DNA of 64,000 nucleotides from Candidatus Hydrogenedentota bacterium (GTDB lineage Bacteria; Hydrogenedentota; Hydrogenedentia; Hydrogenedentales; SLHB01), in assembly GCA_029552745.1 (NCBI GenBank), contig JAKPDK010000070.1:186001-250000 (forward strand), given 5' to 3'. Every line of letters begins with the position of its first letter. Within the stretch, counting starts at the first letter, position 1. The notes beneath the pieces were generated by a model. The model was given only the letters and a program-made list of their open reading frames with translations, was not told the DNA's origin and made no database searches. Both the position numbers and the translations under genes were made by a program. Positions 1 through 64,000 of this stretch are shown here, piece after piece.

Positions 1-438
1 GAGCATCCTCTTAAAAGTCTTGTTTCCGATGGGATTGTCTTACCAATGGAGTGGGAGGGGTCCCCGGGGGTGATTGCCCCGTTATTTGGCGACCGACTGG
101 CTCTTTGTTTGGGGCAGTTCGATCGGGATTGGTACCTGGCATCTTCGGAGAAGACCATGGCGCGGCTCGTAGGTAATTTGAAGCGAAACACCCTTTTAGA
201 AACTGATTTGTTGGTCGAATTGTACTACGAACAGTTAGGCACGCTGTTGCAGAGCGTTATGGAGGCGTGGGCAGATGCTCAGTTCATTCCCGGTAAGAAC
301 GCCGAAGAACTGCGAGCTGACCTTACCCCTTGGCTGGCAGGGATGAAACGGCTTGGGCGGTTCCGCCTTTCTGCAAAAGCCCGAGGCAGCGAGACTGCTA
401 TTGATGGATTTCTTGCTGAATGTTCGATAGCAGAGTAA
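1..438 (+). CDS. C-terminal part of an unrecognised protein
   Basis: The reading frame is open from the first base and ends at TAA 436-438, so this is the last 145 codons of a gene that starts to the left of the window. An internal ATG at 46 could be mistaken for a start, but the frame continues upstream of it. The fragment has no motif I can name. It is a mix of hydrophobic strands and a helical stretch (residues about 60-110) and ends in a short acidic tail. It looks soluble. Its last 19 bases overlap the ATG of the next gene at 420, so the two are probably co-transcribed. I cannot assign a function. Confidence 0.6.
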   Translation, partial: EHPLKSLVSDGIVLPMEWEGSPGVIAPLFGDRLALCLGQFDRDWYLASSEKTMARLVGNLKRNTLLETDLLVELYYEQLGTLLQSVMEAWADAQFIPGKNAEELRADLTPWLAGMKRLGRFRLSAKARGSETAIDGFLAECSIAE

Positions 439-2444
439 TTCTGGAGACGATAATTAAAGAATCGACGCTTAGGAAGGCGTGTTATGCGCGGGTATTTTTT
501 GTGTTAGCGCTTGTTTTGCTTGCATGTCTTGGCAATAGCGAAGCTGACGGCGGTTCCCTGTTTTCGGTGTGGGAAGCGCCTCTTGTTCATGCCGGCTTCG
601 TGGGCAATGGACGCTTGTCCGTAGCGTTTTCGGAACGTGGGGAAATCGTGTCAATTTTTTGGCCTAGTCCTGGGTTCAACGACCATGTCGGCACGGGAAG
701 ACGAGGCCAGAAACGATCTTTCGGGGACAAACCTTACGCCGATGGGTCTCTTTTTTGGGGGATTCGTTTTGATAACCAAACGGTATGGTGTCCTAAATTC
801 CCTAGTGTCTGCACGTTTTTGCCCGCAGGCGCCAGTTTTTCGCTGATACCGTCAAGTGAGTCGCTTCCCTTTTCTGTGAGGCAAACCATTTTGGTCCACC
901 CGATTCTTGATGTGTTATACACAGTTCTGGATGTAAAAGAGGCCCCGAAGGATTGTCGACTGATTTGGTATGGGGACTTGAATCCCAACTCGCGGAAACC
1001 ATCTGCGGGACTATGGGCTGAAAGCATATTGTCTGAACCCGATGATTTTGCATGTTTTTCGTTGGACAGCGGTAAAAGCCTCGTGCATTTCCGGCCTGCC
1101 GATCCGAGTTCGGGCGATTGGTCCGATATTGGGGATTTCACCCAGTTGACAACCGAACAGATTGACAAAAAATTCAAGAACGGGGTATGGATAGTTTATG
1201 GTACGCCAAACAGTGCCGCAGGCTATCAGTGTGGAATGAGGCACGATTCCGATCGGTGTGCTTTCATGCAAGCATCCCAGGGGAGACTTGCACGAGAAAG
1301 TTTAGCATGGGGGCAAACCAATTCTGCACTGGAGATTGTTCCGGTTTCGACAGAAAACGGTTCCCGTGCGACTGTTGTCACCTCTTTCGGGGAAACGCTC
1401 ACCGGGGCCCTTCGTGTCTTGGAACAAGGACTCTCGTGGAGTGTTGAGGAAGTGGCTCGTGCCGCAGCGAGTTACTGGGAACACGAACTTCTTGGAACGA
1501 TTGTGTCGGCTGACGAGCACATTTCGGTGGTTCAACGACAGTGTCTCTTATCTCTTCGTATGGCAACGGAGCGTTACACGAACGCTTTAGTTCGTGCGCC
1601 TGTAATCGAGGGGTTTGCCCATTTTGAGAGACCTCAGGATGCTGCGTGGGCGGCGCTCGCCTGTGACTTAGCCGGAAAAACGGACTGGGCAGCTGGTTAC
1701 CTGACGCGGTGGTCGAATAAGGTGCGTCTTGAAGACCTGCCCGAAAAGCCCAGAGGTTCTTTGCCAATTGCGGTGAGCACGGATAACACGGAAATCGTAC
1801 CTTCGTTTTTGCTGAAAGCAGACAATGTCGGCAACTTATTATGGGGGTTGTGGGAACATGCGGCTTATTTGCCAAATGACAAACGGCTAGCTTTTCTCAA
1901 GGAGCAGTGGGAAAGGGTGGAAGCGGCGGGTGATTTTCTCTTTTTGTGGGTGGATCCCCTTAAAAAGATGCCTTTGCCCTCTTTCAAGCCTAAGTCGATG
2001 CGTGACGTCAGCGATATAGAATTACTCATTTCTTACACGGTGGGACTGGGCGCTGCTCTTCGTATTGCGGAGGCGTTGGGAGTTTCGAAACCGGAGTGGA
2101 CGGAGCGTCAAGATGATTATGCGGTGCTGTTGACATCGTTGTTAACAGACTCAAAGATTGCAGAACTAGAAATTGGATTGTGGCCGCTGCTCGATGTTTT
2201 GGGTGATGAGGTGCTTAATCGGCGAGTTTTTGATGTTCGGATTCGAGAGCTAGATCGGGGGACTTATGCTTCCAAGAGACTTGAAATTCTTGCGGACTTA
2301 GCGCTGATGGCAGATCGCGAGCCCCAACGATTGGAAGGTCTTCGCCCAATCGTCTTGCGAGAAGTCGATGCGGGAAGCGAGTTGTGGCGCCGAGATTCCG
2401 TCGGTGCAGCAAAGTTGTTTATTGCGTTGGCTTCGGTTTTTTGA
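420..2444 (+). CDS. Secreted glucoamylase-like (GH15-type) protein
   Basis: This 674-residue protein has a hydrophobic segment at about residues 25-40, ending near NSEAD, which looks like a signal peptide with an unusually long N-region. Residues about 60-330 resemble the N-terminal supersandwich domain of bacterial GH15 glucoamylases, including a GNGRLSVAF...IFWPSPG pattern. Residues about 360-670 are helical and contain RPQDAAWAALA, which recalls the WPRDAAFA signature of the (alpha/alpha)6 barrel. These proteins hydrolyse alpha-glucans or related glycosides outside the cytoplasm. I cannot place both catalytic glutamates confidently, so activity and substrate are open. The start codon overlaps the preceding gene by 19 bases and has only a weak ribosome site. 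No better start lies before the signal peptide. Confidence 0.6.
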   Translation: MFDSRVILETIIKESTLRKACYARVFFVLALVLLACLGNSEADGGSLFSVWEAPLVHAGFVGNGRLSVAFSERGEIVSIFWPSPGFNDHVGTGRRGQKRSFGDKPYADGSLFWGIRFDNQTVWCPKFPSVCTFLPAGASFSLIPSSESLPFSVRQTILVHPILDVLYTVLDVKEAPKDCRLIWYGDLNPNSRKPSAGLWAESILSEPDDFACFSLDSGKSLVHFRPADPSSGDWSDIGDFTQLTTEQIDKKFKNGVWIVYGTPNSAAGYQCGMRHDSDRCAFMQASQGRLARESLAWGQTNSALEIVPVSTENGSRATVVTSFGETLTGALRVLEQGLSWSVEEVARAAASYWEHELLGTIVSADEHISVVQRQCLLSLRMATERYTNALVRAPVIEGFAHFERPQDAAWAALACDLAGKTDWAAGYLTRWSNKVRLEDLPEKPRGSLPIAVSTDNTEIVPSFLLKADNVGNLLWGLWEHAAYLPNDKRLAFLKEQWERVEAAGDFLFLWVDPLKKMPLPSFKPKSMRDVSDIELLISYTVGLGAALRIAEALGVSKPEWTERQDDYAVLLTSLLTDSKIAELEIGLWPLLDVLGDEVLNRRVFDVRIRELDRGTYASKRLEILADLALMADREPQRLEGLRPIVLREVDAGSELWRRDSVGAAKLFIALASVF

Positions 2445-2542
2445 GGTTTTGATCCTATTGAGGGAAAGGCAAGACTTGGAAAACAAGATTGAGGAAACGG
2501 TATCATCGCCGTGTTTTACGGAAGAAGAGGAGGGAATCGTTT

Positions 2543-3481
2543 GTGAGCCGTGTTAACCTTGTCACAGGTGGAGCGGGCTTTATTGGGTCCCATCTTTGTG
2601 AGCGATTACTTCAACGCGGGGAGGAAGTTCTATGCCTCGACAACTTTTTTACTGGTTCGAAACGTAATATTCAGGCATTGATGTCACATCCGGGTTTTGA
2701 ACTGATTCGCCATGATGTTACCCAGCCCATTTTTCTGGAGGTGCACCGGATTTATAACCTTGCGTGTCCTGCGTCTCCGATTCATTATCAATTCAATCCC
2801 ATAAAAACGGTCAAGACGAACGTGATGGGTGCGCTGAACATGCTGGGTCTTGCGCGGCGTGTCAAAGCCCGTATCCTACAAGCCTCCACCTCGGAGGTGT
2901 ATGGGGACCCGGCTGTTCATCCCCAAAAGGAGTCCTATTGGGGGAATGTAAACCCGATTGGAGTAAGGAGCTGTTACGACGAAGGCAAACGGGTTGCAGA
3001 AACCTTGTTTTTTGACTATTACCGACAACACCGGCTAGACATACGTGTCGCGCGAATATTCAACACGTATGGTCCTCGCATGTCGGTGAACGACGGTCGT
3101 GTCGTCAGTAATTTTGTGGTGCAGGCGCTGGAAGGTGCTCCCATTACGGTGTATGGGGAAGGGGAACAGACTCGGTCGTTTTGTTATGTAGACGACCTTG
3201 TAGAAGGGCTTATTCGTTTGATGGACAGCGACGAAGTTATAGGTCCGATCAACTTGGGAAACCCTGAAGAGTTCACCATACGTGAGTTGGCGGATACTGT
3301 CTTGGAGCTGACAGGTAGCACTTCCCAGGTTATCCACAAACCCTTACCGCCCGATGATCCGGTGAAACGGCGTCCGGATATTACGTTAGCTCGAGAGAAA
3401 CTAGGGTGGTCTCCTACCGTGAAGTTACGGGAGGGTCTCGTAAAAACAATAGCGTATTTTCGCGAGCTCCTTGGTAAGTAA
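2543..3481 (+). CDS. UDP-glucuronate decarboxylase (UDP-xylose synthase)
   Basis: This short-chain dehydrogenase/reductase of the extended NAD-sugar epimerase class most resembles UDP-glucuronate decarboxylase, which makes UDP-xylose for surface polysaccharides. It shows the [10 protein letters not shown] nucleotide-binding loop at the N-terminus, the STSEVYGDP segment and the catalytic Tyr-Lys pair in SCYDEGKR, followed by [10 protein letters not shown], all typical of the family. The frame is open back to 2489, but the GTG at 2543 sits eight bases after a strong GAGGAGGG-type ribosome site and gives the normal family length of 312 residues, so I chose it. dTDP-glucose dehydratase is a less likely alternative. 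No glycosyltransferase lies nearby. Confidence 0.88.
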
Positions 3482-3520
3482 GGTTTCAGTTCTTGTTGCG
3501 ATTTTGAAGAGGGTTTTCTT

Positions 3521-4507
3521 ATGTCTCCACGGGAACGCGTTATTCGTGTTATTCGTCGTGAATCGTTTGATCGGATCCCTATTTATGGTTGGGTCTCGGC
3601 TAACCTGACGACTCAAATTACGGAAGCTTTTGGTTCCGTTGCGGCTTTTGAAGACAAGTATGAATTTGATTATGCGCATCTTTTTGGTGGTCCTCCGACA
3701 TTTTCTCCGGCGGCTGTGGATGCGCTTCGAAACGAAAAAGGAGGTGTAATTGACCCTCCTGCAGCTCTCGACTTGCCTCTTACGAATCCTGACGACTTGG
3801 ATGCTTACAAAGAAATCGTTGTCGGGGTCAAGCATCACAAGGAGGAGCGTGAGCGATTTGTTTACGTGCAGACACCCGGGATTTTCGAGGCGTTGAATGG
3901 TCTTTTCGGAATAGAGAATCATTTGCTGTATCTATTGATGTACCCGGAAGAGCTTCACGAAGTTTATAAGAGGCAAGCGGAGTGGAATCGCGCCTTTGCT
4001 AATAACTGTATTGATTTGGGTGTAGACATGGTGCATGTGTCTGATGACTGGGGAGCCCAAAACGCATTGATGTTCAGCATGGACATTTGGCAGTCGATGA
4101 TTTTCCCTTACCACAAGGTAACTGCGGACGCTGTACGCCGGCGGGGAGCCTTTTTGAGTCTTCACAGCGACGGCAACGTGATGTCGGTTGTTGATGGGAT
4201 TATTGAGTTAGGCTATCACGTGTTACATCCGTGGCAAGAGTCCGCTGGTATGGATTTGGGTGTTTTCAAAGACCGTTACAGGAGCCGTCTTACGGTAATG
4301 GGTGGTCTTGATGTGCAAACGACGATAGGTTTTGGTAGGACCGAATTTTTGGTAAAGGAAATTGAGCGCATTTTGAGCATGTTCGCGGATGGCGGGCTGC
4401 TCTTTTGTACGTCGCACTTTGTTCAAGACCACTGCACCATGGAAGAATTGACCTTGGCTTACGATACGGTATATCGAATAGTCCGAAAACTTGGTAATAA
4501 CAGCTGA
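3521..4507 (+). CDS. Uroporphyrinogen decarboxylase-like (UroD/MtaA superfamily) protein
   Basis: This 328-residue protein covers one UroD-type TIM barrel: an N-terminal MSPRERVIRVIRRE start, the GVDMVHVSDDWG segment near the middle and MGGLDVQ near residue 265. True uroporphyrinogen decarboxylases carry an Arg-rich N-terminal pocket that is not evident here. Corrinoid methyltransferases of the MtaA type use a His-X-Cys zinc motif, and the equivalent segment here reads LHSDGNV, with Asp in place of Cys. Function is therefore unknown, perhaps a catabolic methyl- or decarboxylation step. A GAAGAGG ribosome site precedes the ATG. It follows the UDP-xylose synthase gene by 39 bases and may share its transcript. 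Confidence 0.72.
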   Translation: MSPRERVIRVIRRESFDRIPIYGWVSANLTTQITEAFGSVAAFEDKYEFDYAHLFGGPPTFSPAAVDALRNEKGGVIDPPAALDLPLTNPDDLDAYKEIVVGVKHHKEERERFVYVQTPGIFEALNGLFGIENHLLYLLMYPEELHEVYKRQAEWNRAFANNCIDLGVDMVHVSDDWGAQNALMFSMDIWQSMIFPYHKVTADAVRRRGAFLSLHSDGNVMSVVDGIIELGYHVLHPWQESAGMDLGVFKDRYRSRLTVMGGLDVQTTIGFGRTEFLVKEIERILSMFADGGLLFCTSHFVQDHCTMEELTLAYDTVYRIVRKLGNNS

Positions 4508-4535
4508 ACAATAGCGGCAGTCTCGTGTTAATCTC

Positions 4536-4565
4536 TTGACAAGAAGGGCGAAGATGTGTTTTGAT
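4536..4565 (+). promoter_or_regulatory. Candidate sigma70-type promoter for the cold-shock gene
   Basis: A perfect TTGACA lies at 4536-4541. Eighteen bases later TTTGAT (4560-4565) is preceded by a TG pair, as in extended -10 promoters. The arrangement sits 50 bases before the GTG of the single-gene csp unit and after the end of the UroD-like gene. The -10 box itself is poor, so this is a candidate only. Confidence 0.4.
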
Positions 4566-4614
4566 GGGAAAATGATGACGATTACAAAGGGGGTAAAACA
4601 AAGGGAGAAAAACC

Positions 4615-4815
4615 GTGGCGACGGGTACTGTCAAGTGGTTCAGTGCGCTAAAGGGCTTTGGTTTTATAGTTCCGGACGGGGGCGATAAAGATCTTTTCGT
4701 TCACCGATCAAGTATCCTGACCGAATCGAAAGTCCTCAAAGAGGGTGAGCGGGTTGAATTCGAAATTGGACAGGGACGCAAAGGACCTGAAGCACAAAAG
4801 GTGAGACCTGTATAG
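4615..4815 (+). CDS. Cold-shock domain protein (CspA family)
   Basis: This 66-residue single cold-shock domain binds single-stranded nucleic acid and usually acts as an RNA chaperone in the cytoplasm. The RNP1 motif KGFGFI (residues 13-18) and RNP2 motif LFVHRS (27-32) are intact, and the length is standard for the family. The start is GTG at 4615, eight bases after an AAGGGAG ribosome site. It is flanked by a gene end on the left and a convergent gene on the right, so it is probably transcribed alone. The roughly 100-base leader could hold the 5'UTR structure typical of cold-shock genes, but I see no defined element in it. Confidence 0.93.
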
Positions 4816-4841
4816 AGGTTCGTTGAAAGTTGGCATGGAGG

Positions 4842-5936
4842 TCACGCCCGTTTGTATGGGTGAGACTTCAATGCTGCGTTAATCATGAGAAACTCCGCCA
4901 GGTTTTCCGGCGTGAGAATACCTTCCAGCGTATCTTCGCGAATGACCGGTACAAACTGGTAGTTGTCTCTTCCTATCCTTGCGAAAACCGAGTTCAGCAT
5001 TTCGTTAGGGTTTGCTGTTGGGAAATCCGTTTCCATGCATTCGCCCACAAGCGCCGCGGCGCCACGTTCCGACAAAGCTTTCATGAGGGATTTGTAAGGT
5101 AGAATACCCACTACCCGCCCTCCCGCGACAACTGGGAAATCGTGCTGGAAGCCGGACATGATAAATTCAATGGCTTTTGCCAGTGGGTCTTCCGGGGTCA
5201 GCGAATGGTACTCCGTGATCATCGCTCGGCGCACGGGAATACCACCTAACGCGGAACGCATTTGAACCATTGAAGACTCCTCCGCTGCCCCAATCCAGAC
5301 AAATAATGCGATAAAAACCAAAAATGGATTAAAAAAGAGGCCTGCAAAGCCTATCAAGAGGGCGAGAGCTTGTCCGATGCCGGCCGCAATAGTGGTTGCT
5401 CGCAGGTAATCCATTCGAAGGGCAAGTAGAGCTCGAAGCACTCGGCCTCCATCCATGGGAAAAGCTGGAACCAAATTAAAAACAGCAAGCACCACATTGA
5501 TCCAGACGAACTCGACTAGGGGTTTCATACTTAACATGGGCCAAGGAGTGAGAGCAGAAATGCCGGCCATAGAGAACAATAGACCGAAGCCAGCCAAAGC
5601 GAGGACGGCATTTACGGCAGGACCAGCAACTGATACTACGAGTTCTTGCTTCGGGTCGTCGGGCATATGTTCTAAACGAGCCACACCACCAATGGGAAGC
5701 AATGTGATGTAACGGGTTCTTATTCCGTATCGGCGGGCGGCAAGTGCGTGTCCTAGTTCATGTAAGACGACAATACCAAAAAGTACACCGATGAAGATGA
5801 CGCCCCGTAAGGCGTCTGCGACGCTTTGGCTACGAGCCCAACTTGCCAGGGCAACCCACAGCACCAAAATGAGAAATGTCACGTGGAAGTATATGTCGAT
5901 ACCCGCAATTCTGCCGATACGCCATGACCATCTCAT
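4842..5936 (-). CDS. Site-2-protease-like zinc metalloprotease (M50) with two CBS domains
   Basis: This 364-residue integral membrane protein has the M50B/Rip3 layout. The HELGH zinc motif lies at residues 59-63 inside a transmembrane helix, and the second metal motif appears as PMDGGRVLRA near residue 160. About five to six hydrophobic segments fill the first 220 residues, followed by a pair of CBS modules at about 230-345. Such proteases cut substrates within the membrane, and the CBS pair is usually thought to sense adenine nucleotides. A GGAGA ribosome site precedes the ATG. The gene converges with csp and has no obvious anti-sigma partner in the window, so its substrate is unknown. Confidence 0.88.
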   Translation of the reverse strand: MRWSWRIGRIAGIDIYFHVTFLILVLWVALASWARSQSVADALRGVIFIGVLFGIVVLHELGHALAARRYGIRTRYITLLPIGGVARLEHMPDDPKQELVVSVAGPAVNAVLALAGFGLLFSMAGISALTPWPMLSMKPLVEFVWINVVLAVFNLVPAFPMDGGRVLRALLALRMDYLRATTIAAGIGQALALLIGFAGLFFNPFLVFIALFVWIGAAEESSMVQMRSALGGIPVRRAMITEYHSLTPEDPLAKAIEFIMSGFQHDFPVVAGGRVVGILPYKSLMKALSERGAAALVGECMETDFPTANPNEMLNSVFARIGRDNYQFVPVIREDTLEGILTPENLAEFLMINAALKSHPYKRA

Positions 5937-6062
5937 GCTAATTTCTCCAGTTTGCTCGACACATAAGCGTGTTTTGACTCCTATTACGTTAGAAACACGG
6001 ATTACTGCTGGAAGCTTCCGCGAGCTAAGCGGTCGGGCATTCCATGTCGTATGGGTGTTGTT

Positions 6063-7145
6063 TTACGTTCGTCCCATATTGCGAAATAGATATAGCCCTT
6101 CTTTTCCGGGAGCAACAATGTCTTTCCATCCGTTGCCGTCGAGGTCCTCCACCCAGAAATAGATTCCCGTGCCACTGGCAGTTTTGGGGTCCCCATAGTC
6201 TATTGTGAAACGTTCGAAGTCGCCGTTATTTATTTTGAAATAATACAATCCGATTGGGTCCGTCTCACCTGGGTCGTGTCCGCAATGTGCCCAGTAGCGT
6301 TTTCCGGTGATTAGTTCCAATTCCCCGTCATTGTCGATGTCTACAAGCTGCATATCGTGGTATTGGGAGCGATGCGGGTCAATCTCATGCTTCACCCAAA
6401 TGCGTTTGCCAGCATCATCCTTGCGCTGTTCCCACCAGTCCAGGCCGTATCCGTGCGCTTGTCCCACAATGAGATCATTTACTCCGTCATTGTTCACGTC
6501 ATAAACCAATATAGGGCAACTCGCCGACCCCAGATTAAAATCTGGATGGAACACCCATTCTTGTGTATAGGGATCCGGTGGAGCCTCGAGCCATCCTCCG
6601 GAAAGGATAATGTCGTCGCGACCATCTCCGTTAATATCGCCGAAACCGATACCGTGTCCCGAGGGGCCTTGCCAAACGGTTTTCTGGTGGAATTTTCCTG
6701 TTCCTTTTCCTTCAGCATCTCGTTCCAGGCGAAATATCATTACGGGGCTGCCCGGACAGTTGGGAATGATTTCCACCAGTCCGTCGCCGTCTATGTCATG
6801 GAAACAGGGGCGTTCCACGTTTCCCACTTCTGCAATGATGTGTTCGCGCCATGGTACGGAGGTAGTTTTTGGGTTTTCTCTCCAACGAATCGTATTTCCC
6901 CACCATCCTCCCGTGATAATGTCCGGGAAACCGTCTCCATTAATGTCCAAGGGGAAGTCCGAAAAGTCATCAAAATAGTCATCTACGGCCTGCACGTCAC
7001 ATATCTTGTGTTGTTTGGTGAAGTCGGGTCCTTCGAACCAATATCCTCCACAAACAATGTCCAGAATACCGTCCTGATTCACATCACATACAGATGCGGC
7101 TTCAAACGTGACAGTCCCAATGCGTTGTTTTTCAAATCTGACCAT
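6063..7145 (-). CDS. VCBS/FG-GAP repeat protein, probable seven-bladed beta-propeller
   Basis: The 360-residue protein consists almost entirely of seven Asp/Asn-rich repeats of the D-(V/I/L)-N/D-x-D-G-x-x-D-I type, spaced about 45-55 residues apart from near residue 20 to near residue 340. Examples are DVNQDGILDI, DINGDGFPDI, DIDGDGLVEI, DINGDGRDDI, DVNNDGVNDL, DIDNDGELEL and DLDGNGWKDI. These are calcium-binding FG-GAP/VCBS motifs that build a beta-propeller. Unlike most members it has no signal peptide or membrane segment: the N-terminus runs straight into the first repeat. A good AAGAGGAC ribosome site precedes the ATG. It is divergent from the symporter gene, with 200 bases between them. 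The function is not known, though related propellers occur in sugar-modifying enzymes. Confidence 0.75.
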   Translation of the reverse strand: MVRFEKQRIGTVTFEAASVCDVNQDGILDIVCGGYWFEGPDFTKQHKICDVQAVDDYFDDFSDFPLDINGDGFPDIITGGWWGNTIRWRENPKTTSVPWREHIIAEVGNVERPCFHDIDGDGLVEIIPNCPGSPVMIFRLERDAEGKGTGKFHQKTVWQGPSGHGIGFGDINGDGRDDIILSGGWLEAPPDPYTQEWVFHPDFNLGSASCPILVYDVNNDGVNDLIVGQAHGYGLDWWEQRKDDAGKRIWVKHEIDPHRSQYHDMQLVDIDNDGELELITGKRYWAHCGHDPGETDPIGLYYFKINNGDFERFTIDYGDPKTASGTGIYFWVEDLDGNGWKDIVAPGKEGLYLFRNMGRT

Positions 7146-7346
7146 GACAATTGTCCTCTTACGTTTTCAGTTTTTATCAATTGTTTCATACTATCAGAAG
7201 TGACTAGAGTCAATCACAAACCAGGAGACTCCCGGGAATTGGAAGCGGCCTCCAGCGAGAGACGGACTTGACCAGTCTGTGGCCAGTCTCTAGTATGCTT
7301 CTTGTTCTCAATTTGTTTTCGTCCGGTAATCATCTGGAGTGATTTT

Positions 7347-9044
7347 ATGTTTGGCATTGATTTTTGGGACTGGTTTTCTTTACTTCTCTATTTTGTCATT
7401 GTCACCGTAGCGGGGGTTTGGACCGCGAGAAAGGTGAAGGATACGGCAGATTTTTTCATTGCTGGTCGACGATTCGGAAAAGTGTTTATGCTGTTTTTTG
7501 CCTTTGGGGTGGGCACCAGTGGGAACGACGCTGTCGCCGTATCTTCCAAGACGTACACGAATGGTATGTCAGGCATATGGTATCAATGGCTCTGGCTTTT
7601 TGCGACGCCTTTTTATTGGATCATTGCGCCCGTCTTTCGCAGGATGCGAGCGGTTACTACAGGCGATTTTTTCGAGATAAGATTTAGTAAAGCCACGGCC
7701 GCCTTGTATTCATTCATAGGTGTCCTGACCCTTACGCTCAATATCGGCGTCTTACTGTTGGGTGTCGGGAGTACAATAACCGCCGTCTCGGGGGGCGCCA
7801 TATCGACGTTTTGGGCGATCCTATGTATGACTGTCATCTTCGTTCTTTACGGGGTTGCGGGAGGACTCGGCGCCGCTATTGTTACTGATTTTCTTCAAGG
7901 TATTCTAACGGTGGTATTGTCCTTTATCATTTTGCCTTTTGCCTGGCGGGTTGTGGGCGGGATAGATGGACTGCGTGCGGGCATATCAGATTCCAATTTC
8001 TTCAGTCTTGTTGCGCCTGGAGAGATAAACGGCTTTCACATTTTCATGTTCGCCTTTAACGCCCTTATCGGGATTGTAACGCAACCTCATATCATGGGTG
8101 TGTGCGCGGCGGGTCAAGACGAAATGGATGGTCGTGTGGGCTTCACTTGCGGCAACCTATTGAAACGCATCTGTACGATTGCGTGGATGCTGACAGGCTT
8201 CTGTGGGATTGTGTACTTCGCAAACAAACCTCTTGATAATCCCGATCTGGTTTATGGGCAAATGGCACGGGACCTGCTGCCGGCGGTATTGCCTGGGCTG
8301 GTGGGGCTGTTTCTCGCTTCCTTATTGGCTTCGATCATGTCATCATGTGATGGGTTTATGGTTTCTTCCGCGGGCCTTTTTACGCAAAACATCTATCGGG
8401 TCTTCCTAGTCAAGAATCGGCCTGAAAGGCACTATGTGTTGGTGGGCAGAATCGCCTCGGTTGTTGTGGTGGTCACTGCCATCCTCTTTGCGGTGAATTT
8501 CAAAAGTGTGCCTGCGGCGCTGGAATGGTTTTTCCGTCTACAGGCTGTGATGGGTCCCGCGTTTTGGCTTGGGCTGTTTTGGCGTCGTACAACGGTGGCT
8601 GGGGCATGGGCGGGAACATTGACGGCTTTTGCCTTGGTCATCCTGACCAGTCGGGCATTTTTTCATAATTGGGCTGTTCAGCATTTACCCTCTTTCATGA
8701 TTTGGAATAATGAGTTTCGGGTTTCCTGGCAGATGTTTACGTATTTAGTCGGTGGTTTTGGGACGTGTTTTGCTGTCAGTCTTTTTACGAGTCGTGTTCC
8801 CGATGAGCGGTTGGACCGTATTTACGCCTGTCTTCGGACACCGGTGCTTTCTCAAGAGCCTCACAAAGAACCTTTCACTTTACCTGAAGGCGTGCAGGTT
8901 CCAACTGTTCGCAAGTTGATTCCTCATCCGGACTGGGAGATTCCGATGCCCTCTTTTGTCGGTGTTGCCGGTTTTCTTGCCACTTGGGCTGTCGTGTTTA
9001 TCATGATCGGTTTTGTGTATTGGTTATCCTGGTTAATGAAATGA
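7347..9044 (+). CDS. Sodium:solute symporter (SSS family)
   Basis: This is a roughly 565-residue membrane protein with about 13-14 hydrophobic helices of the LeuT-fold SSS family, which import sugars, amino acids or organic acids with sodium. It begins with a helix followed by DTADFFIAGRRFG, the usual family start, and has the FGVGTSGNDAVAVSS stretch in the second helix. The frame is open from 7302, but the ATG at 7347 follows a GGAG site by eight bases and starts at the first helix, so I prefer it. The substrate cannot be read from sequence. Its divergent neighbour is the VCBS propeller protein. Confidence 0.87.
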   Translation: MFGIDFWDWFSLLLYFVIVTVAGVWTARKVKDTADFFIAGRRFGKVFMLFFAFGVGTSGNDAVAVSSKTYTNGMSGIWYQWLWLFATPFYWIIAPVFRRMRAVTTGDFFEIRFSKATAALYSFIGVLTLTLNIGVLLLGVGSTITAVSGGAISTFWAILCMTVIFVLYGVAGGLGAAIVTDFLQGILTVVLSFIILPFAWRVVGGIDGLRAGISDSNFFSLVAPGEINGFHIFMFAFNALIGIVTQPHIMGVCAAGQDEMDGRVGFTCGNLLKRICTIAWMLTGFCGIVYFANKPLDNPDLVYGQMARDLLPAVLPGLVGLFLASLLASIMSSCDGFMVSSAGLFTQNIYRVFLVKNRPERHYVLVGRIASVVVVVTAILFAVNFKSVPAALEWFFRLQAVMGPAFWLGLFWRRTTVAGAWAGTLTAFALVILTSRAFFHNWAVQHLPSFMIWNNEFRVSWQMFTYLVGGFGTCFAVSLFTSRVPDERLDRIYACLRTPVLSQEPHKEPFTLPEGVQVPTVRKLIPHPDWEIPMPSFVGVAGFLATWAVVFIMIGFVYWLSWLMK

Positions 9045-9111
9045 GCGAAACCCTATGTGCTTCTTTTAGATGGGATGAACAGAGTGGCAAGCCAGGAATG
9101 GTTTTGAGTCG

Positions 9112-9125
9112 ACGCACTAGTGCGT
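9112..9125. repeat. 14-base perfect palindrome
   Basis: ACGCACTAGTGCGT is a perfect inverted repeat in the 130-base gap between the symporter and the ExeA-like ATPase gene. It could be an operator for the downstream gene or, with the T-rich bases that follow, a weak transcription terminator. There is no spacer loop, which argues slightly for a protein-binding site. Confidence 0.3.
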
Positions 9126-9174
9126 GATATTCTTTTGTCAACAATTATTTTGGGTTGCGCCTCTGGAGGAAATT

Positions 9175-11280
9175 ATGTACGAGGCGTTTTTTGGGCTCAA
9201 GGAAAAACCGTTCAATTTAACACCAGATCCCCGTTTCCTTTTTCTTAGCGAAAAACACAAGGAAGCGTTTGCCCACCTTCTTTTCGGAATAAAAAACCGG
9301 ACGGGCTTTGTGATGGTTTCCGGTGAGATAGGCACCGGAAAAACCACGATTTGTCGGACGTTATTGAGTCGGTTGGATCCTAATACCGAGGTGGCGTTCA
9401 TTTTTAACCCTTGTCTCTCACCGTTAGAACTTCTGCGCAAGATCAATGAAGATTTTGGTATTGAGACCCGCGGTGAAACCATTAAAGATCTGATCGATGA
9501 GTTGAATCAATATCTGTTGGACAAGTTTGCCGAGGGGAAAAACTGTGTTTTGGTAATTGATGAGGCACAGAATTTGAGCCCGAGTGTTTTGGAACAAATT
9601 CGGCTCTTGTCCAATTTGGAAACTGAGACTCAGAAACTGCTGCAAATCGTCCTTATCGGCCAGCCCGAACTGATGGATAATCTCAATTTACCCGAATTGC
9701 GTCAGCTGAATCAGCGCATCACCGCGAGGTATCACCTCAAAGCGCTCGACAGGTCAGAGACGTTACAATACATTGCCTACCGATTACGCGTGGCAGGGGG
9801 GCGAAATCGGGTATGGTTCACACCACGCGCTATTAAGGCTATCTACCGGGCATCGGGTGGGGTGCCTCGTGTGATCAATGCCATTTGCGATAGGGCGTTG
9901 CTCATTGGCTATACGCTGGAGAGTCGAGATATAACGGCAGCCCACGTTCGCCAGGCGATACGTGAAATAAAAGGGGAACAGGTTAATACCAAAAGATGGT
10001 TGTGGGTGAAAAGGTATTTGCCGAGTCCTTCGTTGGTAGCTGCGGCTATTCTCATTTTGCTCGTGGGGAAATATTTCGTCGCACCTTTTGCAGAAAGAAT
10101 TCGGATTGATGTACCCGCGTCCGTCGAAGCCCATCAAGAGGCTGGGCGGGGGTTCTTGACACCCCCCAAGGCAGATGCGGTTATTTCACCTGAAAACGAA
10201 AATGTGAAACCTGCACCGATGACTACCGTCGCCGTCACGTCTACCGAAACGGGTCTGGATGGTTTATCCCCGGATTTGGCACGAAATGCTGCGGCGATTG
10301 CTCTTCTTCGGGTATGGAACCAAGCAATGATCAGTAACTATCCGAAAGATGATACTCCCGAGACTTTGGCGTCGTTCGCGGCAGAAAATGGCATGCAGGC
10401 GGAAGTTCTTCCTCTGACATTTGACCAATTGTTGTCCGTCAATTTGCCTGCGTTTATTCGTGTGGCATGCAAGAACCACGTGATCTGGGCAGGATTGTTA
10501 TCTATTAGCGACGAGGGTTGTCGCGTGGCATCAAGCCCAACATCCACGCTGGTGGTTTCCAAAGAGGAACTGCGCCATCGTTACACCAATCAGGCCGTAA
10601 TTTTATGGCGGGACGTAGCCCCCCAAAGCGCCGTTTTGCGTATCGGGTATAAGGGGCCGGAGGTTAAGAAACTTCAGGAAACGCTCTATCGTTTGGGGCG
10701 TTTGAAGGTTCCTGCTTCGGGTGTCTATGACGATCAGACCGCCGCGGCTGTTTCGGCAATACAAGCAGAAACTGGACTTAAACAAGATGGTATAGCAGGC
10801 CGTCAAGTACGGATGGTATTGTCTAGTTGGTTAGGAGAGAGCGGTTTTCCAAATCTCGTCCCAATGCCGAAACCCCTCGTCGCCTCCCTTTCAGAAAACC
10901 GGTCAGAAGGAAATCCTGCAAACGCAGCGGAAACCGTTGCGTCGGCGGTAGATGTTCCGTCAGGAGACGGGAAAATTCCCGACGTGGCTAGCTCGAGTGC
11001 TGTGGAAAATGCGTCCGCCCAAGGGAATGCTTCGGAAACCGCCGCTCCTTCTGAAAACGTCGAGGCGCAGTCTGCTATACCAGAGCCCCAAAAACCGAGT
11101 GAGGCTGCGTCAGCGGCAACCAGCCCAACAAATGGGACACCGGCTAGTGAAGAGGCTCCAAACAATCAAGAGGTATCGGAGGAAAAGGCAGTTACGCCGC
11201 CATCGGTGAGTGGAGTTCCACTCGTGCCCCACGGTGAACTTACTTCTGACATAAAAAAGGCAGAGGCTTCAAGCGAATGA
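9175..11280 (+). CDS. ExeA/GspA-like AAA ATPase with peptidoglycan-binding domain
   Basis: This is a 701-residue protein. Residues 1-270 form an ExeA-type AAA+ ATPase that starts MYEAFFGLKEKPFNLTPDP, with Walker A GEIGTGKTT and Walker B VLVIDEAQNL. One membrane helix follows near residues 283-300. Next comes a region (about 375-475) resembling a non-catalytic C39-peptidase-like fold, a PG_binding_1 domain at about 485-550 with the VKKLQETLYRLG and GLKQDGIAG signatures, and an Ala/Pro/Glu-rich tail. In type II secretion such proteins help insert the secretin through peptidoglycan. The ATG at 9175 follows GGAGG and replaces an upstream in-frame ATG at 9124. The stop overlaps the gspB-like gene by four bases. 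Confidence 0.87.
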   Translation: MYEAFFGLKEKPFNLTPDPRFLFLSEKHKEAFAHLLFGIKNRTGFVMVSGEIGTGKTTICRTLLSRLDPNTEVAFIFNPCLSPLELLRKINEDFGIETRGETIKDLIDELNQYLLDKFAEGKNCVLVIDEAQNLSPSVLEQIRLLSNLETETQKLLQIVLIGQPELMDNLNLPELRQLNQRITARYHLKALDRSETLQYIAYRLRVAGGRNRVWFTPRAIKAIYRASGGVPRVINAICDRALLIGYTLESRDITAAHVRQAIREIKGEQVNTKRWLWVKRYLPSPSLVAAAILILLVGKYFVAPFAERIRIDVPASVEAHQEAGRGFLTPPKADAVISPENENVKPAPMTTVAVTSTETGLDGLSPDLARNAAAIALLRVWNQAMISNYPKDDTPETLASFAAENGMQAEVLPLTFDQLLSVNLPAFIRVACKNHVIWAGLLSISDEGCRVASSPTSTLVVSKEELRHRYTNQAVILWRDVAPQSAVLRIGYKGPEVKKLQETLYRLGRLKVPASGVYDDQTAAAVSAIQAETGLKQDGIAGRQVRMVLSSWLGESGFPNLVPMPKPLVASLSENRSEGNPANAAETVASAVDVPSGDGKIPDVASSSAVENASAQGNASETAAPSENVEAQSAIPEPQKPSEAASAATSPTNGTPASEEAPNNQEVSEEKAVTPPSVSGVPLVPHGELTSDIKKAEASSE

Positions 11281-12143
11281 GCTCGATACTGGATGCGTTG
11301 AAGAAATTGGAAGAAGAAAAGGCTCGTGAAAACGACCCGACCGATCTTCCTCTGGATGAGGTCATTGCTGCCCAAGAAATACTAGGCAAACGACACAAAG
11401 GAGGACGAGGTTTTGACGGTTGGGGCAGCAGGTTGGTGGTGCCGATCAGCTTGGGAACAAGTTTCCTCCTGGTTTGTCTTTCTTTAGTTGTTGTGTACGT
11501 CAGTGTAAAGAACCACTCGCAAGCGAGCCCTTTTCCGGTGGAGAATGTCCAGGCAAATGTAAAGCAAGCTCCGGTTGAACAGAACACGGGGCAAAGTGTC
11601 CCGGAAAAAACATCCCCTGTTCTGGTAGCGCAAACGCCAGTAGAACCGCAACGTCCCACTCAAAATTCCCCGCCCTCTGCAACCGCATCCAAAGTTGAAG
11701 TTCCAACACCGGCCCCGGTAGCACCTCCAAATACTTCACCGTCATCGGAACCCCCTCAGCAAGCGACTGATGCGGTAGTCTATGTGCGGTCAGAACCTGT
11801 GCAGGTTCCTAAGGTACCACCTACTCGACGGGAGCCGCCCCCTGTTTCTAAGGAACCGCCGCGAGAAACGTCTTTGGTGGAAGAAGCGAGTATGGTAACT
11901 GATCCAACGCTTCTGCCGATTCTCACGCCTTCTGACCAAGAACGATTAGGTCTTCCTCGGTTAAAAGTGAACTTTGTCAGTCAAGCGAGTAGTCAACGTC
12001 CTCAACCCTACGCGCTGATAAACTACAAGAAGGTTTACGCCGGTGAGACGATTCCGTCCACCAATGCGCGATTGATTGCTGTATCTGTCCAAGGTGTTGG
12101 AATAGAAATCGGCGGTCAAAAATTCTTTGTTCCCGCCCGGTAG
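11277..12143 (+). CDS. GspB-like type II secretion accessory protein
   Basis: This 288-residue protein starts MSSILDALKKLEEEKAR, a hallmark of GspB/ExeB, followed by a single membrane helix near residues 58-80 and a long Pro/Glu/Ser-rich periplasmic linker. A compact C-terminal domain at about 220-288, ending GIEIGGQKFFVPAR, matches the type II secretion GspB domain. The ATG overlaps the stop of the ExeA-like gene by four bases, as expected for partners that form a GspAB complex which helps assemble the outer-membrane secretin. No secretin or other type II secretion gene is in the window, so the pair may serve a secretion system or pilus encoded elsewhere. Confidence 0.8.
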   Translation: MSSILDALKKLEEEKARENDPTDLPLDEVIAAQEILGKRHKGGRGFDGWGSRLVVPISLGTSFLLVCLSLVVVYVSVKNHSQASPFPVENVQANVKQAPVEQNTGQSVPEKTSPVLVAQTPVEPQRPTQNSPPSATASKVEVPTPAPVAPPNTSPSSEPPQQATDAVVYVRSEPVQVPKVPPTRREPPPVSKEPPRETSLVEEASMVTDPTLLPILTPSDQERLGLPRLKVNFVSQASSQRPQPYALINYKKVYAGETIPSTNARLIAVSVQGVGIEIGGQKFFVPAR

Positions 12144-12199
12144 GAAGCTAATTAAGCGGTCTTGCGTTTAGGCATGGCAAAACTCGGAGAGACTTTCAT

Positions 12200-13582
12200 A
12201 TGGAACGTTTTGATTTAATAGTCATTGGTGGCGGACCTGGTGGTTACACGGCGGCTATCCGCGCTGCGCAACTGGGTCTGTCTGTTGCTTGTGTGGAAAA
12301 AGAACCCATTTGTGGTGGGACGTGCCTTCGCGTGGGATGTATTCCAAGCAAAGTCTTGTTGGAATCTAGCGAGCGGTATGTGGAAGCGAAGAATTCGTTT
12401 TCAAATCATGGGATTAAAGTGGGGGATGTGGCGCTTGATTTGGCTGGTTTGATGGCACGGAAAGAGACAGTTGTTCGTAACTTGGCACGCGGGATAGACA
12501 CACTTCTGAAGAAAAACCATGTCCGACGTTATCGAGGTACGGGTCATGTGACGGCACAGCATGTTGTGAGGGTTGACGGGGAAGACAAAGTGGAACTGGA
12601 GGCGCCGCATATCATTTTAGCCACCGGCAGCATGCCCGCCTCGCTCCCCAACGTGGACTACGACGGCGATCGGATTGTGACTAGCACGGAGGCACTTTCC
12701 TTCGGCGATGTTCCTGCACACCTGGTCGTGATTGGCGCCGGCTACATCGGTTTGGAGCTTGGAATGGTGTGGATGAGGCTGGGAGCTCGGGTGACGGTTT
12801 TAGAGTATCTTCCCAGAATACTTCCCGGTACAGACGAAGAGATGGCGGCGGAGGCGCTGAAACTGTTTCAGCGGCAAGGCATGGAGTTTCGTCTGGACAC
12901 GCGGGTGACATCGGTAAAGCGTGAGAATGACCAGTGTCGTGTCTATCTCGAAGGCGGAGAGCCTATTTCTTGTGACCGAGTGTTGGTAGCTGTAGGCAGA
13001 GTCCCCTGTACGCAAGGATTAGGTTTGCAGGAACTTGGCATTCAGACCGACCGTTCCGGTCGTATTGTTGTGCAAGAAGGTTTTCGCACCTCTGTGGAGG
13101 GTATATATGCAGTAGGTGATCTTATTGCAGGCCCGATGTTGGCTCATAAGGCGCAGGAAGAAGGTGTTGCCTGTGTGGAGGGGATTGTAGAAGGTTATTC
13201 CCATGTCAATTACGACGCCATACCCTCTGTTTGTTATACCCACCCTGAAATTGCAGCGGTAGGAAAGACGGAAGAATCCTTGAGAAAAGCAGGAACGGCA
13301 TTCACCAAAGGCGTCTTCCCGTTTCTGGCTAATGGACGTGCTCACACGCTGGGCGAGACAGAAGGTCGTGTCAAGATTCTTGCGGATGCCAAGACAGATC
13401 GTGTGTTGGGTGTTCACATTCTGGGACCTCGTGCGGGTGATCTTATTGCCGAAGCGGTTGCGGCTATTCAGTTTGGTGCATCAAGTGAAGATCTTGCGCG
13501 GACGTGTCATGCTCATCCCACGCTATCGGAGGCCATAAAAGAGGCTGCGCTTGCAGTTTTAGGTAGGGCGATTCACTTTTAG
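12200..13582 (+). CDS. lpdA: Dihydrolipoyl dehydrogenase
   Basis: This 460-residue flavoprotein disulfide reductase is of normal family length. It shows the FAD-binding GGGPGG loop at residues 10-15, the redox disulfide Cys42/Cys47 in GGTCLRVGCIPSK, a second nucleotide-binding loop GAGYIGLE, the TSVEGIYAVGD FAD motif and the C-terminal HAHPTLSEA segment with the active-site His. It reoxidises lipoamide on pyruvate, 2-oxoglutarate or glycine-cleavage complexes, using NAD. None of those partner subunits is in the window. A GGAGAG ribosome site lies upstream of ATG 12200. It may be read through from the GspAB pair 56 bases upstream, or have its own promoter. Confidence 0.95.
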   Translation: MERFDLIVIGGGPGGYTAAIRAAQLGLSVACVEKEPICGGTCLRVGCIPSKVLLESSERYVEAKNSFSNHGIKVGDVALDLAGLMARKETVVRNLARGIDTLLKKNHVRRYRGTGHVTAQHVVRVDGEDKVELEAPHIILATGSMPASLPNVDYDGDRIVTSTEALSFGDVPAHLVVIGAGYIGLELGMVWMRLGARVTVLEYLPRILPGTDEEMAAEALKLFQRQGMEFRLDTRVTSVKRENDQCRVYLEGGEPISCDRVLVAVGRVPCTQGLGLQELGIQTDRSGRIVVQEGFRTSVEGIYAVGDLIAGPMLAHKAQEEGVACVEGIVEGYSHVNYDAIPSVCYTHPEIAAVGKTEESLRKAGTAFTKGVFPFLANGRAHTLGETEGRVKILADAKTDRVLGVHILGPRAGDLIAEAVAAIQFGASSEDLARTCHAHPTLSEAIKEAALAVLGRAIHF

Positions 13583-13678
13583 AAACAATCCATTCTTCCC
13601 GGTTTGATGCACACCAACGGGTTTTGCGGCACCAGGCTACTCTTGGTACCGATCCGGTAATTCGCGTGGTACTTTACA

Positions 13679-14404
13679 CTACGGTGCAGATTGGATGGGC
13701 GCCATATGGTTTTCAGTTTCTGGGGCATTCTCATCAAATAGGTCTTGGATAGGTTTCAGCGCACTTTTGATACTGTTTCTCAACAAGGTCTGCAGCAAAA
13801 CTTTGCACACGTCGGCTAATGCTATCGGTTGCCCTTCCCCCAGGTTAGTCATGGTAAAAGGTGCAATGGTAACATCGGGATTTAACTTTGGAAGAATGCT
13901 TGTGCTTGCGGCTGCTTGAGCACTTTGGCAGCGCAACTCACGAACAAGAAACTTTTTCTTGGCAGCACGGGGCGAATTAGGGGCAATACTAGACGTTTTC
14001 TCTGACAGTGTATCGAGTAACTTTTGGATATTCGTGCCTTTTCCGAGTTCATGTCGTACGTTGACGACGACACCTTTGAGTTCCAGGAGGTTGATAATAG
14101 GTTCTCCCATTGAGAAGGATCTTACGTCAAACGTAGCCGTTAAGCTTTCACAACCTAATGCAGTCCCACCGGGGAAACCGGGTGGGTTCGCGATGGTGAG
14201 GCCGCTAACTTTAATCGTTTTTTGTAAGGGAGCGATTTCGAGCTTGTCGATCATCACGTCAGTTGAAAAAATATAAGAAAGTGCCTTTTCGAGGCTGGCC
14301 TGCAGGGTGCGTTCCGCTTGGAAACTTAAAAATATACCGCCGATGGCGAGCGCAATGAGGACAAGGCCCGTGCCCACGGCAAGGAACTTCAGGGCGCTTT
14401 TCAT
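13679..14404 (-). CDS. AsmA-like membrane-anchored protein
   Basis: This 241-residue protein has one N-terminal membrane helix (residues about 7-28). The next 110 residues read like the start of AsmA/DUF748 proteins, with LEKALSYIFSTDVMIDKLEI, then an IANPPGFPGG turn and the LELKGVVVNVRHE strand pattern. AsmA-family proteins are periplasmic and contribute to lipid transport and outer-membrane assembly. This member is much shorter than E. coli AsmA and lacks the long repeat body. The second half is not recognisable. It is the last gene of a minus-strand run with two other envelope genes, 34 bases after the lipoprotein gene. Confidence 0.55.
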   Translation of the reverse strand: MKSALKFLAVGTGLVLIALAIGGIFLSFQAERTLQASLEKALSYIFSTDVMIDKLEIAPLQKTIKVSGLTIANPPGFPGGTALGCESLTATFDVRSFSMGEPIINLLELKGVVVNVRHELGKGTNIQKLLDTLSEKTSSIAPNSPRAAKKKFLVRELRCQSAQAAASTSILPKLNPDVTIAPFTMTNLGEGQPIALADVCKVLLQTLLRNSIKSALKPIQDLFDENAPETENHMAPIQSAP

Positions 14405-14438
14405 AATGCACTCGCACCTTTTCCGTTTTTGAACTGGT

Positions 14439-15203
14439 CTACTGGGTCAATCGATTGAGACGTCGCAAGTGTGTAAAGATTTCGGTGAAACCTACTTTCA
14501 CCAATCTTAATCGGTCAGTGGGTGTCGTTGGCGTCGTCGTCGAAGTTTGTTGGTTGACGTCGGGCCATTGGAAAGCAAAACGGGAATCGTGTGCCTCAAG
14601 GATTAGTTTCAGAAACGGCATGGGCTTATCGACTACGGGATCTCCCGACCAGATGTCTCGCCGTGGAAAGACGAGCACGTTTGTTCTTCGGAAAGCTTTG
14701 AGTGCACCCCGTTGTTCTTCTTCGACAGGCGTTCCAAGAATTCGTTGAATCGGTTCTATTCGGCGTCCGTCGGGTGTTTCAAGATATGCGGAAACATTGC
14801 GAAGCCCTACAACATCATATGCGATGCTGGTGTCCCCGAAAGCGGATTCCGTATGCACTTCAATGATTATGAAGTTTTGCATAATTACTGGCGCGTCCTC
14901 TGTCAACCAAGGATCCGGGTTTTGCCCTTGTTCTATTTCGTAGTTGCGCTTTTGTTCAGCCACATTCGAACTCACCCATACGGCGTAGCATTCCGGGCTG
15001 AACAAATCGGGGTATTTCGCCTGTTCTGCCGCTATGGAACTGATAGGAAAGGCGGGGGAGAATTCTGACGGCGTAGAGGAACTAGGTGCGCAACGTGTCG
15101 TGCCAATCGTTTTGACCGCACTTCTCTGACACGATGGCAGGGTAAGCAGAGGTATCGTCATCATCAGCAAAAAGGCGCTTTTTTTGAGGGTACTTGTCTT
15201 CAT
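14439..15203 (-). CDS. Putative lipoprotein of unknown function
   Basis: The first 25 residues form a lipoprotein signal (Lys-rich start, hydrophobic core, lipobox LPSC), so the mature protein should begin at the cysteine and be membrane-attached. The 254-residue product has no motif I can name. It contains a beta-rich central part (residues about 110-205) and a Thr/Pro linker before a basic C-terminal helix. Its ATG overlaps the stop of the upstream secreted-protein gene by four bases, so they are translationally coupled and may act together in the envelope. Confidence 0.6.
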   Translation of the reverse strand: MKTSTLKKSAFLLMMTIPLLTLPSCQRSAVKTIGTTRCAPSSSTPSEFSPAFPISSIAAEQAKYPDLFSPECYAVWVSSNVAEQKRNYEIEQGQNPDPWLTEDAPVIMQNFIIIEVHTESAFGDTSIAYDVVGLRNVSAYLETPDGRRIEPIQRILGTPVEEEQRGALKAFRRTNVLVFPRRDIWSGDPVVDKPMPFLKLILEAHDSRFAFQWPDVNQQTSTTTPTTPTDRLRLVKVGFTEIFTHLRRLNRLTQ

Positions 15204-15976
15204 TGTTTTTTCTCGTCATTCGTGTTTTGGGGTTGGGTGGACGATGATTCTGTGCTGCTATTGTCCGTTTGTCCCTCTACAGAAGTTTGTACTTGCACTT
15301 GGGGTGCGGAAAGCGTGTCCAATGTACTTTCCCCAAAAGCTCCCCCGAACCCATAGCTCCGTAAGACCATCTCACCTTCCTCTGTTTTCAGGCGCACGAT
15401 ACTGGACGGTTTTACTTCTTCATTTACCCAAATATGTAATGAACGATCCTCCTGGACTACTTCCAGGTGTTCTGCCTGCATGATACCTGATCCGGTTTCT
15501 ACCGGTTCCATTCCTAGAGACTTTCGCTTCGCGCGAGACGTATCTCGGGAAGATGCGGCTTCTGGTGTGATTTCAATTTCTTGTACAGGGTCCAAACCCT
15601 GTTTGTGAATGACGCGTTTTACATTACGAGGGTCGCTGGCTGGTCCAGTGACTAACACCTTGTAGACTGATGTGTACCCTGCTTTGGGAACGATTTCGAA
15701 TTCTACCCAAAAGCCTTGTTTTCCGCTCACCTTTTCTTGCCCCACAACTGCTTGCCGAACTCCACAAAGGGGCTGGCCTTCTTTATCTTTTAAATCGTAC
15801 CAAACCCATTGTCCCACTTTTGGGTCAATGAGTTTGCCGGCAAGCAAGTCGTTAACAACGTTCTGCGCGATCCCCTGCGGCGAAAACGTCGCCCACAGCA
15901 AAAAACACACACAAAAGTGGGCGGCGTTCCTGCCCGAAAGCCTGTTAAAAGTGGTGTACAAGTTGTGCTTAACCAT
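15200..15976 (-). CDS. Secreted protein of unknown function
   Basis: This 258-residue product has a probable signal peptide (hydrophobic residues about 19-36, possible cleavage after GIAQ). The mature part starts with a KVGQWVWYDLKD segment and continues as a beta-rich domain to about residue 205. A Ser/Thr/Gln-rich, low-complexity tail follows and may be disordered. I do not recognise the family. It is the first gene of a three-gene minus-strand unit with the lipoprotein and AsmA-like genes, and lies 28 bases downstream of ilvD, so read-through from ilvD is possible. Confidence 0.6.
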   Translation of the reverse strand: MVKHNLYTTFNRLSGRNAAHFCVCFLLWATFSPQGIAQNVVNDLLAGKLIDPKVGQWVWYDLKDKEGQPLCGVRQAVVGQEKVSGKQGFWVEFEIVPKAGYTSVYKVLVTGPASDPRNVKRVIHKQGLDPVQEIEITPEAASSRDTSRAKRKSLGMEPVETGSGIMQAEHLEVVQEDRSLHIWVNEEVKPSSIVRLKTEEGEMVLRSYGFGGAFGESTLDTLSAPQVQVQTSVEGQTDNSSTESSSTQPQNTNDEKKQ

Positions 15977-16004
15977 TTTTACAGTGAAATATCTTGTCCA
16001 GTTG

Positions 16005-17675
16005 CTATTCCAAAACGGCGCCGGTATTTGCGCTCGTGACGAAACGCTGATAACGCTTCAACCATCCTGATAGTTTACGGTCAGGAGGCGAAGGCATCTG
16101 TTTTTTGCGTCTTTCAAGCTCCGCTGCAGAAAGTCGGACGTTTAAGCTTCTCTTTGGAATATCAATGTCGATGATGTCGCCATCTTGGAGCAACCCGATA
16201 GGTCCTCCTTGTGCCGCTTCGGGGCTTACGTGGCCAATGCAGGCGCCACGAGTTCCGCCAGAAAACCTGCCGTCCGTGATCAGACTCACCTTTTTGCCCA
16301 GTCCTTTACCCATGACCGCACTGGTGGGACTTAACATCTCCCGCATACCGGGCCCGCCTTTCGGGCCTTCATAGCGAATTACAATCACGTCGCCTTCTTT
16401 TACTTCATCTTCCAGGATGCCTTTCATGGCGTCTTCTTCGCTTTCGAAGATCTTTGCAGGACCCGAGAAGACCAGCACTTCCTTTTCCACCCCCGCTTCT
16501 TTGACCACCGCTCCATCGGGGGCAAGGTTGCCAAACAAGATAGCAAGCCCACCCGTGGCGTTATAGGGCGCGTCAATGGGTTTTATCACGTTATAGTCTT
16601 TGACTTGCGCTTGTGCGATATTTTCGCCAAGAGTTTTCAAGGTGACGGTCATCGAGTCCAAATGCAAAGTCCCTGGTTTTTTAGAAAGCTCCGCCAATAT
16701 GGCGCTGACACCGCCGGCGCGATCGACGTCTTCCACGTGCCAATGGCTTGAAGGGGCGACCTTGCAGATGTTCGGCACGCGTGCGGACACTTCGTTGATA
16801 CGGCTAAGAGGATATTCGATACCAGCCTCGTGGGCAATTGCCAAGGTGTGCAGCACTGTATTCGTCGAGCCACCCATCGCCATGTCCAACGCGAATGCAT
16901 TGTCCAGCGAGTTAAGTGTCACGATATCTCTGGGTTTAAGGTCGGCTTCCACGAGCTTTACGATCTGATGCCCTGCTTGTCTTACTAATTCGGCGCGACG
17001 TTCGGACGTGGCGAGAATGGTTCCGTTTCCCGGCAGAGCCATGCCCAAGGCTTCACATAAACAATTCATGGAGTTCGCCGTAAACATGCCCGAACAAGAG
17101 CCGCAGGTCGGGCAAGCAGAACGTTCTAGGTACTCTAGTTGCTCGTCATCTAGTTCGCCTTTTTTGAATTTTCCGACGCCTTCAAACACAGTGACCAGGT
17201 CGATAGCGCTGCCATCTTTTGCCTTTCCAGCCTCCATGGGGCCGCCAGAAACGAATATCGCAGGAATATTGCAGCGGACGGCCGCCATGAGCATGCCGGG
17301 GACTATCTTGTCACAGTTTGTGATGCATATAATGCCGTCAAAAGCGTGGGCTTTGACCATGCTTTCAACACAATCGGCGATCAACTCTCGGGACGGGAGA
17401 GAATACTTCATTCCTTCATGACCCATCGCGATGCCGTCGTCTACGCCTATCGTATTAAATTCAAATGCCACGCCACCCGCCTCTCGGACAGCTTCTTTTG
17501 CTATTCTGCCCAGTTTGTTTAAATGGACGTGGCCCGGAATGATTTCGACAAAGCTATTGCAAATACCGATGAAAGGTTTGCTGAAATCATCGTGAGACTT
17601 GATTTGTCCAGTCGCCCAAAGTAGAGAGCGATGAGGTGCTCTCTCAAAACCGCGTTTGATGATGTCGCTACGCAT
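16005..17675 (-). CDS. ilvD: Dihydroxy-acid dehydratase
   Basis: IlvD converts 2,3-dihydroxy-isovalerate and its isoleucine-pathway analogue into the 2-keto acids, the third common step of branched-chain amino acid synthesis. The 556-residue protein has the expected iron-sulfur and metal residues: a Cys in [14 protein letters not shown], Cys in [10 protein letters not shown], and the [19 protein letters not shown] signature. The ATG at 17675 follows an AAAGGAAAAGAG ribosome site. The frame is open a further 100 codons to 17984, but that extension has no family similarity and would run through the promoter space of the divergent MEMO gene, so I excluded it. Confidence 0.95.
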
Positions 17676-17832
17676 ATACTCTTTTCCTTTCTTTAGAAAC
17701 GTGAGAGAATGCAAAAAACATCCTTCCTTATCTAAGTGGTATTCTACCAAAATCACCGTAGAAAATCTTGAGTCTCGTATATTTTCTCGTGCATGCTGTT
17801 GTAAAGCCGCACTAAGAATTGGAGAATGGAAC

Positions 17833-19068
17833 ATGCCTTTACCCGCTTTGCGAAACGTTGATGTGAGTCCTATCGAGCACGATGGAGAGTTAATGATCTG
17901 TTTGCAAGACCCGGAAGGGCTTGTTGAAACTCCCGTCCTTTTGAGTCCGGCGGCATTTGCCATCGCGACGTTTCTAAATGGCACAAACGATGTTTTGGAT
18001 ATTCAATATCAGTTGGTGACTCGTACGGGAAGGATCGTACCGGCGGAAGATATTCGGCGGATCGTGAATTATTTGGATGAGCATGGTTTTCTAAAGAGTT
18101 CCCAATTTGAGGATCTGGTTGACAAAGTGCGGAGGGAATTTCAAGAGGCGCCGGTGCGTCCTGCCCATCTAGCGGGACGCTCCTATCCGGAGAATGCCGA
18201 GGACTTAAGGAGTTTTCTCGATTCATTTTTTGTAAATGAAAATGGGCCGAAGGTTTCGCCTAGTCAGGTTACTCCTCGCACCTTACGGTTGAGAGGCCTA
18301 ATTGCCCCTCACATTGATTTTGAGCGCGGCGGTCCTGTATATGCTCATGCGTACCTCAATGTGGCGCGCGATGGAAATGTTTCCCGCGTGTTGATCTTTG
18401 GAGTTTCCCACGCCCCGACCTCGACGCCCTTTGTGTTGACTCGTAAGAGTTTTGAGACTCCTTTCGGTACGCTCCATAATGACGTAGCGGTTACAGACCG
18501 GCTTGCTCAAGCATGCCACTGGGATCCTTTCGCAGACGAATTGGTTCATCGTTCCGAACACTCGATTGAGTTTCAAGCCGTTTTTCTTGGATATCTGTTG
18601 GGTTCTCAAGTGAAAATCGTTCCAGTGCTTTGCGGTGGATTTCCCGAGGACATGAGCCCTTCGACCGAGGGGATAGCGTCAGAAATTCGGCGCTTTTTGG
18701 ATGCGTGTCGGGAGCTTGTGAACGATCCGCAAGATCAGACCTGGGTTATCGCCGGAGCCGATTTAGCGCACGTTGGCAAACGATTCGGTGATCCCATTGA
18801 GATTGATGATCATGTTACAGAAGAAGTGCGCGCGCGTGACTTTGAGGATTTGGGATTTGTCAAGCAATTGGATCCAGAAGGCTGGTATGCCTCTGTCATG
18901 AAAGACGGCAACAAACGGAAGGTGTGTGGTATCTCCGCTATTTATTCCTTGCTGAAGGTTATGCAGGGACAGGCGACTCAAGCGAATATCCTTTCTTATG
19001 ACCACGCTCCGGATCCTTTTGGTGGCATTGTATCGTTCGCGAGTGTTTCGTTTGTTGGGGTCGAGTAA
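17833..19068 (+). CDS. MEMO-family protein (AmmeMemoRadiSam B) with PqqD-like N-terminus
   Basis: This 411-residue protein is bipartite. Residues about 1-95 resemble a PqqD/RiPP-recognition winged helix ([34 protein letters not shown]). Residues about 115-405 are a MEMO domain with [26 protein letters not shown] and AGADLAHVG, which carry the His/Asp/Cys-type metal-site positions of the extradiol-dioxygenase fold. MEMO proteins are usually found with AMMECR1 and a radical-SAM enzyme, but neither is in this window. The biochemical role is not settled. I chose ATG 17833 because GGAGA precedes it; the longer frame from 17656 overlaps the ilvD start. The uracil glycosylase gene follows by one base. 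Confidence 0.82.
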
Positions 19069-19069
19069 T

Positions 19070-19786
19070 GTGAACCTGGTAACGGTGGCCGAAAAACTCG
19101 CATGTGCTGTAGAGCAGATTGCTTTTTCTCATCCAGTTGCTTACGTTTATAACCCGCTGGTGTATGCTTCTCGGACGCATACGACCTATTTGCAGTTGTA
19201 CGGAATTGCACCCAAACGGGCTTTATTTGTGGGTATGAACCCCGGTCCTTACGGCATGGTACAGACGGGAGTGCCGTTCGGCGATGTGGTCATGGTTCGC
19301 GACTGGTTGGGAATCTGCGGCGAAGTGGGAAAGCCCGCTCCTGAGCACCCCAAGAAGCCGGTCCTGGGTTTTTCTTGTAGGCGTAGGGAAGTGAGTGGAA
19401 GGCGTCTCTGGTCATGGGCGCGAGAACATTTTGAAACTCCCGAGCGGTTTTTTGCAGAGTTTTTTGTTTGGAACTATTGCCCATTATGCTTTCTTGAGGA
19501 GAGCGGGCGAAATCTTACTCCGGACAAACTGAAACGAATAGAATGTCAGAAGCTGTTTCTCGTTTGTGACGCCGCGTTGGTCGAAATTGTGAATTGTTTG
19601 CGACCTGAATTTCTTATTGGTGTCGGGGCTTTTGCTGAAGGACGGTTGCGGAAGATTCTATCTGAAGATAAGTCGCGGGTGTTACGTATACCTCATCCCA
19701 GCCCAGCAAATCCCGCGGCGAACCGTAACGACTGGGCTGACAAAGTATCTAAGATTTTGAGCGAAGTGGGGTTATTAAAAAAATAA
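19070..19786 (+). CDS. SMUG1-type uracil-DNA glycosylase
   Basis: This 238-residue protein closely follows the animal SMUG1 sequence: a YVYNPLVYA segment, the catalytic-loop motif GMNPGPYGMVQTGVPFGD, VRDWLGICGEVGKPAPEHP, SGRRLWSWAREH, FVWNYCPLCFLEESGRN and the HPSPANP DNA-intercalation motif. SMUG1 enzymes excise uracil and some oxidised pyrimidines from DNA to begin base-excision repair. Starting at GTG 19070, one base after the MEMO stop, gives an N-terminus that lines up with the family; the longer frame to 18998 lies inside the MEMO gene. The family is common in animals and patchy in bacteria. Confidence 0.9.
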   Translation: MNLVTVAEKLACAVEQIAFSHPVAYVYNPLVYASRTHTTYLQLYGIAPKRALFVGMNPGPYGMVQTGVPFGDVVMVRDWLGICGEVGKPAPEHPKKPVLGFSCRRREVSGRRLWSWAREHFETPERFFAEFFVWNYCPLCFLEESGRNLTPDKLKRIECQKLFLVCDAALVEIVNCLRPEFLIGVGAFAEGRLRKILSEDKSRVLRIPHPSPANPAANRNDWADKVSKILSEVGLLKK

Positions 19787-19804
19787 TGACGGTTCCAAAT
19801 AAGG

Positions 19805-19810
19805 TATAAT
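19805..19810 (+). promoter_or_regulatory. Candidate -10 box upstream of ridA
   Basis: A perfect TATAAT lies in the gap between the glycosylase stop and the ridA start, 52 bases before ATG. I see no good -35 hexamer at 16-19 bases, so the site needs experimental start mapping. Its position would make ridA and the peptidase-MA gene a separate transcript. Confidence 0.35.
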
Positions 19811-19861
19811 TTTGTTGCATGTCAAGTGAAAGTCACCTATAAGGACGGAGGATACGTGATA

Positions 19862-20248
19862 ATGGAAAAGCGTTGTATTGTGTCTCCAAATGCACCGCCA
19901 GCGGCAGGTCCCTACTCTCATGCAGTTATTGCAGGGGGATTTGTTTTTGTTTCGGGGCAGGTCGCCCTTGATCCTGGTGGAGGTGGACCTCGCAAAGGAA
20001 GTTTCGAAGAAGAAGCTCGTTTGGCATTGTCCAATTTGAAAGCCATTTTGGAGGATTGTGGAACTAGCTTGGAGCACGTGGTAAAAGTGACCGCTTTCTT
20101 GTCGGATATGGATAATTTTGCTCAGTTCAACACGATCTACAAAGAGTTTTTCCCCGCTCACTATCCTGCCCGTACGTGTATTCAAGCCGGGCGGCTTCCC
20201 TTGGACTTTCAAGTGGAAGTAGAGGCAATTGCGGTGCTTCCAAAATGA
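19862..20248 (+). CDS. ridA: RidA family reactive-enamine/imine deaminase
   Basis: This 128-residue single-domain protein of the RidA (YjgF/YER057c) family hydrolyses reactive enamines and imines produced by PLP enzymes such as threonine dehydratase. It has the family start VSPNAPPAAGPYSHAV, the GFVFVSGQVALDP segment and the key arginine in PARTCIQAGRLP, so the deaminase site appears intact. I chose ATG 19862, about ten bases after GGACGGAGGA; a GTG six bases earlier is an alternative. Its stop overlaps the start of the following TPR/peptidase gene by four bases. Confidence 0.9.
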   Translation: MEKRCIVSPNAPPAAGPYSHAVIAGGFVFVSGQVALDPGGGGPRKGSFEEEARLALSNLKAILEDCGTSLEHVVKVTAFLSDMDNFAQFNTIYKEFFPAHYPARTCIQAGRLPLDFQVEVEAIAVLPK

Positions 20249-21513
20249 TGCGTCCTGGAAATGTCTCAAGAGCATATCTGGTAAGCCTTATCTTTTGTGT
20301 TGGAGCTTTGCTCGTATGTCATGCCGAAAGCGATCTGCAGGGGGCGGCGCTGCTTAACGCCAAAGGTGTAGAGGCTTACAAACAAAAGAATTGGGAGGAA
20401 GCGCTAACCCATTTTTTGGGTGCGTATCGGCTGGCTCCCAACCAAAGTGTCGTCCGCAGAAATTTGTGTAATACCTATCAAGCTATAGCGGATGAATTAA
20501 TGCGATCTTCCAAGTTTTCAGAAGCCGCAGAACAACTGGAGGTCGCAATTAGTATTGATACGGAGAATCCCTCGCCGCTCATTCAGTTGGGGGCTTGTTA
20601 TTTGCGCCTGGGGTATATTCAGGACGCGATATATCGGTTAGAAGAGGCCGTGGAACTTGCTCCCCAAAACGTGGATGGGCGCGATTTGCTGGGGGATGCG
20701 TACTATCGTGAGGGAGACCTCTCTTCAGCAATCGAGCAATGGAGTTGGGTCGAACAAGTTCAGCCTACCCGCAAAGGTTTAGCGGAGAAGCTCGAGAAAG
20801 CGCGGCGTGAAGCTACCGTGGAACAAACATATCGTCAACGACCTTCTGCGCATTTTCAGTTCTCCTATGCGCCGGGTACCCAGGGAACAGACCTAGCGCG
20901 CGCTACAACAATCTTAGAACGTGCCTATCGGGAAATTGGCCGTCGGCTTGGTGGCGCTTATCCACCGGCGCCCATTTTGGTCAAGGTGTATACCGCGCGG
21001 GATTTTTCCCAAGCCACGTTGCTGGGAGAGCACGTTGGCGCCGTGTATGATGGAACCATTCGCTTGCCAATGATGGACAAAAATGGCGTGATTCTGGATG
21101 ATGCCGAGTTACGCCGCCGATTGTTTCACGAGTACACTCATGTCGTTGTTCGTCATATCGCGGGCGACAATGTGCCTTGGTGGCTCAATGAGGGACTAGC
21201 GGAGGTTTTTTCCGATGAAATTACGCAGGAAGAAGTTGCTCTCCTGCAAAGCGCTTTTCAGCAAGGCAAGGCTTTTCCTTTGCAATCGTTGGAGGAACAT
21301 CAGCTGAATGCCCTTCGTGTGGATGATTTGCAGCTTGCCTACGTACAATCCCACGCTACGGTACGTTACCTGTGGACGCGTTTTGGACAAGGCAGTTTGG
21401 TGCGGTTCCTTAATTTGTTGGCTGCGGGAACGACGCCGGAAGATGCCTTACGACAAATTTATCGGCGTTCGTATGCGACGTTGGACAAGGAAATGGCGGG
21501 GCAATACCGATAA
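20245..21513 (+). CDS. Secreted TPR protein with peptidase MA-like (gluzincin) domain
   Basis: The first roughly 27 residues form a signal peptide or anchor. Residues about 30-190 contain three to four tetratricopeptide repeats (NAKGVEAYKQKNWEEAL, PSPLIQLGACYLRLG, VDGRDLLGDAYYREG). The C-terminal 200 residues are a peptidase-MA-like domain with the zinc motif HEYTH and a downstream NEGLAEVF glutamate motif, the gluzincin pattern of DUF1570-type proteins. The protein is probably an exported metallopeptidase; its substrate is unknown. The ATG at 20245 overlaps the ridA stop by four bases and was chosen over an upstream in-frame ATG inside ridA. Confidence 0.8.
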   Translation: MMRPGNVSRAYLVSLIFCVGALLVCHAESDLQGAALLNAKGVEAYKQKNWEEALTHFLGAYRLAPNQSVVRRNLCNTYQAIADELMRSSKFSEAAEQLEVAISIDTENPSPLIQLGACYLRLGYIQDAIYRLEEAVELAPQNVDGRDLLGDAYYREGDLSSAIEQWSWVEQVQPTRKGLAEKLEKARREATVEQTYRQRPSAHFQFSYAPGTQGTDLARATTILERAYREIGRRLGGAYPPAPILVKVYTARDFSQATLLGEHVGAVYDGTIRLPMMDKNGVILDDAELRRRLFHEYTHVVVRHIAGDNVPWWLNEGLAEVFSDEITQEEVALLQSAFQQGKAFPLQSLEEHQLNALRVDDLQLAYVQSHATVRYLWTRFGQGSLVRFLNLLAAGTTPEDALRQIYRRSYATLDKEMAGQYR

Positions 21514-21528
21514 CAGATTGCCATCGTG

Positions 21529-22470
21529 TTAAGCGCGTCGCCGATCGATAAGAAACGTTGAACCATCCATCCGTTTTGCGTAGCTTTTCGCTTCAACAAC
21601 ACGCGTCATCAGGTCAGCAACGTGCTGAATGACCGTTATGCCTGTGTCAACTACCCCAATGGACACGGTCATCAAGGGATATGTTTTTGGATTACCTTGA
21701 CGGTCATGGCTACGAATGAAGCCGTTCTTTCTATCTTGGCTGTCATAGAAATTACGAACGATGAGATCAAAATCACTGCAGATTCGCCGGCAAACTTGTG
21801 TCATGAGCGGTGGAGGAGTAATGAACACAAAATCATCGCCGCCCACGTGTCCCACAAAAGTCTCTTCATTCCCGAGTGCACGCACCGCATTGGCTACGAC
21901 ACGCGCCGTCATTTTCAACACTTCATCCCCTCGAGCAAACCCATAGGCGTCGTTGTAACTCTTAAAGTTGTCAATGTCGAGATAGGCGAAAGCGAAAGGC
22001 TGAGCGGAGCGAAGCCTGCGATCAGTCTCAAGGGAAATCGTCAAATTTCCTGGCAAACCAGTCAGCGGGTTTGAGTTAAGGTCGCGCGTGGCTCTTATTA
22101 AATTTAACTGCACGCGAGACAAGACTTCCTCCGGGGAGTAAGGTTCCACGATATAGTCGTCTGCTGGAGTTTGAGACCAGTCAAGGCCTTGTTTCAAGTC
22201 AGATGGCGTTAGTAAGAGGATAATCGGTAGATGCCCGTATAGGTTGTCGCTTTTCAACTCATTTAAGAGGGAACCTTCTGCAGACGATTTCAAGCCGTAT
22301 GGAAGGAGAATGCATTGTGGCGGCGTCAGAAAGAAAAGTTGAAGCGCTTGTTTGGCTTCAGCAGCTGTCTGTACGTCGAATCCGTGAACACTCAGGGTTT
22401 CGGAGAGAAATGCGCGTATCTCTGCTCGTGGATCTATTACGAGGATCGTATTTTTTCCCCATTCAGCCAT
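21529..22470 (-). CDS. GGDEF diguanylate cyclase with degenerate receiver domain
   Basis: This 313-residue protein has an N-terminal receiver-like fold (residues about 7-125) and a C-terminal GGDEF domain (about 135-310). The GGDEF core reads GGDDF, which is generally compatible with cyclic-di-GMP synthesis, and the domain starts with the usual DLNSNPLTGLPGN linker. The receiver lacks the phosphorylated Asp: the expected ILLD strand end reads ILLPYG, and the conserved Lys near its end is Glu (VEPYSP). It is therefore probably controlled by something other than phosphorylation. The ATG at 22470 follows the HDOD gene stop by four bases, so they form one operon; the frame to 22545 overlaps that gene. 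Confidence 0.85.
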   Translation of the reverse strand: MAEWGKNTILVIDPRAEIRAFLSETLSVHGFDVQTAAEAKQALQLFFLTPPQCILLPYGLKSSAEGSLLNELKSDNLYGHLPIILLLTPSDLKQGLDWSQTPADDYIVEPYSPEEVLSRVQLNLIRATRDLNSNPLTGLPGNLTISLETDRRLRSAQPFAFAYLDIDNFKSYNDAYGFARGDEVLKMTARVVANAVRALGNEETFVGHVGGDDFVFITPPPLMTQVCRRICSDFDLIVRNFYDSQDRKNGFIRSHDRQGNPKTYPLMTVSIGVVDTGITVIQHVADLMTRVVEAKSYAKRMDGSTFLIDRRRA

Positions 22471-22474
22471 CGTA

Positions 22475-23320
22475 TTATTCCATATCAAGAAAGATGCCTG
22501 AACCGGACTCAAATTCCAACTCGGTATCTTGCAGGATTTTGTCAAGTTGTTCGAATGAAAGGTTCAAACGATGAAATGCGGTATGGTCGAGTTCGGGCAT
22601 GGCATAATCGCAAGGAAAACCATAGCCCATAGCTCGCGACAAGATATTCGCCAAATGAACGATGTCGGTGACATCTTGATGTGTTTTGGCCCGCGAGGGG
22701 AGATGGTGGTAGATCATGGGTTCCGACAATCGTTCCGGGAAATGCCACTCTTGAGCCAACATTCTGTTGACGCGCGGATGGTCGACGCCGATGACCTCGG
22801 TCTCCGCTTTCGCTATATGGGTTTGATGTGAAGCAGCCCATTCAACCGCTTCGTTGTATGACTTCGGATATAAGAAAGACAGGACGACTTTTCCTAAGTC
22901 ATGGAGCAGACCGGCAATCATTACTTCTTCGACTTCGGGAAGGTTGCATTCTTTGGCGATACGGCGGCTCATCAAGGCACATTCCAAGCTGTGTTCCCAA
23001 AGTCCTTTGCCTTGTTTTCCGATGCTATTAAAGACCGCAGTAGCCAGAACCATTCCCTTGATAACACTAAACCCCAACAATACCACGGCATGTGTTATGT
23101 TGGAGATGCGCCCGGGAAATCCATAAACGGGTGAATTTACGACACGCAAAACTTTCGAAGCAAGAACTTGGTCGGTACCGATTAACTCTGCCACATCGGC
23201 TGCGCTGGTGTCTTTGCTTTCTGTCAGCTTGGTAATGCGTTTAAGGGTGGTGGGTAAGGTGGACAGGCTCGAAAGCTCTGTCACGCGTTTTTCTACCTGT
23301 TCATAAGAGAATGGCGCCAA
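22475..23320 (-). CDS. HDOD domain signalling protein
   Basis: This 281-residue protein contains an HDOD domain through most of its length, with LPTTLKRITKL at the start, ASKVLRVVNSPVYGFPGRI, THAVVLLGFSVIKGMVL and an HD-type GLLHDLGKVVL. HDOD proteins act in signalling and cyclic-di-GMP networks, mostly without proven enzyme activity. The only plausible start is TTG at 23320, with a weak AGGT site upstream. The frame is continuous with the preceding 105-codon gene, separated only by its TAA and 15 codons. A GGDEF gene follows by four bases. Confidence 0.85.
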   Translation of the reverse strand: MAPFSYEQVEKRVTELSSLSTLPTTLKRITKLTESKDTSAADVAELIGTDQVLASKVLRVVNSPVYGFPGRISNITHAVVLLGFSVIKGMVLATAVFNSIGKQGKGLWEHSLECALMSRRIAKECNLPEVEEVMIAGLLHDLGKVVLSFLYPKSYNEAVEWAASHQTHIAKAETEVIGVDHPRVNRMLAQEWHFPERLSEPMIYHHLPSRAKTHQDVTDIVHLANILSRAMGYGFPCDYAMPELDHTAFHRLNLSFEQLDKILQDTELEFESGSGIFLDME

Positions 23321-23365
23321 TTCCGGTCTACCTAGTTTGCTAAAAAGTTTGCAGAAAAACTCATG

Positions 23366-23683
23366 TTATGTTTTAGGGTTCTCGCCCCGTTCTACGGCAG
23401 TCAAACTTAAACGGCGTTCCACAGCGGCTTTTATTTGAAGAAGCAGAGGGTCATCTATTGCGGCAAATCTGGTTTGAAGCTCTTCTAATCGCTGCGCGAT
23501 GGTTCGTCGAGATTCATCAAGCCCTTCGACGATGACCGAAGTGACGCCTGCGTTTTTCAGCCGTTCGATGGTGGCGGCTGTCATTTGGAAACCCGGCGGG
23601 CACAACACCGCTCCAGTAGCGTTTGTTACGGCTTTGGCAACGACCTGTCCGGGACGGACGTCTTCAATGTTTACCAAATACAT
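23366..23683 (-). CDS. Small protein resembling the N-terminal module of HD-GYP proteins
   Basis: This 105-residue protein begins MYLVNIEDVRPGQVVAKAV and continues TGAVLCPPGFQMTAATIERL...GVTSVIVEG. This is the pattern of the small beta-rich module that often precedes HD-GYP or HD phosphodiesterase domains. Here it stands alone, with a Glu/Arg-rich helical tail. It is the first gene of the HDOD-GGDEF operon, so it probably belongs to the same signalling unit. The TAA is in frame with the HDOD gene, which restarts 45 bases later, so the two may once have been one gene or be split deliberately. Confidence 0.65.
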   Translation of the reverse strand: MYLVNIEDVRPGQVVAKAVTNATGAVLCPPGFQMTAATIERLKNAGVTSVIVEGLDESRRTIAQRLEELQTRFAAIDDPLLLQIKAAVERRLSLTAVERGENPKT

Positions 23684-23862
23684 TTGATCTTATCTGCCTT
23701 TGGAGAAACTCTTCACTAAAAACCTGCCTACGTCCCTCATGCTTCATCTTTGCACGCATTTTATGCATAATTTCAGAGACTTTCAAAACCGCCTACAAGA
23801 AGTCACGGGTTCTCTGATACAATTTATTTTAAAAGTCGTCGTCACGAAAAGGAGGAAAGGCC

Positions 23863-25125
23863 ATGGTAGAGAATTACGACCCTTTTCAAGCCCAAAGCTT
23901 CGTGCAGACAGCCTCTTCTGCACTTCCTGAGTTGGACAAATGGGAACAGATTACGGAGGAGGAAGTGCAACTTGTTGCCGACATGACGCGGCGGAATGAG
24001 CTTTCGGGGGGTACTCCGATAGTGCGAGAGTTTGAGAAGCGTTGGAGAGAATGGGTGGGTTGTCGGTATAGCGTCTCGGTAATTAACGGAACGGCATCCT
24101 TATATAGCGCGTATTTTGGATTGGGGGTGGGACCAGGCGACGAAGTAATTTGCCCTGTAAACACTTGGATCTGCACCATTGCCCCCGCTGTTATGCTAGG
24201 CGCGCGCCCCGTCTTTTGCGATGTGGATCCGGAGTCGCTTCTCGCGGACCCAAATGACATTGAAGCGAAGATTACGTCAAAGACGGCGTGCATTGTTGTC
24301 GTTCATCTTTGGGGAAATGTTTGTGATATGGACGCCGTCTTGCATGTGGCGCGCAAACACAATCTACCTGTCATTGAGGACTGCTCCCATGCGCATGGTG
24401 CGAAGTGGAAAGGAAGAATGTGTGGTTCACTGGGCATTGCAGGGTGCTGGAGCCTCCAAGGCTCGAAAGCAGTAAGTGCGGGCGAAGGGGGCATCATGAC
24501 TACCGATGATGTTGAAGTATTTGAACGGGCTTGTCTCGTAGGGCAGGTCAATCGGATCAAAGGGATCGACCTTGTTACAGAGCGGTACACGGAGTTGCAA
24601 CCGCTGGGTTTGGGGATGAAGTTTCGTGCGCACCCACTAGGCATCGGAATTGCCTTGGTGCAATTAGGCAAACTGGAGGAACTCAACAGAAAACGTCGAG
24701 CCTACATTGAGTCGGTGGAAGCGGGTTTGAGCCGCATTCCGGGTTTGAGACCTGTGACGGTTTATCCGGGAGCAGAGCGCGCGGGCTTTTATGGCTTTCC
24801 GGTGATCCACGACCCAGAGAAAATGAACGGTGCGCCGACCGAAGTTTTTGTTGAAGCCCTGAAAAAGCAAGGTATCGCGGCGGAGATGCGTCCGTATCCA
24901 AATCTTCACGAGTTGCCGCTTTTTGCGAAGGGATTTGACGTGTTTACTCGGGGCCGTGGCCCCTTGTGTCCGTCACAAGGATACGCTGGATACAAGCAAG
25001 GACAATTCCCAGGGGCGGAAAAAGCGGCGGCGCACACGGTTTTTTTGCCACGGTTGAGCAATCCGATTCCAAACGCGGCTGAAGTCGTCTTGGATGTACT
25101 GGAACGCGTGGCGCGTTCCTTTTGA
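23863..25125 (+). CDS. DegT/DnrJ/EryC1/StrS family PLP aminotransferase
   Basis: This 420-residue fold-type I enzyme of the sugar/AHBA aminotransferase family is of normal length. The family pattern is clear: RNELSGGTPIVREFEKRW, NGTASLYSAYFGLGVGPGDE, the IEDCSHAHGA PLP-ring segment and the Schiff-base lysine in LQGSKAVSAGEGG. Members transaminate keto-sugars or related carbonyl compounds, typically for cell-surface or secondary metabolism. The exact substrate cannot be told. A strong AAAGGAGGAAAGG site precedes ATG 23863. The glycerate kinase gene follows after 19 bases and probably shares the transcript. Confidence 0.88.
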   Translation: MVENYDPFQAQSFVQTASSALPELDKWEQITEEEVQLVADMTRRNELSGGTPIVREFEKRWREWVGCRYSVSVINGTASLYSAYFGLGVGPGDEVICPVNTWICTIAPAVMLGARPVFCDVDPESLLADPNDIEAKITSKTACIVVVHLWGNVCDMDAVLHVARKHNLPVIEDCSHAHGAKWKGRMCGSLGIAGCWSLQGSKAVSAGEGGIMTTDDVEVFERACLVGQVNRIKGIDLVTERYTELQPLGLGMKFRAHPLGIGIALVQLGKLEELNRKRRAYIESVEAGLSRIPGLRPVTVYPGAERAGFYGFPVIHDPEKMNGAPTEVFVEALKKQGIAAEMRPYPNLHELPLFAKGFDVFTRGRGPLCPSQGYAGYKQGQFPGAEKAAAHTVFLPRLSNPIPNAAEVVLDVLERVARSF

Positions 25126-25144
25126 GGGCAGGACGGGAGCGGTC

Positions 25145-26290
25145 ATGAAAATTGTGGTTGTCCCGGACTCCTTCAAAGAGAGCCTTCGATCGAAGGAAGT
25201 GTGCGATTCCATTACGAGGGGGATTCAACGCGTTTTTCCATCGGCACATATCGTCAATTTGCCGTTGGCGGACGGTGGCGAGGGTACGGTGGAGGCGATG
25301 GTGGCTGCGGCAGGCGGAGAGATCCATGAGCTGATCGTGACGGGACCGTTGGGGAAACCTGTGCGCGCGGTTTATGGGCTGATTGACCATGGGGAAACGG
25401 CTGTGGTGGAACTTGCGGCGATTGCAGGCCTGTCTCTGATCCCACTCGAAAGGCGAGATCCTCGCTTCACGACGACTCGAGGAGTAGGCGAAATGCTTCG
25501 CCATATCTTAACTCTGGGCGTTCGACGGATTATTGTCGGGATCGGTGGAAGCGGTACAAACGATGGTGGTGCGGGGATGGCACAGGGATTAGGTTACAGA
25601 CTGCTTGACTCCGAAGGCAATGAACTCCAGCCAGGAGCCGCGGCGTTAGCATCCCTCGCATCCATTAAGCCAGAGGACGTACCCGAAGAATTGTTTCGTA
25701 CGGAGATTATTGTCGCTAGTGATGTGAAGAATCCGTTATGTGGAAAAGAGGGAGCATCTCGAGTGTATGGTCCGCAAAAAGGCGCAACCCCGGAGATGAT
25801 TGAAGACCTTGACCTAGCCCTCGCTCATTTCGCCGATGTAGTGGAGAGGGAGTTGGGAAAGTCCATCCGTGACCTACCGGGTGCAGGTGCTGCAGGGGGC
25901 ATGGGAGCGGGGCTTGTTGCTTTCGCCAATGGCAAACTGCAGTCTGGTTTTGACCTGGTTGCGGAAAGGTGCCGTCTGCGAGAACAGTTCCGAGATGCCG
26001 ATCTCATTATCACAGGTGAAGGAGCCCTAGATGGACAAAGTGTATACGGGAAAGCCGTCTCGGGCGTTGTACGATTGGCACGCGAATTCCGTGTTCCCGT
26101 CGTTGCTCTCACGGGAAGATTAAGTCCAGGCTATGAGCGGTTGTATTCCGAAGGTTTGACGGCGGCCTTTGCTCTCGCCGACGGTCCGCTTTCTCTTAAG
26201 GAGTCTGTTTCGAGAACACGTGAATTGCTAATGGATCGGACGGAAGCTATAGTACGTCTCTGGGCAGCGGGAAAAGGTAGTCGTGTTTGA
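25145..26290 (+). CDS. Glycerate kinase (GarK/GlxK family)
   Basis: This 381-residue glycerate kinase of the GlxK class phosphorylates D-glycerate with ATP, most often to 2-phosphoglycerate. Family motifs are present: MKIVVVPDSFKESLRS at the start, LPLADGGEGTVEAMV, GIGGSGTNDGGAGMAQ, GAGAAGGMGAGL and TGEGALDGQS. The ATG at 25145 has GGGAG upstream; the longer frame from 25094 lies inside the aminotransferase gene. It would feed glycerate from sugar-acid breakdown into lower glycolysis. The start of glnE overlaps its end by eight bases. Confidence 0.92.
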   Translation: MKIVVVPDSFKESLRSKEVCDSITRGIQRVFPSAHIVNLPLADGGEGTVEAMVAAAGGEIHELIVTGPLGKPVRAVYGLIDHGETAVVELAAIAGLSLIPLERRDPRFTTTRGVGEMLRHILTLGVRRIIVGIGGSGTNDGGAGMAQGLGYRLLDSEGNELQPGAAALASLASIKPEDVPEELFRTEIIVASDVKNPLCGKEGASRVYGPQKGATPEMIEDLDLALAHFADVVERELGKSIRDLPGAGAAGGMGAGLVAFANGKLQSGFDLVAERCRLREQFRDADLIITGEGALDGQSVYGKAVSGVVRLAREFRVPVVALTGRLSPGYERLYSEGLTAAFALADGPLSLKESVSRTRELLMDRTEAIVRLWAAGKGSRV

Positions 26291-29270
26291 TTTGTCACCG
26301 CAAATGAGAGAAGAACGCTCGAACTGTCGTGCCGAGATTCTCAAAGATGTCCCAGAAGCACATCGGGAAAAATTTCAAGATCTCCTGGAAAAAATCCTAA
26401 GCGATGTTCCGCAACCCGAAGTTGTTTTGTCGCGATTGGGGCGTTTCCTTGATTCGGTTGTCAGCCGATCCACGCAACTAGACTTTATGTGCCGAGCCCC
26501 CTACTATCTGCGTCTTTTTATTACCCTAGTTGATCAAAGCGCTTATCTTACGGATATTCTCTGCAGAAACCCCGAGTTTCTTTCGTGGTTGTATGAAGAG
26601 ATAGATCTTTCAAAGACGCCGACGCTGGGGGAATTAACCGAATCCGTGATGCGGATGGTATCGGAGGTATCTACCTTCGACGGGCGTTGTAAGGTAGTAC
26701 GACGTTTCCGACGTAGAGAGTTTTTGCGAATTGCCGCACGTGACCTTTTTGCGCACTTGCCGCTGGAAATTGTGACGGAGGATTTGTCGAATCTCGCCGA
26801 TGCATGTCTTCATGCGGTTTATTGGAGTGCCCGCGAGGAGCTTGTCGCAAAATATGGTGTCCCGCTTGCCGGCTCCAAGGGAAATGGCGGAACTTCAGAA
26901 GCCACGTTTTGTATTCTGGCTTTAGGCAAATTGGGCGGGAAAGAGCTGAATTTTAGTTCGGATATCGACCTTGTTTTTCTCTATTCCGAAGAAGGGGAGA
27001 CATCGGGTGGTCACGCGGGAAAAATCGATAATGGCAGTTTCTTTTGTAAACTGAGTGAATGGATTGTAAAGGGCGTGTCAGAGGAAACAAGTGAGGGACA
27101 CGTATTTCGCGTTGACGTCCGCCTGCGTCCTTATGGACGAGTAGGGGCGCTGGCTGTCAGTTTGGATAGCGCTTTCACGTATTATCAAAGCGCCGCGAGA
27201 ATGTGGGAAAAACAGGCACTCATCAAGGCGCGTCCTGCCGCCGGGGACCTTCAATTGGGGGAGGCATTTCTCGAACGAATTAGGCCTCTTGTATTTCCCA
27301 AGTTTTTTGACGACGAGACTCTTGAAGAAATTCGTAAGGTCAAATCTCAAACTGAGCTTTACATTGAAGAAAAAGGCTTAACCGATCTTGAGGTAAAGCG
27401 TGGGCGCGGCGGTATAAGGGACATAGAGTTTACGGTACAAATGTTACAGTTATTAAATGGGGGGAGGTTTCCGGAAATACGGGAACGCAGTACGCTGGGA
27501 GCGCTGCGCGCGTTAGGATTCTCCGGTTTGCTAAGCGCGCTCGAAGCCGATGTACTGGCTACAAATTACGTCTTTTTGCGTACCGTGGAGCATCGTTTGC
27601 AACTCAAGGAGGGGCTTCAAACGCACACTCTGCCCCGCGAACCAAGCGAGCTCTCTGGACTGTCTCTTAGACTGGGTTACAAAGACGCGGACAGTTTTCT
27701 GAGAGATTATAGAGAACGGACAGAGACGAACCGCAAAATTCTGGAACGTTTTCTTGTTGCGGAAGGTTCAGGGACACGTTGGATTCTAGACGTTTTGCAT
27801 CCGGAAGGTGAAGGGAAGGTTGGGTTAAATCGATTACGAGAGCTGGGCTTTAGTTCTCCGGAGCAGGCTCGGGATAACCTTATTCAACTTTATGCAGGTC
27901 CTTCCGAAAACCCACATACCCAACGTGTACGCCAACAATTTACGGTAATTGCGCCGAAGCTTGTGGAAACGATCGCACGGTGTGGGGCGCCGGACCGTGT
28001 GCTTACGCGAATTACGCGTTTATTGGGAAATCTGCACGCCGCTGGGGCCGTTTATGACGTACTGAAGTTAAATCCGCAGTTGTGTGAATACCTTGTGAAA
28101 CTGGCGGATAACAGTGCCATGTTGACGAACATCTTGATTAGGGACCCCGGGCTACTTGATGAGTTGAGTGCGCCGGGATTACTCGCCCAACCGTTAGTGC
28201 GGGATAGTCTAGAGGAAGAATTTGAGAATCTCTTGGACAGTTGCGGTAATGAAAGCGCTCTGTATCGTTTCCGTGAAGGGCTGTTGTTTCGCATTGGGAT
28301 GCGCGATTTGCTTGGGCTGGCCGACGTTGTGCAGGTTGGAACCGAATTGACGCTGCTTGCGGACATGTGTGTGGAGAAAATCTTCGAGTGGGGTAACCAA
28401 CGTATAGGTTCTCGCTATCAAGATGTGTCTGCACCGATTGCGGTCTTGGGACTGGGAAAACTTGGCGGCATGGAAATGGGATATGGCAGCGATTTGGATC
28501 TCGTTTTTGTCTGTTCGAATAACGCCAATCCGAATGTGCAAGAGGCGTGCACGGCACTTGCTACAGAAATCGTTCGTGGCTTGAAGGAAAGGACCCGGCA
28601 CGGGGTGCTCTACGACGTGGACGCACGATTGCGTCCCTATGGCAAACAAGGCGCTTTGGTAATAAGTCTTAATCGTATTGAGGAGTATTATTTGAAAGAG
28701 GCACAGCCTTGGGAACGGCTTGTTTTATTGAAAGGCAGGCCCATAGCGGGTAGCAAGGCGCTCTATAACCAGATTCCGATGTTCATCCATAAAATTTTCG
28801 CCGAGACGCCGTTAAAGCTAGCTGATTTGGATCATATTATGGGGCTCCGAAAGAAGATGACTTCCAAGAGCCCCGACCGTGACTTGAAAACTGCTCCCGG
28901 AGGTATGGTGGATATCGAATTTGCGGTTCGATTGTTGGAATGGCAGCATTTTGATGATCTTCAAGGTATTCCGTCTACGTCAACCTTGGAAGTGCTGCGT
29001 CGCTTGAGCATGTTAGGCGCTGTGCAGCAGCAGAGCGCGCTTGAGTTGGAACGAGCTTATTTATTCTTGAGAAGGGTGGAAAATCGTTTGCGAATGGAAG
29101 AGGGACGTTCTACCAGTGAACTTCCTGAGGATGCGAGAGACTTGGGGCGGCGCCTCAGAGAAGAGGACGAGCTACTTGAAAAAGTTGTAGAAACAAAACA
29201 ATGTGTCAAGAACATTTGTGATTCTATTTTGGGTGAGATTCGGGAAAAATGTATTTCCGCGTGTGGATGA
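26283..29270 (+). CDS. glnE: Bifunctional glutamine synthetase adenylyltransferase/deadenylase
   Basis: This 995-residue protein has the normal two-headed architecture. The N-terminal nucleotidyltransferase has LGKLGGKELNFSSDIDLVF near residue 220, and the C-terminal one has LGLGKLGGMEMGYGSDLDLV near residue 725. Each is followed by the family RGGIRDIEF or GGMVDIEFAV motif. GlnE adds or removes AMP on glutamine synthetase in response to PII and nitrogen status. The start is GTG 26283 inside the end of the glycerate kinase gene, which implies coupling. No glutamine synthetase or PII gene is in the window. Confidence 0.94.
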   Translation: MFDLSPQMREERSNCRAEILKDVPEAHREKFQDLLEKILSDVPQPEVVLSRLGRFLDSVVSRSTQLDFMCRAPYYLRLFITLVDQSAYLTDILCRNPEFLSWLYEEIDLSKTPTLGELTESVMRMVSEVSTFDGRCKVVRRFRRREFLRIAARDLFAHLPLEIVTEDLSNLADACLHAVYWSAREELVAKYGVPLAGSKGNGGTSEATFCILALGKLGGKELNFSSDIDLVFLYSEEGETSGGHAGKIDNGSFFCKLSEWIVKGVSEETSEGHVFRVDVRLRPYGRVGALAVSLDSAFTYYQSAARMWEKQALIKARPAAGDLQLGEAFLERIRPLVFPKFFDDETLEEIRKVKSQTELYIEEKGLTDLEVKRGRGGIRDIEFTVQMLQLLNGGRFPEIRERSTLGALRALGFSGLLSALEADVLATNYVFLRTVEHRLQLKEGLQTHTLPREPSELSGLSLRLGYKDADSFLRDYRERTETNRKILERFLVAEGSGTRWILDVLHPEGEGKVGLNRLRELGFSSPEQARDNLIQLYAGPSENPHTQRVRQQFTVIAPKLVETIARCGAPDRVLTRITRLLGNLHAAGAVYDVLKLNPQLCEYLVKLADNSAMLTNILIRDPGLLDELSAPGLLAQPLVRDSLEEEFENLLDSCGNESALYRFREGLLFRIGMRDLLGLADVVQVGTELTLLADMCVEKIFEWGNQRIGSRYQDVSAPIAVLGLGKLGGMEMGYGSDLDLVFVCSNNANPNVQEACTALATEIVRGLKERTRHGVLYDVDARLRPYGKQGALVISLNRIEEYYLKEAQPWERLVLLKGRPIAGSKALYNQIPMFIHKIFAETPLKLADLDHIMGLRKKMTSKSPDRDLKTAPGGMVDIEFAVRLLEWQHFDDLQGIPSTSTLEVLRRLSMLGAVQQQSALELERAYLFLRRVENRLRMEEGRSTSELPEDARDLGRRLREEDELLEKVVETKQCVKNICDSILGEIREKCISACG

Positions 29271-29285
29271 CGAAACAGGATTAAG

Positions 29286-30140
29286 ATGACCACAGAGCAA
29301 ATGATATTTTACTCCAGTGGGGAGCGTTGGCAAGTAAGACGAATAGTCTCCGACCTGATTCGTGAACGTGGGTTATTGTTGGATTTCTTCCTTCGTCATC
29401 TCCGAGCGCGGTATCGCAACGCCATGATGGGTTTTCTTTGGGCTATTATTCATCCTTTATTGTTGACCCTGATTTTGCTGTTTGTTTTTGTGGTGGTGTT
29501 CCAGACGAATGTCCGCGGAAATATTCGGCAATCTGCGATGGAAATCCTAACAAAAGTTATCTTTTGGCAGTATCTCGCTTCTTCGGTTCTTTCGGGAATG
29601 CAGTCGCTCATGGAAAATCAGAACTTGATCAAAAAGACCAGCTTCTCCCGAGAAATTTTACCTCTTGCAGCGAGTCTCAATTGTCTTGTCAATCTTGGTA
29701 TCGGCATGATGGTTCTCTTGGTGGTTCATATCTTGTTGATAGGTACACCCCCCTGGAGCTGTTTGTGGATACCTTTGGTTTTCTGCGGGGAGTTTCTTTT
29801 GACGATTGGCGCCATGCTCTTGGTTTCAGCGCTGAATGTGCGATACCGGGACACTGGATATTTGGTGGAAATTGGTTTGACTTTCGGTTTTTACGCCAGT
29901 CCCGTGTTGTATCCCTTGGAATGGGTGCAAAATAGTCTAGCTCGTGCGCCCATGTTACTCAACTTGTATTATGTCAACCCTGTGGTAGGGTATTTGGACA
30001 TGTATCAAAAGTTAATCTCAGGTGTTGCCCTCGAGTTTTCTAACACGATGATGTGGCCCGTTGTTTGTTCCATCGCAGTGCTGCTTATCGGCGCAGTGGT
30101 TTTTCGTAAAATGTCTGCTACCTTTGCGGATTATTTGTAG
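29286..30140 (+). CDS. ABC-2 type polysaccharide export permease
   Basis: This 284-residue membrane protein with about six helices has the ABC-2 export layout of Wzm/KpsM/TagG. An amphipathic start LRARYRNAMMGFLWAIIHPLL is followed by the first helix, and the late helices contain VRYRDTGYLVEIGLTFGFY and the SPVLYPLEW segment typical of O-antigen and capsule exporters. It would move a lipid-linked polysaccharide across the inner membrane with the ATPase encoded next, whose ATG lies one base after this stop. No glycosyltransferase, priming transferase or ligase gene is nearby. Confidence 0.88.
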   Translation: MTTEQMIFYSSGERWQVRRIVSDLIRERGLLLDFFLRHLRARYRNAMMGFLWAIIHPLLLTLILLFVFVVVFQTNVRGNIRQSAMEILTKVIFWQYLASSVLSGMQSLMENQNLIKKTSFSREILPLAASLNCLVNLGIGMMVLLVVHILLIGTPPWSCLWIPLVFCGEFLLTIGAMLLVSALNVRYRDTGYLVEIGLTFGFYASPVLYPLEWVQNSLARAPMLLNLYYVNPVVGYLDMYQKLISGVALEFSNTMMWPVVCSIAVLLIGAVVFRKMSATFADYL

Positions 30141-30141
30141 T

Positions 30142-32211
30142 ATGACTGATTCGCCCATTATCGAAGTTCGCCAAGTCACGAAAATCTATCGTCGGTTCAC
30201 CGGCATTCGTGGTTTTTTTTTGAAAAATCGCCTTCGGGAAAACCTGCCCACTACACACCTCGCTCTCGATAGCATATCGTTTTCGGTTTTCAAGGGCGAG
30301 TCGTTTGGTATTATCGGTGCGAACGGCTCCGGTAAGAGCACGTTACTCAGGTTATTGGCGGGTATCACCGTTCCAACGGCTGGAGAAGTCATAGTCCGAG
30401 GTAGGGTTGTGCCTCTACTCGAACTGGGGGCGGGTTTCCATCCTCTTCTTACAGGGCGTGAGAACATTTTTCTCAATGCGCAGATTTTGGGCATGAATCG
30501 TTCGCAAACAGAGGCTGTCTTTGATCAAATCGTAGCATTCAGTGGGCTTGAAGAGTGCATCGATAATCCCGTCGTCACGTATTCCAGTGGTATGTATGTC
30601 CGTTTGGGGTTTGCTGTTGCTGTACATGCTAATCCGGACATTTTCATTGTCGATGAAGTGTTGGCTGTAGGAGACGAAGAGTTTCAACGTAAGTGTGCGC
30701 GACGTATCGGCGAGCTTAAGGAACAACGGAAGACGATTATTTTTGTCTCGCACGATTTGGGAATGGTGAATAACCTGTGCGACCGGGTGATTCTACTGGC
30801 GCATGGCAAAATGGTGGCGAGACGTACGCCCCGTGAAACGATTGAGTACTACCTGCGTCAAATAGGCCATTCAAAAGGAATTCATACGTGTTGTAAGGAC
30901 AAGATAGAGACAGTCTTTAATCACGGCAGACTTGCCATTTTTGCCGATGGACGTGAGTTGACTGCACCGGACGGGGCAACTCTTTCGGTCAGGGCGATGG
31001 AACAAGAACATTCCTCCACAGGAACGGAGTGGCACGTGACTACAAAATCCGATGCGGCGTGCGTGGCAGAGGGGGCTATGTTCCGGTTGCCCATTGTGCA
31101 AAAATGGCAACTAGAAATTGAAGGAGGACGTCTCGTTTGGCGCATTCTTTTTGAATGTTCCCAGGACGTAGTTGTCCAGACCATAAAGGCTGTTATCCAC
31201 CTCCGTTCGTTCTATGAACGATGGATTTATGGGGACCACGAAGGACTTTTCCCAAAGATTTCTCCGGAGGATTCCACGTGGTCGACCGTCGTTTCTCCGG
31301 AAGAAAGCAGTGATGAGACTGCGGCGTTGCCCGTTGAAAATGAAGGGCTTCCTGCTTTGCGGTTTCAGATGAAAACCAATCAACCTTATTGGCATGTTTT
31401 GTGGTGTAACAGCGACTACGCGGCGGGTTCGCGCGTATTGGTTTCTCAGGTTCGCTTTCCCGAGTCTCAATTTTCGCTGACAAAAGGGGAACACGAGATC
31501 ATGACGGTGGTGATCCAGCCTGAAGGCGATATTTCTCTTCTTCGCAGTTCCTTAAGACAGCGATGGTATCGAGGCGGGTTCGATCTGGGAAGATTCCGTG
31601 CGCGGTTTCAACGAGGAAGTCTTCGTCTTTTTTCAAGTGAGCAGGAACTAACCAAAGAGGCGGGCGCCTATTTTACGATGCTGATACAAGGACTTTGGCA
31701 CGACAGCCCTCAGTTAAAATGGGATATTACCTGTCAGTCAGAAAACTCGATTGAGGCAACAGGAGAATCCCGCAGATTCCCTTTGAAACTTGTGTGGACG
31801 ATGTCTCTTGTGCCCGATGGATTGCATTGCAAAATTAGAGCGCAAGTCTCACGGCCGTTGGAAATAGACGAGGTCAACTTTTCTATATGCCTGCGACCCG
31901 AGTATGGGAACTGGAACACCGATTTCGAAACGGGGGCATTTGGTGACTTCCACACCGACTCCACCCAATGGCGCCATCTGAACCGTCTATATGAACCGGG
32001 ATCGCTCATAAGAGCCTCAAGCGAGGGATATCCGACGGTTACCCTTCGGGTTTATGCCTTAGAGCACATGCGTTACTGTATGACGGCGCTGAACACCGAT
32101 TATCGATTGCAGGCGCGCGTTATTCAGGCATTTTGTGCGTCGACGGTTTCGAAAATCCGCCTGGAAGTGGGCGAGCATATTCTTTTTGAAGGGGTTATCT
32201 CCTTAGGGTAA
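30142..32211 (+). CDS. Wzt-like polysaccharide ABC export ATPase with duplicated C-terminal module
   Basis: This is a 689-residue protein. Residues 1-250 are a complete ABC ATPase: Walker A GANGSGKST, a YSSGMYVRLGFAVA signature, Walker B IFIVDEVLAVGDE and SHD switch, all typical of Wzt/TagH. Residues about 254-480 and 481-689 look like two copies of one module. Each starts with a grL-lF-ELT strand pattern (FNHGRLAIFADGRELT and FQRGSLRLFSSEQELT), continues through a Trp-rich sandwich, and ends GEHEIMTVVI or GEHILFEGVI. Wzt C-terminal domains normally hold one roughly 150-residue carbohydrate-binding sandwich, so this extension is unusual. ATG 30142 lies one base after the permease stop. Confidence 0.85.
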   Translation: MTDSPIIEVRQVTKIYRRFTGIRGFFLKNRLRENLPTTHLALDSISFSVFKGESFGIIGANGSGKSTLLRLLAGITVPTAGEVIVRGRVVPLLELGAGFHPLLTGRENIFLNAQILGMNRSQTEAVFDQIVAFSGLEECIDNPVVTYSSGMYVRLGFAVAVHANPDIFIVDEVLAVGDEEFQRKCARRIGELKEQRKTIIFVSHDLGMVNNLCDRVILLAHGKMVARRTPRETIEYYLRQIGHSKGIHTCCKDKIETVFNHGRLAIFADGRELTAPDGATLSVRAMEQEHSSTGTEWHVTTKSDAACVAEGAMFRLPIVQKWQLEIEGGRLVWRILFECSQDVVVQTIKAVIHLRSFYERWIYGDHEGLFPKISPEDSTWSTVVSPEESSDETAALPVENEGLPALRFQMKTNQPYWHVLWCNSDYAAGSRVLVSQVRFPESQFSLTKGEHEIMTVVIQPEGDISLLRSSLRQRWYRGGFDLGRFRARFQRGSLRLFSSEQELTKEAGAYFTMLIQGLWHDSPQLKWDITCQSENSIEATGESRRFPLKLVWTMSLVPDGLHCKIRAQVSRPLEIDEVNFSICLRPEYGNWNTDFETGAFGDFHTDSTQWRHLNRLYEPGSLIRASSEGYPTVTLRVYALEHMRYCMTALNTDYRLQARVIQAFCASTVSKIRLEVGEHILFEGVISLG

Positions 32212-32247
32212 TTTTGTCTGTTTTTTCACGGCGTTGAACAAAATGAG

Positions 32248-32278
32248 TTGGCGTCCCAGTGTTCGTCTGCTTTATAAT
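32248..32278 (+). promoter_or_regulatory. Candidate sigma70-type promoter for the phosphofructokinase gene
   Basis: TTGGCG (32248-32253) and a perfect TATAAT (32273-32278) are separated by 19 bases, in the gap after the exporter operon and 86 bases before the pfp start. The -10 box is strong, the -35 box weak, and the spacing slightly long. Confidence 0.4.
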
Positions 32279-32363
32279 AGATTCTACTCGCCGGTGGACA
32301 GGCGGGTTAATGCTTTTGCAGATTCTTTTCGGCAGGCAAAATCCCTTTGGAAAGGAGATAGGT

Positions 32364-33578
32364 ATGGCTGTATTACAAGGTAAAGTGTTGGTGGCGCAAG
32401 GCGGTGGCCCCACGGCGGTGATTAACCAAAGCCTCATTGGTGCCGTCCTGGAAGCACGGAAGTTCCCGCAGGTGACGCGGGTATACGGGGCGATTCATGG
32501 CGTTCGGGGCATTCTGAATGAGGACTTTTACGATCTAACGGAGGCAACCACCCATAATCTTGAGGCGGTTGCGAACACCCCCTCATCGGCATTGCTCTCT
32601 ACGCGTGACAAACCCGATGTGGAATATTGCAAAGAAATATTTAAAGTCTGCCAAGCGCATGACGTGCGCTACTTTTTCTATATCGGTGGAAACGACAGCG
32701 CGGATACGTGTCGTATTGTCAATGAGCAGGCCGATGCTGCCCATTATGAACTGCGTGTCATCCACATTCCGAAAACGATCGATAACGATCTCAAGGTGAC
32801 AGACCATTGTCCCGGTTATGGGTCGGCAGCGAAATTTGTGGCTCAAGCGTTTGCTGGTGCCAACTTGGATAACCGAGCCATTCCCGGAGTTTATATTGGT
32901 GTCGTCATGGGAAGGCATGCCGGTTTCTTGACGGCCGCTTCCGTTCTCGCTAAGAAATATCCCGATGATGGTCCCCATTTGATATATCTTCCAGAAAGGC
33001 CCTTGGTTAAGGACAAGTTCGTTGCCGATGTGAAGGCGGTCTACGAGAAATATGGCCGATGCGTTGTGGCAGTGTCGGAAGGTGTCGTCAACCCTGAAGG
33101 AAAGCCCATTGCGGCCGAATTCACAGGAGGTGAGAAAGACAGTCACGGGAATGTACAGTTATCCGGGACAGGCGCCCTCGGCGATTTGTTAGCCAATTGG
33201 GTGAAAAACGAGGCGAAGATTAAGCGGGTCCGTTCGGACACTCTCGGATATCTTCAACGTAGTTTTTTGGGCTGCGTAAGTCACATTGACCAATTCGAAG
33301 CGCGTGAAGTGGGTGAAAAGGCAGCGCAGTACGCGATTTGGCATAGCCGCGATGGCTCTGTGGCAATTCGGCGAATTGGTGATTACGCCGTGGAGTATTT
33401 CCTTGCTGAACTAAGCGAAGTCGCACGTGAGTCCAGAAACATGCCGGACGAATATATCAACGCCGAAGGTAATGGTGTTACTCAGGCATTCGTCAACTAC
33501 GCGCGGCCTCTGGTCGGCGATTTGCCCCTATTGGAACGGATTGCTGCGCCACGCGTAACAAAGATACTGCATGTGTAA
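32364..33578 (+). CDS. pfp: Pyrophosphate-dependent 6-phosphofructokinase
   Basis: This 404-residue phosphofructokinase has the GGGPTAVINQSL donor loop, the GGNDSADT motif, PKTIDNDL and MGRHAGFL. In ATP enzymes the second motif is GGDGS; the Asp after GGN here is the change associated with pyrophosphate use, so I infer a reversible PPi-linked enzyme working in both glycolysis and gluconeogenesis. The ATG at 32364 follows AAAGGAGATA, and an open extension to 32259 contains the promoter region and is rejected. A clear terminator follows, so the gene ends its own transcript. Confidence 0.9.
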   Translation: MAVLQGKVLVAQGGGPTAVINQSLIGAVLEARKFPQVTRVYGAIHGVRGILNEDFYDLTEATTHNLEAVANTPSSALLSTRDKPDVEYCKEIFKVCQAHDVRYFFYIGGNDSADTCRIVNEQADAAHYELRVIHIPKTIDNDLKVTDHCPGYGSAAKFVAQAFAGANLDNRAIPGVYIGVVMGRHAGFLTAASVLAKKYPDDGPHLIYLPERPLVKDKFVADVKAVYEKYGRCVVAVSEGVVNPEGKPIAAEFTGGEKDSHGNVQLSGTGALGDLLANWVKNEAKIKRVRSDTLGYLQRSFLGCVSHIDQFEAREVGEKAAQYAIWHSRDGSVAIRRIGDYAVEYFLAELSEVARESRNMPDEYINAEGNGVTQAFVNYARPLVGDLPLLERIAAPRVTKILHV

Positions 33579-33595
33579 GCCGTCCTAGTTACTCG

Positions 33596-33629
33596 GGGCG
33601 TCGTGACCGCACGACGCCCTTTGTTTTTC
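33596..33629 (+). terminator. Rho-independent terminator after pfp
   Basis: A perfect 10-base-pair hairpin, GGGCGTCGTG with CACGACGCCC, has a four-base ACCG loop and is followed at once by TTTGTTTTT. It lies 18 bases after the pfp stop and before the M32 carboxypeptidase ribosome site. Confidence 0.9.
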
Positions 33630-33654
33630 TGCTGAGCAGGAGAGGTATCTTTTT

Positions 33655-35157
33655 ATGCCAGAAACACTCATTGCCACGTTACGAGAAAAACTCGGGACAG
33701 TCTGTGATTTGCGTTCCGCAGCGCGTCTGCTGGAATGGGATCAGGAAACCTATATGCCACCGAAAGCCGCAGAAGAACGGGCACAACAATTAGCGACGCT
33801 TTCCGCACTGGCACATTCCCTATTTGTTTCTCCAGAGATCGGTGCTCTTTTGGAAAAATTGATAGAAAAAAAAGACAAACTATCTCAGGACGACGCGGTG
33901 TTTGTTGATGTTGTTCGCTATGACTATGAACGCGCACGTCGTCTTCCTGATACTTTTGTTCATTCGTTTACTTTGGAGACGAGCCGTGCTTTACAAGTTT
34001 GGATAGAGGCGCGCAAGCGGTCAGACTTTTCGATGTTTCTTCCTTGTTTGGAAAGAGTGGTTGCGCTGAATCGGGAAAAAGCAGAGTATTTGGGTTACGC
34101 GAAGTCGCCCTACGATGCCCTTTTGGAAGACTTTGAACGTGGGATGAGCGTAGAGACCATCCGACCTTTGTTCCAAGAGTTAGCCGAGGGGCTTACGAAG
34201 TTGGTGGCACGAATAAGCGCCAGACCCGCAAAAGCCCATCCTTCGTGGTTGGCGGGAGAGTGGCCCGAGGTGGCGAAATTAGAGTTTTCCAAACGCGTCC
34301 TTACGGATTTGGGATATGATATGGAAGCGGGCAGGCAGGACAAATCTGTACATCCGTTTAGTACTAGTATCGGCTTGTGTGACGTTCGAATTACAACCCG
34401 AACGACGCCCGATGATCTTTTCAAAGGTCTTATGGCAACCATTCATGAGTGTGGGCATGCGCTCTACAGCCAAGGTCATGACCCAAAGGATCAACGCACG
34501 CCGCTGTTGGATGGCGCTTCCTTAGGGACGCACGAATCACAATCCCGACTCTGGGAAAATTTCATTGGGAGAAGCCTCCCATTTTGGAGACATTACTTGC
34601 CGGTCTTGCGCCAATATTTTCCTGGTCGGTTGGATCACGTTTGTCCCGAAAACGTATATGAAGAACTTAATCGTGTTGTGCCCTCCTGCATTCGTGTGGA
34701 TGCAGATGAGTGTACGTATAATCTCCACATTTTCTTGCGTTTCGAAATCGAAGTCGATCTAATCGAGAACCAGGTTTCTTCCAAAGAAGTTCCTGAGATA
34801 TGGAATGAGAAGATGAAAGCCTATTTAGGAATTGACGTTCCAAATGCAGCGCAGGGGTGCCTGCAGGATATTCACTGGAGCCATGGCGCTTTTGGATATT
34901 TCCCGACCTATGCCTTAGGCAACATCTACGCAGCACAATTCTTAAACAAGATGACGTCAGACATTCCTTCGTTGTGGGATCAGGTGGCTTCCGGTGATTT
35001 TTCGGCTATTCTTGCCTGGCTGAGGGAGAAAGTTCACCGCCACAACCGACGTAAATTGGCTGCAGAGATTTTACGAGAAGCTACGGGACAGGATGTGAGT
35101 GTGACCTATTTTTTGAACTACCTGGAGAAAAAATACTCAGATCTTTACAATCTTTAA
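33655..35157 (+). CDS. Carboxypeptidase Taq family metallopeptidase (M32)
   Basis: This 500-residue protein has the typical length and layout of M32 thermostable carboxypeptidase. The zinc motif HECGHALYSQG lies near residue 263, the downstream glutamate in SLGTHESQSRLWEN, and the C-terminal HWSHGAFGYFPTYALGN segment is family-specific. The N-terminus with RSAARLLEWDQETYMPPKA also matches. The enzyme removes C-terminal residues from peptides in the cytoplasm. A GGAGAGG site precedes ATG 33655. It starts after the pfp terminator, so it probably has its own promoter in or beside that hairpin region. Confidence 0.94.
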   Translation: MPETLIATLREKLGTVCDLRSAARLLEWDQETYMPPKAAEERAQQLATLSALAHSLFVSPEIGALLEKLIEKKDKLSQDDAVFVDVVRYDYERARRLPDTFVHSFTLETSRALQVWIEARKRSDFSMFLPCLERVVALNREKAEYLGYAKSPYDALLEDFERGMSVETIRPLFQELAEGLTKLVARISARPAKAHPSWLAGEWPEVAKLEFSKRVLTDLGYDMEAGRQDKSVHPFSTSIGLCDVRITTRTTPDDLFKGLMATIHECGHALYSQGHDPKDQRTPLLDGASLGTHESQSRLWENFIGRSLPFWRHYLPVLRQYFPGRLDHVCPENVYEELNRVVPSCIRVDADECTYNLHIFLRFEIEVDLIENQVSSKEVPEIWNEKMKAYLGIDVPNAAQGCLQDIHWSHGAFGYFPTYALGNIYAAQFLNKMTSDIPSLWDQVASGDFSAILAWLREKVHRHNRRKLAAEILREATGQDVSVTYFLNYLEKKYSDLYNL

Positions 35158-35196
35158 CGAGGACGTCTCTTATCACAACCAAAAGGAGGGACTACC

Positions 35197-36594
35197 GTGA
35201 AGGAGCAAAAGGCACTTTTTCATGTTGGAGTGTTTCTTATTGTCCCTGTTTTTGCGCTGTCGACTTTCGCCGACGACATAGAAAGAACTGTGAAAGCGTT
35301 TCCCGGAGCCGAGGGGTTTGGCGCTTATGCTCAAGGCGGGCGAGGCGGTCGGGTCATTTTTGTCACTAATCTTGAAGATTCCGGGGAGGGGAGTTTGCGT
35401 GCGGCATGTGAAGCGGAAGGCCGGCGGATTGTGATTTTTCGGGTGTCTGGAATCATCGCGCTCAAGAGTGATCTCAATATACGGAATCCCTTTATAACCA
35501 TTGCCGGGCAAACAGCCCCAGGAGACGGCATCTGTATCAAGAACTATCCTTTGGGGGTTCGTGAAACACATGATGTGATTATTCGGCACTTGCGACTTCG
35601 GGTAGGAGATGAAATGAAGAAGGAGGTCGATGCTCTGACGGCTACAGGATCGGAGCACGTGATATTTGACCATTGTTCTGCCAGTTGGGGCATAGACGAA
35701 ATATGGTCAACCAACAAGAACTGCAAGAATCTGACGACTCAATGGTGTCTGATTGCAGAAGCCTTGCACAATTCCTATCACAAGAAAGGACGGCATGGAT
35801 ACGGTTCCCTCGTGAGTAGCTATGACGGAGGAATTACCATGCATCACAATCTTTATGCTCATAACAGCAGCAGAAATCCGAGGGTAGGGGGACGCCAAGA
35901 CATGCCTGGGGTGCTTCTGGATTTCCGAAATAACGTGATTTACGACTGGGGGTTTCGGTCAGGGTATAGTGGTGACGAGAACATTCGTCTCAACTATGTG
36001 GCAAACTATTTGAAGCCAGGACCATCAACTCTTCCGAATGCCCGTGGATTTGCCTTTTTCTTAGGAGGAACACGTAACAAGATTTTCGTCAAAGACAACC
36101 ATATAGAAGGATTTCCCGAAAAGGACCAGGATAACTGGCAGATAGTAACGAAATCCACGGAGTTCAAAATGATTCCGGGCGAAAATCCGCCGGTGTTTAA
36201 AGAGGGTGACGAATCTATGTGTCGTGTTTCTGAGCCGTTCCCTGCGCCGGAGATGCCTACGGAATCAGCCACAGAAGCCTATGAAAAAGTGTTGGCACAG
36301 GTAGGTGCGATTTTGCCGAAACGTGACGCGGTGGACGCCCGCATTATTGAACAAGTGAAGACAGGTACAGGAAAACTAATTGATTCACAGAGTGAAGTTG
36401 GTGGTTGGCCAGTGTATCAGTCTGCACCGCCTCCTGAAGACAGTGATGAAGATGGAATGCCGAATGAATGGGAATCCAAGTACGGTTTGAATCCGCACGA
36501 TAATCATGATGCCAACAAAGACGATGACAAAGACGGGTATACCAACATAGAAGAATACCTGAATAATACCGATCCCCATCATCCGGATGCATAG
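35197..36594 (+). CDS. Secreted pectate-lyase-like polysaccharide lyase (PL1 type)
   Basis: This 465-residue exported protein has a signal peptide of about 25 residues (cleavage near TFADD). Residues about 35-330 form a right-handed beta-helix of the pectate lyase type, with FPGAEGFGAYAQGGRGG, the HDVIIRHLRLRVGD strand, DHCSASWGIDE calcium-site residues and the catalytic-arginine motif SSRNPRVGG. The C-terminus carries Asp-rich calcium loops (DSDEDGMPNEWE, DANKDDDKDGYTNIEEYL) like thrombospondin type 3 or dockerin-type repeats. It would cleave acidic polysaccharides outside the cell. The GTG at 35197 follows a strong AAAGGAGGG. The gene faces the MATE gene convergently with 23 bases between. 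Confidence 0.87.
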   Translation: MKEQKALFHVGVFLIVPVFALSTFADDIERTVKAFPGAEGFGAYAQGGRGGRVIFVTNLEDSGEGSLRAACEAEGRRIVIFRVSGIIALKSDLNIRNPFITIAGQTAPGDGICIKNYPLGVRETHDVIIRHLRLRVGDEMKKEVDALTATGSEHVIFDHCSASWGIDEIWSTNKNCKNLTTQWCLIAEALHNSYHKKGRHGYGSLVSSYDGGITMHHNLYAHNSSRNPRVGGRQDMPGVLLDFRNNVIYDWGFRSGYSGDENIRLNYVANYLKPGPSTLPNARGFAFFLGGTRNKIFVKDNHIEGFPEKDQDNWQIVTKSTEFKMIPGENPPVFKEGDESMCRVSEPFPAPEMPTESATEAYEKVLAQVGAILPKRDAVDARIIEQVKTGTGKLIDSQSEVGGWPVYQSAPPPEDSDEDGMPNEWESKYGLNPHDNHDANKDDDKDGYTNIEEYLNNTDPHHPDA

Positions 36595-36617
36595 GATCTC
36601 CCGCGAAAGTTGCTTGC

Positions 36618-37997
36618 TTATAATTTTGCGGAAATGCTCACGACGTTCGGTCCCTGTATATGACTATTGATGAGTCTCATTTCGCGAGCGATGCAAAATG
36701 CGGTGAATGCGGTTGCTAAGACGTCCGAAACCGGAAAAGCCAGCCAGACTCCCAGGAGTCCAAAAAACAGCGGTAGAGTCAGGATTAAGGGCACCAAGAA
36801 GAGCACTTGTCTGACAACAGAAAGCAACAAGGCGGGCAGCCCCTTTCCGATGGCTTGAAATAGCGAGGCTCCTACGGTCTGGAAACCAATTAGGGGCAAC
36901 ATGAGCCCCAAGAGTCGCAGAATGTTTGCGGCCTCTGAATCACCGGCAATTTCTCGGTTGAATAAGGAAAGAATGGGACGGGGGAAAAACATCACAAGGA
37001 AGAATCCAAATGTGGCAAAAAGCGTCCCAGCATTTACACCTTTCCAGAAAGCCTCTTTGACCCGGCAGTGATTTTTTGCGCCATAGTTGAAACCCACAAT
37101 AGGTTGTAAACCTTGGACAATACCAATTAGGGGGAGGAAAAGGACTTGAAGGATTTTGTGGGCGACGCCTGTGATCGCTAGGTGCAACTCGGTGCCATAG
37201 TATACGACAGAATGGTTTAGCACGATAGCAAAAAGACTGCCGGCGGCAACGCGCGCAAAGGAGGGCAATCCCAGCACTATCATCTCTCTGAAGGTTTCGG
37301 GATCCGGGCGGATGTCCAAAAGACGGAGCTTCAAGAGAGTCTTCCCGCTTGAAAAGTACGAGATTAAAAATAAGAACGAACAGATATTTCCTATCACGGT
37401 AGCAAATGCAGCCCCACGTATGCCTATTTTGAAAACAAAAATGAAGAGCGGATCCAAAACAATATTTACTATCGCCCCAATCAACATACTTGTCATTGCA
37501 ACGCGGGCGTTACCTTCTGATCGAGCGATGTTGTTTGATGAGACGGCAAACATAAAAAAAAACGAGCCCATTAGAATAATCTGCACGTAATCTTTCGCAT
37601 AGGGCAAGATAAGTTCGGTAGCACCGAAGACGATGAGTAGAGGTTTTAGGAAAAGCAGTCCCAGAATACAAGCGATGGCGGATGCAATAATCACATTGGC
37701 AAAGGAAGCTCCTGCTACGCGTGACGCTTTTTCAAGGTTATTTGCTCCTAGACTGCGGGAAATGATAGATGCGGAACCGATTCCCACAACTTGACCAACA
37801 GCCAGCAAAATCATTTGTATAGGAAAACTTACAGCCATAGCGGCTAATGCATTCTTTCCGACCCCTTGGCCGACAAAAATGGTATCGACCAAGTTATAGG
37901 TCGAATTGACCATCATGGCAACGATTGCCGGAGAAGAATAGCGAAACAGCAAGCGTCCGATATGCTCTTCCGCCATTTCTTTTTGTCTGTCGTTCAT
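36618..37997 (-). CDS. MATE family multidrug/organic cation efflux protein
   Basis: This 459-residue protein with about twelve membrane helices arranged as two similar halves is typical of MATE transporters of the NorM/MepA kind. The N-terminal signature PAIVAMMVNSTYNLVDTIFVGQGVG and the internal GLQPIVGFNYGAKN are clear. It would export drugs or metabolites in exchange for sodium or protons; the ion cannot be read from sequence. The ATG overlaps the stop of the NupG-like transporter gene by four bases, so the two transporters are co-translated. Confidence 0.92.
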   Translation of the reverse strand: MNDRQKEMAEEHIGRLLFRYSSPAIVAMMVNSTYNLVDTIFVGQGVGKNALAAMAVSFPIQMILLAVGQVVGIGSASIISRSLGANNLEKASRVAGASFANVIIASAIACILGLLFLKPLLIVFGATELILPYAKDYVQIILMGSFFFMFAVSSNNIARSEGNARVAMTSMLIGAIVNIVLDPLFIFVFKIGIRGAAFATVIGNICSFLFLISYFSSGKTLLKLRLLDIRPDPETFREMIVLGLPSFARVAAGSLFAIVLNHSVVYYGTELHLAITGVAHKILQVLFLPLIGIVQGLQPIVGFNYGAKNHCRVKEAFWKGVNAGTLFATFGFFLVMFFPRPILSLFNREIAGDSEAANILRLLGLMLPLIGFQTVGASLFQAIGKGLPALLLSVVRQVLFLVPLILTLPLFFGLLGVWLAFPVSDVLATAFTAFCIAREMRLINSHIQGPNVVSISAKL

Positions 37998-39205
37998 TGA
38001 CTCAGGGCCTCTTCCTTTTCTTCGTGAAAGAACAGGATCAAAACGAGCGAAAGCGTGACCGCTCCCAGAATTGACATACTCCAGAATTTTGTAAAATCAA
38101 TCTGTCTCGACACGTTGTCGAAAAACAGGGTGGCCATTTTGCCCGCAATCAAGTTGCCTAACAGAGTCCCAAATCCTGATATCAGCAGATTGAAAAGCTG
38201 CTGGGCTCCTGCTCGAGTTTCTGCTGTGCTGTGTAGGTCGACGTAGATAAAGGCCGTTGTAAAGAAAAATGCGTAGCATATGCCGTGAGAAGGAATGACC
38301 GCGAGAACCCAGGGTAAGCCTGCAAATGCAAAGACCGCGCATCGGATCGCCTGGGACAGAACGCCAATGACCAGGGTTGTTTTGATCCCCAAGCGCCGCA
38401 AAAAGAATCCAAGGCTGAACAGCATAAAAATTTCCCCTAATTGCCCCAGACTCATCGCGGGGAGAATGTACTGATTTGAAAGTCCGATTTGGTTCAGGTA
38501 AGGGCTCATACCATAGTAATAGAATTGGTGTACAGCGGCGTTGAGTAAGGTGACACCACAAAGTATCAACATGTTTCGCTGAGTAAAAATGGACAAAGCG
38601 CTCAAAGGGGACGGGGGCTTGTCATTTGTTTTTTTGCCTTTGGGTAGTGCAAAAGCATAGGCACCAAGCATCATAGAGGCTATCCCCGAGAAAATGAGGG
38701 CGTGGGGCAAGCGACTACCGGGAGCTCCCAAAGATTCATTGCGTAACCAGAGCATACTAAAGCCCCATCCTACAACCACCCAACTAATCGGTCCCCACAT
38801 GCGGATGGCACCGAAATCCCGTTTGGCGTCTTCTATATGATGAAACGAAACGGCATTCGTCAAGGCAAATGTCGGAGCGAAGAGCAGCCCATAGATAAAA
38901 TAGATGCTCAAAAATGGTAAGAAATGTTTCTGTTGAGATAGCCATAACATCACGATTCCGGCACAAAAGTGACAAACCCCAAGCAGCCTTTCGGCGGCGA
39001 TGAGACGGTCTGCTGCCCACACGGCCGGAAAAGGCGCAATAATGGCGGCCACAGCCGGCATGGCAAGAATTACTCCCACCTGAAACGGCGTAAACAGGAG
39101 ATAGTTTTTTAAGTAATGACTTAAGATGGGTATGAACACGCCCGGGGCTGCGTATTGCAAAAACATCATGAGAGAAAGCCGCTTGCGGGATGCACGATAG
39201 GACAC
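37994..39205 (-). CDS. NupG-like major facilitator transporter
   Basis: This 403-residue protein with about twelve hydrophobic helices resembles the nucleoside:proton symporter (NupG/XapB) branch of the major facilitator superfamily: a short N-terminus followed by MMFLQYAAPGVFIPILSHYL, a YGLLFAPTFALTNAVSFHHI helix and a GAIRMWGPISW segment after the fourth helix. It could import nucleosides or sugars, but homologues in this branch vary in substrate. It is the first gene of a two-transporter unit with MATE. Confidence 0.83.
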   Translation of the reverse strand: MSYRASRKRLSLMMFLQYAAPGVFIPILSHYLKNYLLFTPFQVGVILAMPAVAAIIAPFPAVWAADRLIAAERLLGVCHFCAGIVMLWLSQQKHFLPFLSIYFIYGLLFAPTFALTNAVSFHHIEDAKRDFGAIRMWGPISWVVVGWGFSMLWLRNESLGAPGSRLPHALIFSGIASMMLGAYAFALPKGKKTNDKPPSPLSALSIFTQRNMLILCGVTLLNAAVHQFYYYGMSPYLNQIGLSNQYILPAMSLGQLGEIFMLFSLGFFLRRLGIKTTLVIGVLSQAIRCAVFAFAGLPWVLAVIPSHGICYAFFFTTAFIYVDLHSTAETRAGAQQLFNLLISGFGTLLGNLIAGKMATLFFDNVSRQIDFTKFWSMSILGAVTLSLVLILFFHEEKEEALSQ

Positions 39206-39245
39206 GATTGATTACCTCATTTCATGGTTTTTTTGTTAAGACGGC

Positions 39246-40136
39246 TCATCGCGAGGTGGCGACCTCGCGGCGCTCCGTTTCAAGAAGCCAAGTATACAAG
39301 AATTGAGAAAAACAGTTTTCTACGATGGTGATGTAAGCGCGAGGCACGGGATGTACGCCATCCGGCATGGCATCTCTTCCAGACGGATAGCGGATATCGC
39401 CGCCGGGGAAGGGTTCATAATCTGGCGCTTTACCCGGTGGGCAAACCGACCCGGGTTTTATTGTGTCCCCATTTCCGAAAGTGTACTGCAACAGGCCAAA
39501 GTTTTGTACGTAGCCGCAATCTGGATAAGCGGCCATCAGTTTTCGTTTTTCTTTGGCAAGTTCGACCAGTGCGGTGTTCATTTGTTCGGGGGAAATTCCG
39601 TGGAATTGCAATTGGTAGGTTGCCGTCATCCGTTCCGGTTCCAGGTAGTCGTAGTCGCATAACAAAACCCGAATAGTTGGACGTACAGACTTGATAGCAT
39701 CGATCACTGCTTTCAGATCGGCGCAGATTGTTTGCCATGCCGCCATTCGTTGTTCAGACGTTAGTTGCGCAAGGTTTTCCCGCATAGCGAGGCTCAAAAA
39801 GTCATTTCCCCCTAATGTCATAAATACGATGTCTATGGCGGGATTCTTCTCTAGTTCGTCGCGAAGTATATCCAAATGTCCTTTCCAGTTTTTTGCCCAC
39901 CGCTCTGCTTTGGTGCCCCCGATAGCCGTCCGCGTGCCCGTCGCTTCAATGTGGCTGAATCCATATCGGTCAAGGACATGTTGCACGGCTCCGAACACGG
40001 TCATACCCTCTGCCCAACTATCCCCCATGATCAAGATTCGTTTGTTGGATGTGTGACCTGGTAAGCAAATGAAAATGAAACAGAAAGCGAACGAAAGAAA
40101 ATAACAAAGTCTGTGTTTCGCGAGTAGAGACAGCAT
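39246..40136 (-). CDS. Secreted SGNH/GDSL-family hydrolase
   Basis: This 296-residue protein has an N-terminal signal peptide (hydrophobic residues about 9-28). It contains block I GDSW with the nucleophile Ser near residue 39, GGND (block III Asn) near residue 109, and DGVHP (block V Asp/His) near residue 262. The catalytic triad thus looks intact. Such enzymes remove acetyl or acyl groups from carbohydrates or lipids. Secretion and the neighbouring lyase and transporters suggest a role in polysaccharide deacetylation, but that is inference. It lies 40 bases upstream of the transporter pair on the same strand when read in its own direction and is preceded by a 285-base divergent gap. Confidence 0.82.
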   Translation of the reverse strand: MLSLLAKHRLCYFLSFAFCFIFICLPGHTSNKRILIMGDSWAEGMTVFGAVQHVLDRYGFSHIEATGTRTAIGGTKAERWAKNWKGHLDILRDELEKNPAIDIVFMTLGGNDFLSLAMRENLAQLTSEQRMAAWQTICADLKAVIDAIKSVRPTIRVLLCDYDYLEPERMTATYQLQFHGISPEQMNTALVELAKEKRKLMAAYPDCGYVQNFGLLQYTFGNGDTIKPGSVCPPGKAPDYEPFPGGDIRYPSGRDAMPDGVHPVPRAYITIVENCFSQFLYTWLLETERREVATSR

Positions 40137-40342
40137 AGTAAAATCTCCTTGCTATACGCGTCTTTTACAAAACCACTTTAAATCGATAGAAATCTGCCAA
40201 GAACCTTCAAAGCTTATAACGTGGATATCGACTTTTTACGTGCCCCGTACTATCCGCTGGGAAATTGCCGGTTTTTGAGGTGAGCACTTTGTCACATTAT
40301 ATAAGTATACAAGGACACGTAGTTGCTCAAATGGATTCTCGG

Positions 40343-40371
40343 TTGCGCATTGCGCTATTCTACTCTATTAT
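40343..40371 (+). promoter_or_regulatory. Candidate promoter in the 285-base divergent gap
   Basis: TTGCGC (40343-40348) and TATTAT (40366-40371) are 17 bases apart and lie about 50 bases before the oxidoreductase ATG. The rest of the gap (40137-40342) is AT-rich and separates this operon from the divergent SGNH hydrolase gene. I see no other defined element in it. Confidence 0.4.
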
Positions 40372-40421
40372 ATTGCCTCTCAGCGAATCAGAGACCATTA
40401 AGCTTATAAGGAGTACCTTTC

Positions 40422-41420
40422 ATGTTACGCGTGTGTATCGTCGGGATGGGACCAATAGGGAACCTTCATGCCGACTGTTATCGTAGTAGTGGCTTGTGTG
40501 AACTGGTGGGCGTTTGTGACCGAATTCGTGAACGTGCCGATGCCGCCGCTCAACGACTGAACGTACCGGCTTTTTATTCGGCAGATGAGATGCTCAAACA
40601 ACTACAACCAGATATCTGTGGAATAACGACGGGCGGCTACGAGTACAGCAGTGATCACTACGAGCCAACAATGCAAGCCTTGGAAGCGGGTTGTCATGTT
40701 CTGGGGGAAAAGCCCATTTCGAATGACATTCATCATGCAGAAGAAATGGTTGCTCTGGCGAAAAAGAAAAACTTGTGCTATGGGATCAATTTTAACCATC
40801 GTTTTACTCACCTGGCACGCGTCGCCAAGCAATGGGTGACCGAAGGGAAATTGGGACATTTGCTCTTCGTGAATATGGCAATGTGGATCAAAAATCCTGC
40901 GGAGAGTTCGCCGTGGTTTCACATTAAGGCGTTGCATCCTCACACGGTTGACATCATGCGATATTTTTGTGGAGACATTCGCGCCGTACAGTGTTTTGCC
41001 ACCAAGGCGCCTGGGCGATCCATATGGTCTACGGCACATTTCAGCTTTGAGTTCGTGAATGGCGTGGTAGGAGGCTTGACCGGGAGCTACGACATCGAAC
41101 GAGGACATCCGATGGAACGGTGTGAAGTTGCAGGAACGAAGGGCAGATTTGTCCTTGAGGACATGTTATCCGAGCTGAGTTTTTATCCGGCGGGAGACCT
41201 GACTCGGTCAGTCATTGTTAACACCGTTTTCGGGCAAATCCAGGAAAAGACGTTTCCTGACACGTTCCGCAATCGAATACACCGCTTTGTGGAACAAGTT
41301 GCGGCGAACTGCAGTCCAGATGAAATTGATGGTTCCGGTGCTGACGGCCTTGCCGCTCAAAAGGTGTTGCATGCAGCAATAGAGTCCATTCAGACCCGTA
41401 CAGTTGTGGAAGTGCAATGA
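40422..41420 (+). CDS. Gfo/Idh/MocA family NAD(P)-dependent oxidoreductase
   Basis: This 332-residue enzyme has a Rossmann domain starting MLRVCIVGMGPIGNLHADCY and the conserved lysine in the GEKPISND motif near residue 95, followed by a C-terminal alpha/beta domain with NFNHRFTHLA. Family members oxidise or reduce sugars, inositols and similar polyols. The substrate cannot be assigned. An AAGGAGT site precedes ATG 40422. Its stop overlaps the start of a single-domain response regulator by four bases, an uncommon pairing. Confidence 0.9.
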   Translation: MLRVCIVGMGPIGNLHADCYRSSGLCELVGVCDRIRERADAAAQRLNVPAFYSADEMLKQLQPDICGITTGGYEYSSDHYEPTMQALEAGCHVLGEKPISNDIHHAEEMVALAKKKNLCYGINFNHRFTHLARVAKQWVTEGKLGHLLFVNMAMWIKNPAESSPWFHIKALHPHTVDIMRYFCGDIRAVQCFATKAPGRSIWSTAHFSFEFVNGVVGGLTGSYDIERGHPMERCEVAGTKGRFVLEDMLSELSFYPAGDLTRSVIVNTVFGQIQEKTFPDTFRNRIHRFVEQVAANCSPDEIDGSGADGLAAQKVLHAAIESIQTRTVVEVQ

Positions 41421-41830
41421 ATTCCTCTACAGAGAATAAGATCAAAGTATTGACGGCCGACGATGAAGATACGATCCGGGAGTTTGTCGCCGCGGTGCTA
41501 TCTGCCGAAGGTTACCACGTCTTGGAAGCGCGCGACGGTGACGAAGCGGTTGCGGTGGCGGTCGCAGAACTTCCCGATGTGGTTATTCTGGATGTTATGA
41601 TGCCTGGGCGTGACGGAGTCTCGGTTTTTCGCGAATTACGTGGTGATCCGCGCACTTCTCATATCCCCATCATTATGTTGACTTCAGTCAATGAAAGCAG
41701 GCTGGGTACTCCGGTCACAACGTCTTCCATTGCCGAGGAAATGGGTTGCGCTCCGGAAGCCTTTTTGGAGAAGCCCATAGATAGCAAAACGTTGCTTGAA
41801 ACCGTTCGTGAAGTAGTTTCTCTCGCTTGA
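41417..41830 (+). CDS. Single-domain response regulator (receiver)
   Basis: This 137-residue CheY-like receiver has no output domain. The acidic pair is at residues 15-16 (ADDED), the phosphoacceptor at Asp59 in VVILDVMMPG, the conserved Thr in IIMLTSV and the Lys in AFLEKPID, so it should be phosphorylatable. A longer than usual stretch (about 30 residues) separates the Thr and Lys motifs. Its ATG overlaps the oxidoreductase stop by four bases. No histidine kinase is in the window, so the cognate kinase lies elsewhere. It converges with rlmN. Confidence 0.9.
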   Translation: MNSSTENKIKVLTADDEDTIREFVAAVLSAEGYHVLEARDGDEAVAVAVAELPDVVILDVMMPGRDGVSVFRELRGDPRTSHIPIIMLTSVNESRLGTPVTTSSIAEEMGCAPEAFLEKPIDSKTLLETVREVVSLA

Positions 41831-41839
41831 CAGAGTACC

Positions 41840-42901
41840 CTATGTATTTCCAACGATGGGAGTCGCTTGGGCGACGACACGCTCTTGATCCTTGCACATG
41901 AGCTGGCCGCATGCAGCGTCAATATCTGTTCCTCGTTCTTTTCTGAGGGTACATTTTACCCCCTCGTCTTCCAGAATCGTCCGAAAAACTTTGCAGATTT
42001 TTTGGCTGGGGGCTCGATAAGACAAGGAGGGCACGGAATTATACGGAATCAGGTTTACTGTGCATGTGAGGTGCCTCACGAGACGAGCGAGCGCTCTGGC
42101 TTGTTCCGGCATGTCATTTACTCCAGCCAGTAAAACCCATTCGAACGTTACATGCCGCCCCGTTTTTTCTACGTAATCACGAACCGCTTGCATCAAGAGT
42201 TTTAGTGGGTACTTGCGATTCAGAGGGACTAACTGTGACCGGAGCTCATCCGTTGCCGCATGGAGTGATATGCTCAGACGGACCTGCCAACCTTCTTCCG
42301 AAAAGCGCCGGATTCCATCTATTTCTCCCGCCGTGGAAACGGTAATGCGTCGGCTACCAATGTTTAAGCCTTGGGGATGAGACAGCAATCGAATGCTCCT
42401 TATCACGGCATCGTAATTGCGAAAGGGTTCGCCCATCCCCATATACACAATGTTAGGGTTGCGTTCTTTGATGTTTTCTATTGCCACTAGCTGAAGAGCT
42501 TGTTCTACGATTTCACCAGCAGAAAGGTTTCTCTTAAAACCCGATAATCCCGTGGCACAAAAAGCGCAGCGAACGGCGCATCCCACTTGCGTGGAAAGAC
42601 AAAACGTCACTCGGTCTTTGTCGCGAATTACAACAGATTCAACAGCCAGACCGTCCCGAAGTCGGAATAACATTTTTGCCGTGCCGGGCGACCGCTGGGA
42701 TTCCATTCTTTGTTCTAGCTTCAGTAGTGGAAGATGGCAGGTTTCAGCCAGTTGTCGGCGTAAGTCTTTGGAGAGGTCGGTCATGTTGTCGAAGTTCCAA
42801 ACCTGCCGACGGTGAATCCATTGGAAAATCTGTCTCCCTTGAAACGGCTTCAAACTGAATGTTGCGGTGATTTCTTCAGGAGTCTGTTCTGTAATATCCA
42901 T
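41840..42901 (-). CDS. rlmN: 23S rRNA/tRNA (adenine-C2)-methyltransferase
   Basis: This 353-residue radical-SAM enzyme has the 4Fe-4S motif CAVRCAFC (CxxxCxxC) in its first half, the GMGEPFRNYD segment, the GSRRITVSTAG segment and a C-terminal catalytic Cys in DAACGQL. It methylates A2503 of 23S rRNA and A37 of some tRNAs. The length is standard. The ATG at 42901 comes three bases after the stop of the upstream lipoprotein gene and has no obvious ribosome site, so translation may be coupled. Its downstream end faces the response regulator with nine bases between. Confidence 0.95.
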   Translation of the reverse strand: MDITEQTPEEITATFSLKPFQGRQIFQWIHRRQVWNFDNMTDLSKDLRRQLAETCHLPLLKLEQRMESQRSPGTAKMLFRLRDGLAVESVVIRDKDRVTFCLSTQVGCAVRCAFCATGLSGFKRNLSAGEIVEQALQLVAIENIKERNPNIVYMGMGEPFRNYDAVIRSIRLLSHPQGLNIGSRRITVSTAGEIDGIRRFSEEGWQVRLSISLHAATDELRSQLVPLNRKYPLKLLMQAVRDYVEKTGRHVTFEWVLLAGVNDMPEQARALARLVRHLTCTVNLIPYNSVPSLSYRAPSQKICKVFRTILEDEGVKCTLRKERGTDIDAACGQLMCKDQERVVAQATPIVGNT

Positions 42902-42904
42902 ACG

Positions 42905-43729
42905 TTATTTTGATTCCAGTCTAAAGGTTGTATTTGGAGAAAACTGGGGGCTCAACCTTGTGAGTTCGATGGAGACTTTTGTTGGATGCAATTCGATACG
43001 TATTGTACCGGGGAAACGAACAATTTCTCCATTTCGGTTGATGTCTTGAAACTCCAGAAAGGTGACAGACAGGAGTCTCTTGCCCGTTGTGGTTGATAGG
43101 TGATGTTCGACAATATACCAAGGGGGACCCTTTACCACAATTCGTCGGTTCAAACGGCCATCCCGAATTACTAGTTGCAAACGCCCGTCCTGAGATAGTC
43201 GTTTCTTGACTCTAGGGGTTTTATCTACTATTGTCAGCCGACTTTTTGTGTCGAAGATTTCCCGAGCAGGCTCGATGCGTTCTATCCATTTACCGCCGAC
43301 CCCATTGAGAAGTTCGCTGGATCGTAGGACGCGGTTTTCCGTCGGGAGCTGTAATTCCCATTGATTGTTTTGGGATATCCATTCCAAAACTTTCGTTCCA
43401 AAGGGCGGTTTGTCCCCTCTTAAATAGAGTGTACCGGGGTGGCGAAACACTAATCGTGCCCGCAGTTTTTGTGTGCCTTTTCCAACGCCCTCCACTCTCA
43501 AAGTTCCGGAAGCGGTAAAGTCTAGGGAAAAGGGATCACTGTGTTGAATATCTGTGAGGATTTCTTCCCAAAGGTTTTCTTGTGCAGGTAATGCCTTCGT
43601 TGTTCTGGCAGTTGTCGCACATTGATTAAAAACGACGAAAATAAAAACAAGCGCAACAAATCTCGCTACAAGAGCGAGTGGACGACGTGTGGGAAGATGA
43701 GTTATGAAAAATTGCATCGTAACCGTCAT
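42905..43729 (-). CDS. LolA/LolB-like outer-membrane lipoprotein
   Basis: A hydrophobic stretch ending FVVFNQC is followed by Ala/Thr residues, which indicates a lipoprotein signal with a lipobox Cys near residue 36. The mature part has the beta-strand pattern of LolA/LolB or DUF4292-type proteins: SLDFTASGTLRVEG, KLRARLVFRHPGTLYLRG, then alternating strands to the end. Such proteins bind lipids or lipoproteins at the outer membrane. I take ATG 43729 as the start (274 residues), but ATG 43717 is also possible and neither has a clear ribosome site. The rlmN start is three bases after its stop. Confidence 0.68.
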   Translation of the reverse strand: MTVTMQFFITHLPTRRPLALVARFVALVFIFVVFNQCATTARTTKALPAQENLWEEILTDIQHSDPFSLDFTASGTLRVEGVGKGTQKLRARLVFRHPGTLYLRGDKPPFGTKVLEWISQNNQWELQLPTENRVLRSSELLNGVGGKWIERIEPAREIFDTKSRLTIVDKTPRVKKRLSQDGRLQLVIRDGRLNRRIVVKGPPWYIVEHHLSTTTGKRLLSVTFLEFQDINRNGEIVRFPGTIRIELHPTKVSIELTRLSPQFSPNTTFRLESK

Positions 43730-43846
43730 CGCGGTGGAGTTGAAGTGGGAAATGTGTTTTGGTAAACTAGCATAGCGATACAATATATCACAGTTGTGTC
43801 CAACTATTCAGCTAAACGTTATCGACAAACGGGAGTTCTTTTTTCC

Positions 43847-44098
43847 ATGGCTAAAGTGTGTGAGTATAGTGGCAAAAGGCCGCAAGTGGGTCACAAAATT
43901 GTGCGGCGCGGTAAAGCAAAACGCGAGGGTGGTATTGGGCAAAACGTCACCGGAATTACCAAACGCCGTTGGAAACCCAACCTTCAAACAATCCGCATCG
44001 TAGACGCCAATGGTACTGTACGGAAAGTGCGCGTGTGTGCACGATATATCCGTGCGGGCAAATTTGTAAAAGCCTTACGCCGTAACCGAAGTGTATAA
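43847..44098 (+). CDS. rpmB: Large ribosomal subunit protein bL28
   Basis: This 83-residue protein starts MAKVCEYSGKRPQVGH and contains ITKRRWKPNLQ, the core of bL28. Between these lies the insertion RRGKAKREGGIGQN, which recalls planctomycete-type bL28 rather than the proteobacterial form. The start is ATG 43847 after GGGAG; an upstream in-frame ATG at 43796 would add 17 residues lacking family similarity. It is a single-gene unit followed by a strong terminator. The promoter should lie in the divergent gap with the lipoprotein gene, but I cannot fix its boxes. Confidence 0.93.
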   Translation: MAKVCEYSGKRPQVGHKIVRRGKAKREGGIGQNVTGITKRRWKPNLQTIRIVDANGTVRKVRVCARYIRAGKFVKALRRNRSV

Positions 44099-44115
44099 AG
44101 CTTTTGGGAATGTTT

Positions 44116-44145
44116 GCCCGTGATCTTCGGGTCACGGGCTTTTTC
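44116..44145 (+). terminator. Rho-independent terminator after rpmB
   Basis: An eight-base-pair hairpin, GCCCGTGA with TCACGGGC, carries an eight-base loop and is followed by TTTTTTC. It begins 18 bases after the bL28 stop. Confidence 0.88.
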
Positions 44146-44301
44146 ATTTAATGGCTACGTGCGTTTTAGAATAAAGTGTAGGGGCATAAGCGTCAGTTCA
44201 TCTTTCTGCATGGTGTCACGCAATTGAGATTCTTTTGAATAAAGGGCATCGAGCGTAATACCATAACGTTCTTATCGCAAAACCAATCAAGGAGACCTCG
44301 A

Positions 44302-45825
44302 GTGAGTGATATGTCCGTTTTCTTGTGTAATTATCTTCGCGAAGCACGTCCAGAAACATTGTCCCCTGGTTTTGTGGCTTACTTGGGAAACTTAGCCACT
44401 ATAGCGGAAAAGGCGCCTGAGGTCGCCCGCGCCATTGTGAGGGAATTAGCCGACCAACGGAGCAACCTCAAGCTTATTGCCAGCGAGAATTACTCCTCCT
44501 TGGCGACTCAATCTGCGATGGCAAATCTGTTAACAGATAAATACGCGGAGGGTTTTCCGGGACACCGTTTTTATGCCGGCTGCGACAATGTCGATGCAAT
44601 TGAAGCCTATGCTTGCGAGCAGGCTTGTCGTTTGTTTGAATGCGAACATGCGTATGTGCAACCGCACAGTGGCGCCGACGCTAATCTTATCGCATATTGG
44701 GCCATACTGCAGACACGAATTGCGGCGCCAGCTCTCGCCGAAAACGACGTCAAGGATCCTTCAAAACTTACCCGCGAAGATTGGAATTCTCTGCGAGAAC
44801 GGCTTGGTAACCAGCGGCTGCTCGGGATGGACTATTACAGCGGCGGTCATCTTACACACGGTTACCGCCATAATGTGTCCGCCATGATGTTTGATGCCTA
44901 TAGTTACAGCGTCAACCGCGAAACGGGTTTACTCGACTACGATGCCATTGCACAGCTTGCTTCCGATATAAAGCCCCTCATTCTTTTGGCGGGTTATAGT
45001 GCTTATCCGCGAAAGATCGACTTTAAGAGATTGCGCCTGATTGCGAATAGCGTGGGGGCTGTGCTCATGGTTGATATGGCACATTTTGCAGGGCTTGTCG
45101 CCGGGAAAGTATTCGAAGGGGATTTTAACCCGGTTCTCCACGCGCATGTTGTGACCACGACGACACACAAGACACTCCGCGGTCCTCGGGGCGGTATGGT
45201 GCTTTGCACAAGTGAGTTCGCTGAGGCAGTGGATAAGGGTTGTCCGCTGGTTATTGGCGGTCCTTTGCCTCACGTCATAGCGGCCAAAGCTGTTGCACTT
45301 GCAGAGGCAAACACTCCTGAATTTCGGCAATACGCGGGGCGTATTGTTGAAAACGCTAGAACCTTGGCGGAGGCATGTATAGAGGAAGGTCTTTCTGTCG
45401 CAACGGGGGGGACCGATAATCACCTGCTTCTGGTAGATGTTACCCCCTTTGGTTTGAACGGCAGACAAGCAGAAAGCGCCCTGCGCGAATGTGGTATTAC
45501 CTTGAACCGGAACTCGTTACCCTATGATGTCAACGGTCCCTGGTATACCAGTGGCTTACGTATCGGTACGCCTGCCGTGACGACTTTAGGTATGGGCGAA
45601 GAGGAAATGCGGGAAATTGCGTCGGTGTTGAAACTGGTACTGGCTAACACGAAACCGGCGGTCGTTGATTCTGGTCCCAATGCGGGTAAACTCAGTAAGG
45701 CGAAGTACGAAATAGTCCCTGACGCCAAGAATGAGGCGCGTAGTAGGGTGAAAACCTTGCTTGAAAAGTTTCCGGTATATCCCGAACTCGATTTGGCCTT
45801 GTTGTCGAAAATGTTTGATAATTGA
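44302..45825 (+). CDS. glyA: Serine hydroxymethyltransferase (long form)
   Basis: This fold-type I PLP enzyme interconverts serine and glycine and supplies one-carbon units. It has KLIASENYSS near residue 55, HRFYAGCDNVD, VDMAHFAGLVAG and the PLP-lysine motif TTTTHKTLRGPRGG. At 507 residues it is about 90 longer than the E. coli enzyme. The extra length lies in an N-terminal extension and an insertion after the QPHSGADANL motif (DPSKLTREDW...), as in Chlamydia and related bacteria. The GTG at 44302 lies eight bases after AAGGAGA; an ATG three codons later is possible. I looked at the 200-base upstream gap and saw no recognisable riboswitch. Confidence 0.94.
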   Translation: MSDMSVFLCNYLREARPETLSPGFVAYLGNLATIAEKAPEVARAIVRELADQRSNLKLIASENYSSLATQSAMANLLTDKYAEGFPGHRFYAGCDNVDAIEAYACEQACRLFECEHAYVQPHSGADANLIAYWAILQTRIAAPALAENDVKDPSKLTREDWNSLRERLGNQRLLGMDYYSGGHLTHGYRHNVSAMMFDAYSYSVNRETGLLDYDAIAQLASDIKPLILLAGYSAYPRKIDFKRLRLIANSVGAVLMVDMAHFAGLVAGKVFEGDFNPVLHAHVVTTTTHKTLRGPRGGMVLCTSEFAEAVDKGCPLVIGGPLPHVIAAKAVALAEANTPEFRQYAGRIVENARTLAEACIEEGLSVATGGTDNHLLLVDVTPFGLNGRQAESALRECGITLNRNSLPYDVNGPWYTSGLRIGTPAVTTLGMGEEEMREIASVLKLVLANTKPAVVDSGPNAGKLSKAKYEIVPDAKNEARSRVKTLLEKFPVYPELDLALLSKMFDN

Positions 45826-45905
45826 GAAAGCGTGAGATTGGGACCTTTCTCATGTTGGTGTAAGGAGTAGTACAGCTCCCGGAGCTAGAGAGGAGGAACG
45901 TTGAT

Positions 45906-47192
45906 ATGGGTAAATTGGCAATAACCGGCGGCAAACCAGTGCGTGATGCAAAGAAGAAATGGCCGCAATGGCCCATTAGCGATGCGGCGGATGCCGCTCT
46001 TTTGTCGAAAATCACCCGTTCCAACCGTTGGTCGTTCGATGGTCCTTACGAATGGGAATTTGCACGGCGTTTCACCGAATATCAGAAAGCGAAACATGGT
46101 TTGTGCTGCGCCAATGGAACCGTCGCAATTCAATTGGCTTTGGAAGCGCTTGGGATTGGTGCTTATGACGAAGTCATTGTTCCCGGCATGACGTGGCAGG
46201 CGACTGCGGCTGCATGTCTGGATGTCAATGCAGTGCCCATTTTGGTCGACGTGGAACCCGATACCTGGTGCATTGATGTGAAACAAATCGAAGCCGCAAT
46301 TACAGACCGTACGCGGGCGGTAATTGTGGTGCATTTGTATGGGTGCATGCCGGACATGACGGCCATCAAAAGTCTGTGCAGGAAAAAGAATTTGTTTCTC
46401 ATTGAGGATTGTGCTCATCAGCATGGCGCTTTTTGGAAAGGCAAAGGGGTTGGAAGTATAGGAGATGTTGGGTGCTTCAGTTTTCAGGAAAGTAAAGTGC
46501 TTTCTTGTGGAGAGGGCGGTTTCAATACCTGCCAAACCCAGACTTTATTTGAAAAGTTGTATTCACTCCGCAACTGCGGACGGGGATGGCAGGGTGACCT
46601 TACCCATGCATTACAATCTGGAAACTATCGGATCACGGAGTGGCAGGCGGGGATTTTGTTAGGTGGTTTGAAACGTCTGGACAAACAAGTGAAACATCGT
46701 GATGCCAATGCGATGTACCTTAACTCGTTGTTGGCGCAGATCCCTGGGGTTCTCCCGATGCGTCGCCGCAAGGAAATAACTCAGGCCAGTTATTTCAATT
46801 TTGCTTTCCGTTTGGATTGGGAGAGGCTGGGATGTAAGGATCTGACGAACGTCCACTTCTCTGCCGCGTTGAGCAAAGAATTGGGAGGCGAGTGGGAACC
46901 GCCCTATGATCCTTTGAACAAGTGTGCACTTTACAAACCTCATACGAAACCCAGGCACAACTTAAACAAAACGTATTGGAAGATGATAGACCCGAGCCGT
47001 TACAGGTTGCCGGTGTGTGAAGACGCCAATGAAAAATCGGGCGTTGTCGTCCATCATCATGTGCTCCTGGGCACAAAAAAAGATATGGAAGATGTTGCCG
47101 AGGCAGTGGCAAAGATTGTGGCGAATTTGGATGAGCTCCGACAGATCCCTGCACCAAAACGGAAAAAGTATCGCGGTTTAGCCACCGTGTGA
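45906..47192 (+). CDS. DegT/DnrJ/EryC1/StrS family PLP aminotransferase (AHBA-synthase-like)
   Basis: This is the second fold-type I aminotransferase in the window, with 428 residues. Key features are GKPVRDAKKKWPQWP at the start, CANGTVAIQLALEALGIG, the IEDCAHQHGAFWKG PLP segment and the lysine motif QESKVLSCGEGG, then RNCGRGWQ. The family includes AHBA synthase and amino-sugar transaminases; many uncharacterised members occur beside sugar-acid enzymes. A strong GAGAGGAGG site precedes ATG 45906. It lies between glyA and nagA; an amino-sugar role would fit nagA, but that is inference. Confidence 0.88.
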   Translation: MGKLAITGGKPVRDAKKKWPQWPISDAADAALLSKITRSNRWSFDGPYEWEFARRFTEYQKAKHGLCCANGTVAIQLALEALGIGAYDEVIVPGMTWQATAAACLDVNAVPILVDVEPDTWCIDVKQIEAAITDRTRAVIVVHLYGCMPDMTAIKSLCRKKNLFLIEDCAHQHGAFWKGKGVGSIGDVGCFSFQESKVLSCGEGGFNTCQTQTLFEKLYSLRNCGRGWQGDLTHALQSGNYRITEWQAGILLGGLKRLDKQVKHRDANAMYLNSLLAQIPGVLPMRRRKEITQASYFNFAFRLDWERLGCKDLTNVHFSAALSKELGGEWEPPYDPLNKCALYKPHTKPRHNLNKTYWKMIDPSRYRLPVCEDANEKSGVVVHHHVLLGTKKDMEDVAEAVAKIVANLDELRQIPAPKRKKYRGLATV

Positions 47193-47214
47193 AACAGGTA
47201 GCGGCGTGTGACTA

Positions 47215-48399
47215 GTGACACCGAGCTCCGGGCAAATAATTGTTCGTGGGACGCTGATAGGCGAGGCCCGTCCCTCTGACGTTTTGATCGATCGAGACGG
47301 TCTAGTGTCGTCGGTGCGTCGCGTCGGTAAGTCGACGCCTCATGTGGGCTCGGAAAATGCCTTCATTGCCCCAACTCTTTTTGATATCCAAGTCAATGGC
47401 GCATTCGGCATAGACCTTCAGGATGATGGGTTATGTCCGGAGCATGTATATCTTTTATCGAAGAGGTTGGCTTCGTGCGGTATAGCCGCATGGGTACCTA
47501 CGCTGATAACTGCCTCTCAAGAGTCGTTGTTACGGCGTTGTAGAGTCTTTGCCGAATTGCTGCAAGACCCGGGTTTTGCCGCCACCGTTCCGGGGATACA
47601 CTTGGAAGGCCCCTATATTTCACCCCTCGACGGGCCTCGCGGCGCCCATGCGCGTCAGTTTGTCCGAAAGCCAAGCATTCGCGAATTCGAAAAGCTTTTC
47701 AAGGCGGCAGATGGACATATTTGTTACATCACGCTTGCGCCCGAGTGCGATGGGGCAATTCCCTTTATACGTGCCGTGAGGTCTTTAGGGGTATCGGTTG
47801 CCTTGGGACACCATGCCGCCACACCGGAACAAATTGCAAAAGCGGTTGAAGCGGGTGCACGCTTATGCACCCATTTGGGGAATGGCTTGGCTTCCCAGAT
47901 TCATAGACACAATAACCCCCTTTGGGCACAACTGGCTGATGATCGGCTTACCGCCTCGGTGATAGCGGATTTGGAACACTTGCCCCCACCTGTCCTAAAG
48001 TGCTTCGTGCGAATGAAAGGCGCTAGCCGCATTATTTTGACGTCCGACGTTGTGCATCTGGCAGGGCTGCCTTCGGGAGAATATACGCTTATGGGGGTAC
48101 CCGTGCGACTGAGAAAAAGCGGGCGCATTTGCCTCTCCGGTACGGATCTGCTTGCAGGAAGTTCGTTAATGCTCTTGCAGGGTGTTGTTAATGCAGCTCA
48201 AACGACAGACATGACTTTGGAACAGGCCTTCCAGTGTGCTGGCACAATTCCTGCCCAGTTTTTGGGTGTACCCAGGACATTTCGACTTCCTACGCCGGGT
48301 TCGCCGGCTGATTTTATTGTTTTTTGCTTAAAAGATACCCAGCGGGGCAAAAAAGTCGATATTCTGGCTTCTTTTGTGGACGGTAGGCGCCGACGATAA
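47215..48399 (+). CDS. nagA: N-acetylglucosamine-6-phosphate deacetylase
   Basis: This 394-residue amidohydrolase has FIAPTLFDIQVNGAFG near the start (the HxN-like region reads DIQVN), HLEGPYISPLDGPRGAH, the metal-ligand ALGHHAATPEQ, CTHLGNGL and the catalytic Asp in LTSDVVHLAG. NagA removes the acetyl group from GlcNAc-6-phosphate in amino-sugar and cell-wall recycling. The start is GTG 47215, the first possible one after an in-frame stop, with a weak ribosome site 22 bases after the aminotransferase stop. nagB and a transporter are not in the window. Confidence 0.88.
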   Translation: MTPSSGQIIVRGTLIGEARPSDVLIDRDGLVSSVRRVGKSTPHVGSENAFIAPTLFDIQVNGAFGIDLQDDGLCPEHVYLLSKRLASCGIAAWVPTLITASQESLLRRCRVFAELLQDPGFAATVPGIHLEGPYISPLDGPRGAHARQFVRKPSIREFEKLFKAADGHICYITLAPECDGAIPFIRAVRSLGVSVALGHHAATPEQIAKAVEAGARLCTHLGNGLASQIHRHNNPLWAQLADDRLTASVIADLEHLPPPVLKCFVRMKGASRIILTSDVVHLAGLPSGEYTLMGVPVRLRKSGRICLSGTDLLAGSSLMLLQGVVNAAQTTDMTLEQAFQCAGTIPAQFLGVPRTFRLPTPGSPADFIVFCLKDTQRGKKVDILASFVDGRRRR

Positions 48400-48446
48400 T
48401 TCCTGCCCAATACTCAAGAGAAAAACACACCCAGTTTTGTTTCCGA

Positions 48447-48452
48447 TATAAT
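48447..48452 (+). promoter_or_regulatory. Candidate -10 box upstream of the penicillin-acylase-family gene
   Basis: A perfect TATAAT lies 20 bases before ATG 48473, in the 73-base gap after nagA. There is no clear -35 hexamer. Transcription from here would leave a leader of only about 14 bases. Confidence 0.3.
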
Positions 48453-48472
48453 GAAAGGGCTAGAGAAAGGCA

Positions 48473-51400
48473 ATGCATCACCGTCTATTGAGACACATAT
48501 TACTACTCGGACGTGTAGTTGCAGCCGTCTATCTTTGTGTCTTTTCCTGCTTTGCTTTTGGTCAAGTGCCTGATAACCCCATCGAGCTGTGGAATCATGT
48601 CACGGTTTATCGCGACGAATGGGGAGTGCCCCACGTTTTTGCGGATTCGTTGCGTGCTCTTGGTTTCGGTTTTGGGTATGCACAGGCGGATGACCACATT
48701 GTTCAGATGATGACTGCCTACCGCGTTGCTTCAGGAAGGGCGGCGGAGATTTTGGGGGAGTCTTATGCTGCTTCCGATGAACTCGCCCTCATGATGGGGC
48801 ATTTAGATCTGGCACGGGAGTTGTATCCGGCACTTGACCCAGCGACGCGCGAACTATGCGAGGGATTCGCCTTAGGCGTCAACGCCTGGATTGTCGATTG
48901 GCGTGGCAGAGTGCCGGAATGGGTGGACGGCGTGAAGCCGGAAGAGGTTCTCGCTCTGATGCATTGCTATCTAATGAGTTTTGCCCCGTTGGACCTTTCG
49001 GGGGTTTTCCGACGCGCTCCGGGTACCCCTTCCGCAAATGCCTGGGCGCTCTCTCCATCTAGAACAAACTCCGGTGGGGCGATCTTGGTCATGAACCCTC
49101 ATGCAGACTACGCCAGTCCGTTTCAGTGGTACGAGGCACATCTTGTGTGTCCCGGAATTAACATTTACGGAGCGACCCTCTTCGGTTTACCCGTCATTCT
49201 GCAGGGACACAACGGGTTTTTGGCTTGGGCAATTTCTCCGAATCAGCCAGATTTTGCGGATGTTTACATTGAGAAAGAGCCCAAATTCCCCGTTTCACCC
49301 AAAATGATAGGTGGGACAGAGCTGGAAAAGAAATTTCAAGCATTTATGATGAGTCGCGTCCAGCCGCGGACGTTCTACGTGAAGACGCCGCGAGGTTTAC
49401 AGCGGCGCCATGTGAGCCGGTTCTATACGCCGCGAGGCCCGGTTATTTCAAGAAAAGAGGGCAATTTCTATTCCTACCTTGTTGGGGGGTATCCGGATTT
49501 CGGAAGTATTGCGCAGTTCCTTCAAATGGCGTCTTCAAATAACCTTCCGTCGTTTCTTGGGGCGCTTTCTTTGCATCAGCTGCCGTGTTTCCATATTGTG
49601 TATGCTGATAGAGAGGGAAACATCGCTTATTTCTATAACACAAAGACCGGTTTTCGTTCTGTTCGGCATTTACCGCCTACCGAAGGTCAAGCCGAGGGGA
49701 AACAACCAGTCATCAGCATAACTGCATGGGATAAGCCTCTGCCCTCGGATGACCTCAGATACGCCTGGGGGCAAATTATGCCCTTTTCTATTTTGCCGGC
49801 GGCAATAAATCCTGAATCCGGTTTCGTCCAGGCGTGTGGAACGACGCCCTGGGGAGCCGCGTCCTCCTCAAAAATCTCGCCGGATAACTATCCGAATTGG
49901 TTAGTACGAGACCGCGATAGTTACCGCGCCCGGCGCGTCAGGCACCTTCTCGGTATGGGGACGCGTTCGTATGTCGAAGTTCAGTCGATGGTCTATGACG
50001 TTCTTGTTCCGTTCGCAGCGTCTGCCATTCCAAAACTGCTCGAAATAGCCGACCAACGGCAAGACGTTGTGAAGAACCTGCACCCTGATTTACCCGCCGC
50101 TCTTGAGTTACTACGAAAATGGAGTTGTGTGGCGGAAACGAACAGTCCCGCTATGACTTTCTTCCATGTATGGTGGTCATCTTATCGTAACCTCACACCC
50201 GGATTTGAAGAGGAAACAGACCGCTACGATGCGTTTTGTTCCGGTCAAATGAACCCTCAACTGGCCCTCGACGCTGCTGCCCAGGCGGTACGTCTTATGC
50301 GAAATGAGTTTCACACGATAAGTGTTCCTTGGGGAAATGTACACGCCGTCAGCCGTGGCGAGCGAACCGAACCCATTGCGGGTGGTTCGACAGGTGATCC
50401 GTTATTCTATGTGGCAGATCTTTCTTTTCGTGCAGGTACGTGGCAGACGAATGGCGGTTTTGGTTTTGCTATGGTGGTAAATCTGGGACAACAGACACAA
50501 GCTGTGAGCATGTTGCCTTTCGGAGTTTCCGAGTTTCCTAACTCGCCGCATTTTGCAGATCAACTTGACCTCCTCCTCAACCGACGTTTCAAACTTACTC
50601 GTTTTGTTCCGGAGCAAGTGCAGCGGTATGTATCCTCAGCACTTGGTCGCAATATCACACTTTTACCCCAAGGAATAGAGGGAATCTGCAGGTTGCGGGC
50701 GCCAAGCCCCGTTCAAATTGTAGCGAAAACCAGTGCAACGGCACCGAGTTCTTTGCCGGAAAACCTTTCTCCTTACACGATGTTCCTCCATTTGGAACAG
50801 ACGCCTCAAGAAGTTGACGTTCTCGTTGAGGCACAGTGGCACATCCCGCCCGAGCTTTGTCCCGATGAGCAATTCCAATTTTTGCGTGTCTATATGAACA
50901 CAGAAAAGAACAAGTGGGTCGTAGTTCCTGCGCAGAACTCAGATGAAAAGACCCGAATGATTTCTTTTAGGGGTACTTGTCGAAATTCCTATGTCGTCTT
51001 GGGACCCGGTGTTGACGAAGGTGTGGCTCAGACTCCTTCCGAGCAGCCCCAAAAAGAGACTTCGCGTGAATCTTCCTCCACCTCACAACAGAGGGAGGAC
51101 CGAGGTTCGCAAGACATACCGAACAACGAGTCAAACGATTCAAATCGTCCTTCAAGTTCCACAAGTGAAGATGAAAAAAGCAGCACGCTGTCGAAAGGGG
51201 ATAATGCGATAATAAATCCCCAAAGTAGTCGTCCGAGAGATGTAGTGGCGTGGGGTGAAAAAATTGATCTCAAGAGTGTTGATGGAGCTGGCGAAATTCA
51301 GTTTGTTTTTGAAAGGGAGGTGGGCGTGCGTCTTTCTGTTGCGAGCGCGGTGCCCGCGGCCTTGCCTGAAGGACTCCAGATTTTTTCCGACTGTTATTAT

Positions 51401-51634
51401 GTAACCTGTTCTGATCCTACTGTGAAGGGAGAGGGCAAGGTGACATTAAAAACTTCGTCAATACCCGAGAAAACACAAAACGTTCATAATGTACAGATTT
51501 TTGGTTGGAATGACTCGACGGGGTGGACGGCGCTGGATACGGAATGGCCCAGGGATATGCCGGGCATAGCCACGGCGCGGACACCTGTTATCTACAAGGC
51601 CTATGTCCTACTCGGCTCCACGTCAGGGTCGTAA
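48473..51634 (+). CDS. Penicillin-acylase-family (S45) exported amidase homologue
   Basis: This 1053-residue protein has a signal peptide of about 31 residues (ending CFAFGQ). The S45 pattern follows: VTVYRDEWGVPHVFADS, GFGYAQADDHIVQM, RTNSGGAILVMNPHADY and QGHNGFLAWAIS. Family enzymes are cut into two chains at an N-terminal nucleophile Ser within SNAW-like sequence. Here the stretch is PSANAWAL, so the residue directly before Asn is Ala188 and the nearest Ser is 187. The last 270 residues add a strand-rich part, a Ser/Glu-rich linker (about 850-925) and a final domain ending in strands. Substrate unknown; beta-lactams, acyl-homoserine lactones or acyl-peptides are possible for the family. 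Confidence 0.82.
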   Translation: MHHRLLRHILLLGRVVAAVYLCVFSCFAFGQVPDNPIELWNHVTVYRDEWGVPHVFADSLRALGFGFGYAQADDHIVQMMTAYRVASGRAAEILGESYAASDELALMMGHLDLARELYPALDPATRELCEGFALGVNAWIVDWRGRVPEWVDGVKPEEVLALMHCYLMSFAPLDLSGVFRRAPGTPSANAWALSPSRTNSGGAILVMNPHADYASPFQWYEAHLVCPGINIYGATLFGLPVILQGHNGFLAWAISPNQPDFADVYIEKEPKFPVSPKMIGGTELEKKFQAFMMSRVQPRTFYVKTPRGLQRRHVSRFYTPRGPVISRKEGNFYSYLVGGYPDFGSIAQFLQMASSNNLPSFLGALSLHQLPCFHIVYADREGNIAYFYNTKTGFRSVRHLPPTEGQAEGKQPVISITAWDKPLPSDDLRYAWGQIMPFSILPAAINPESGFVQACGTTPWGAASSSKISPDNYPNWLVRDRDSYRARRVRHLLGMGTRSYVEVQSMVYDVLVPFAASAIPKLLEIADQRQDVVKNLHPDLPAALELLRKWSCVAETNSPAMTFFHVWWSSYRNLTPGFEEETDRYDAFCSGQMNPQLALDAAAQAVRLMRNEFHTISVPWGNVHAVSRGERTEPIAGGSTGDPLFYVADLSFRAGTWQTNGGFGFAMVVNLGQQTQAVSMLPFGVSEFPNSPHFADQLDLLLNRRFKLTRFVPEQVQRYVSSALGRNITLLPQGIEGICRLRAPSPVQIVAKTSATAPSSLPENLSPYTMFLHLEQTPQEVDVLVEAQWHIPPELCPDEQFQFLRVYMNTEKNKWVVVPAQNSDEKTRMISFRGTCRNSYVVLGPGVDEGVAQTPSEQPQKETSRESSSTSQQREDRGSQDIPNNESNDSNRPSSSTSEDEKSSTLSKGDNAIINPQSSRPRDVVAWGEKIDLKSVDGAGEIQFVFEREVGVRLSVASAVPAALPEGLQIFSDCYYVTCSDPTVKGEGKVTLKTSSIPEKTQNVHNVQIFGWNDSTGWTALDTEWPRDMPGIATARTPVIYKAYVLLGSTSGS

Positions 51635-51692
51635 TTAGCTGCTATGAAGATTTTGGATTTAACCGAATGTGTCAAGTAGAAGGGTAGGTTTT

Positions 51693-52448
51693 ATGAATGT
51701 AGACCGCTTAAAGAAATTGCTGGACGACGTTGCGGCAGGTAAGTGTTCGCCAGAAGAGGCCATGAGTCGTCTTCGGGGAATGCCATTCGAAGATGTGGAA
51801 TTTGTAAAAATTGACCATCACCGGGCACTGAGAAAAGGGTTTCCCGAGGTCGTCTTCGGATCGGGCAAGACACCCGAACAGGTTGTACAGATTGTAACTC
51901 GAATGAGGGAAGAGGGGAGTAACGTTCTTGTAACCCGTTCCACGCCGGAGATCGCGGAAGAAGTCTTGCGAGCCCACCCAGATGTGACCTACCATAAAGC
52001 GGCTCGTGCCTTGACGCTTGTGCTGTCTCCGCCCCAAAAGTTTCCCGGGTACGTTGCCGTTCTATGTGCAGGCACATCAGATATGCCCGTAGCTGATGAA
52101 GCCGCGGTGACCTGTGAAATAATGGGCGTTGAAGTCGAACGCGTTTATGACGTCGGGGTAGCAGGCATTCATCGTCTGTTTGCGCAAAGACAGGTTCTTG
52201 AATCTGCTAAGGTCACCATTGTTTGTGCGGGCATGGAAGGAGCGTTGCCAAGTGTCGTAGCGGGTCTTGTGGATTACCCGGTGATTGCCGTGCCGACCAG
52301 CGTCGGATACGGGGCGAGTTTTGGAGGAGTGACCGCTTTGCTTGCTATGTTGAATTCCTGTGCTACGGGCGTGGCAGTTGTAAACATTGATAATGGGTTT
52401 GGCGCGGGTGCTCTTGCTGCATTGATCATGCGTGCCGCAAATCGCTGA
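51693..52448 (+). CDS. larB: Nickel-pincer cofactor biosynthesis protein LarB
   Basis: This 251-residue protein has a short N-terminal helical region (LKKLLDDVAAGKCSPEEAM) and a PurE-like C-terminal core with LCAGTSDMPVADEAAVT, YDVGVAGIHRL and VPTSVGYGASFGG. LarB carboxylates and hydrolyses nicotinic acid adenine dinucleotide as the first step to the nickel-pincer nucleotide used by lactate racemase-type enzymes. ATG 51693 was preferred to 51669 because it matches the family start and follows AGGGTAGG. LarC is the next gene, 22 bases on. LarE and LarA are not present. Confidence 0.9.
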   Translation: MNVDRLKKLLDDVAAGKCSPEEAMSRLRGMPFEDVEFVKIDHHRALRKGFPEVVFGSGKTPEQVVQIVTRMREEGSNVLVTRSTPEIAEEVLRAHPDVTYHKAARALTLVLSPPQKFPGYVAVLCAGTSDMPVADEAAVTCEIMGVEVERVYDVGVAGIHRLFAQRQVLESAKVTIVCAGMEGALPSVVAGLVDYPVIAVPTSVGYGASFGGVTALLAMLNSCATGVAVVNIDNGFGAGALAALIMRAANR

Positions 52449-52470
52449 GCATACTAAACGAGGATGCATT

Positions 52471-53670
52471 ATGAAAACACTGTATTTTGATTGTTTCTGT
52501 GGCGCCAGTGGGGACATGATAGTTGGCTCCTTGCTGGATATTGGGGTGGATTTTGGCGAGCTAGAGCAGATGATTCGCTCCATGCCAATTACAGGCTTTA
52601 AGCTCAAGTCGGAAAAAGTGAAAAAGAAAGGTATTGCCGCAACCCAGTTTTCAGTCATTATGGACAATAACGTCAAACAACCCCATCGTCACCTTCATCA
52701 TGTGCTGGAGATTATCAACGGCGGTAATCTTCCTGAGAAGGTAAAAACGGCCGCTTCCGAGACGTTTCGTCTGATTGCGGAAGCCGAGGCAACGGTTCAT
52801 GCCACCCCCGTTGACCACGTGCATTTTCATGAGGTGGGCGCTATAGATTCAATAGTGGACATCGTAGGCGCCCATATTGCCCTTTATCTGCTCCAGGTTG
52901 ACGCAGTGTTTTCTTCTCCTCTGCTAACAGGGTTTGGAAGCATACAATGCGATCACGGTGTCATGCCTGTGCCCGCCCCAGCAACCGCCTTGCTGTTGAG
53001 GGGGATACCTTGGTCTTCCGGTGATGTGGCAACCGAGCTGTTGACCCCCACCGGGGCGGCGCTCCTACGCTATGTCGTGAAAGACTTTCGTCCTATGTTA
53101 CCCATGCGTGTGGATAAAGTGGGGTATGGCAGCGGCACACGCGATCTTCCTGACCGTGCCAATGTATTACGGGCCTTTTTGGGAGAGTCTTGCGAAGTGG
53201 CGCGAGTGTCCGAAGAGATTTCGGTCATAGAGACGAATGTAGACGATATGACACCGGAAACGCTTGCGCCACTTGTGGGGAACCTTATTGAGGCAGGGGC
53301 ACGAGACGCTTTTTTGTGTCCTGTGCTAGGAAAGAAAGGGAGGATGGGCTTTTGGCTCACGGTTCTGTGCGATGCGGACAAGGTTTCGAAACTCGCGGAT
53401 TTGATCTTTTGCTCTACTTCTACGTTTGGTATTCGAATACGTTCGGAGCATAGGATATGTCTCGAAAGAGAATGGAAATGGGTGAAGACGGATTGGGGCA
53501 AGATTCGCGTGAAAATAGGTAAAATGGGAGACAATGCTATCCGCAGGGCGCCGGAATTTGAAGATTGTCGTGCTGCGGCAGTAAAGCATGGAACAACTGT
53601 ATTGGAAGTATACCAGGCGGCACTGTCTGCTGCGGTGAGGGGAGAGTTCTGCGATGTCCATGAAAAATGA
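52471..53670 (+). CDS. larC: Nickel-pincer cofactor biosynthesis protein LarC (nickel insertion)
   Basis: This 399-residue protein starts MKTLYFDCFCGASGDM and has HFHEVGAIDSIVDIVG and ETNVDDMTPE, all LarC landmarks. LarC inserts nickel into the sulfur-containing pincer precursor at the expense of CTP. Here LarC is a single uninterrupted frame, whereas in some lactobacilli it is made by a programmed frameshift. The ATG follows CGAGGA. The coaD gene begins inside its last 17 bases, so translation of the two is probably coupled. Confidence 0.9.
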   Translation: MKTLYFDCFCGASGDMIVGSLLDIGVDFGELEQMIRSMPITGFKLKSEKVKKKGIAATQFSVIMDNNVKQPHRHLHHVLEIINGGNLPEKVKTAASETFRLIAEAEATVHATPVDHVHFHEVGAIDSIVDIVGAHIALYLLQVDAVFSSPLLTGFGSIQCDHGVMPVPAPATALLLRGIPWSSGDVATELLTPTGAALLRYVVKDFRPMLPMRVDKVGYGSGTRDLPDRANVLRAFLGESCEVARVSEEISVIETNVDDMTPETLAPLVGNLIEAGARDAFLCPVLGKKGRMGFWLTVLCDADKVSKLADLIFCSTSTFGIRIRSEHRICLEREWKWVKTDWGKIRVKIGKMGDNAIRRAPEFEDCRAAAVKHGTTVLEVYQAALSAAVRGEFCDVHEK

Positions 53671-54181
53671 GAATCAGAACCAAAAGGCAGCGATATATCC
53701 TGGGAGTTTTGATCCCCCTACATACGGTCATCTTGACCTTATACAGCGAGCCTTGAGGCTTTTCGATTATCTCGTTGTGGCTGTCGCCAAAAATGACGCG
53801 AAACTGACGCCTTTGTTCCCGGTTGAAGAACGAATAGAAATGTTGCGGGAATTGACGCAAGAAATGCCGCAGGTGGAAGTTACTGCATTTGACGGCTTGA
53901 CAGCGGACTTTGCCAGACAACGTAAGATTTCCCATTTGGTGCGGGGGCTTCGAGCAATATCCGATTACGAATTTGAGTTCAGTCTCGCGATCATCAATCA
54001 ACGGTTAAATTCAAATATCGATACGGTTTGTCTTATGCCTAGCGAACCGTATTTGTTTTTGAGTTCCAGATGGGTGCGTGAGGTTGCTCGTTTTGGAGGA
54101 GACCTCAGCCAATTTGTGCCGCCCTTTGTAGAAAAAAAACTACGGCAGAAATTCGGTTTTTTACGCGAAGACCAAGAATAG
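53654..54181 (+). CDS. coaD: Phosphopantetheine adenylyltransferase
   Basis: This 175-residue nucleotidyltransferase makes dephospho-CoA from 4'-phosphopantetheine and ATP. It has AIYPGSFDPPTYGHLDLI with the (T/H)xGH motif, VRGLRAISDYEFE and SSRWVREVARFGGD, all intact. The length is slightly above the usual 160 residues because of a short basic N-terminal extension. ATG 53654 overlaps the larC end; an ATG at 53660 is also possible. The next gene begins 96 bases on with its own ribosome site. Confidence 0.94.
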   Translation: MSMKNENQNQKAAIYPGSFDPPTYGHLDLIQRALRLFDYLVVAVAKNDAKLTPLFPVEERIEMLRELTQEMPQVEVTAFDGLTADFARQRKISHLVRGLRAISDYEFEFSLAIINQRLNSNIDTVCLMPSEPYLFLSSRWVREVARFGGDLSQFVPPFVEKKLRQKFGFLREDQE

Positions 54182-54277
54182 AGGCAATTTACGGAACAGC
54201 ATGATTGGGGTCCGGCCGTCGCTACCACACTTGCTGTTATTTGACACTAGCTCAAGGAAGCTGAAAAGGAGACACCT

Positions 54278-56923
54278 ATGATTCTGAACAAATTTTTCGG
54301 CGTCCTCGTTTTCTTGGCAGGAGGTCTGGCAGCTGCTCAAGGTGCGGCACCACTGTTCTTAACGGACAGTTGGTATATTGTTTCGTCGAGAGAGGTTTCT
54401 GCGTCAGGGGAGACCATCTCTCAGTTGGGTTTTGACACACAACGCTGGTACAAGACGGCCGTGCCGACTACGGTGCTGGCGGCGCTTGTTGAAAACCAGG
54501 TCTATCCTGATCCTTACTATGGCGAGAACCTAAAGCGAATCCCCGGATATAAAGAAGGTCGTTGGCTTGTTATGCCGGAAGGCAGTCCTTTTCGCGATTC
54601 CTGGTGGTATCGTACGGAGTTCCAGTTGCCGGCGAGTTTTCAAGGGCGTTTCCTGTCACTTCATTTCGACGGCATCAATTACAGAGCCAATGTGTGGCTG
54701 AACGGTGTTCAGATCGGTCACCAGGAAGACATGGTAGGAATGTTTCGTCGTTTCGAATTCGATATTACGGAGAGGGTCTATTTCGACCGTCCCAATTGCC
54801 TTGCGGTTGAGATTATCCCTCCGGGACTTTTGCCGGAAAAGGAATATCGCACGAAACAAGTGGAGGCAACGACGGGCTGGGACGATCATAACCCGCAACC
54901 TCCGGATGGCAACATGGGGATTTGGCAGCCTGTATATATCCGAGTCACAGGTCCTGTCGAGATAAAACACCCATTTGTGTTGAGCGATCTCAGCGTTCCG
55001 GATTTGGAGACAGCGAAGCTTACAGTTTCTGCGGTTGTCGTTAACCGGAGCATTGAGTCGGTTGACGCAGTAGTCACGGGGCAGATAGGGAAAGTCTCAT
55101 TTAGCAAAACGGTGTTTCTAAAACCCCGAGAAACGCAGTCGATAGAATGGTTACCTTCGGATTGTCCTGAACTTGTTTTTTCTAAACCGCGAGTCTGGTG
55201 GCCACATCCTCTTGGAAACCAGGAATTGTATGAACTTAAACTCGTGGCGGATACGCGCGGTCAAGTGAGCGACTCTGTAAACGTCCATTTCGGAATAAGG
55301 AACATTACAAGCACAATTAACGAGGAGGGGTGGCGCCAATTTTACGTAAACGGACGCAAGGCGCTTATTCGGGGTGGGGCGTGGATGACCAGTGACATGC
55401 TGTTGCGTTTGACCCCAAAGCGTTACGATGCCCTGGTACGATACGCCAGAGAAGCTAATTTGAATATGCTGCGTTCGGAAGGGTTTTCAATTCGGGAGAC
55501 CGAAGACTTTTTTGCGGCGTGTGACCGGTACGGGGTAATGGTGACCCAACAGATTTTTGGTCGTAGCATACCTGACGAAGCGTTGGCGGTTGCGTGCACC
55601 GAAGACACCATTTTGCGAATTCGAAACCATCCCAGTCTGGTTCACTTTTTGGGGCATGATGAGACCTTTCCTACTCCCACGCTTGATGCTGCCTATCGAG
55701 ACCTTATCGCGCGTTATGCGCCCGACCGTACCTATCAGCCACATTCTGGAGCGTTTGACGTAGCGGAACGGTTTCAAACCGGTGGTACGCGAACAGGAAC
55801 ACGAGAGCTATGGACGTATGCCGGTCCCGCTCACTACTACGAGAGAAAGGAAGATGGGGCCTGGGGCTTTGCACAGTCAGGAGGCATAGGCGGCATTGTA
55901 GCGCCCTTAGACAGCGTGTTCCGAATGATTCCTAAAGAACAGCGCTGGCCGATTTGGACGGATGCCTTGTCCTTCCATACCGTGATTCAGGGCGGCCATT
56001 TCTTCGACGTCGCCGTCGACATGCAAAACAAACGATATGGAGAATCCACTGGCATAGAGGAGTTTTGTCGTAAGGCTCAGACGCTGAATTACGAATGTGC
56101 CCGTGGGATGTTTGAGGCGTACGGTCGAAAAAAGTACAGTGCCACCGGTATCACCACTTGGAAATACAATGCGGCATGGCCTGCGTTTATGACGTGGCAT
56201 TATGTGGATTGGTATCTCAATGCGACAGGTGCCTATTATGGGGCGAAAAAAGCGTGTATGCCCATACATGTCCAATATGCCTATGATGATGAAAACGTTT
56301 ATGTGGTCAATAACCTATATAAACGATTCGAGGGTTTGGTCGTAAGAGCCGCACTTCTGGACTTTAATATGAAGACGGTCTGGGAGGAATCCAAAGAAGT
56401 TGATTGTGAAGAGGATTCTGTTACCCACGCTTTCTCCGTCAAGCGTCCTGAACAATTGACCAACGTCTATTTTTTGTATCTGACGTTGACGGATAAGCAC
56501 GGACAGAGCGTAGACGAGAATTTTTATTGGTTATCTAAATCAAAAGATATTCGTGGGGAAGTAATTGATGATTGGCGTGATTTTGCAGTGCATCCAAAAT
56601 CGACCGCTGATTTTCGGGATCTAGCCCAGTTGCCTCGTGTGGCACTTCAATGTTCCTCCGAATTTAGAAACAAAGGCAAGGAGACAGAAGTGGAGGTAAG
56701 ACTGCACAACCCATCGGATTACTTGGCGTTTCAAGTACGGTTGGCGATCCTTCGATGTGCGTCCGGGGAGGAATTGACGCCGGTTTTTTGGGATGACAAT
56801 CTTATTCAGATCCTGCCCAAGACCCACAAATCGCTCAAAGCGGTTTTCTACACGGAAGATTTACAAGGAACCGACCCTCACGTCAGTATTTCGGGTTGGA
56901 ATTTAGACGATACTTCCAACTAA
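54278..56923 (+). CDS. Secreted glycoside hydrolase family 2 protein (exo-glucosaminidase/mannosidase-like)
   Basis: This 881-residue protein has a signal peptide (residues about 1-23, ending QGAA). A sugar-binding jelly roll follows at about 40-220 (SWWYRTEFQLPASF, LHFDGINYRANVWLNG), then an immunoglobulin-like domain, a TIM barrel with RNHPSLVHFLGHDE carrying the presumed acid/base Glu, and C-terminal beta domains. This layout resembles exo-beta-D-glucosaminidase and beta-mannosidase branches of GH2. It would trim amino-sugar or mannose units from polysaccharides outside the cytoplasm. The AAAAGGAG site precedes ATG 54278. Confidence 0.85.
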   Translation: MILNKFFGVLVFLAGGLAAAQGAAPLFLTDSWYIVSSREVSASGETISQLGFDTQRWYKTAVPTTVLAALVENQVYPDPYYGENLKRIPGYKEGRWLVMPEGSPFRDSWWYRTEFQLPASFQGRFLSLHFDGINYRANVWLNGVQIGHQEDMVGMFRRFEFDITERVYFDRPNCLAVEIIPPGLLPEKEYRTKQVEATTGWDDHNPQPPDGNMGIWQPVYIRVTGPVEIKHPFVLSDLSVPDLETAKLTVSAVVVNRSIESVDAVVTGQIGKVSFSKTVFLKPRETQSIEWLPSDCPELVFSKPRVWWPHPLGNQELYELKLVADTRGQVSDSVNVHFGIRNITSTINEEGWRQFYVNGRKALIRGGAWMTSDMLLRLTPKRYDALVRYAREANLNMLRSEGFSIRETEDFFAACDRYGVMVTQQIFGRSIPDEALAVACTEDTILRIRNHPSLVHFLGHDETFPTPTLDAAYRDLIARYAPDRTYQPHSGAFDVAERFQTGGTRTGTRELWTYAGPAHYYERKEDGAWGFAQSGGIGGIVAPLDSVFRMIPKEQRWPIWTDALSFHTVIQGGHFFDVAVDMQNKRYGESTGIEEFCRKAQTLNYECARGMFEAYGRKKYSATGITTWKYNAAWPAFMTWHYVDWYLNATGAYYGAKKACMPIHVQYAYDDENVYVVNNLYKRFEGLVVRAALLDFNMKTVWEESKEVDCEEDSVTHAFSVKRPEQLTNVYFLYLTLTDKHGQSVDENFYWLSKSKDIRGEVIDDWRDFAVHPKSTADFRDLAQLPRVALQCSSEFRNKGKETEVEVRLHNPSDYLAFQVRLAILRCASGEELTPVFWDDNLIQILPKTHKSLKAVFYTEDLQGTDPHVSISGWNLDDTSN

Positions 56924-56941
56924 CAAGATCTGAACGTAACT

Positions 56942-57403
56942 TCAACTCGTGGCAGTGGCACGAAATAGCTGTTTCAGATGATACTCAAAATGTGCCACAT
57001 GCCATCGTGCCCAGTCATCGATCTCAAAAGGCCCCAATTTGGGGTGCGGCACAGGTACAAGTTCATCGGCTTGTACCAACGACAGGTACACCTCCAATTC
57101 TTTTGCAAGGCACGATAAGTACGTTTTGCCGTTACTGTTCTGCTCTATAGCGAAGGGGGTGTTTGGTCCGAATATCTCGACGACAGGAAGGATACGTGAA
57201 AGAACTAGAGGTTTTATGATCGAGCGGGAGAGCCAGGTGCTCGAATCAGGAAGAGTGGGACCCAGCCCTCTAGAGTACTGTAGTGTCAAGTAAAAATGAT
57301 GTGCCACGGAACCACATGCATTTTGGCTGTCGGCGCAAGAATTGGAATGGTTTAAAAGACGCCGAAGCAACTCTTCTGCATAGTTATGGTCAAAACTGGG
57401 CAC
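56942..57403 (-). CDS. DinB/DUF1569-like protein, probably truncated
   Basis: This 153-residue frame has a C-terminal part, from about residue 48, that resembles DUF1569/DinB-type four-helix proteins: a helical stretch followed by HPKLGPFEIDDWARWH and a final HFEYHLKQL, which carries the family His residues. The first 45 residues (MPSFDHNYAEELLRRLL...) do not match and include bases that look like the end of an insertion element (TTTTTACTTGACACTACA read in this direction). The gene may therefore be a 5'-truncated remnant carrying a new N-terminus. It converges with the GH2 gene. Function of the intact family is unclear. Confidence 0.45.
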   Translation of the reverse strand: MPSFDHNYAEELLRRLLNHSNSCADSQNACGSVAHHFYLTLQYSRGLGPTLPDSSTWLSRSIIKPLVLSRILPVVEIFGPNTPFAIEQNSNGKTYLSCLAKELEVYLSLVQADELVPVPHPKLGPFEIDDWARWHVAHFEYHLKQLFRATATS

Positions 57404-57423
57404 GTTATTACCTGATCAAGCGG

Positions 57424-58473
57424 TCACTCTTTAGACAAGATATTTTTGATCGTTTTAACGACAGGTTCAATAACTTGTATTGATTGGAACAGTCCGGTTG
57501 CACCAGCCTGTTCGATTTTTTGCTGAGACAGTTCTTGGTCCTTCTTGCCGCCGACACCATAAATATATATAGGAACTGAACTGTAACGCGGTGTGGACCG
57601 AATCACCTTGCACACGTCGATACCCGTGCATGCGTTTTGCTCGTAACTAATGAGCGTGACGGACGGTAATGCGACGGACATGCGTGCAATACCCGTTACG
57701 GCACTCTCCTCTAGGACGGCTTTCACACCTTGTTGTTCTAACGAACGAAGCAAATCCGCCACTCGCTCTGTTTTCGAATCAATGATCAAAACCCAACGTT
57801 CATTGGAGAGGTCCGCTCTTTTTTGACCGAACGTTGTTGTAACGAAGAATTCGATGTCTCGGCGCTGTTCTTCCGTAAGACTTTCAAACTGAAGCCCGAG
57901 GAAGTATTTGTCCTTTGATGTGATCACGTTTCGTACAATGCCCGAGATCTTATCTATGGCGGTGCCGTCGGGCAGGTTGAAAGAAAGGATGATCTTGTCG
58001 TTTTTCTCAAAGGATTTGGGCAAAACAATTCGACATCCCCCTGCACTCAAGTCAATCAAGTAGCCGCGGGTGGGTGTCCCCTCTTCGGCTTCTACAGCGA
58101 CGGGGATGTCAACGTCCACCCGTTCGTACTTTCTTACACATACTCTCTTAATCTCGGTTGGCCATGTTACGCGGAAAAAACTATAGTAGGCGCCTGTTCC
58201 CATGTCGATGACACGTGTCGGGAAGGCGTATGCTGTTCCATCGGCCATGAAGCGTAAGATGCATTGCTGGCCGCGGTTCAGTGCCCCTGCACGATCTGTT
58301 TCCAATCGGGCATCGAGCAATATGTATTCATCGACAAGCCACCCTCTGACAAAAGCGCCGAAACGAAGTGATTTGTCGCCCTCCTCGGAACATGGATCCA
58401 CAATGGTTGCGCGTCCGACTAGAAGGATATTTTCTAGAGATACTTCCGCATCAGATGGATTCGAGATAGTCAC
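57424..58473 (-). CDS. PilZ-domain protein with C-terminal degenerate receiver
   Basis: This is a 349-residue protein. Residues about 10-115 look like a YcgR-type N-terminal domain. Residues about 117-220 are a PilZ domain with RKYERVDV (RxxxR) and LSAGGCRIV (the D/N-x-S-x-x-G motif), which bind cyclic-di-GMP. A receiver-like fold at about 228-345 lacks the phospho-Asp: the strand end reads TLISYEQNA. It is likely a cyclic-di-GMP effector for motility or surface processes, with the receiver as a protein-interaction module. The start is GTG 58473 after GGGAG. It lies alone, with the repeat island upstream. Confidence 0.82.
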   Translation of the reverse strand: MTISNPSDAEVSLENILLVGRATIVDPCSEEGDKSLRFGAFVRGWLVDEYILLDARLETDRAGALNRGQQCILRFMADGTAYAFPTRVIDMGTGAYYSFFRVTWPTEIKRVCVRKYERVDVDIPVAVEAEEGTPTRGYLIDLSAGGCRIVLPKSFEKNDKIILSFNLPDGTAIDKISGIVRNVITSKDKYFLGLQFESLTEEQRRDIEFFVTTTFGQKRADLSNERWVLIIDSKTERVADLLRSLEQQGVKAVLEESAVTGIARMSVALPSVTLISYEQNACTGIDVCKVIRSTPRYSSVPIYIYGVGGKKDQELSQQKIEQAGATGLFQSIQVIEPVVKTIKNILSKE

Positions 58474-58701
58474 CGCCCGGCTCCCATTGTCATGAGCCCC
58501 CGAATTTCTCGCTCATACCGAAGATTATTTTATAACGCGCCTTCTTGCAAAGCAAATTGTTGTATAAGTTCAGTACCTTTGGCACGTTTTGTTATGTTGG
58601 ATGAGGAATTGCACAGAGGACTTTGCATTAAGGTCAGTGAGAGGAAAACATTCACGCGTGGTGTCATAGGTAGGTTTGATCTATCTGTGCCTCCCTCAGT
58701 T

Positions 58702-58839
58702 CCCCCGCACATGGGGGGATGGCAATGTAGGGGCGGGTCGCGAACCGCCCGTACGATGTCCGCCGCACACGCGGGGGGATGGCTCCCCGCCGTGTTGTTC
58801 TTCTGTCATCTCTTGTTAGTCCCCCGCATGCGGGGGGAC
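58702..58839. repeat. Three short G/C-rich palindromes about 60 bases apart plus a longer inverted repeat
   Basis: Near-identical CCCCCGCAyryGGGGGGA palindromes occur at 58702-58720, about 58763-58780 and 58821-58839. Between the first two, GGGCGGGTCG with CGAACCGCCC (58731-58750) forms another inverted repeat with one mismatch. The cluster sits between two convergently leaving genes and does not code. Two of its palindromes are perfect or almost perfect, and the spacing is not like a CRISPR array. Confidence 0.7.
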
Positions 58840-58885
58840 AAAGGGGGGCTGAACCCTGCGCAGGGGATAGAAAGCCTTCCCCCGC

Positions 58886-59031
58886 TGTCATTGCGAGGAG
58901 CCCCGAAGGGGCGACGTGGCAATCCCCTTAGGTATCCGGAGATTACCCCCCGACCCATGCCCAGGTCACCTTGCGCTACGCGGTTAAGGGGATTGCTTCG
59001 TCCCTTCGGGGACTCGCTCCTCGCAATGACA
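58886..59031. repeat. 146-base imperfect inverted repeat (REP/MITE-like)
   Basis: TGTCATTGCGAGGAG at the left end (58886-58900) is the exact complement of the right end CTCCTCGCAATGACA (59017-59031). Inside, CCCCGAAGGGGCGACGTGGC and the AATCCCCTTA segment mirror AAGGGGATTGCTTCGTCCC on the other side. Similar TCATTGCGAGGAGC/GTGGCAATCC repeats occur in many bacterial genomes. The element could fold as a long hairpin or be a non-autonomous mobile element. The whole 58474-59155 gap holds no convincing gene. Confidence 0.8.
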
Positions 59032-59155
59032 ACCGAGCGTATGAGCCCGATCTGCTTTCTCGATGCAGTACCAAAGGTTTGTGAACTTATTCAATTTTAG
59101 GGTTGCGATATGCGAGAGAAAATGGGTTGACCATGTCCATGCTGTCAATTTACTT

Positions 59156-60118
59156 TCACTTGGAAACAGAAAGGGATGTATTTCGTATGATTTGCCGGCA
59201 AATGTCTGGACGGTTAGTAATGATACGATCTACACCCCAGTTTGTGTAACGTTTCATCGCTTTCTCATCGTCCACGGTCCACACGGCCACTGTTTTGCCC
59301 ATGGCATGAACCGTCATGAGAAAAGCGGGCGTAAGGGTGGTATGTTCCGGATTGAATCCATCCACGCCAGCCACCAAGCCCCACCAAAGGAAATTTTCCC
59401 AATCGTCGGCTTGTTTCGGTGCACCTAAAAACTCCACGCGGAGGTTAGGTGCCTTTTTCTTTGCTGCGAGACAAATAATTGGTGAGAACGATTGTATCAC
59501 CACACGTTTTTGCATATGCTTTCGTTCTATTCTCTCAACTACCAGATTAGCGAGCTCCAGATTGGGTGTGTGAGCCTGAGCAATTCTGTCAAGCAATTCT
59601 TTTCGTGTGGTGCTGGTGATGTGGCAGTTGTCTGCGAGTGACTCTTTGATTTGTTGCATGAGCGTCGTGTCGTCGGCACAGCTCTTTATTTCGACGTAGA
59701 CTCCCACCGAAAGGTGTTTGGCTAGGTCGAGGGCTTCTTCCAACGTTGGCAGGTGCTCTCCCGCAAATTGATTTCCCTTCCATTGACCGGCGTCAAGTTC
59801 TCTCAGCTCTGCGAGAGTCATGTCTTGAATCCTGCCTTTTCCGTTAGTGGTACGGTCTACTGTGTCATCATGGCAGATGATAATCTCTTTATCTTTCGTT
59901 ATGGTGCAGTCTAGCTCAAACCATTCCGACTGCATTTCTGCCGCTAAACGAAAAGAGGAAAGCGTATTTTCGGGCGCGTACGCGCTGGCGCCCCGGTGAG
60001 CAATAATTTGTGGAAGTTTGGGTTTGCCTGTTTTTTCAGAACGTGGCGAAAGGGTCATACAACTAGGTGATACTCCTATAACAAAAATAAGCACAAGAAA
60101 TCCCAATAGTCCCTTCAT
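59156..60118 (-). CDS. Glycerophosphodiester phosphodiesterase lipoprotein
   Basis: The first 20 residues form a lipoprotein signal with lipobox VSPSC. The mature enzyme has the GDPD TIM-barrel motifs: IAHRGASAYAPENT with the catalytic His, FELDCTITKDKE, ICHDDTVDRTTNG with the second His and VYVEIKSCADD with a metal-binding Glu. It hydrolyses glycerophosphodiesters to glycerol-3-phosphate and an alcohol, here in the periplasm or at the outer membrane, allowing phosphate and glycerol recovery. The gene is alone on the minus strand, downstream of the zinc-ribbon/TPR operon by 136 bases. Confidence 0.9.
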   Translation of the reverse strand: MKGLLGFLVLIFVIGVSPSCMTLSPRSEKTGKPKLPQIIAHRGASAYAPENTLSSFRLAAEMQSEWFELDCTITKDKEIIICHDDTVDRTTNGKGRIQDMTLAELRELDAGQWKGNQFAGEHLPTLEEALDLAKHLSVGVYVEIKSCADDTTLMQQIKESLADNCHITSTTRKELLDRIAQAHTPNLELANLVVERIERKHMQKRVVIQSFSPIICLAAKKKAPNLRVEFLGAPKQADDWENFLWWGLVAGVDGFNPEHTTLTPAFLMTVHAMGKTVAVWTVDDEKAMKRYTNWGVDRIITNRPDICRQIIRNTSLSVSK

Positions 60119-60254
60119 TTGTCCTCCATAGCGAACGAAATACGAGAGTGACCGAATCCGAGATGCAACTCAAACGTTTGTACCCCTTCTTGATGCACAA
60201 CATGACACTATGTTTGGTATGAAATGTAAATGTTTCTTTATCTGTGTGTTAAAA

Positions 60255-61715
60255 CTAGCGAGGGGAAGGAACAACATTCAGTGAGGACTTGCGATCAGCT
60301 GCAAGAGACCTGACAGCCGCGCTTCTTTCTGTTTCAAGCAATTCCGCAATGCCTTCTTTCGCCAGGTCAGCTTGTTTGGATTTCACCAGCAATAGGACGT
60401 CGGCACTTGAACCCGAACCGCTGAAGTTTTGCGCATTTCGCAACATTTCGTCCTTGAGCTGATTTTTCCGTTTCACAACATTATTTAAGCCATTTTGTGC
60501 CGCTCGTCGTTCTTCGGGAAACTCATCGGAAACGGAGGCATAGAGTTGTTCCGCTAACGCCAGTTGGTTCATGGCTTCCGTGTAATCAGAACGTCGTAAA
60601 CAATCTTCAGCGTTCTTTTCTGCTGCAAATGCCTGGTCGAGTGCTGTCTGAGTCGCCTTCTGTCTCTCATCCCTATCGGCGATACGTTTTTCAGTCTGTA
60701 ACAGTAATTGTTGCGCATCGGGGTCTAATCGGTCAGCCTCCGCGGCTTGGCGGTAGGCTTCCCGCGCCGCTTCCAAACGACCAGACTTCATAGCCTCCTG
60801 GCCCCGCTGCTTATAGTATTCACTGATGCGCTGGACAACGTCGCGCCGTCCGGGTTGTTCAGCGAGAACGGCTCGGTATTCCTGAATGGCCCGCTCATAC
60901 TGTTCCGCATCGTAGAACATATCTGCAATCCGTTTGCGCATTTCGGGCGTCTGCGCCCCTAAAGAAACCAGCTTTTCATAGACGTTGCTCACTTCTGCTG
61001 TGTTTCTTCTCGCAAGATAATATTCGAGAGCGTCGATGAAATACTCGCGCACGCGAGTTTCCGAAATGTTCACCACCTGGGCACGTCCCTTCAATATGGT
61101 GTACCAGACGTCGGCGACGGCATTGACGGAGCGGCTCACATCTTGGCCCAGGGCTTGTCCAGCCACGCCGCGAAACCCTATTCCGGCCTGGTATTCGCGT
61201 TCTATGACGTCAGAACGCGCCTCGGCTTCTCGTTGCACCGCCACAAAGTAGACGGGGGGATCTACTTCTCTACGTGGGAACGACTTTAGGTTTGCGTTTC
61301 CAATGTTATTTTCGACATCCGCATAATACAAGGTGCGATATCGCTGATCGGCAGTCATCATCGGCGCGGTGATCCGCGCTACCAGTTTGCCAAGCGCTCC
61401 CATGCGATAGGCAAGATAAGGGTCCAACGTCACTTCCCGTACATTTTGCAATAGCGACATCTCATCTTGGATCGTCCGAATGGGATCTTTTGCTGCGTCT
61501 GGGAAAAGACTGTCAAAGACCGTGGGGGAAACATCAGCACCCGCTCGGATATGATCCAAAAGCTTGGCGATCGGAATAGCATTTTCTTTGGAGAGCAATT
61601 GGGCTGCCGCCACAACGATGGTTGTTTGAGCGCGCGGTCCCCAGGCAGTAGCGGGTAGACACGCCACGCCGAAAAATAGGGTTGCTGCCAAAAAATAGCT
61701 AGTCCGTTTGGTCAT
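60255..61715 (-). CDS. Exported TPR protein with phospholipase-C-like N-terminus
   Basis: This 486-residue protein has a signal peptide (residues about 1-24). The mature part starts with WGPRAQTTIVVAAAQLL, which recalls the beginning of zinc-dependent phospholipase C/S1-P1 nuclease domains (Trp-Gly then a helix), but the usual His ligands are not obvious, so it may be a non-enzymatic descendant. Residues about 240-380 contain three TPR-like units (AEQYERAIQEYRAVLAEQPG, SGRLEAAREAYRQAAEADRLD) and the tail is helical. Its ATG overlaps the stop of the zinc-ribbon TPR gene by four bases. Confidence 0.62.
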   Translation of the reverse strand: MTKRTSYFLAATLFFGVACLPATAWGPRAQTTIVVAAAQLLSKENAIPIAKLLDHIRAGADVSPTVFDSLFPDAAKDPIRTIQDEMSLLQNVREVTLDPYLAYRMGALGKLVARITAPMMTADQRYRTLYYADVENNIGNANLKSFPRREVDPPVYFVAVQREAEARSDVIEREYQAGIGFRGVAGQALGQDVSRSVNAVADVWYTILKGRAQVVNISETRVREYFIDALEYYLARRNTAEVSNVYEKLVSLGAQTPEMRKRIADMFYDAEQYERAIQEYRAVLAEQPGRRDVVQRISEYYKQRGQEAMKSGRLEAAREAYRQAAEADRLDPDAQQLLLQTEKRIADRDERQKATQTALDQAFAAEKNAEDCLRRSDYTEAMNQLALAEQLYASVSDEFPEERRAAQNGLNNVVKRKNQLKDEMLRNAQNFSGSGSSADVLLLVKSKQADLAKEGIAELLETERSAAVRSLAADRKSSLNVVPSPR

Positions 61716-63313
61716 GCCCCGGTGCTCCTTGTTGTGATTTGGTCAGTTGGTTGGTTTTGGACTGTGGCGCCTTGAGTTTGTTGAAGTTGTTGTATCAGAC
61801 CGCGCACTTCGTTCACTCGGGCGTCCGGAAGATTGGGGTCGACCAATTCCAGATATGCCTCCAATTCCTTGATTCCTTCGCTCACTTGCCCAACTTGGAT
61901 GAAAAGCAGGGCGTTCTCCAAATGAGCAGGCGCGTAAGTCGCATCGCTTCGAATCGCATTTCGAAAACAATCACGTGCCTCGTTGATTTGCCCATTCCTT
62001 GCCAGTATTCTGCCGCGAATGGTGTAAAACACGGGTCCGCTCGCATTTAGTTGGACGGCACGGTCAGACGCCTCCAAGGCAAGACCAGGTTCATTGGTTT
62101 GTAAATATAAGCGAGACGCTTGTACCGCGGCTTCCGCTGCAAGGGGTCCCTCAGTTCGGCTGAGGGCTTCAAACTCCGCTAACGCCTCTCGTGAAGCACG
62201 CTGTTGCGCCAGGCACACTGCCCGATAAAACCGAGCCTGGGCATTGGCGGAGTCGGTAGCCAATATTTGCTCCAGTCGGCTTTGAGCTTCCGAGATTTTT
62301 CCTTGGGCGATGAGTAAAAGACTTAGGTGAAGTAATGCCCGGTTTTTTAAGGAAGCGCCCGAGTCAGCGGCGGTCGCGAGTTCCCGACTGGCGGTGTCCA
62401 AATCACCTTTCAGACTGTAAACAAGTCCTCGTGCTGCAGCCACCATGGGCTCTGCGGTGGCACCACCTCGGGCGGAAGAGGAAAGGTCTTCAATTGCTCC
62501 GGCAGTGTTTCCTGAAAGGGCTTTGCATAATGCGAGCAACGTCTTCGCACGGGTATTATTGGGTTCGAGAGCCACCGCTCGGGCAAGGGCTTCTGTCTGC
62601 CCCTGCAAATCATTTTGTACTCCGCGAAGATGAGCAAGAAGAAAATAGGTCTCGAATGTTGGGGCTCGCGAAGCCAATTGTTCCAGCAGGGCCGCGGCTT
62701 TCGCCAAGGATGCATTATCTTGTTGTAGTGCGTAGCAGAGCGCTGCATTCATGGCGGCATCCGTGTTAGATGGATCCAATCGAGCGGCACGTTCAAATGA
62801 TTCTGCCGCACCGTCAACCACGTCCATTTGCCACTGCAATTTTCCTAAAAGGTAGTGCGCTCGGGCATTGTCTGGGCGCTTTGCCACATAGGCTTTCAGG
62901 TAGTCAGTTGCTTGGATGGTTTGCCCTGCCGCGACCAGCTTTTCTGCATGCGCAACGGCGTCGCGTGACATCAGCACAACAAGGAAAACGATGACGGCTA
63001 AAATGATTAACGCGATTACCAACCCGATAATCCAAGTTTTTGAACCGGCCGATTCTTGAGGAGCAGCCGCAGGGGGTGGCGTTTCATTCAGGATTTTTTG
63101 TCCGGTTAACAAATTCGTGCCGCAAGCCACACAGATGATATCTCCGTCTTGTACGAGCGCGTGGCAATTCGGACATGTCTGGCTCGGGGCGCTGCGTTTC
63201 GGGTTTTGCGGTCGCGATTGAGGTGCGGCGGGACGTTGAATGGGTCCACCGCAGTGAACACAGCTTTCCAGTTTCGGGTCTGTCAGTTTTCCGCAAAGTG
63301 GACAATTGATCAT
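61712..63313 (-). CDS. Zinc-ribbon membrane protein with TPR repeats
   Basis: This is a 533-residue protein. Two zinc ribbons with CPLCGK...CVHCG and CPNCHA...CVACG lie in residues 1-75, followed by a Pro-rich linker and one membrane helix (about 95-120). A long array of tetratricopeptide repeats (about 125-500) includes GKLQWQMDVVDGAAESFERA and IRGRILARNGQINEARDCFR. It would be anchored in the inner membrane with the zinc-binding head in the cytoplasm and the TPR part outside. ATG 63313 was chosen over 63337 because the ribbon starts there. It forms an operon with the 60255-61715 gene. Confidence 0.8.
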   Translation of the reverse strand: MINCPLCGKLTDPKLESCVHCGGPIQRPAAPQSRPQNPKRSAPSQTCPNCHALVQDGDIICVACGTNLLTGQKILNETPPPAAAPQESAGSKTWIIGLVIALIILAVIVFLVVLMSRDAVAHAEKLVAAGQTIQATDYLKAYVAKRPDNARAHYLLGKLQWQMDVVDGAAESFERAARLDPSNTDAAMNAALCYALQQDNASLAKAAALLEQLASRAPTFETYFLLAHLRGVQNDLQGQTEALARAVALEPNNTRAKTLLALCKALSGNTAGAIEDLSSSARGGATAEPMVAAARGLVYSLKGDLDTASRELATAADSGASLKNRALLHLSLLLIAQGKISEAQSRLEQILATDSANAQARFYRAVCLAQQRASREALAEFEALSRTEGPLAAEAAVQASRLYLQTNEPGLALEASDRAVQLNASGPVFYTIRGRILARNGQINEARDCFRNAIRSDATYAPAHLENALLFIQVGQVSEGIKELEAYLELVDPNLPDARVNEVRGLIQQLQQTQGATVQNQPTDQITTRSTGA

Positions 63314-63388
63314 GGGTGCCACGAGTAGTCCCCCCAACGTTGTGTTTTTACATCTAGCAAAACATAGGTTTCTACTTGACGAATATTT

Positions 63389-63562
63389 TCAACTGACCTT
63401 GTCATCTGAAAACAGTATACCGCATTCTCTACACTTTTGCGATTCTATCCAATTACGTTTTCCGCACTTTGGGCATTTCTTACTTAATAATGACGGTATG
63501 GACACGAGGGCGACAACAACAATCAAAGTCACCATAATAACAAAGTAAAGATTAAATTCCAT
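63389..63562 (-). CDS. Small membrane protein with one zinc ribbon (57 residues)
   Basis: A 57-codon frame starts at ATG 63562 with MEFNLYFVIM, continues as a membrane helix (residues about 5-25) and then has a treble-clef/zinc-ribbon pattern CPKCGKRNWIESQKCRECG (CxxC, ten residues, CxxC). A moderate GGGTGA site lies upstream. The stop is 75 bases before the larger zinc-ribbon TPR gene, on the same strand, so the two may be co-transcribed. The ribbon resembles the first ribbon of that neighbour. Function unknown; small ribbon-plus-helix proteins often act as adaptors. Confidence 0.6.
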   Translation of the reverse strand: MEFNLYFVIMVTLIVVVALVSIPSLLSKKCPKCGKRNWIESQKCRECGILFSDDKVS

Positions 63563-64000
63563 TCTGTGTCACCCAAGTTGCTAGCTCGTACCATTTGTTT
63601 TTTCTGTAAGGGATTTTAGAAACGGCTTCTATCGGATGTCAAGACCTTGTATTCGTTTAATACCTTTGGCGTGCTCTGTTTGTTTTGCCCGCGATTCCTT
63701 CGAGTATTTTCCGTAAAATTAGGAAGAACATACGCGTACCCGCTATAAGCAAATCTGGTTTCTCTACCCATTCCACGGGTTTTCTGAAACACTATCGTCT
63801 GCGCACTTCGCTTCCAAGCGGCCGTGCGCCGAACAGCATTAACGGGAGGAGTGTCGACGGGACAATGTCCCCTTGTGATAAACGGTTAAAAGCTTTGCTT
63901 CGCTGCTAAAGGACTTTTTCCTCGCCATAACAGCGGCGGTAATTCGCTGAAATAAGGGGCGTGCCGGGTGAGGACAAGAACGGACAAGTCACCGTTTTCC
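63563..64000. other. Right-edge stretch with no supported gene
   Basis: The 438 bases upstream of the small zinc-ribbon gene contain only short frames without family resemblance, including one at 63685-63909 with atypical composition. I see no tRNA, terminator or repeat here. The promoter of the zinc-ribbon operon is expected near 63580-63650. Confidence 0.5.

Follow-up and report, generated by a model that had tools for sequence, protein, structure and literature searches.

The analysed window, a 64,000-nucleotide stretch of a Hydrogenedentota genome of 4.36 Mb, carries on its forward strand a gene for a protein of the S45 (penicillin amidase) family, which we refer to below as the putative pseudo-acylase. 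The gene and the parts of its product are laid out as follows, in window coordinates.

48473-51634, + strand: open reading frame of the putative pseudo-acylase, 1053 residues, matching PF01804 at 386.8 bits
48473-48565, + strand: hydrophobic N-terminus resembling a secretion signal (residues 1-31), judged by eye
48599-50623, + strand: S45 / penicillin amidase domain (residues 43-717), from a Pfam match and a PDB match
50636-51016, + strand: C-terminal β-sandwich domain 1 (about residues 722-848), AF2 pLDDT 84-92 in the blocks over residues 721-840
51017-51235, + strand: Ser/Thr/Glu-rich linker, probably disordered (about residues 849-921), pLDDT below 50 over 849-921
51245-51619, + strand: C-terminal β-domain 2, a repeat of domain 1, from a second profile match and AF2 strands with pLDDT 64-90 by block

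Domain organization

The descent of the protein from S45 is evident in its match to PF01804 (Penicil_amidase), which lies well over the cut-off of 21.3 bits and covers the whole domain (profile positions 2-674 of 675); PF01804 is also matched by 42 of the 42 members of A1, the profile made from 42 of the 62 orthologues described below. The closest match of the protein in the PDB is the cephalosporin acylase 4e57 (E 8.7e-52), and a search of solved structures with the A1 profile likewise places cephalosporin/glutaryl-7-ACA acylases nearest (E about 1e-86). N-termini similar to that of the putative pseudo-acylase are seen, by eye, in many orthologues. At the other end of the protein, positions 704-827 of the A1 profile match a second time at 51245-51619 (E 1.9e-7), and the two β-domains are a predicted tandem repeat flanking the low-confidence linker. 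Against Pfam, the C-terminal β-domains gave nothing over a cut-off, the weak matches to DUF7206 and Hep_core_N both falling below theirs. The length that follows the S45 domain differs greatly among orthologues.

Two AF2 runs of 9 sequences each gave a mean pLDDT of 58.0 and 53.7. Residues of about 166-510, the Ntn core, are mostly below 50, with some helices of the S45 part predicted confidently. A Foldseek search with the first model returned S45 structures at the top (E 1.2e-19), with a query TM of only about 0.3.

Genomic neighborhood

Upstream of the gene lie genes for SHMT, a DegT aminotransferase, and an amidohydrolase, and downstream lie those for an AIRC-domain protein, a nickel-insertion protein, and a glycoside hydrolase 2. 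We compared 21 contexts, namely that in the window, spanning at most about 24 kb, and 20 further ones of at most 20 kb each. The most widely shared neighbor cluster occurs in four of them, and several neighbors are common within each of the close pairs L109/L110 and L113/L114. The gene appears to stand alone; with no cluster in more than 4/21 contexts, we dropped the neighborhood as a guide to substrate, in agreement with the preliminary description, which had seen no substrate suggested by the neighbors. The reading frames of the AIRC-domain protein (51669-52448) and of the nickel-insertion protein (52432-53670, PF01969) overlap; we take the two to be LarB-like and LarC-like, respectively, and the pair at 51669-53670 is possibly a nickel-pincer cofactor pair. 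Farther downstream, 58680-59040 contains C/G-rich repeats (58703-58723 and 58763-58783 are 81% alike) that presumably resemble short intergenic repeat elements, and a 202-residue ORF called there may be spurious.

Distribution and history of the orthologs

A protein search of 68 genomes of the phylum gave ortholog matches at 36-53% identity. With the A1 profile at a threshold of E 1e-100, an ortholog was found in 63 of the 68 Hydrogenedentota genomes, including G055, which is matched by a fragment in the C-terminal part only; at this threshold none was found in G031, G050, G054, G057, or G058. Among 318 other genomes, with scoring limited to two candidates per genome, only G258 passed E 1e-100 (371.1 bits), with a protein that lacks the C-terminal part. 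The 146 genomes of its phylum include 18 with matches at E 1e-95, 20 matches in total, of which the best (388.1 bits) again ends near profile position 702; this match and that of G258 both lack the C-terminal part and have a canonical motif. A scan of genome_contigs yielded eight relatives; the record titles read Hydrogenedentota or Hydrogenedentes for six of them and "uncultured bacterium" for the other two. A scan of viral_contigs with the ortholog profile gave 17 pattern hits and zero relatives.

For residue counts we aligned 62 orthologs with 27 paralogs from the phylum, the latter chosen by us among the places listed in the phylum search. Left out before counting were L002-L010, which repeat other loci, as shown by their identical scores, L001, which is the same as L077, and L073, the G055 fragment, which lacks the motif. 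The motif is absent from L071, and L072 stops near residue 377, which gives denominators of 61 or 62. In a quick tree a single branch with SH-aLRT support of 100 splits the 62 orthologs from the 27 paralogs; seven trait columns were removed for this tree (256 and 374 were retained), and a program warning notes that long branches meet at the split. The orthologs thus apparently constitute a single, Hydrogenedentota-specific branch of S45. Nei-Gojobori dN/dS values of 0.066-0.212 in 12 of 13 ortholog pairs, which are rough in that dS exceeds 1 in five of these 12 measurable pairs, show purifying selection at the sequence level; the 13th pair is saturated. For two canonical pairs the values were 0.029 and 0.080, and the orthologs may be less constrained than canonical proteins.

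Replacement of the catalytic residues

The codons at 49022-49048, GGT ACC CCT TCC GCA AAT GCC TGG GCG, encode G184 T185 P186 S187 A188 N189 A190 W191 A192. We assign Ala188 to the Ser1-β column because residue 1 of solved S45 β chains (e.g., 3jtq_B and 1ghd_B) aligns on residue 188, and the 22 residues from Ala188 to His210 reproduce the canonical Ser1-His23 spacing. The codons and this alignment bear out the preliminary description, according to which Ala stands in the place of the nucleophile and Ser one position earlier. The residues of the former active site that we discuss are the following.

49031-49033, + strand: Ser187, one residue ahead of the nucleophile column; Ser or Thr in 55/61 orthologs
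49034-49036, + strand: Ala188, Ser1-β nucleophile column; Gly or Ala in 59/61 orthologs
49100-49102, + strand: His210 (His23-β); kept in 58/61
49238-49240, + strand: Pro256, column of the oxyanion-hole backbone NH donor (Val70/Ala69-β); Pro in 62/62
49592-49594, + strand: His374 (Asn178-β column); His in 56/62
49838-49840, + strand: Gly456, oxyanion Asn column (Asn244-β of cephalosporin acylase); Gly in 55/61
49925-49927, + strand: Arg485 (Arg263-β of PGA); kept in 57/61

The departure from the motif is real and extends through the clade. Active S45 enzymes have Ser (or Cys/Thr) at β residue 1, and the nucleophile column is Ser in 27/27 phylum paralogs and in 20/20 best matches from the phylum of G258, in all 47/47 sampled canonical S45 proteins; the 61 orthologs instead have Gly in 38, Ala in 21, and Ser in two. 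Recurrence of the pattern in many genomes excludes the sequencing error that had been considered as a source of the motif. The preliminary description had also allowed for a conserved Ser elsewhere as the nucleophile. Screening for Ser columns kept in ≥95% of orthologs did recover two, S101 (57/60) and S686 (60/60, and also Ser in 16/27 paralogs), but neither is among the mapped active-site columns.

The oxyanion hole is altered as well. Where active S45 enzymes use the backbone NH of β residue 69/70, the orthologs have Pro256, in a column that reads Val in 33, Thr in 13, and Leu in one of the canonical proteins; proline having no amide hydrogen, one oxyanion NH is gone. In uncleaved MacQ, according to PMC5566955, the Val272 backbone NH forms the oxyanion hole, possibly with an Asn side chain, and the β 70 residue is included in the active-site list in Table 1 of PMC11241749. 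The oxyanion Asn side chain of active S45 enzymes is also missing: Asn occupies its column in 47/47 canonical proteins, and the orthologs have Gly in 55, Ala in two, Glu in two, and Asn in only two. The column is assigned from the alignment with 4e57, in which Ala166 stands at Ser1-β and Asn409, β 244 when residues are counted, aligns with Gly456. PMC6712217 names the oxyanion Asn of cephalosporin acylase N176 as Asn242-β; both candidate columns, 454 and 456, are without Asn, the former being Ala in 54/61. Four orthologs are exceptions, and all four carry Pro256. In L031 and L069 the nucleophile column holds Ser, but the following Asn is lost and position 456 is Gly; in L056 and L060 position 456 is Asn, with Gly or Ala at 188.

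Other columns of the pocket persist. The His/Gln23-β and Arg263-β of active S45 enzymes are represented by His210 and Arg485, and the column of Phe373 (Phe177-β) is kept in 62/62 orthologs. That of His374 reads Asn in 35 and Thr in 12 of the canonical proteins. We considered and rejected the equation of His374 with His178-β of cephalosporin acylase N176, as Table 1 of PMC11241749 sets that His at the Phe373 column and Asn179 in the row of the His374 column. We mapped 12 of the 17 rows of this table, omitting three α-chain and two β-chain rows; among the mapped active-site columns 4/12 are replaced, versus 45/606 others (Fisher p 0.011 in a post hoc test made once the columns were known, which treats columns as independent).

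Column 187 behaves differently in the two groups, with Ser in 32, Thr in 23, Arg in three, and Leu, Ala, and Gln in one ortholog each, versus Gly in 22, Ala in three, and Arg in two paralogs. On the tree, at least nine exchanges between Ser and Thr accompany only two losses of the hydroxyl, which seems to be under selection. The residue preceding 187 varies among orthologs. The three orthologs without His210 (L058, L063, and L065), which fall in two clades, all lack the hydroxyl at 187 too, a link that amounts to two independent pairs only and is not significant.

Two sub-clades depart further from the rest. One (L063, L064, L065, and L070; dN/dS about 0.18-0.19) has Arg or Gln for Ser187 and Gln for His374, and two of its four members are also without His23-β; this may be read either as further decay or as a different ligand. 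The other (L066, L067, and L068) is long-branched, has the motif KSGFAF, and is without Arg485 and without the Asn that follows the nucleophile column.

The junction at which active S45 enzymes carry an excised spacer between the α and β chains is of fixed length. From column 170 to Asn189, exactly 20 residues are present in 61/61 orthologs, and 21-50 in the 27 phylum paralogs. In MacQ and its homologs, as described in PMC5566955, a spacer at this junction is excised on maturation. The fixed length and the missing spacer would be consistent with a loss of cleavage. The one-residue insertion by which Ser187 had been proposed to act is rejected: downstream of the motif the distance is canonical, and the stretch upstream is shorter than that of the paralogs.

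Function of the putative pseudo-acylase

The replacement, across the clade, of the nucleophile, the oxyanion Asn, and the oxyanion NH donor makes inactivity the best supported of the options in the preliminary description. From sequence comparison, we consider it likely that catalysis has been lost, and probable that this branch of S45 has turned into a pseudoenzyme with a non-cutting job. The nucleophile Ser has given way to Gly or Ala, the oxyanion Asn mostly to Gly, and the NH-donating residue to Pro, and the excised spacer is absent. The protein, exported if its N-terminus has been read correctly by eye, would remain one uncleaved chain with the S45 shell fold. Its former substrate pocket (His210, Phe373, His374, and Arg485, mostly kept) would then bind an acyl or amide ligand without cutting it, and the C-terminal β-domains would place it in the envelope or outside. 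Given a loss of catalysis, we put the chance that its role is that of a ligand-binding protein at about even. Such binding is tentatively suggested by the retained pocket columns and by PvdQ, of which the inactive S1A/N269D mutant has, by its PDB title (5ubk), a substrate precursor bound.

A loss of Ser1-β alone is no proof of inactivity, because the S210A variant of MacQ (Ser1-β to Ala) is reported in PMC5566955 to be uncleaved and yet to retain activity toward several AHLs, but none toward penicillin G. The mechanism is called unclear by its authors there, and a hydrolase without a covalent nucleophile, in which water attacks in the pocket with His210, could be imagined for the orthologs too, the more so as His210 and Arg485 are retained. 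We hold this to be quite improbable, as S210A is altered in the nucleophile only and retains the oxyanion residues that the Hydrogenedentota clade lacks. Somewhat less improbable, but still doubtful, is an enzyme shifted in register, with Ser/Thr187 as the nucleophile at a new N-terminus or in an uncleaved chain and a rebuilt oxyanion hole for which His374 is a candidate. The uncleaved MacQ SP-delta-7 is active (PMC5566955), and the conservation of Ser or Thr at 187 (55/61), for which we call a shifted nucleophile unlikely rather than excluded, speaks for this reading, as do the frequent exchanges set against few hydroxyl losses and the missing hydroxyl in the three orthologs that have lost His23-β. 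On the other side, Pro256 removes an oxyanion NH in every ortholog and the Asn donor is lost in 59/61, the residue before 187 is variable, and the coupling of His and hydroxyl comprises too few independent losses to reach significance. Furthermore, Arg, Leu, Ala, or Gln stands at 187 in 6/61, and four of these six members, measured as two pairs, have dN/dS of 0.180 and 0.187. In our judgement, the free exchange of Ser and Thr at this position is easier to reconcile with a structural hydrogen bond than with a nucleophilic role.

We give a slim but slightly better chance to a phylum-defining S45 lineage with a rebuilt center, in which the hydroxyl would have moved one residue upstream, Pro would have entered the oxyanion loop, Asn would have become Gly, and a new His would have been gained, yielding either new single-chain chemistry or an acyl-amide sensor or receptor. 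A decaying gene or an artefact of assembly or sequencing is hardly credible: many of the draft assemblies are fragmented, but the gene is present in 63/68 genomes, no internal stop codon occurs among the ortholog matches listed, and dN/dS does not exceed 0.212 in the 12 measurable pairs.

Comparison with known systems

The proteasome α subunits and inactive β subunits are Ntn-hydrolase folds that lack a working nucleophile and serve structural roles. They belong to a different family, but the putative pseudo-acylase would share with them an Ntn fold without a working nucleophile. Within S45, the cephalosporin and glutaryl-7-ACA acylases (4e57, 3s8r, and 1keh; several cephalosporin acylase PDB constructs are engineered mutants) resemble it in the His23-β, Phe177-β, and Arg columns, which are mostly kept. 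Natural cephalosporin acylases, however, use Ser1-β, the Val70-β NH, and Asn244-β, where the putative pseudo-acylase and its orthologs have Gly/Ala, Pro, and mostly Gly, and differ also in that the latter have no spacer and possess extra C-terminal β-domains. As described in PMC5566955, MacQ SP-delta-7 and S210A are uncleaved single S45 chains, as the putative pseudo-acylase would be, and in S210A the nucleophile column likewise holds Ala; the structure of the spacer-shortened form is PDB 5c9i. These mutants were made in the laboratory and keep the oxyanion residues and AHL activity, whereas the loss described here occurs in nature, across the clade, and extends to the oxyanion hole. PvdQ S1A/N269D (5ubk, judged by its title) is alike in that both the nucleophile and the oxyanion Asn are replaced, but it is engineered and circularly permuted. 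In the part of the literature matches that we covered, mostly outside subscription journals and as titles and the starts of abstracts, we found no report of an S45 clade without the nucleophile.

S45 proteins are usually annotated as penicillin or AHL acylases. By homology the Hydrogenedentota branch would be named an acylase as well, yet its nucleophile and oxyanion hole are missing, which calls for caution in annotation: neither quorum quenching nor drug resistance should be inferred from such a name. The branch may also serve as a natural test of the claim made for MacQ, according to which neither cleavage nor Ser1 is needed for an S45 chain to work. Finally, the gene is near-universal in the Hydrogenedentota, and points to a conserved function in this poorly studied phylum.
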